Assembly (NCBI GenBank): GCA_001275005.1
Contig: JWZX01000076.1
Location: forward strand, 1 to 21,322
Source: Chrysochromulina tobinii
Lineage: Eukaryota > Haptophyta > Prymnesiales > Chrysochromulinaceae
DNA: 21,322 nt
Direction: 5' to 3'
Of this stretch, positions 1-21,322 are shown in pieces. Both the position numbers and the translations under genes were made by a program. The first letter of the stretch is position 1. The number at the start of each line of letters is the position of its first letter. The notes below the pieces were generated by a model. That model worked only from the letters and a program-made list of their open reading frames with translations, had not been told where the DNA came from and did no database searches.

Positions 1-163
1 GGGGGGGGGGGGGGGGGCGCGCGCGCGGGCCGGCGGGCGGAGGCTTCCGCTCTCAAACGTTACAAATTTACGTAAACGTTTTGCGTTTCCGATTCCATCC
101 GCCGTTCGATAGCACGGCATCGGCAAAAAACAAACAGCGCAACCGGGGGGCGCTCCTGCTCTC
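1..163. other. Poly-G run and non-coding left edge
   Basis: The window opens with 17 consecutive G followed by CG-alternating and GGC-rich sequence to about position 43, then turns AT-richer with a pair of AAACGTT/AACGTTT inverted motifs around 55-83. No reading frame is supported here. It lies downstream of the dynein fragment (minus strand) and may contain its old 3' untranslated region. A homopolymer at the very first base is typical of a contig end or sequencing artefact, so it should not be treated as biology. Confidence 0.5.
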
Positions 164-474
164 TCAAGTCGCAATCGGCCAACGTGCACAGCGACGCGCG
201 ACGCCCATGCGCATCCAGTAGAAGGGCGTCTTGCTGGTCGGGATGTCGAGGTCAAGGATGTAGTTGCTCGAGGCGCACGTGGTGGTGAGCACACCCTTGC
301 GCTCGGCAGCCTTGTAGAGCGGGCACGCAAAGTCCTTTTTGTTGTGCTCAAAGTTCTGTCCTGGGATGAAGTGGAAGACGGGCATCGTGTCGAACATCTC
401 CTCTTGTGGTACGAGTCGGCGATCATGCTGGACGCACGTGGCGAGGCGCTGGCGCCTCCGTCGTCCACGTCAGT
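164..474 (-). pseudogene. Axonemal dynein heavy chain, C-terminal fragment
   Basis: The open frame 164-397 (77 codons) reads like the last ~70 residues of an axonemal dynein heavy chain. It has MPVFHFIPG where the family has MPVIWLKPG, then FACPLYKAAERKGVLTTT and SNYILDLDIPT, then YWMRMGVA in place of the usual HWxxRGVALLCQL end. Just upstream the similarity appears to continue in another frame (about 403-455, including MIADSYHK, where the family has xADSxPK before the ELYDxMPV block). The two frames meet at a repeated AG step near 401-404, which looks like a 2-base slippage. No motor domain exists upstream: the cyclin gene begins immediately. A full dynein heavy chain has over 4000 residues, so this is a relic, or a sequencing error at the edge of a misassembled gene. 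Splicing from the cyclin gene into this exon is also conceivable (donor AG|GTCAGT at 530, acceptor at 401, in frame), but that acceptor lacks a pyrimidine tract. Confidence 0.6.
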
Positions 475-1773
475 TACCCCCAGCCTCTCTCGCTGTGGAA
501 GCTGTCGTCAGCGCTGCTGCGCCGACTGACCTCAGTGATGGAAGAGAGGCTGACCTGATCTGCGCTCTTATATCTCGGGCGAAGGTGTGCCTCCAACAGG
601 CTAGTCTTTGCCTGGGCTCGGCTTACCAGATTTCGCTGCTGCTCCTCGGTGAGTGGCTTGAGCGACCAATCACGCTCCTGCTTCTCGCAGAGCGTGCGCA
701 GCTCGAAATAGTAGGAGGCGTACAGCGAGGCGGAGATGGACACGTTATACTGCACGAGCTCCAAAAACTGCTTCTCGAGCCGGTTGATGTCCTTGAGCGA
801 ATACGCAGAGCAGATGACCGAAAAGTCGACGTTGAGGAGCGATTTGTCGTCCCACACCTTTTGTGCCACGATCATCGCGGCAAGCAGTATGGGCTGCCAG
901 TTCGACATGAGAAGGTGCAGTCCGGTGAGCGAGCGCAGCCGTTCGATGTACAGGAGAGAGATGACGAGGCACTCCGACGAGAACTCTGCAATCGAGTAGA
1001 TCGACTTGATCGCAAGGAAGATTGTGTCCTCGGACGTATCTGCTGAGGCCAGCTGCGCGAGCAGCGGCTTGCTCTGCATGTTGAACACCTCGGGTAGCCG
1101 TTTGGCCATCGCCGGGTCGTCCTGCAGCGCCTTTTCGCCCTCCTCGATGCGATCGTGGATCACGATCGATACGCAGAAGATGATCTCATCGGTGCACGGC
1201 CTCGTGATGGTGGAGTCGATGTACAACGACGAGGTCGAATTGTATTTCGGCCTAATGTGCGACGGAGTTTTGAAGCTCCCCGCGGCCGAAGGAGGCTCGG
1301 AAGGCGCGCAAGAAGTTGAAGGCTCGGAAGGTGCGGCCGGCGCGGCGGGTAAGGCCGGCGGCGGCGGCAAGGCTAACGTCGGAGCAAGAGCGTTGATAGC
1401 GAGCATCTGCACGAGCGAGGATGCGGGGCGTGAGGAGGGCAAACGCAAGCATGCGTTTGCGTCTGGGCTCGCGGAGAGCTGCGCACCAGCCGTCGCCTGT
1501 GGCCCTCGACGGTCACAAGCTCTCTGAGTTTCGTGTCGGTGAGCTCACGCAGCTGTGCCGGCTCCACCACGGCGTCAGCGAAGGCCTGTTTGTATTGGGG
1601 CTGTGCGAGGAAGGGGAGAGAGAGAGAGCGAGGGAGAGAGAGAGAGAGAGAGCGTGAGATTTGCCGTAACATTGGGCGCGGCAGGGCAGGAGTATCCTTA
1701 CCAGCCCGATGGCTTGCAGCCACTCGGCCACGTCGTCCACCTCCTTGGGAAACGTGCTGATTTTACCATACAT
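474..1773 (-). CDS. SAM-domain / cyclin-Y-like fusion protein
   Basis: Three exons on the minus strand: 1773-1702, 1600-1487 and 1406-474 (stop), giving 372 residues. Introns of 101 and 80 nt have GT-AG ends and phase 0. Residues ~11-66 form a SAM domain (VAEWLQAIGL, PQYKQAF, then GHRRRLMLAINAL); it becomes continuous only after splicing. After a Pro/Ala linker comes a cyclin-Y-type box: KYNSTSSLYIDST matches the segment of cyclin Y around its first 14-3-3 site, followed by ECLVISLLYIERL, QKVWDDKSLLNVDF, EKQFLELVQYNVSI and YASYYFELR. The tail RYKSADQVSL parallels the human RSASADNLTL site. Cyclin Y partners CDK14/CDK16-type kinases (Pcl/PHO80-like family). SAM domains mediate protein association, so the fusion may tether the kinase. 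The cyclin call is strong. The true 5' end is uncertain, because the frame stays open upstream of 1773 and could include further exons. The 3' end abuts the dynein relic. Confidence 0.8.
1613..1652 (-). repeat. (CT)n microsatellite as intron pyrimidine tract
   Basis: On the plus strand this is an interrupted GA repeat inside intron 1 of the SAM/cyclin gene. On the coding (minus) strand it is a long CT tract ending about 10 nt before the acceptor CACAG at 1601-1605, so the microsatellite doubles as an unusually long polypyrimidine tract. Confidence 0.7.
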
Positions 1774-2453
1774 ACGGGCCGCAAGACTCCACGTCGAAGG
1801 CGCGCAGCGCGTCGAGTAACCCGCGAAGCCTAGGGTGGGCGAGTTTCGCCCCGCGGCGCACTTGCGCGCTCGCTTGTTGCTCTTTCTCCCTCTGGAAGGC
1901 AGTCGAAGACACAACAAACATGCCTGTTTTGGTTTCTTTCTAAAACGTTTTAGTACATCTAGGATAACTGACCTGGTAAGAGATGGCCAATGGCGGTGAA
2001 GCTTGTGGCCAACGTTCCCGTACGGGACGCGAGCCCCGACGCTAGCCTTGGCCCTTGGGGGGATGCGGAGCCGGGGGGAGTCGCGCGTGTGCAATGACTT
2101 AGGACTTCGCTCTTCGGATCACTCAACAGATCTCGATCATCACGAGTAACACGTGTCTACTATTTATGGACCCAAACAGAAACAACACCGAGTTTCGATC
2201 CGACTCTCCCTTCCCATCTGCCATCACCCATGAGTCGAGGCCCCTGATCGGTTTTATCGGTATAGGGTGGGGCTGTGCGGGTACGAGTGCATCCGCACGT
2301 ACGCGGAATCGCGGATGCCAGTGAGTAATTGAAACGGAGAGTCATGTATTAAACACGAATCACAATCAGGACGAACACTGTGAGACTTCTGACTTGAGAG
2401 TCACTACCTGCCTACATACAGATGGAAGCGCTCATGGTACATGATTGCGATGG
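1774..2453. other. Intergenic region upstream of the SAM/cyclin gene
   Basis: This 680-base stretch separates the start of the SAM/cyclin gene from the end of the coiled-coil gene, both on the minus strand, so it should hold the cyclin promoter and the coiled-coil 3' untranslated region. No family-recognisable reading frame was found. Two splice-like signals are visible on the minus strand (CAG|GTCAGT near 1973-1978 and a pyrimidine-rich CCTTCCAG acceptor near 1892-1900), so a non-coding or short coding 5' exon of the cyclin gene may lie here. No TATA box is evident. Confidence 0.4.
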
Positions 2454-3047
2454 CTAATCGCCGCCACTACCTCTACCACTACCGCTGGCATCGGCGGCCG
2501 GCACAGCTGGCTTCACTGCCGCAGCACCGCCTCGCTCTCCTGGCATCGCACCAGCGCCTCCCACTTTCAACAGCGTAGCCTCAAAGTCGTCGGCAATGTT
2601 GCTCAGCGCCTTTGACTGGATCTTGGCGTGATCGAGCTGCACTGCGTTGAGGCGCGCTTCAAAGGCCTGCAGCCTCTGCGCCATTTCCGCCTGTTGCTTG
2701 ACGTTGAGGTTCTCCATGCCCTTGAGAATCGTGTCGGCGAGCTTGTCGGCGAGCGCGGTGCGTGCCTGTGCGTTTTGCTCAAGCTGCTCGCGCTGCTGCG
2801 CCTGCAGCGCGCGCGCACGTGCGAGCGTCTCGGGCGCCGTGCGGTTGAGCTCGCGCAGCGCCTTGACCGTCGTCCACAGGCGCATCAACATTTCACGCGA
2901 CGCCGCGACGAGAGGGCTTTCTCGAAATAGTTCCGATATCGAGATGTAGAAATAGAGGCACTCTTGCGTGTTGTCAAATCGCGTTGTGTTGAACAGCGAG
3001 TTTCCAAGTTTTTCCTCTTGTTTTTGTGTGCACTCGCGCGAGCGCAT
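2454..3047 (-). CDS. Coiled-coil protein of unknown function
   Basis: A 197-residue intronless frame if started at the ATG at 3047; later in-frame ATGs at 2891 and 2885 would give about 145 residues. Residues ~55-165 are strongly helical and heptad-like, rich in Ala, Glu, Gln and Leu (for example LARARALQAQQREQLEQ and LADKLADTILKGMENL). The last 30 residues are a Gly/Ser/Ala-rich low-complexity tail. There is no signal peptide or membrane segment. I do not recognise the family. An even earlier in-frame ATG at 3116 lies inside the syntaxin first exon on the other strand and is probably a mirror of that exon. With the 3047 start, only 19 bp separate the two start codons. A small scaffold or tethering subunit would fit the coiled coil, but nothing in the sequence fixes a role. 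Confidence 0.6.
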   Translation of the reverse strand: MRSRECTQKQEEKLGNSLFNTTRFDNTQECLYFYISISELFRESPLVAASREMLMRLWTTVKALRELNRTAPETLARARALQAQQREQLEQNAQARTALADKLADTILKGMENLNVKQQAEMAQRLQAFEARLNAVQLDHAKIQSKALSNIADDFEATLLKVGGAGAMPGERGGAAAVKPAVPAADASGSGRGSGGD

Positions 3048-3066
3048 TGACAGTGTCTTCACGAGA
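3048..3066. promoter_or_regulatory. Minimal head-to-head spacer between two divergent starts
   Basis: Only 19 bases lie between the putative start of the coiled-coil gene (minus) and the syntaxin start (plus). If both starts are right, the two 5' leaders must overlap the neighbouring coding sequence. If the coiled-coil gene instead begins at 2891, about 175 bp is available as a shared bidirectional promoter. No TATA box was seen. Confidence 0.35.
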
Positions 3067-4242
3067 ATGGCATCCCGCAACCTGACGGCGGCGTACCTGC
3101 GCCACCGCGAAGCCACGCGGAGTCACAAGAGCATCAGGAACAAGACCAACATGGAGCTCCGCGACTTCAAGGTGCAGAAGAATCTGTTGGCAGCGCACAG
3201 CGACGACGAGGGCAGCACAGTGGATGCGCGCGTCTACAGCGTGCCGCCCATGTGGGTGTCGCTCGTGGACGACATGAATCGTGACATCTCTCAGATCAAG
3301 ATCAAGCGTACGCGCGGATTTCCGGACGGAACCTGCGTGCGCGGAGCCGCCTTCGCTCGACAGTGCACTGACGTGCCGCTCCCCTGTGCCTCGCCCAGTC
3401 TCTGAGCTCAACACGAGCGCGGGAAAGGCGCTGCTGCCTGGCTTCGCGGATGATGACGACTCGGAAGACCTCGTGGGAAACACGATCGGCGAGGTCAAGG
3501 GGCTCTTCCAGGATTGCGAGCGCAAGCTCAAGGAGCTCATCAAAACCAAAAGCGAGGGTTCGCAGGACGAGGTGAGCGCGCGATTCGCACCCGTCGCCAG
3601 CGCGCGGAGCAGACGATCTTGCTCGCCACAGCCCTTGACGCCGTCCCGGCGCGTGCGCGCGCCACCCGCCCTCTGCAGACGGCGGTGCGGAAAAACATCG
3701 AGCGGCGGATCGCGCAGCAGCTGCAAGATTTGGGTGGCGAGTTCCGAAAAGGACATAAGCATTACATAGCAAAGCTCAAGGGGCAGACGATTGAGGAGTA
3801 CAAGCCCGACCTGACCTTCAACTCAGGACCTAGCGGCAGCGGCGGCGGCGGCGGCTTCTTCGACGACGATGAGGAGAAGGGCGCGGCGGGTGGGGGTGAC
3901 CCACGGTTCTCAGCTGCGCAGACGCTGCAACTGGTGATGGCGGAACGGATGACTGAGGAGCGCGAGAAGGCGATCACCAAGGTCGCCGAGAGCGTGAACG
4001 ATCTTGCCGAGATCTTCAAGGAGATCCAGGTGCTCGTCATCGATCAGGGCACCATCCTCGACCGCATCGATTACAACATCGAGCAGGCGGCCGACCGCGT
4101 CGTGGCGGCACGCGGCGAGATCGAGAAGGCCAACGATTATCAGAAAAAGAGCCGCACAATGATGTGCATCTACCTGCTCCTCGTCATGTGCGGCTTCATG
4201 GTCTGTATTCTCATTGTCAAGAAGATGGCCCTCGGCGCGTAG
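3067..4242 (+). CDS. Syntaxin-16/Tlg2-like Qa-SNARE
   Basis: Three exons, 3067-3307, 3399-3571 and 3679-4242 (stop TAG), encode 325 residues, the same length as human syntaxin 16. Introns are 91 and 107 nt, both GT-AG, the second with a CTCTGCAG acceptor. The N-terminus MASRNLTAAYL resembles MATRRLTDAFL of syntaxin 16 and would carry the short Vps45-type Sec1/Munc18-binding peptide. A helical Habc region follows (PPMWVSLVDDMNRDISQIKIK onward), then a Gly/Asp-rich linker. The Qa SNARE motif is at ~230-292, with zero-layer Gln 261 in VIDQGTILDRIDYN, and a C-terminal membrane anchor at ~298-318. The family acts in endosome-to-trans-Golgi fusion with Vti1, syntaxin-6 and VAMP-type partners. The family call is firm; exon ends are inferred from frame and consensus. 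The Gly-run linker before the SNARE motif is longer than I would expect from animal homologues. Confidence 0.93.
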
Positions 4243-4634
4243 CGCTTGGCTCGCCGGGGTCGTTCGCACGTCCAGCCGCAGCAGACTGAGCGGTTCTGGC
4301 TGTCACTCACTGCAGGCGCGTACTAGAGTAAATTGTGGATTGCCATCTCCTTCGGTGTGCTGCTCGTTAGTCTGAGAGCCGGACGATTACGATATGAAAT
4401 CTACTAATTGAAAGACGGATAGACGGTCAACTTACTAAAATTTTCCGGGCCCCTCCGAGCCCAAAAGGCAAACCTTTACCTTCAGCTTAAAGCTAGGGCG
4501 AGGGCGACCTTCGTCTCGGTCGGGAGGGAGGTGGGACAATCTCAAGCCCACAAGCCGGGATTTTCCCCACAAAACTGACAGGCAGCGACACAAGAGTTGG
4601 CAGCAGCTCTCCCATCTCCTCTTTCCGCGCACGG
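4243..4634. other. Intergenic region, syntaxin 3' side and GTPase promoter
   Basis: 392 bases between two plus-strand genes. The first part should be the syntaxin 3' untranslated region. The part from about 4380 (AT-richer, including CTAAAATTTTCC near 4435-4446) is the likely promoter and leader of the next gene. No RNA gene, repeat or coding frame was recognised. Confidence 0.5.
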
Positions 4635-7046
4635 ATGATGATGGTGTGTCGGGCGCAGGTCCTGCTCGCTCTCCTGCTGCTCCCCACGGCGGCGCCCGCG
4701 GTGGTTGCGCTCAATGCGCGCGCGCCGCCGCCGCTGTCGCGATTGTCGACCTCCCATTCGTCCGCCGAGGTCCCCCTGCCGCCGACCGCTGAGCTCACAA
4801 CGCACGTCATAAACAATGAGCAAACCCTGGTCCCTTCGGCGGCCCATGGCGCCATGCCATTCGTCAGCATCGACGCGAGCAACCAGACGCTAAACATCCA
4901 TCCGGCCGCGCTCCACGCGCTTGCCAGCGCGCCCGCTCCCATCTGCGTCCTCTCGATTGCCGGCGCCGCCCAGGAGGGCAAGTCGGCATGGCTTAACATG
5001 TTCTCGCACTGGCTGCGCGAGCGCTGGCCGACGGTCGGCGCCACAGACGCGGGTGTCCCCTTCAAGATCGGCCGCAGCATCTTCGACGACGACTCCACGC
5101 AGGGGGCGTGGCTGCGCGTCTTCACCGGAAAGGGTACGACGGCCCGCCCCTCTCCCCCCTTGGCTCTCTATCGCGAGCCTCGCGGGCCGCCTCGCTCACG
5201 CCCTGCCCTCCCACACACTCTGCCCTGACCCCCCGCCTTGCCCTTGCGCTGGCAGAGGGGCGGCCGTTGCCAGGCACCGAGTGCATCTCGGTCGCCTTGA
5301 TCGACACGCAGGCACCGCCGCGGGCGCTCTCGCTCGACGCGGGCCCCGAGAGCGGCGTGGGCGTCAGCGCGGGCGCGCACAAGCTCTTCTCCCTTGCCAC
5401 GCTCGCCTCGTCTGTGGTGACGCTCAATGTGATGAGCCCTGCCCTGAACCTTTTCGGCCCGCTCGGTGCGATGCTTCGCGACACGCAGCGCCACCTGCTC
5501 GAGCCTGCAGCGGGTGGATTCGTGGGCGAGCCGCCCAATCTCGTGCTCCTCGAACGAGATGTGCTCCGTCCGGCGGCGTCGACGGCGGTGCTCGAGTACG
5601 CGATGCTCGAGCCGCGCGGCGACGCGCTCGACGACGCGCGCGCCGCCGTGCGCCGCCTCTTCCACAACCGAACGTTGGTACAGATGGCGCCACCCGAGGC
5701 CGCCGATCTCGACGCGATCTCGCGAGGCGAGATGCCGCCGCAGCACCGGCTGCGCAACCTGCCGCTCTCGGGCGTGCGCCCCTTTTACGCGGGCTTCGAC
5801 GCGGCGGCGAGCGCCACCGTGGGCGCTCTCCGCCCGAAGACGCTCGGCGGCATGCCCCTGCATGGACGCGAGCTGGCGGAAGCTCTCGTGGGTCTCTCGG
5901 TGGCACTCAACGAGCACGCGCCCGCGTCGCTGGCCGCCCAAGTGTACGATTCGCTGCGGGCGCAGGCCAAGGAGGCGGCTGATGCGGCGGTGCGTGCGGG
6001 TGTAAGGTCCCTCCGCCGCTTCCTTCCGTATGCTGACGCCCTCGACACCGCATTACCGGTGGGCAGCGGCGGTGGTACGAGCAGCCTGGAGGCGTCACAA
6101 ATGCGAGCACCTCGCGTGGCCCTCATGTCAGCGTCGTCGCTCGAGCTCGCGCTGCGGAACGCGACGCAGTCGGCACTCGATGTATTCGCCCAGCTGGCGC
6201 CCCGCTATGGCTCAGACCCGATGGACGGCGAGCCTGCGGGCTGGCTGGCTCCCTACTTGCGCTCTGTGCTCACTGAGCTGGGCTCTCTCTCCCGCCAGGC
6301 GCGCCAGGCGCACGTGCACGCGCAGCGCCTGTACGCGCTCGCGCGGCGCGAGCGCCAGCTGCTGCGACGTCTTCATGAGGCCGAGGCTGTGACTGCGGCA
6401 GCCGTCGAGAGCCGTGTGAAGCAGGCCCTCGCCGAGCGCCTTGACGAGCGCCTCGGGCCGGCGGCCGCGGCCGTTACACAGGCGCACAGGTCGTGGCTCC
6501 CCCATTCACCGCCACAGCATCACTCGGCGAGCGGGTCGGGCGGATTGGATGATCACTCAGCGACTTGGGACGCGACGGCCGTGCCGCAATGGGCACGTAA
6601 CCGCCAACTGCGCCAGGTACGCTTCCTAAAATGGGAGACGCTCGACCTCGCATGCAAGTGCTCACCACGGCGCCCTCTCTTGTCCACAGGATCTGCTGTC
6701 CAACCTGCTCCTCCTCGCGCTCGGGGCCTCGGCGGCTGTGTGCCCACCGGCAGCGCTCATACGGGTGGCACCCCTGATGGCGAGCGCCCCCACCGTCTTC
6801 GCCCTGATGGGTATCTATCGGCTCGCCCAGCGGCCCGTGGCCAAGGCGGCAGGCTTCTTTTGGGGCAGTGTGCGCTCTGTGAGCAGCGCCGTGCTGGGCG
6901 CCGCCTCGCGCTTGACGCAGCGGCTGGATGCATCCCTGGCCTCCCTCGTGACCGGGATCGCCGAAAACCTTGTGAACGACGAGTTTGGCCAGCAGCTTGT
7001 CTGCGGCCATAGCTTGCGAAATGTGCCGTGCGCGCCGCCGGCGTGA
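4635..7046 (+). CDS. GB1/atlastin-like large GTPase with signal peptide and C-terminal membrane hairpin
   Basis: Exons 4635-5133, 5256-6616 and 6690-7046 (stop) give 738 residues; the introns are 122 and 73 nt. Residues 1-27 form a clear signal peptide (VLLALLLLPTAAPAVVA). The GB1/RHD3-type G domain follows. The P-loop is GAAQEGKS at 110-117, and the switch I Thr sits in DDSTQGAWL (~152-160), like the family's TKGIW. G3 is LIDTQA at 182-186 instead of DTQG/DTEG, and the RD motif is in LLERDV. The middle is a long Ala/Arg-rich helical region comparable to the guanylate-binding or three-helix-bundle stalk. The third exon encodes two close hydrophobic segments (~621-665), resembling the membrane hairpin of atlastin/Sey1, then a short helical tail. 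Relatives shape ER membranes or act in defence. Here the signal peptide would place the G domain in the ER lumen or a plastid/endomembrane space, opposite to atlastin. Whether it hydrolyses GTP is open because the G3 Gly is missing. The second intron carries the shared 3' cassette. Confidence 0.75.
6650..6689 (+). repeat. Introner-like 3' cassette, copy A (GTPase intron 2)
   Basis: The 3' end of the 73-nt intron 6617-6689. Core GCATGCAAGTGCTCACCACG at 6650-6669, followed by GCGCCCTCTCTTGTCCACAG, which is the pyrimidine tract and acceptor. The same core and tail occur in two introns of the sulfotransferase gene on the other strand. GCTCACC inside the core could serve as the branch point. At this copy the bases following the 5' splice site do not resemble the next exon. 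Confidence 0.75.
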
Positions 7047-7483
7047 CACGCGCCGCCGGTGCATGCTGAGAACTACGCCAGAGGGCCACCGGATGCATGC
7101 ATGTCTACGGCGCACCCGCTGAGCGAGTCGCGCGCGTGTGTGAGATGATGTCCATGATGGGCGGCGGTGATCGATGCGAGTGTGCCGAGTGCCCGGAGTT
7201 CCTACGCGTAGTTGGGCGCCGTACAGTAACCATGTATGTTAGTAACGGGCGGTTTTCACGTTCACAGTGATTTCAAAGGTTTTGGAAAGTCAAGTCAAGT
7301 CTATACATAAACAACAGACACCATACGGAAGCCTATCGACTTGACTTGACTTGACTTGACTTGGAAAGCTCGAGAGACGGCGCGCTCTCTCGCGTCTCGG
7401 CCGGCAACGCTCCCTCTTCTCCAGCCATTCTGCTCCGTCGAGCCACACGGCTGCTGAGCTTAGCCGCAGCGCGGACGCCTGCT
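7047..7483. other. Intergenic region and leader of the carbinolamine dehydratase gene
   Basis: 437 bases. The 5' half should contain the GTPase 3' untranslated region. The 3' half holds the pentamer inverted repeat (7287-7362) and then an open stretch from about 7355 that stays in frame with the dehydratase but contains no ATG. Its translation (SSPAILLRRATRLLSLAAARTP) is Arg/Ala/Ser-rich like a transit peptide, so an unannotated upstream start or non-ATG initiation is possible. Confidence 0.4.
7287..7362. repeat. Pentamer inverted repeat, (AAGTC)3 ... (GACTT)5
   Basis: Three copies of AAGTC (7287-7301) face five copies of GACTT (7338-7362) across a 36-base AT-rich spacer containing CTATACATAA. 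The arms can pair over 15 bp in DNA (cruciform) or in transcript (hairpin). It sits about 120 bp upstream of the first ATG of the dehydratase. A (GACTT)3 run also occurs in the leader of the WDR18-like gene at 12153-12167, so this pentamer may be a recurring promoter/leader element or just a mobile microsatellite. Confidence 0.7.
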
Positions 7484-7963
7484 ATGTCGGCAGCTGGCAA
7501 CAAGTATGGCATCGCCGAGGTCGCCGGCGACGCGTCCACAACTGAAGAGCTCCAGGCGTGCAAGATTGGCGGCTGCTGCGGCAAGGATACGCCACTATTG
7601 CCAGTAGATGCCATCATGGCGAGAATGAGCGCCCTTCCAGACTGGACGCTCTCCGCCGATCAGAAAATAATCACCAAGGAATTTGTGGCCAAGAACTGGG
7701 CTGCTGCGATGGGATTCTTCAACGCTGTCAGCGAGATTGCAGAGGCTGAAGGGCATCATCCTGATTTGCATCTGACAAACTGGCGAGACGTACGCGTCGC
7801 TCTGTCGACGCATGCCATCGGCGGGCTGTCGATGCCAGATCTGGTCTTGGCGGCGAAGATCGACGCGATTGCTGTCGAGGTTTCGCCAAAATGGCTGCGC
7901 GAAAGACAAGAAGCCAAGGCGACTGGCAAGAGTGGTCAGCCCCACGACGCGGTGCTCAGCTGA
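7484..7963 (+). CDS. PCBD: Pterin-4a-carbinolamine dehydratase
   Basis: Single exon, 159 residues from the first ATG. The C-terminal ~105 residues are a complete pterin-4a-carbinolamine dehydratase domain. LPDWTLSADQKIITKEF is the first strand region. EAEGHHPDLHLTNW (His91, His92, Pro93) and STHAIGGLSMPDLVLAAKID (His110) carry the signature [EKDH]-x3-H-x-P-x5-[YW]-x9-[HW] and the catalytic histidines. The enzyme dehydrates 4a-hydroxytetrahydrobiopterin after aromatic amino acid hydroxylation, letting the pterin cofactor be recycled. In plants and algae organellar forms support folate/pterin or molybdopterin-linked metabolism. The first 45 residues are extra relative to the ~100-residue bacterial/animal enzyme and contain a small Cys cluster (CKIGGCCGK). 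The frame remains open further upstream with a transit-peptide-like sequence but no ATG. Confidence 0.92.
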   Translation: MSAAGNKYGIAEVAGDASTTEELQACKIGGCCGKDTPLLPVDAIMARMSALPDWTLSADQKIITKEFVAKNWAAAMGFFNAVSEIAEAEGHHPDLHLTNWRDVRVALSTHAIGGLSMPDLVLAAKIDAIAVEVSPKWLRERQEAKATGKSGQPHDAVLS

Positions 7964-8538
7964 ACCCTAGGGCTCTTCGCGTCGTTGTGTTTCTATTGCA
8001 TGGTATACGATAAGATCTCTAGTCGGGGCGGCGCTCCGCGGCGGCGGCGGGGGCGATCAGCCGAGCCAGCGCAACCGCCGAGCGGCCGGCGCGGTCGAGT
8101 TAGCGTAACAGGGATGCACGCGGCGACCGCCACGCGCGCCCGCACCGAAACACACGGACGCGGACTCTCATAACTTTTGTGTATATTCCTGATGTGACAT
8201 TATAATAAGGATAGCCAGTAAACGTAGGTCGTAGCGTTAAATTGCAGCGCCGCAGTATGATGACCCAAAGTCTGTGACTCCATCTGTCACCCCTCACCAG
8301 AGGAGCGGAGGAGTCCCGGGGAGGGCGTGGCAGCTACGGAGCTAACAGCTTACACTGAGCGAGCAGGGGCGAGGCCGCGAGGGCGCATGCATTACTGGCG
8401 CTCACCGCGATGCGGGCGACGAGCTCTCGGCTTAGGCGCACAGCGCAGCTTCCGCGAAGATCTGCGCCACGACGCGAGCTCACCAGCGCGCGATAGTCAT
8501 CGCGTGGCGCCGTCGAGTGATGTGTAACACCCTAGCAC
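7964..8538. other. Convergent 3' intergenic region
   Basis: 575 bases between the stops of the dehydratase (plus) and the DUF3007-like gene (minus), so it holds two 3' untranslated regions. A GGC-rich patch (8028-8100) is followed by an AT-rich patch (8168-8225, with TGTATATTCC and ATTATAATAAGG) that could contain cleavage/polyadenylation signals. No convincing coding frame or structured RNA was found. Confidence 0.5.
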
Positions 8539-9075
8539 TCAGGGCTTGGCATCGGGCTTCGTAGGGTAGATTTCGCCCATCAAGGCGTCGACCTCCTCCT
8601 CGGAGAGCTCCTCGAAGCGCTTCTGGATCACAGCATTCTCGTAGTCGCGTAGCTGCTGCGCGTACGTCATGTCCTTGTTGGCGACGCGGAAGACGTAGCT
8701 TCCTGTCCACACGACAGTGCCCACACCCACGTAGCCTATCAGGATGACGTTGCCTGCGAGCACGACGTCCCACCCAAGGTTGTCAAGCATGAACGAGTAG
8801 GCGACGAACGGCAGCACGATTCCGACGATGGACCAGAAGATGATGCCGCCTTTAGTGTTCGGGTTGAGGAAGAAGGGCAGCGACTTCTTGTCGCTCTCCG
8901 CAGGAGCAGCTAATGTTGGCGCACACGCACGCGACGTGACGGCTGCCGCCGGGAGAGGCGACAACCCGCTGATGGCAGCACGGCGCGAGGGAGCCGCAAG
9001 CGCTGACGGCGGCGTGCGGAAGCCGTGGACCACGCCGAGGCCAAGGGCGAGGAGCGGGAGCAGACGTGCCGCCAT
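8539..9075 (-). CDS. Plastid-targeted DUF3007-like thylakoid membrane protein
   Basis: 178 residues from the ATG at 9075; an upstream in-frame ATG at 9108 would add 11 polar residues in front of the signal peptide, so the shorter start is preferred. Residues 1-17 form a signal peptide (AARLLPLLALGLGVVHG) followed by Phe19 and a Ser/Arg/Ala-rich transit region. This is the two-part presequence of secondary red plastids. The mature part has two membrane segments (GIIFWSIVGIVLPFVAYSF and VVLAGNVILIGYVGVGTVVW), then the diagnostic soluble tail YVFRVANKDMTYAQQLRDYE ... AVIQKRFEELSEEEVDALMGEI. This matches the cyanobacterial/plastid DUF3007 family pattern (FRVATxxMTYxQQLKDYExAVLQKRLEEL). The biochemical role is not established by the sequence; the family is confined to oxygenic phototrophs, consistent with photosystem assembly or maintenance. 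It proves the source organism is photosynthetic or recently so. Confidence 0.85.
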   Translation of the reverse strand: MAARLLPLLALGLGVVHGFRTPPSALAAPSRRAAISGLSPLPAAAVTSRACAPTLAAPAESDKKSLPFFLNPNTKGGIIFWSIVGIVLPFVAYSFMLDNLGWDVVLAGNVILIGYVGVGTVVWTGSYVFRVANKDMTYAQQLRDYENAVIQKRFEELSEEEVDALMGEIYPTKPDAKP

Positions 9076-9228
9076 CTCTACTTCGGGAAATCTGGAAGTT
9101 TCATTCACAACACGATCGCACCAAAAGTTTCACAGACACAAGTACTCTTTTCAGTGAGCCAATGGTTAACATTATTATAGCATTCGCACCGCGAGACTAG
9201 AACAGGCAGCACTCCAACTCCTGGCGAC

Positions 9229-12034
9229 TCAAAAGACCGAAAACAAGAAGCGGGTGTCAGGTAGTGGCTGGATGAAGTCCGTCAGATGCACGAACTCGCG
9301 AAGTTCGGCGTCGTCCTCCTTGAAGGCGACGAGCTCCTGATCCCAACGCCGTCGCCACATCGCGGCTGGCTCCGCCGCCGCTCCCGCCGGGCACGGTGCC
9401 GTGCAGTGTGCCCCCGCAAGCCGCCCATCCACCACGCGCGCCGACTCGAGCGCGGCCTGGGCCAGCGCGCCAGTCTGCCGTTGCGCCGCCGCCGTCGGCT
9501 GGAGCGGCTCCCAGCACGTCTCCCAGCATGGAAGTGGCACTTTGCTGCCCGGCCTCGTATAGTCGCTCACCGGCCGATTGGCGCCCGGGTCGGCGCTCCA
9601 GCGGCGCGTACACCGAAAGCGAAGCTCGTCGGGCCCGAACTGGGCCCAGAGCGGCCAGCAGCCGACGAGGTCGAATTCTGGCACCACGTCACCTGTGGGG
9701 AAGGGGGGGGCGTGGTGAGCACTTGCATGCAGAGCGGCCAGCAGCCGCCGAGGTCGAATGCTGGCACCACGTCACCTGAACAGTTCGCGCACGAGAGTCG
9801 CGCTCGCTCGTGCGGCTTATACCAGGACGCGAGCTCGTCCACGTCCCAGATGAACCCGTTCGGTAGGGGGATCTTGTAATGGTGCGAGAGCTGCACGCCG
9901 ACGGCGCCCGCTAGGGTCCTCGGATCGAGGCTCGCCTGTGCCTTCGATTGGAGTGCGAGGGCCGCTCCAGCTTGATTCAGTAGCTGGGCGCGGCGCACGA
10001 GGGATGCTCCAGCGGCCGCGACGCGCGCGTCGAAGGCCAAGCGGGCCGCCTGATAGAGGGGCTCATCGGTCTCCATGCGGGCACACAGCCGTTGGAGCAC
10101 GGCATGCGGCGTCACCGCCCCACACGACTCCGGCTCGAACCACGCGTATCTGGTCTGCTCTGGGGCAGGCACGCCGGGGATGTCGCACGGGCCGTACCTG
10201 TGGGGTGAGGGCGCCGTGCTGAGCACTTGCATGCGTGCAGGGATGTGGCACGGGCCGTACCCAGCACAGTCCATCATGCCCGCAGGCCCTCGAGAGTCGC
10301 CCTGCCCGCGACGGCGCTTGAAGTCCGCCGCCGCCGATGCGGACTCATCCATCCTCTTACGGATGTACCTGCACGGCCATCAGAGGCAGTCAGAGAGGCC
10401 ATCAAGAGAGAGGCCATCAAGAGAGAGGCCATCAAGAGAGAGGCCATCAAGAGAGAGGCCATCCGAGAGGCCATCTAGAGAGCGACCAGAGAAGCCATCC
10501 GAAGGGCCATCTAGAGAGCGACCAGAGAGGCCATCCGAGAGGCCATCTAGAGAGCGACCAGAGAAGCATTCTCAGACCATCTCAGAGAGGCATTCCGAGA
10601 GGCCATCCGTGACCATCAGCGGCACTCTGCGGCACGCACTTGAGAAGCGCTTCTGGCGGATCGGCGGTGAGCGAGGCACAGCTGCGCTGTGTCCATCGGA
10701 TGGCCGCGTCGCGCGCCGCCTCGGTTTGTGCTGTGGAGAGCTGGCTTCGATACGCGGGCACCTGTCATGCGACCATCAGACCAAAGGTCAGCTATAAAGT
10801 CGGAGATGCGATTGGAGATGCGATTGGAGATGCGATTGGAGATGCGACTGGAGGCACTCAGACACTCCGGAGAGCTGTCGTGCGTTGTGGTGGGCACGGG
10901 CGTTGTGGCGGGCACGGGCGTTGTGGCGGGCACGGGCGTTGTGGCGGGCACCTGGAGGCCCACGAGGTCCGTCAGCAGGATCAGGAATTCGTCAAAGCGC
11001 TCAGTGACGCCCACGAGGTCGAAAGCGGCCCACATGCGTGCGAGGGCCTGGTGGTGTGGTTCGCGTAACGGCTGAACGCCCGGACCGCCGTGGCAGGCGA
11101 GAGCCATCGCCATACGCGACTGGCAGTCGAAGGGGCTGTTCCAAAAGCAGAGCGGCACGCGCTCGTTGACGAAATGGTGGTGCCACGAGATGTGGGCCAT
11201 GAGCGGATGGCGGAGCAGCGTGACGAGATTGCACCGGCAGCCGGCGCCGCGCAGCTTCGCCCGCAGCAGCAACAGGTCGGGCAACGTGTACTTGAGGAAC
11301 TGCTCGTAACCACCGCCACCGATATGTATCTCGACGGCGAGACGCATGCCGGAGAGTCCGCCGGGCTGTCGCAGCAGCGTATCGAGCCGGTGCGTCACCA
11401 TCTGGAACTGCACCTTGTTGTACCGGTTCACAAACGAGAAGAAGTCGAAGAGGCCGAGCTGCGCATGACGCTGGAAGATTGAGCGGAGCGTCGTGCCCGC
11501 TGTCTTCTCGAGATGGTGGAAGAAGACGACGGAGCAGTTGGGGAGCGGCTGCACAACCACGGCATCGGGCGGCGCTGCTGTGGGTGCCGCTGTGGGTGCT
11601 GCTGTGGACGCTGCTGCGGCCGCGGCTGCCTCGGCCTTCTCAATCGCCTCGCGCGCCTTGAGGGCTTCCACCGCCTCACGCTGCTTCCGCGCCTTCTTTG
11701 CCGCCTTCTCAGCCGCTCGCCGCTCGGCCCCAAAGCGCGCCTTCTTCGTCGCCATCTCCGCGAGCCTCTCAGCCTCGCGACGTGATCTTTTCTCCGCCTC
11801 GAGAGATTCCTCCAGCGAGCTCAGGCGCTCGTTGAGCTCCTTGGCCTCTACGAGCAACGAACTGCCACCACGCAAAGGAGCCACACTCGCCGAAGTTGTT
11901 GGCTGCATAAAGCACAGATACGCGACGATGACCACCCCAAGGAGCATGGCGACTGCTGCACCGTTGCTGCGCGTCTTGGACGAGCTGGCGGAAGCCAGGC
12001 CGGCTCGCTGAACTACTAAATCGCGCGGTTGCAT
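9229..12034 (-). CDS. Type II membrane sulfotransferase with long C-terminal extension
   Basis: Five exons on the minus strand: 12034-10952, 10761-10640, 10368-10261, 10197-9776 and 9692-9229 (stop), 732 residues. Introns are 190, 271, 63 and 83 nt. A single N-terminal membrane anchor (~26-43, AAVAMLLGVVIVAYLCF) is followed by a charged coiled-coil stem (~60-140) and a Thr/Ala/Pro linker. This is the Golgi type II architecture. The sulfotransferase domain starts with the PAPS 5'-phosphosulfate loop HHLEKTAGTTLRSIF (173-187). It has the 3'-phosphate loop LLRHPLMAHISWHHHF (273-288) and FDEFLILLTDLVGL before the first junction. This resembles the carbohydrate sulfotransferase family that includes heparan-sulfate 2-O- and galactose-3-O-sulfotransferases. 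Beyond ~420, three exons encode a Cys/Trp-rich extension I do not recognise (SCANCSGDVVPEFDLVGCWPLW; LPCWETCWEPL). Exon 2 joins exon 3 at a weaker donor (CAA|GTGCGT). Likely substrate: an algal sulfated polysaccharide or scale/wall glycan; the acceptor is unknown. Confidence 0.8.
9647..9775 (-). repeat. 46-bp direct duplication bracketing sulfotransferase intron 4, with cassette copy B
   Basis: Intron 4 spans 9775-9693 (83 nt). Its first 46 bases (9775-9730) match the first 46 bases of exon 5 (9692-9647) at 44 positions, both beginning GTGACGTGGTGCCAG. The rest of the intron (9730-9693) is cassette copy B: core GCATGCAAGTGCTCACCACG (9730-9711), then a C-rich tract and CACAG. The upstream copy supplies the donor, the cassette supplies the acceptor, and the downstream copy is kept as exon, so splicing restores one copy in frame. 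Confidence 0.85.
10177..10260 (-). repeat. 21-bp direct duplication bracketing sulfotransferase intron 3, with cassette copy C
   Basis: Intron 3 spans 10260-10198 (63 nt). Its first 21 bases (10260-10240) equal the first 21 bases of exon 4 (10197-10177) except for one C/G difference; both begin GTACGGCCCGTGC. The 3' part contains core GCATGCAAGTGCTCAGCACG (10234-10215, one change from copies A and B), then GCGCCCTCACCCCACAG. The intron length is a multiple of three and has no in-frame stop, so a retained form would add 21 residues. Confidence 0.85.
10369..10639 (-). repeat. Minisatellite filling sulfotransferase intron 2
   Basis: Most of the 271-nt intron consists of tandem units. On the plus strand there are four exact 15-mers AGAGAGGCCATCAAG (10392-10451), then about three 36-nt units built on GGCCATCTAGAGAGCGACCA (about 10468-10575), then diverged AGAGG/CCATC fragments to ~10620. 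Every unit is a multiple of three, which produces a spurious Arg/Pro/Ser-rich frame on the plus strand. Confidence 0.85.
10802..10951 (-). repeat. Two minisatellites in sulfotransferase intron 1
   Basis: Intron 1 (10951-10762, 190 nt) holds four 12-mers GGAGATGCGATT (10802-10849, last one varied) and about 3.8 copies of an 18-mer GTTGTGGCGGGCACGGGC (10884-10951), given as plus-strand units. The 18-mer block begins exactly at the 5' splice site, so each unit carries a potential GTGCCC donor in the same phase. Confidence 0.85.
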
Positions 12035-12213
12035 TTCCCGCGGGGCTCCGCGGAATCGGCGCCGTAGTGGGCAAAACTTCGGCGCCACCCGCAGGCTCGG
12101 GCACCCTTTTGCTTTGGCTTCGAGGGAGTTTGTCCTTTCAATGTTTATATAAGACTTGACTTGACTTCCTTTCACAGCAGGGCGACGTCGCCGCGACGAG
12201 AAATCGTCGCGAA
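12035..12213. promoter_or_regulatory. Shared divergent promoter with TATA-like box
   Basis: 179 bases separate the sulfotransferase start (minus) from the WDR18-like start (plus). TTTATATAAG at 12144-12153 lies about 60 bp upstream of the WDR18 ATG and is the best TATA-like element in the window. It is followed immediately by (GACTT)3 at 12153-12167, the same pentamer found upstream of the dehydratase gene. The TATATA core is nearly symmetric and could serve either direction. Confidence 0.5.
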
Positions 12214-13626
12214 ATGGACGACTTGCTGCTGTGCTCGACGCCCTTAGCGACCGCATCGCTGCTCGACGCGCGAACGGGTGCGACTTTGCAGACGCTCAAG
12301 GACTGCCGACCCACAGCACGTGGCCTATGCTCCACCAGCGGCTTTGTGCTGACCGTCGAGCGGGCGCGCTCGTTTGTGCACATTTGGAGCTGGCGCAAGG
12401 AGCAGCCGCGCTTCCGCTGCCAGGCGCCGGAGAAATTGACGTGCGTGACGTGCACGTCCGACGGTGCGCACGCTGTCGCTGGCGGCATGTCCGGCAAGCT
12501 TTACTTGTGGCAGGTCGCCTCCGGGCGGCTGCTGCTGGCCTGGGATGCACATTTCAAGCCCGTCACAGTGCTCGACTTCGCTTTGGCCGATGGGTTCCTG
12601 CTGAGCGCGGGCGAGGACGCGATCCTGCTCGCGTGGAACATGGCGAACCTGCTGAATGCGGCGCGCACCCGGCAGGACGGGTTGACGCCCTTCCGCACGT
12701 GGAGCGAGCACATGCTCCCGATCGGTGCGCTGTGTGTGGCGCCCTGTGCGCAGCATGATCTGATCGCGTCGGCGTCGGCGGACCAGACGGTGCGGGTGTG
12801 GCGGCTCTCCGACTCGGCGCGCACGTGCGTACACCACGCCACCTTCCCCACCGCGCTCACCGCCGTGGGCGCCCACCCGGGCCACACGAGCCTCTACGCC
12901 GGTGGCGCGGACGGCCGCATCTATCCAATGCCGCTGCTTGCAGAGACGGCGGCGGCGGTGACCGCGCGGGCGGGCAGCGCGCGCACGAGCACGGCGCACA
13001 CGGGCGCGGTGCGCGCGCTCTGCGTCTCCCTCGACGGCGCGCGACTCTTTTCGTGCGGCAGCGAGCCTGGCCTGCGCGTGTGGGACACGGCCACTCTCGC
13101 ACTGCTCTCCGTGCTACAGCCCTCGATGACCATCGAGACGATGATCGTGCTGCGATCTCGCCCTGACGAGCTCACGAGCGCAGGCGGCGGCGGCGGCACG
13201 CTCGATGAGGCCGCGGCCGGCGCCGCGGGTGCGTCCGGTGCTTCTGGCGCAGGCGGCTTGACGTACGGCTCGACGGGCTCGCTCCTCGCTCCCTTCAAAA
13301 AGTTTGCCGAGGCGGCGGGGGAGGCGGATGCCACCGAAGCGACCCCTCGCCACATGGGCTGTGTGCCCTGTGCCCTTCCCTTGGACGCTAGCGCCGCAAC
13401 GTGGCTCGCGCCGACGGCCGATGACGAGCTGCCCTTGCTGGCGACCTTGCCGGCTGGCTGGCGCGTCGAGACGGGCGCGCTTGTGTCGGCGGGATTGGGC
13501 GATGGTGGGCGCATGGCAGCAGCTGAGGCCACCATTCGCCAGCTGCGTGGACAGCTGGCGCAGCTGCAGGAGGTCAATCGCGAGCTGTATGCCATCGCGG
13601 CGGACGCTACGATTGGTATGGCATGA
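12214..13626 (+). CDS. WDR18: WDR18/Ipi3-like WD40 protein (Rix1 complex)
   Basis: Single-exon, 470-residue WD40 propeller. Recognisable blades include SGKLYLWQVASGRLLLAWDAH, the segment VTVLDFALADGFLLSAGEDAILLAWNM, and HDLIASASADQTVRVWRLSD. The layout, with a long insertion before the end and a terminal coiled coil (EATIRQLRGQLAQLQEVNRELYAIA, ~435-465), is that of WDR18/Ipi3, whose C-terminus ends in a similar helix with an 'INRxLYxFA'-type close. In yeast and animals this protein works with Rix1/PELP1 and Ipi1/TEX10 in 60S pre-ribosome maturation (ITS2 processing) and contacts pre-replicative complexes. An Ala/Gly/Ser insertion (~325-355) is probably disordered. Kozak context at the ATG is GAAATGG. 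Family confidence is good; the alternative is another WD40 protein of similar length. Confidence 0.8.
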   Translation: MDDLLLCSTPLATASLLDARTGATLQTLKDCRPTARGLCSTSGFVLTVERARSFVHIWSWRKEQPRFRCQAPEKLTCVTCTSDGAHAVAGGMSGKLYLWQVASGRLLLAWDAHFKPVTVLDFALADGFLLSAGEDAILLAWNMANLLNAARTRQDGLTPFRTWSEHMLPIGALCVAPCAQHDLIASASADQTVRVWRLSDSARTCVHHATFPTALTAVGAHPGHTSLYAGGADGRIYPMPLLAETAAAVTARAGSARTSTAHTGAVRALCVSLDGARLFSCGSEPGLRVWDTATLALLSVLQPSMTIETMIVLRSRPDELTSAGGGGGTLDEAAAGAAGASGASGAGGLTYGSTGSLLAPFKKFAEAAGEADATEATPRHMGCVPCALPLDASAATWLAPTADDELPLLATLPAGWRVETGALVSAGLGDGGRMAAAEATIRQLRGQLAQLQEVNRELYAIAADATIGMA

Positions 13627-13737
13627 AGGCTTTAATTCGCGTTCACAGAGATGAGAACTGCCATGAGAAAGTGATTGCGTTCCACACAAAAACCGTCCGC
13701 GAAGTGCGAAGTCAAATCTGGGCCGGCGCCCCGATCG

Positions 13738-14568
13738 ATGTACGTCCGATCGCTCAGTGCAGTGCGAGCAGTCTCAATTTTGCCCCTCTACAGCTGCGAT
13801 AAGCATGCGCTGTCGTTCAGCGGCGGCGGACTGCTTGCGGCAGCATATCACCTCGGCGCGTTCCGTGCGCTCAGCCAGCCCAACGCGCGAGACTCGACGT
13901 CCCTCCTGGATCCGATCCGTTCGCCCATGGTCGGCGTCAGCGCGGGAGCGCTTGTGGCTTCCGTAATGAGCGCCAACGCGCACTGGGACGATTGCGTTGC
14001 CTCCCTCGATCGAATCATCAACCAGGTGCGATCGGCGTCCGGGCCCCTTGGATGCGACATCCTTAAGCTGGTCAAGCCGCATCTACAGGTGCTGCTTCCC
14101 ATGGATGCGCACGAGCGCTTGCAGGCCCGGGGCACCACCATCTTTGTGACCGACGTCTCCTCGCGCCCGTGGCTGCCCGTGGCCCACACGGAGTGGAAGT
14201 CGCGTGATGACCTCATCGACTGCATCCTTATCTCGTCGTACATCCCCGGAATCACGTCGCGCAAATCCCCTGGCGACGGCCGGCACATCGACGGCGGCCT
14301 GCGCAACAACTTTCCCATGCACCCGACCGCGCCGCGGACGGTACGCGTGAGTCCGTTCAGTGGGGAACTTGACATCTGCCCTGAGCTCCGACCTGGCTAC
14401 CGAAGCCCGCGCCTGGTGCTGATGCCGTCCAAGGTGCGCCTGCACATGTCTCGGGACAATGCGAGCGCGGTGCTGCGCACGCTCTTCCCGCCCGCAGACG
14501 ACGGGTGGCTGCAGAAGACGCTCGCGCGCGGCTTTGACGATGCGTGCAGGTGGTTGAGGAGTCAGTAA
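13738..14568 (+). CDS. Patatin-like phospholipase
   Basis: Single exon, 276 residues from the ATG at 13738, 111 bp after the WDR18-like stop. It has all hallmarks of the patatin fold: the glycine-rich oxyanion loop SFSGGGLLAAAYHLGAFRAL (26-45), nucleophile elbow GVSAG with Ser68, ISSYIPGIT, and the catalytic Asp185 in DGGLRNNFP. The Ser-Asp dyad is therefore intact. The order and spacing resemble the adipose-triglyceride-lipase-type (PNPLA) branch more than bacterial patatins; the ~275-residue length is just the catalytic domain. It should hydrolyse acyl chains from galactolipids, phospholipids or triacylglycerol. No signal peptide is convincing, though the N-terminus (MYVRSLSAVRAVSILPL) could be a weak organelle-targeting segment. 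Confidence 0.9.
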   Translation: MYVRSLSAVRAVSILPLYSCDKHALSFSGGGLLAAAYHLGAFRALSQPNARDSTSLLDPIRSPMVGVSAGALVASVMSANAHWDDCVASLDRIINQVRSASGPLGCDILKLVKPHLQVLLPMDAHERLQARGTTIFVTDVSSRPWLPVAHTEWKSRDDLIDCILISSYIPGITSRKSPGDGRHIDGGLRNNFPMHPTAPRTVRVSPFSGELDICPELRPGYRSPRLVLMPSKVRLHMSRDNASAVLRTLFPPADDGWLQKTLARGFDDACRWLRSQ

Positions 14569-14771
14569 CCAGCCTTCCGTGGGTGGTGAGGATGTGCGCC
14601 CCGTTCCTACCACATAACCAAAAACCAACAAGGGTTGAGATAGTAACAGCGACCAACGCTCTTCCCCCTTGTGTTCAGAGAACGCTCATTACGGCGCTTG
14701 AGAAAAGTTGACATTTCCAGGAAACGGGACTCCTGGGCGCCGCGCACGGAGTGCGAGCGGCCGGAAGCACA

Positions 14772-16796
14772 ATGTGGCTGCTGCGCGGCGCCCGCGCCCG
14801 CACCCGGCCGCTGCTCGGAGCAGGCGGTGCGTTCTTGGCCTACCACGGCCACTCGGCGCAGAGTGATCCGGCGCCCAACGGCATCACGCCATCGGTGCAT
14901 GCCGAGCTCGAGAAGCTCAGGCCATTAGAGGCAGCGTTTCGGCGCAAGTGGTTGGAGGACGAGAGCGGTTGGCACAAGCTGCCGCCTCGCGCCTGGCCGC
15001 TCACTCAGCCCAAACACGACGAGCTCGACGAGCTGAAGCGGCGGGCGGAAACAGAGGGCACCGAGAAGGTGCGCTTCGATTTGGCGACCTGCCTGACCTT
15101 TAACGGCATCGACCCGGTCGACGGCTTGCGACGCTACAAGGAGCTAGCGGCGGGTGGCAACCTGGATGCTACGGTGGCTGTAGCGACTGTGCTACTCGAG
15201 GGCATCGGGCGCAACCAGGATGATGCCGACGTGGCCGAGGGCGTTCGGCTGCTGCGAGACGCTAGCGACAAAGGGCACGTGCAGGCCCACTACGAGCTCG
15301 GGACCTTGCACTACCTGGGCTCGCACCCGAAGCACGTGCCCGAGGACGAGGCCCGCGCGTTCCACTACTTTGAGCGCGCGGCCGCGCAGCAGCACACCTC
15401 GGCGCTCTTCATGCTTGCTGAATTTCTCATCGAAGGCAATGGTTGCACTGCGGACGAGGCGAGAGCCGTGCCACTGCTGCACGCGGCGGCGGAGCGAGGC
15501 CATCGCATGGCTCGCCAGTACATCCGCGATTACCTCGACCTCGACGCGCGCCAGAACGCGGCCACCGCCTCTGTGAGCGTCCGAGCGCGTGCGCAGGTTC
15601 ATGCGGAGCGACTGCCATCGCTGCCCTCGGGGGGGTCGGAACACTTTTGCATCTTCCGCGGCAGCACTGGGGAGAAGGCAAGCGCGTTCGCGCACTGACG
15701 AAATGCGACTGAGTACTCCCGAGTGCCACTGATGGACCCTGATGGACCCTGATGGACCCTGATGTGCGATCCATATTTGGCAGGCGAGCTTCGACGAGAT
15801 GCTGGCCGAGGCGGCGGAGAGCGATGTGGTGCTGCTGGGCGAGTGCCACGACGATCCGATCGCCCATTCCATCGAGGCATTCGTCCTCATCTCCCTCGCT
15901 GCGCGCCGCGACAAGTGCGGACTCTCCCTCGAGATGTTTGAACGTGACGTGCAGCCGGTGCTCGACGAGTATCTAGCGGGGCTGGTGCGTGAGGCTGATC
16001 TGCTCCAGGACGCGCGCCCGTGGGCCAACTACCGCGACGACTACCGCGTGCTCATTGAGTTTGCAAAGGAGGTCGGGCTGCCGGTAATCGCCGCCAACGC
16101 GCCGCGTCGGTACGTGGGCGCCGTCGGGCGACGTGCCGGTGTGCTCGAGCAGGCTGGGTGGCCGTTGGAAGTGGCCACGTGGCTGCCGCCGCTGCCGTTG
16201 CCCAAGCCGTCGGCCGCATACCTCGAGCACCTGCACAATGACCCGGCCGTCGTGCGTGGCGACCAGATTGGCCTTGATGACGAATTTGGGTTGACGAACC
16301 ACGGCGGAACGGCCGATTCGACGGTGCCGGGGCAGTGCCCATACATAGGGCTGCAGGCACGCGACGGGCTACTCGAGCCGATGCTGCTCTGGGACGCGAC
16401 GATGGCGCACGCGCTTGTGCGCTCGCTCGAGGCGGAGCCTGATCGGCTGCTCGTACACGTGTGTGCCCCCCTCCTACCCCCTCCCTCCCCAATGGCGAGA
16501 GTCTGAGTACCAATGAGACGACCACTGATAAGTACCGCTGTGGAACTCGATGGATCCTGATTGAGCCTGTCTCGTTCCCTTGTGAGCAGGTGTGTGGCTC
16601 GTTCCACTGTGAGAAGCGGCTGGGCATCGTCGAGTGGGTAGAGGCGCTGCGCGCCACGCCGACCAAGCAGCTCGTGATCACAATGTACCCCGAGAAGGAC
16701 TGTCACCAATTTGTGCCCAGCCGGCACGCAGGCAGGGGCGACTTTGTGGTGCTCACCGACGGTGGCGTCAAGCGCTCGCACGATTACATGGCGTAG
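14772..16796 (+). CDS. Sel1-repeat / ChaN-type haem-binding domain fusion protein
   Basis: Exons 14772-15677, 15784-16458 and 16590-16796 (stop), 595 residues. Intron 1 (106 nt) has a GC donor (AAG|GCAAGC) and CAG acceptor; intron 2 is 131 nt, GT-AG. The Arg-rich N-terminus (WLLRGARARTRPLLGAGGA) looks mitochondrial. Residues ~115-285 hold three to four Sel1-like helical repeats (for example AHYELGTLHYLGS, ALFMLAEFLIEGNG). From ~303 a ChaN-like (haem-binding uptake/TIKI superfamily) domain follows: VVLLGECHDD, LSLEMFERDVQPVLDEYLAG, VIAANAPRRYV, LLWDATMAHAL, LLVHVCGSFHCEKRLGIVEW, VITMYPE. Continuity across both junctions supports the fusion: FRGSTGEK joins ASFDEML, and LLVH joins VCGSFHCE. In bacteria ChaN binds haem and is linked to iron uptake; the eukaryotic role is unknown. 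Sel1 repeats are protein-interaction scaffolds, so a membrane- or complex-associated haem/iron factor is a reasonable inference. Confidence 0.82.
15678..15783 (+). other. GC-AG intron with 10-bp tandem repeats
   Basis: Intron 1 of the Sel1/ChaN gene. The donor is AAG|GCAAGC rather than GT. No GT donor nearby keeps both the Sel1 frame and the ChaN start block. The 3' half contains three perfect copies of GATGGACCCT plus a partial fourth (15731-15764), then GATCCATATTTGGCAG. CTGAGTAC, CCACTGAT and GATGGAYCCTGAT occur in the same order in intron 2 (16459-16589). Confidence 0.7.
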
Positions 16797-17367
16797 TCGT
16801 GCGCGTAGTAGAGCTTAACGGTGCAGAGTGTCCGCTGCCCGGATCACAGAGCGCGCGCAGACTCGTGATTTCACGGCACCCACAGTGGACGGGGATGGTG
16901 TCTTGGTGTTATTGATGGCTGAGTCGTGACGATTGAATGTCGATTCGGACGGGCTTTTTGGTTACCGTGCGAGTTGCGAGGACGACCCGGGTTCGTGTAG
17001 AATCGTGTAGAGATATGATTTCAGAACTGAGTGATTCAAACGGCCCAAGGGGCGTAGGGGAGGGATTGATATCTGGATTTTCACACATTATTTCACATAA
17101 AAATCAAAATTAATTTCAATCTGAGTGTCCCCCTCGTCCAGAGTTCACCCTCGCGCCTGTGAACTGTGTGCTCCGTGACCTCTGTGTTCCTCTGTGCTGG
17201 GACACGCACGTGGGCTCGGGGAGCGCGGTCGAGACACGAGAGAGAATTGAATAGCCCGAGCGAGCGAGTACTCAGTACTTGTGTTGACCGAGGGGTGCGT
17301 AGCCGTCCCTTGGTGAGGGGGGGGACCCGCGACGAAACTGACTTACAGACTGAGAGTTCGACCAAAA
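16797..17367. other. Intergenic region, nothing recognised
   Basis: 571 bases between two plus-strand genes. The early part should be the ChaN-fusion 3' untranslated region. An AT-rich patch with homopolymer A/T lies at 17080-17125 (TTTCACATAAAAATCAAAATTAAT) and the remainder is the likely promoter and leader of the Pro-rich gene. I looked for tRNA-like cloverleaf boxes and conserved frames and saw none. Confidence 0.5.
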
Positions 17368-18801
17368 ATGGGAGAGGTCAGCGCTCCTTTTTGCGCCAAT
17401 CACCACACTCTTTTCTCTGTACGTCCCGGTCGAACATCGGCATCTTTCGGCCACACTTCACACGATCCGACCGACATGCCGATCGGCCTCGAGCGGCCCG
17501 TTGGCACGACCGCGGGGGAGCAGAAGGCATCAGGCAAAGAGAAGCAGCAGAAAGCAAAGCGTCAGGATCTTGAAGCCCCATCTACATCGCCGTCCATCGA
17601 TCAACGTTATTTGTTTTGCCGAACACACTTGTTCTGCACAGACACCAACGGGAACGGCAAGGTCTCCGAGGTGGAGGCGCTCTGGTGTTTTGACTGCAAC
17701 CGCGATAACAAGATTGGCACCTGGGAGAGGGTGCTATGCGTGTTCTCCTTCATTCTTGCCATTGCTAGCGTTGCCACAGGCGGCACGTTACTTGCCATGC
17801 ACCTCAGCTCCTGTGTTGAAGTTGATGAACGAGGTCATTGCGTTCACATCGACCCACCGTCCATGCAGCCACAGCCGCCACCGCCGCCACCGCCGCTGTC
17901 CCCGCCTGCACCGCCCTGGAGGCCGCCGCCACCGCCGCCGTCTCCGCCGTCGCCTCCGCCACTATTACCTCCGAAGCCACCATCGCCACCGTCTCCGCCT
18001 TCCCCGGCGGAACCGCCGCCACCTTCGACCCCACCGTCGCCACCGTTGCCACCTCCGCCGCCGTCGCCGTCGCCGCTGCCGCCACCGCCGCGCCAGCCGC
18101 CGCCGCTCCCGCCGCCACCCTTTTCGCCACTGCCGCTCGGCGTGACGATCGAAAATTCGTTCTTCGTCGACTTGTCCATGAACATCTCGGGCACCATCGA
18201 AGACCTGACATCGGCCAAGCAGCAGCAGACGATCGATCTTCTCCTCTCCCTCGGCAGTCTGAGCACCAACCCTGAGCACCAGCCTACCATCCAGCTGACT
18301 CCTGGCAGTGTGCAGGTCCACTTCTCGGCGCCGGTGGCTACCGAGGCCGAGGCCGTAGCCGCGGCCTACACGCTCGGTGAGCACATGAGAACGTCAGCAG
18401 AGGCGACGGCGGCACTCGCACCAGTCATGCTGTACGTCGAGACGGCGCCCTTGATCGAGTTGCTAGTCGTGCCCATGGTCAAGCCACTCCCGCTGCCACC
18501 GACGCCACCGTGGCCGCCTGCGCCACCGCACCGCGCCGTGGTGGTCACCTCCATAGAACGTGACGATGGCCTCGCTGCTGGCTTCACACTCCTGGCAGTC
18601 GGCGCATGGATGGCCCTCATCACGTGGACCTTCGTGCGTGTCTTCCACAAGCGCCTCCTTTTCCTGATCTTCGCTAATAATGACGTACGCACCAACGACG
18701 CGTCACACGCGACCAAGGACGCCGAGGTCTCGCTCTCCAAGACGGCCACGGTAACGACGACGACTCAGACGGCCACGGAGACGACGATTCAGATTGCCTG
18801 A
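17368..18801 (+). CDS. Pro-rich two-TM membrane protein with calcium-loop motifs
   Basis: Single exon, 477 residues from an ATG in good context (CAAAAATGG); a second in-frame ATG lies at 17476. The N-terminal ~80 residues are polar. Two EF-hand-type calcium loops follow: DTNGNGKVSEVE (92-103) and DCNRDNKIGTWE (109-120). They are only five residues apart, far closer than a normal EF-hand pair, and are flanked by Cys84, Cys90, Cys107 and Cys110. A membrane segment (~122-145) leads into a Pro-rich stretch (~163-255) of SPPPP/PPSPP type, like algal hydroxyproline-rich wall proteins. Then comes a small folded domain (VTIENSFFVDLSMNISGTIE ... IQLTPGSVQVHFSAP), a second Pro-rich spacer, a second membrane segment (~408-432) and a Thr-rich tail. 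The Pro-rich part and folded domain should face outside or lumen, with both ends cytosolic. Such modular proteins are common in haptophyte genomes. Function unknown; a calcium-responsive surface protein is a guess. Confidence 0.75.
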   Translation: MGEVSAPFCANHHTLFSVRPGRTSASFGHTSHDPTDMPIGLERPVGTTAGEQKASGKEKQQKAKRQDLEAPSTSPSIDQRYLFCRTHLFCTDTNGNGKVSEVEALWCFDCNRDNKIGTWERVLCVFSFILAIASVATGGTLLAMHLSSCVEVDERGHCVHIDPPSMQPQPPPPPPPLSPPAPPWRPPPPPPSPPSPPPLLPPKPPSPPSPPSPAEPPPPSTPPSPPLPPPPPSPSPLPPPPRQPPPLPPPPFSPLPLGVTIENSFFVDLSMNISGTIEDLTSAKQQQTIDLLLSLGSLSTNPEHQPTIQLTPGSVQVHFSAPVATEAEAVAAAYTLGEHMRTSAEATAALAPVMLYVETAPLIELLVVPMVKPLPLPPTPPWPPAPPHRAVVVTSIERDDGLAAGFTLLAVGAWMALITWTFVRVFHKRLLFLIFANNDVRTNDASHATKDAEVSLSKTATVTTTTQTATETTIQIA

Positions 18802-19277
18802 TGCGATGCGTGAGGGTCTGTGAGTGCCGTGGTAGCTGATGCAAAGGCGGGATGGGGGGGCAGAGACTCAGGCAGAGACCAGAGTGCGGCGCGGGAGTAC
18901 GGGGGGCGACACCATGTCCGCGCAGTGCCGCCGGCCCGGCGATTTCTCGGGACGGTCGCGTTTGCGTGACGGGGAGCGTGGGGCGCGGCCCACCGCCGGC
19001 GGGCCGGACCCGGAGTGCGGCGGCGATAAGTTATCGCCGCGGATACCACGCACGCCACTCCTCGTCCTCCGCGGCGCGGCGTGTTGTGAGAATCGTATGG
19101 TGGCGGGAGCCTGGTGTGTGGTGAGTAACTTTTTTCTGAACTATCAACTAATTTTCACTTTTCCGCTCGAGCGTCGTCTCTGTCGCGTCGCTTCGCCTTC
19201 TGCTCGTTGTGACATCTGACAATCGGCATACCAGAGAAGTCCCCCCCGGGAGATGGTGCTCACGCGCTGTGCACTAA
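18802..19277. other. Convergent 3' intergenic region with perfect palindrome
   Basis: 476 bases between the stops of the Pro-rich gene (plus) and the asparaginase (minus). It contains a GC-rich block (18900-19080) with a 21-bp perfect palindrome at 19020-19040 and an AT-rich pyrimidine patch (19128-19165) that may serve polyadenylation. A 126-codon frame at 18839-19219 has no recognisable protein character. Confidence 0.5.
19020..19040. repeat. 21-bp palindrome GCGGCGATAA-G-TTATCGCCGC-type
   Basis: Ten-base arms (GCGGCGATAA and TTATCGCCGC) around a single G at 19030 pair perfectly. Located between convergent genes, it could form a tight cruciform, or a transcript hairpin near the 3' end of either gene, or be a dimeric protein-binding site. 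Confidence 0.6.
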
Positions 19278-20678
19278 CTAATCGCCCCTATCGCCCCTGC
19301 TGCCTCGGCCGAGTTTGCCGAGAAAGTTGCCGAGGGACCCACTTTCGACGGCGCTGGGCGGCGCCAAGCGAGAGCGCTCGCCGCGCAGGTCTTCGTTCAT
19401 CGCGAGGCGAATCTCGTCTCCAGTGAGACCGCGGCCGAAGAGGTAGGCCATCTTGGTCGAGATGGCCTCGATGGTCATATCGCCGGCTGAGATGACTCCA
19501 ATGTCGAGCAGCCGGCGGCCCACCTCATAGTCGTCGAGCGAGACGGTGCCTTTGGTGCACTGCGAAGCGGCGACGACGAGCACCCCGCGCTCGATCGCGT
19601 TCTCGATGGTGCGCAGGAAGCCCGCCTTGCGCGACGGACCGTTGCCCGTACCGTAGAGCGAGAGAACGAGCCCCCGGAGCTTGGACGAGTACCGTACCTG
19701 ATGAGGGAGGCAATCAGCATGCACTCAGAGATCCGGATCCTTTCGAGTTCCGTCAATTGGGAGCTTCGACGAGTACCGTACCATGCTCTCGATGGCTGAG
19801 TCATCGAAGCCGGGCACTAGATGCAAGACCACGATAGAGGTGTCGAGCTTCAGGTGCACGCGCAGGCGCGAGGTGGGCGGCCGGCGCCAGATCGCGCGAT
19901 CGCTCGAGATGCGCGCGCCCACGGTCGCGAGTGGCGGGAAATTGGGCGTGTCGAAGGCGTCGAGGCCGTTGGAGTCCACCTTCGAGGCGCGGTTGCCTCG
20001 GAGCAGCCGATCGTTGAAGAAGATGGCGACCTCGCACAGCTCGAGCTGCGCGGCGAAGACGACCGAGATCAGCAGGTTGCGCCGCGCGTCGTTGTAGATC
20101 TCTGCGAGTGGGATCATGGATCCAGTGAGCACCACGGCCTTGCCCAGGCCCTCGAGCATGAACGAGAGCGCGGACGCCGTGTACGCCATCGTGTCCGTGC
20201 CGTGGATGATGACGAAGCCGTCGTAGTCGAAGTAGCAGTCGCGCACCTGCGTAGCCAGGCCTACCCAGTCATCGGGCCCGATGTTGGAGCTGTCGATGAG
20301 CGGATCGTACTCGACGATGTCGATCTCGGGCATCGACGGCTCGTGCATCTCGGGCATGTTACGGATGCATTGGGCCAGGTAACCCTTGAGCGGCGTGAGG
20401 CTGCCATTCTGCAACGTCATACCCATCGTGCCGCCTGTGTTGATGAGCAGCACCCGGCCGGCCCCGGGCCTGTTATCGAGCACGTCGAGGTCTGACTTCC
20501 ACCCTCGCTCGGCGTCGTCCTCCTTGCGAGAGAAGAGCGGCACCGGCCAGCTGCGCTGAGGCGGTGGCGGCGGGGCGTGCACCGCCGGGCCCTCGGCTGG
20601 CTCCTGCAGCCGCAACAATCGCAGCCGCGGCTGGCAGCTCAGCGCCGTCAGGAGGACTCGGCCGACGGGCCATCGCAT
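19278..20678 (-). CDS. Type I L-asparaginase
   Basis: Two exons, 20678-19782 and 19697-19278 (stop), 438 residues; the 84-nt intron is GT-AG, phase 0. The asparaginase fold begins at ~75: VLLINTGGTMGM carries the first catalytic Thr (TGGT, 81-84). IIHGTDTMAYTASALSF (157-173) carries the Thr-Asp pair of the second active-site motif, and AVVLTGSMIPLAEIYNDAR follows. This is the cytoplasmic type I (AnsA-like) pattern rather than the periplasmic type II. It hydrolyses asparagine to aspartate and ammonia. The first ~70 residues are extra: MRWPVGRVLLTALSCQPRLRLLRL looks like an organelle presequence, followed by a Pro-rich linker. The C-terminus ends in a Gly/Arg tail. The next exon's first 22 bases are duplicated at the start of the intron; without splicing the frame stops at 19725. 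Confidence 0.92.
19676..19781 (-). repeat. 22-bp direct duplication bracketing the asparaginase intron
   Basis: The intron spans 19781-19698. Its first 22 bases (19781-19760) and the first 22 of exon 2 (19697-19676) are identical except one base; both begin GTACGGTACTCGTC and would read VRYSSKL. The intervening 62 nt contain TGCATGC, CTGAT and CCCTCATCAG at the acceptor, faintly like the cassette seen in the other introns. Confidence 0.85.
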
Positions 20679-21107
20679 TGGGTGTTTGCGTTAATTACGA
20701 CACAATCAGCGAATGGCCTCTGCCCCCCGAGAGCGCAGACCCACCCCTTTCCGCAGCCACGTACGGGGATCCGCGCGGTGAGATTCCGTTATTTTTCGGT
20801 GTCACGCCGCGACTGGCTTTGTACAACTGCTCGCTATTTTGGCAAAGCATCCAATGGCTGCCATCGATCAAGTATCAATGCCTCCCTCGCCGCCGCCCAC
20901 ACCATCCGCCCTCACCGTCGCCCACTGAAATGTGGCCACCTATCGCCCTCCACCCTCGTGGTGGCCTCCCTTCCCTCCCCGTCTGCTGGTCGCAACACGT
21001 TTTGTGCGGTCCACGAGCATGATGATGCCTATTGACCGCGACTCGCGCCTCCTCCTCGCCGTCTCGCCATTGCCCCGGCGTGCCGCGCGCCCCTCCTCCC
21101 GCCGCAG
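20679..21107. promoter_or_regulatory. Divergent intergenic region and likely 5' exon/intron of the last gene
   Basis: 429 bases between the asparaginase start (minus) and the right-edge exon (plus). It should contain both promoters. On the plus strand a small first exon is possible from the ATG at 21019 to a weak GTCTCG donor at 21061, which would join the next exon in phase as MMMPIDRDSRLLLA-SLDD. That implies a 47-nt intron, shorter than any other here, so it remains unproven. No TATA box was seen. Confidence 0.35.
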
Positions 21108-21322
21108 AGCCTTGATGACATGATCAAGGGCAACGCCCCCGGCCGGCGTGGCGGTCGCCCCCCCCGCTCCGGCGGCAAGGCACCAGGCGGCTCGCGTCCT
21201 TCAACCCGATCGACGCCGTACGCGCGCTCGGGCCCTCCTCGGCTCGGCTCTTCCGGCGACTCGCACATGTCAATGGCGAGCGTGAGCGACGTCGCCGCCT
21301 CCGATGACCCCCTGCTTAAGGT
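21108..21322 (+). CDS. Partial exon with UAP56-binding motif (ALYREF/UIF-like mRNA export adaptor)
   Basis: A strong acceptor (CCCTCCTCCCGCCGCAG, ending at 21107) opens a frame to the window end: SLDDMIKGNAPGRRGGRPPR, then a Gly/Arg/Ser/Pro-rich stretch and HMSMASVSDVAASDDPLLK. SLDDMIKxN followed by RG-rich sequence is the UAP56-binding motif found at the N-terminus of ALYREF (MDMSLDDIIKLN), UIF and related export adaptors, which load onto mRNA through TREX. The frame has no ATG of its own, so a first exon upstream is required. The window ends in AAG|GT, possibly the next donor. The RNA-recognition domain that would distinguish ALYREF from other adaptors lies outside the window. Confidence 0.6.

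Follow-up and report, generated by a model that had tools for sequence, protein, structure and literature searches.

Three introns in two genes of a 21,322-nt stretch of Chrysochromulina tobinii DNA (contig JWZX01000076.1; the window denotes this whole stretch) share a 20-nt core, which raises the question of how the same intron end came to stand in different genes and how the remainder of each intron was built. The core, assigned to cassette family 1, was confirmed at the three places given by the sequence-only reading, namely 6650-6669 on the plus strand (copy 1) and 9711-9730 on the minus strand (copy 2), both exact, and 10215-10234 on the minus strand (copy 3), with one mismatch, and each copy was likewise confirmed to be followed by a C/T-rich tract and CACAG. 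The core did not occur in any of 100 dinucleotide shuffles of the window (chance expectation 0), and no known RNA family was detected in the window at gathering score.

Copy 1 lies in a GBP-like GTPase gene on the plus strand (4635..7046; exons 4635-5133, 5256-6616 and 6690-7046; 738 aa), for which the GBP domain PF02263 was found in 4 of 7 homologues. The introner-type intron of this gene occupies 6617..6689 (plus strand, 73 nt), with the donor CAG|GTACGC and the acceptor CACAG|GATCTG. The homologue P0001 spans the whole GTPase (88% identical in the search and 93% in the alignment) and looks predicted without splicing because it reads straight through GTPase intron 1. At the introner site P0001 reads RQLRQ|DLLSN with nothing between, and since this uninterrupted sequence stands in an ORF that reads through intron 1, its DNA most likely lacks the introner, an empty site that is based on the relative's predicted protein, not on its DNA. 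As the ORF of a near relative has no insert there, the GTPase introner looks like a recent gain; the absence of an orthologous intron from a relative, which had been proposed as a check, was thus observed at one site in a predicted protein. Another homologue, P0002, is 99% identical over 61% of the query and reads into the GTPase introner.

Copies 2 and 3 lie in a sulfotransferase-like gene on the minus strand (9229..12034), modelled with four introns removed (10762-10951, 10369-10639, 10198-10260 and 9693-9775) and encoding 732 aa. The homologue search was performed with an earlier gene model lacking one exon and yielded 44 homologues, of which 11 were aligned; the protein is related to haptophyte proteins. 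Introner-type intron A (10198..10260, minus strand, 63 nt) contains copy 3, and introner-type intron B (9693..9775, minus strand, 83 nt) contains copy 2. Six homologues (P0008, P0009, P0010, P0012, P0014 and P0016), one of them named Prymnesium parvum, are continuous at both sites, with no insert at either, and four others (P0011, P0015, P0048 and P0049) fail to span the two. Because the 63 nt of intron A are in frame and stop-free if retained, its removal was argued not from the frame but from the homologues, six of which are without its extra 21 residues. At the protein level, the insertions are therefore absent from P0001 at one site and from six more distant homologues at two further sites. 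In P0050 the cassette is read through a few residues after YGPC, beside site A; this protein contains ACMQVLTTAPSLPTG, which agrees with the translation of a family-1 cassette.

The 5' parts of introns A and B were found to be direct copies of the exon that follows. In intron B the donor half (9731..9775, minus strand, 45 nt) repeats the exonic copy at 9648..9692 (minus strand; flank comparison and homologues) with 2 mismatches and supplies the donor GT, and in intron A the donor half (10240..10260, minus strand, 21 nt) repeats the exonic copy at 10177..10197 (minus strand; flank comparison) with 1 mismatch. The exonic copy of intron B encodes VPEFDLVG, of which E is present in all six full homologues and V in five of the six, whereas A and G would stand at those positions if the intronic copy were translated; the exonic copy of intron A encodes the D of YGPCD (4/6 homologues) and the intronic copy H. 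Because the exonic copies keep the residues of the homologues, the intronic copy is the one that has drifted. At the GTPase introner, no exon duplication was found by flank comparison, and 29 nt from the donor half of that intron have no other copy in the genome. The remaining two introns of the sulfotransferase-like gene (10369-10639 and 10762-10951), together with stretches at the loci L037 and L044, are full of short tandem units (GATTGCCTCT-like and GCCATCAAGAGA-like), and intron 10762-10951 also opens with a short repeat (GTGCCCGC) of the exon that follows it.

The core was then counted in the 53.15-Mb assembly (2,253 contigs, the window being contig C19). Exact copies numbered 587 genome-wide against 0 for the reversed-pattern control, and matches with up to 3 mismatches numbered 2,410 against 5. 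In 374 of the 587 exact copies CACAGG followed 4-34 nt 3' of the core, where about 6 were expected (CACAGG was in range at 1.04% of positions in 221 kb, comprising 20 stretches not chosen for copies and the window) and the control gave 0; the other 213 exact copies had no CACAGG in range. A relaxed core, TGCTCACCACGNCGC, followed by CACAGG gave 683 matches (control 0). Acceptors in these counts are motif calls (CACAGG) and not annotated splice sites, and the copy counts are inflated, since some contigs look like haplotypes (C101 and C235 have two tails in common at the same spacing). The cassette was found in genes of different families, including SNF2, JmjC, DSP, GH47, GTPase and sulfotransferase-like genes, so that highly similar intron sequence recurs in many unrelated genes. 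The genome-wide search with 0-3 mismatches that had been suggested earlier thus gave strong enrichment at acceptor-like sites in sense orientation, the opposite of what was to be expected had the core been spread without regard to acceptors.

Convergence on a splice-signal consensus shared by the species could be considered, since the core has a branch-point-like motif at a constrained distance from the acceptor, but this explanation has virtually no probability: 20 identical nucleotides in 587 places with an empty control go far beyond splice-signal convergence, as the sequence-only reading had judged, and the core is missing from GTPase intron 1. Convergence was therefore ruled out by the genome counts against the reversed-pattern controls. 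Carriage of the cassette by a virus was also rejected. One IMG/VR contig (L051, 4200-4554) has a family-1 copy near its end but is probably chimeric, its final few hundred bases being alga-like by eye and the remainder not, and a stricter cassette pattern had no match in IMG/VR, in a search that may omit records near this genome.

The core plus tail through CACAG measured 29-53 nt in 100 copies. The cassette has a conserved start, GCATGCAAGTGCTCACCACG, followed mostly by RCGC, a variable C/T tract and CACAG; it thus holds a branch-point-like CTCAC and a 3' splice site, and no 5' splice site. CTCAC fits the general branch-point pattern yUnAy. Among the first 100 listed of the 374 copies, the A of CTCAC lies a median of 27 nt from the acceptor (5-95%, 22-33 nt), and the tract between the fourth tail base and CACAG is 88% C/T (1,153 of 1,303 bases). 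A short introner family carrying only branch point, pyrimidine tract and acceptor, as first proposed for this locus, is supported by the copy counts, the acceptor enrichment, the empty GTPase site and the six uninterrupted sulfotransferase-like homologues. Of the anatomy originally described, the 3' cassette stands; the duplicated exon on the donor side and a second cassette family had been missed.

Removal of the predicted introns appears to restore conserved proteins elsewhere in the genome. One spliced peptide aligns through the junction to CHD1 and CHD4 (SNF2) at LTGTPLQN, and others align through the junction to JMJD6 and DUSP26 (DSP) chains. When five spliced peptides were searched against Pfam, a domain extended over the junction in four, including GH47 (a hand-edited peptide), and the fifth gave only a sub-threshold F-box match, elsewhere than at the junction.

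The exon duplication was examined in a sample of 68 unique copies (up to 4 mismatches), 65 of which had enough flank. Twenty-two of the 65, lying within 110 nt of another core, were set aside, leaving 43 isolated copies. Some of the set-aside copies form tandem arrays, so part of the copy number reflects local duplication: arrays of cassette plus exon copy, some with identical tails, were seen on contigs C8, C90 and C88 (L001-L007 and L023-L030), and C90 has up to four such units in a row. Against a null in which these flanks were paired wrongly in 1,806 combinations (99% threshold), the left flank was found to hold a direct copy of the right flank in 32 of the 43 isolated copies, although only 10 of these 32 also exceed the largest null score, 30. 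The sequence from donor to cassette is therefore mostly repeated exon. By source, duplications were scored in 22/29 copies from the 30 first-listed loci, 6/7 from the 20 stretches not chosen for copies and 4/7 from 10 short stretches picked from the match list. They are 13-48 bp long (median 32) with a median identity of 96%. The dinucleotide at the donor place was GT in 21/32, GC in 2/32, GA in 2/32 and other or undefined in 7/32, with the [CT]AG closest to the right copy serving as acceptor, a choice that favours the 23/32 GT/GC donors. In a recount with the first CACAG taken as acceptor, 25 of the 32 had CACAG within 44 nt (7 did not), and for 21 of these 25 the start of the right copy lies 0-3 nt before CACAG ends. 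Filler between the left copy and the cassette amounts to 0-32 nt, the longest being in a reverse-build copy (L049). Duplication was absent in 11 of the 43, including window copy 1 (L008), and 6 of the 11 have CACAG.

Clean introns (n = 23) were 65-95 nt long. In this small sample the length was 3n+2 in 16, 3n in 7 and 3n+1 in none; the 73-nt intron of window copy 1, which has no duplication, is 3n+1. Two copies (L015 906 and L019 192) have 100% identical duplications, yet the donor would be GA, and they are either GA-AG introns or young unspliced insertions. At L020 717-791 and L049 3074 the geometry is reversed: a longer element with its own donor (GYRCGTTGATTG-like start, CTGCCTT, core) is followed by a 12-13 nt repeat that would supply AG. 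Such an element with its own donor (TGATGACCTGCCCTT 5' of the core) was rejected as the main form; allowing up to 3 mismatches, it matched only 20 places genome-wide (control 0), several of them paired, and is thus a small side branch.

A general scan for duplications at AG|G[TC] found 87 of 4,141 sites (2.1%) against 0.8-1.6% for eight other dinucleotides, and is too unspecific alone because many of the listed sites are coding or tandem repeats. GCATGC, considered as a start common to both cassettes, gave a duplication with AG at the junction in 16/336 tests in the 221 kb, and four other palindromes under the same test gave 0/180, 8/317, 3/402 and 3/192; nothing was drawn from these figures, since the 16 include family-1 and family-2 copies and tandem repeats.

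Taken in this way, the three window copies very probably belong to a large family of "half-introners", in which a cassette carries the 3' half of the intron and duplicated exon serves as the donor half, with splicing and the mode of insertion inferred from the sequence. The mobile part would be the short cassette with its CTCAC branch-point-like site, C/T tract and CACAG, lacking a 5' splice site. It would enter an exon along with a direct duplication of 13-48 bp of the same exon, the right duplicate beginning where the exon resumes behind CACAG or 1-3 nt earlier, and the left duplicate, up to the cassette, would become the 5' half of the new intron, its initial GT or GC becoming the donor. 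Splicing out the left copy together with the cassette would restore the original mRNA. The variable duplication and the filler on the left suggest insertion at a staggered break with end fill-in, the cassette probably having been copied from a nearby copy, either as DNA or as excised-intron RNA. Selection may explain part of the pattern, since an insertion in a coding exon would persist only if it stood beside a usable donor and had a length that can be spliced, the 23 clean introns being 65-95 nt.

An ordinary DNA-transposon (MITE) introner, whose transposase inserts the cassette and whose fixed-length target-site duplication supplies the donor, would agree with the absence of the insertion from P0001, and the available text of the 2022 survey (PMC9860276) describes introners that have a high copy number and co-opt their donor from the duplicated target. 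It is nevertheless improbable here: where earlier characterised introners have duplications of 3-9 bp according to that text (PMC9860276), those of the 32/43 copies are not of a short fixed length but vary from 13 to 48 bp, 0-32 nt of filler separates left copy and cassette, and the cassette ends (GCATGCAA at the start and CCCCACAG at the end) do not look like inverted repeats by eye. A staggered break with fill-in fits better than a transposase with fixed duplication because the right end lies mostly at the intron 3' end, filler is on the left and the duplication varies in length.

Still less probable is tandem duplication in place. A potato intron has the same build in the available part of its description (PMC4974935), with an exonic donor and a duplicated intron end that provides branch site, tract and 3' splice site; moreover, the duplicated exon segment starts at the new splice site in the 21 of 25 copies counted above, and tandem arrays of cassette plus exon exist on C8 and C90, for which this process is likely. 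However, the model requires that no foreign insert stand between the copies, and here a dispersed cassette does; because the cassette occurs in different, unrelated gene families, it must also move between genes, beyond any duplication in place.

More weight, though still on the unlikely side, is given to reverse splicing or retro-insertion of excised intron RNA, in which the 3' end attacks or primes at G|GT and reverse transcription stops upstream of the branch point; this is also one possible route within the half-introner explanation. The right junction at the intron 3' end in 21/25 copies with CACAG and duplication, the varying lengths of left-junction filler and duplication, and the local clustering of tail variants agree with it. 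Tails from one contig resemble each other more than expected (p 0.002; 70 pairs at least 300 bp apart), the ACGC tail variant clusters on contigs (p 0.001) and 65 of the 70 same-contig pairs are on the same strand, all among the first 100 listed of the 374 copies. Copying from a nearby copy is pointed to by this clustering, to which duplicated gene segments could add. Against retro-insertion, the conserved block begins at GCATGC in the inspected copies with no ragged end (the copies having been found by the same core, which favours this), and for the two long fillers tested (one of 28 nt by itself, one of 23 nt together with GCATGC) the genome holds no further copy, so that no parent intron half was found. 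The idea that filler is a piece of a parent intron was rejected on this ground. Target-primed reverse transcription of SINEs and LINEs likewise leaves target duplications of variable length with one precise and one variable end; unlike these elements, the half-introner cassette is very short and has no poly(A) tail.

A fourth introner-type intron, absent from the sequence-only reading, was found in an asparaginase-like gene of the window (19698..19781, minus strand, 84 nt) and contains the cassette of family 2, GCATGCTGATTGCCTCCCTCATCAG, as an exact match at 19698..19722 (minus strand). Its donor half (19760..19781, minus strand, 22 nt) is a direct copy, with 1 mismatch, of the next exon (19676..19697, minus strand; flank comparison), and the spliced asparaginase can be aligned to L-asparaginase I chains across its junction, near which the alignment has a two-residue gap. 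The pattern GCATGCTGATTGCCTCCCTCATCAG plus the following G, allowing up to 3 mismatches, has 671 genome-wide matches (control 0), and in four of eight examined family-2 copies (up to 4 mismatches) the exon duplication scored higher than any of 56 null comparisons. The two cassettes have GCATGC in common and otherwise look unrelated. It may be, although this is put forward tentatively, that only the 3' halves of introns move. Having no 5' splice site themselves, they would be copied into staggered breaks at places resembling G|GT, frequently in neighbouring genes, and the long exon duplication would build the donor half. Because the genome contains at least two unrelated cassettes built in this way, the process would be a general one that acts on the ends of introns, and not the habit of one transposon.

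Among known systems, the introners described by Gozashti et al. 2022 (PMC9860276, available text) are alike in that many near-identical copies create introns in coding exons. That survey requires similarity near both splice boundaries and reports target duplications of 3-9 bp for previously characterised introners, whereas the similarity here lies only in the 3' part of the intron, the 5' part being a local exon copy in 32/43. Chrysochromulina introner family 5 of the same survey carries a 5' splice site and has 4-bp duplications, a polarity that is the reverse of half-introners. The potato RdRp intron (PMC4974935, available text) resembles them in that a small exonic segment became the donor end and the 3' part is a ready-made intron end, but it was a single event recruiting 10 exonic nucleotides, in contrast to a dispersed repeat that supplies the 3' half at many sites. 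The Rogers model differs in having no foreign insert. In the available text of PMC7789003, the introner elements of Amoebophrya are also repeated introns with direct repeats at the exon-intron boundary, but these repeats are 3-5 nt, inverted repeats of 8-20 nt are present and the elements were defined within the non-canonical introns. Traces of insertion at breaks have likewise been seen in direct repeats that lie at or close to the two intron borders (PMC11782384, available text); those are 4-30 bp (mean 11.4), occur in many intron classes and have no common cassette. Among titles and abstract openings of the open-access introner literature (subscription papers and preprints lying outside), no family of half-introner build was found, the nearest being the potato case (PMC4974935). 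Half-introners are accordingly read as a new form of introner whose donor half is made by exon duplication, since the surveyed introners are similar near both ends with 3-9 bp duplications and the potato intron shares the build as a single event.

The bulk origin of new spliceosomal introns is a long-standing question, and in many apparently recent introns of this alga the contributions of host exon and cassette can still be told apart, so that the choice of donor, the minimum length of an intron and the rate at which its donor half decays are measurable in one genome. Predicted proteins that carry introner peptides, such as P0050 with its ACMQVLTTAPSLPTG, could serve to trace the family. Movement of 3' halves, if true, would bring the introner and tandem-duplication models together, and surveys based on similarity at both ends would overlook it. 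Because the 2022 survey, in its available text, requires similarity near both ends, introns built in this way would tend to be missed, and introner-driven intron gain may be underestimated.
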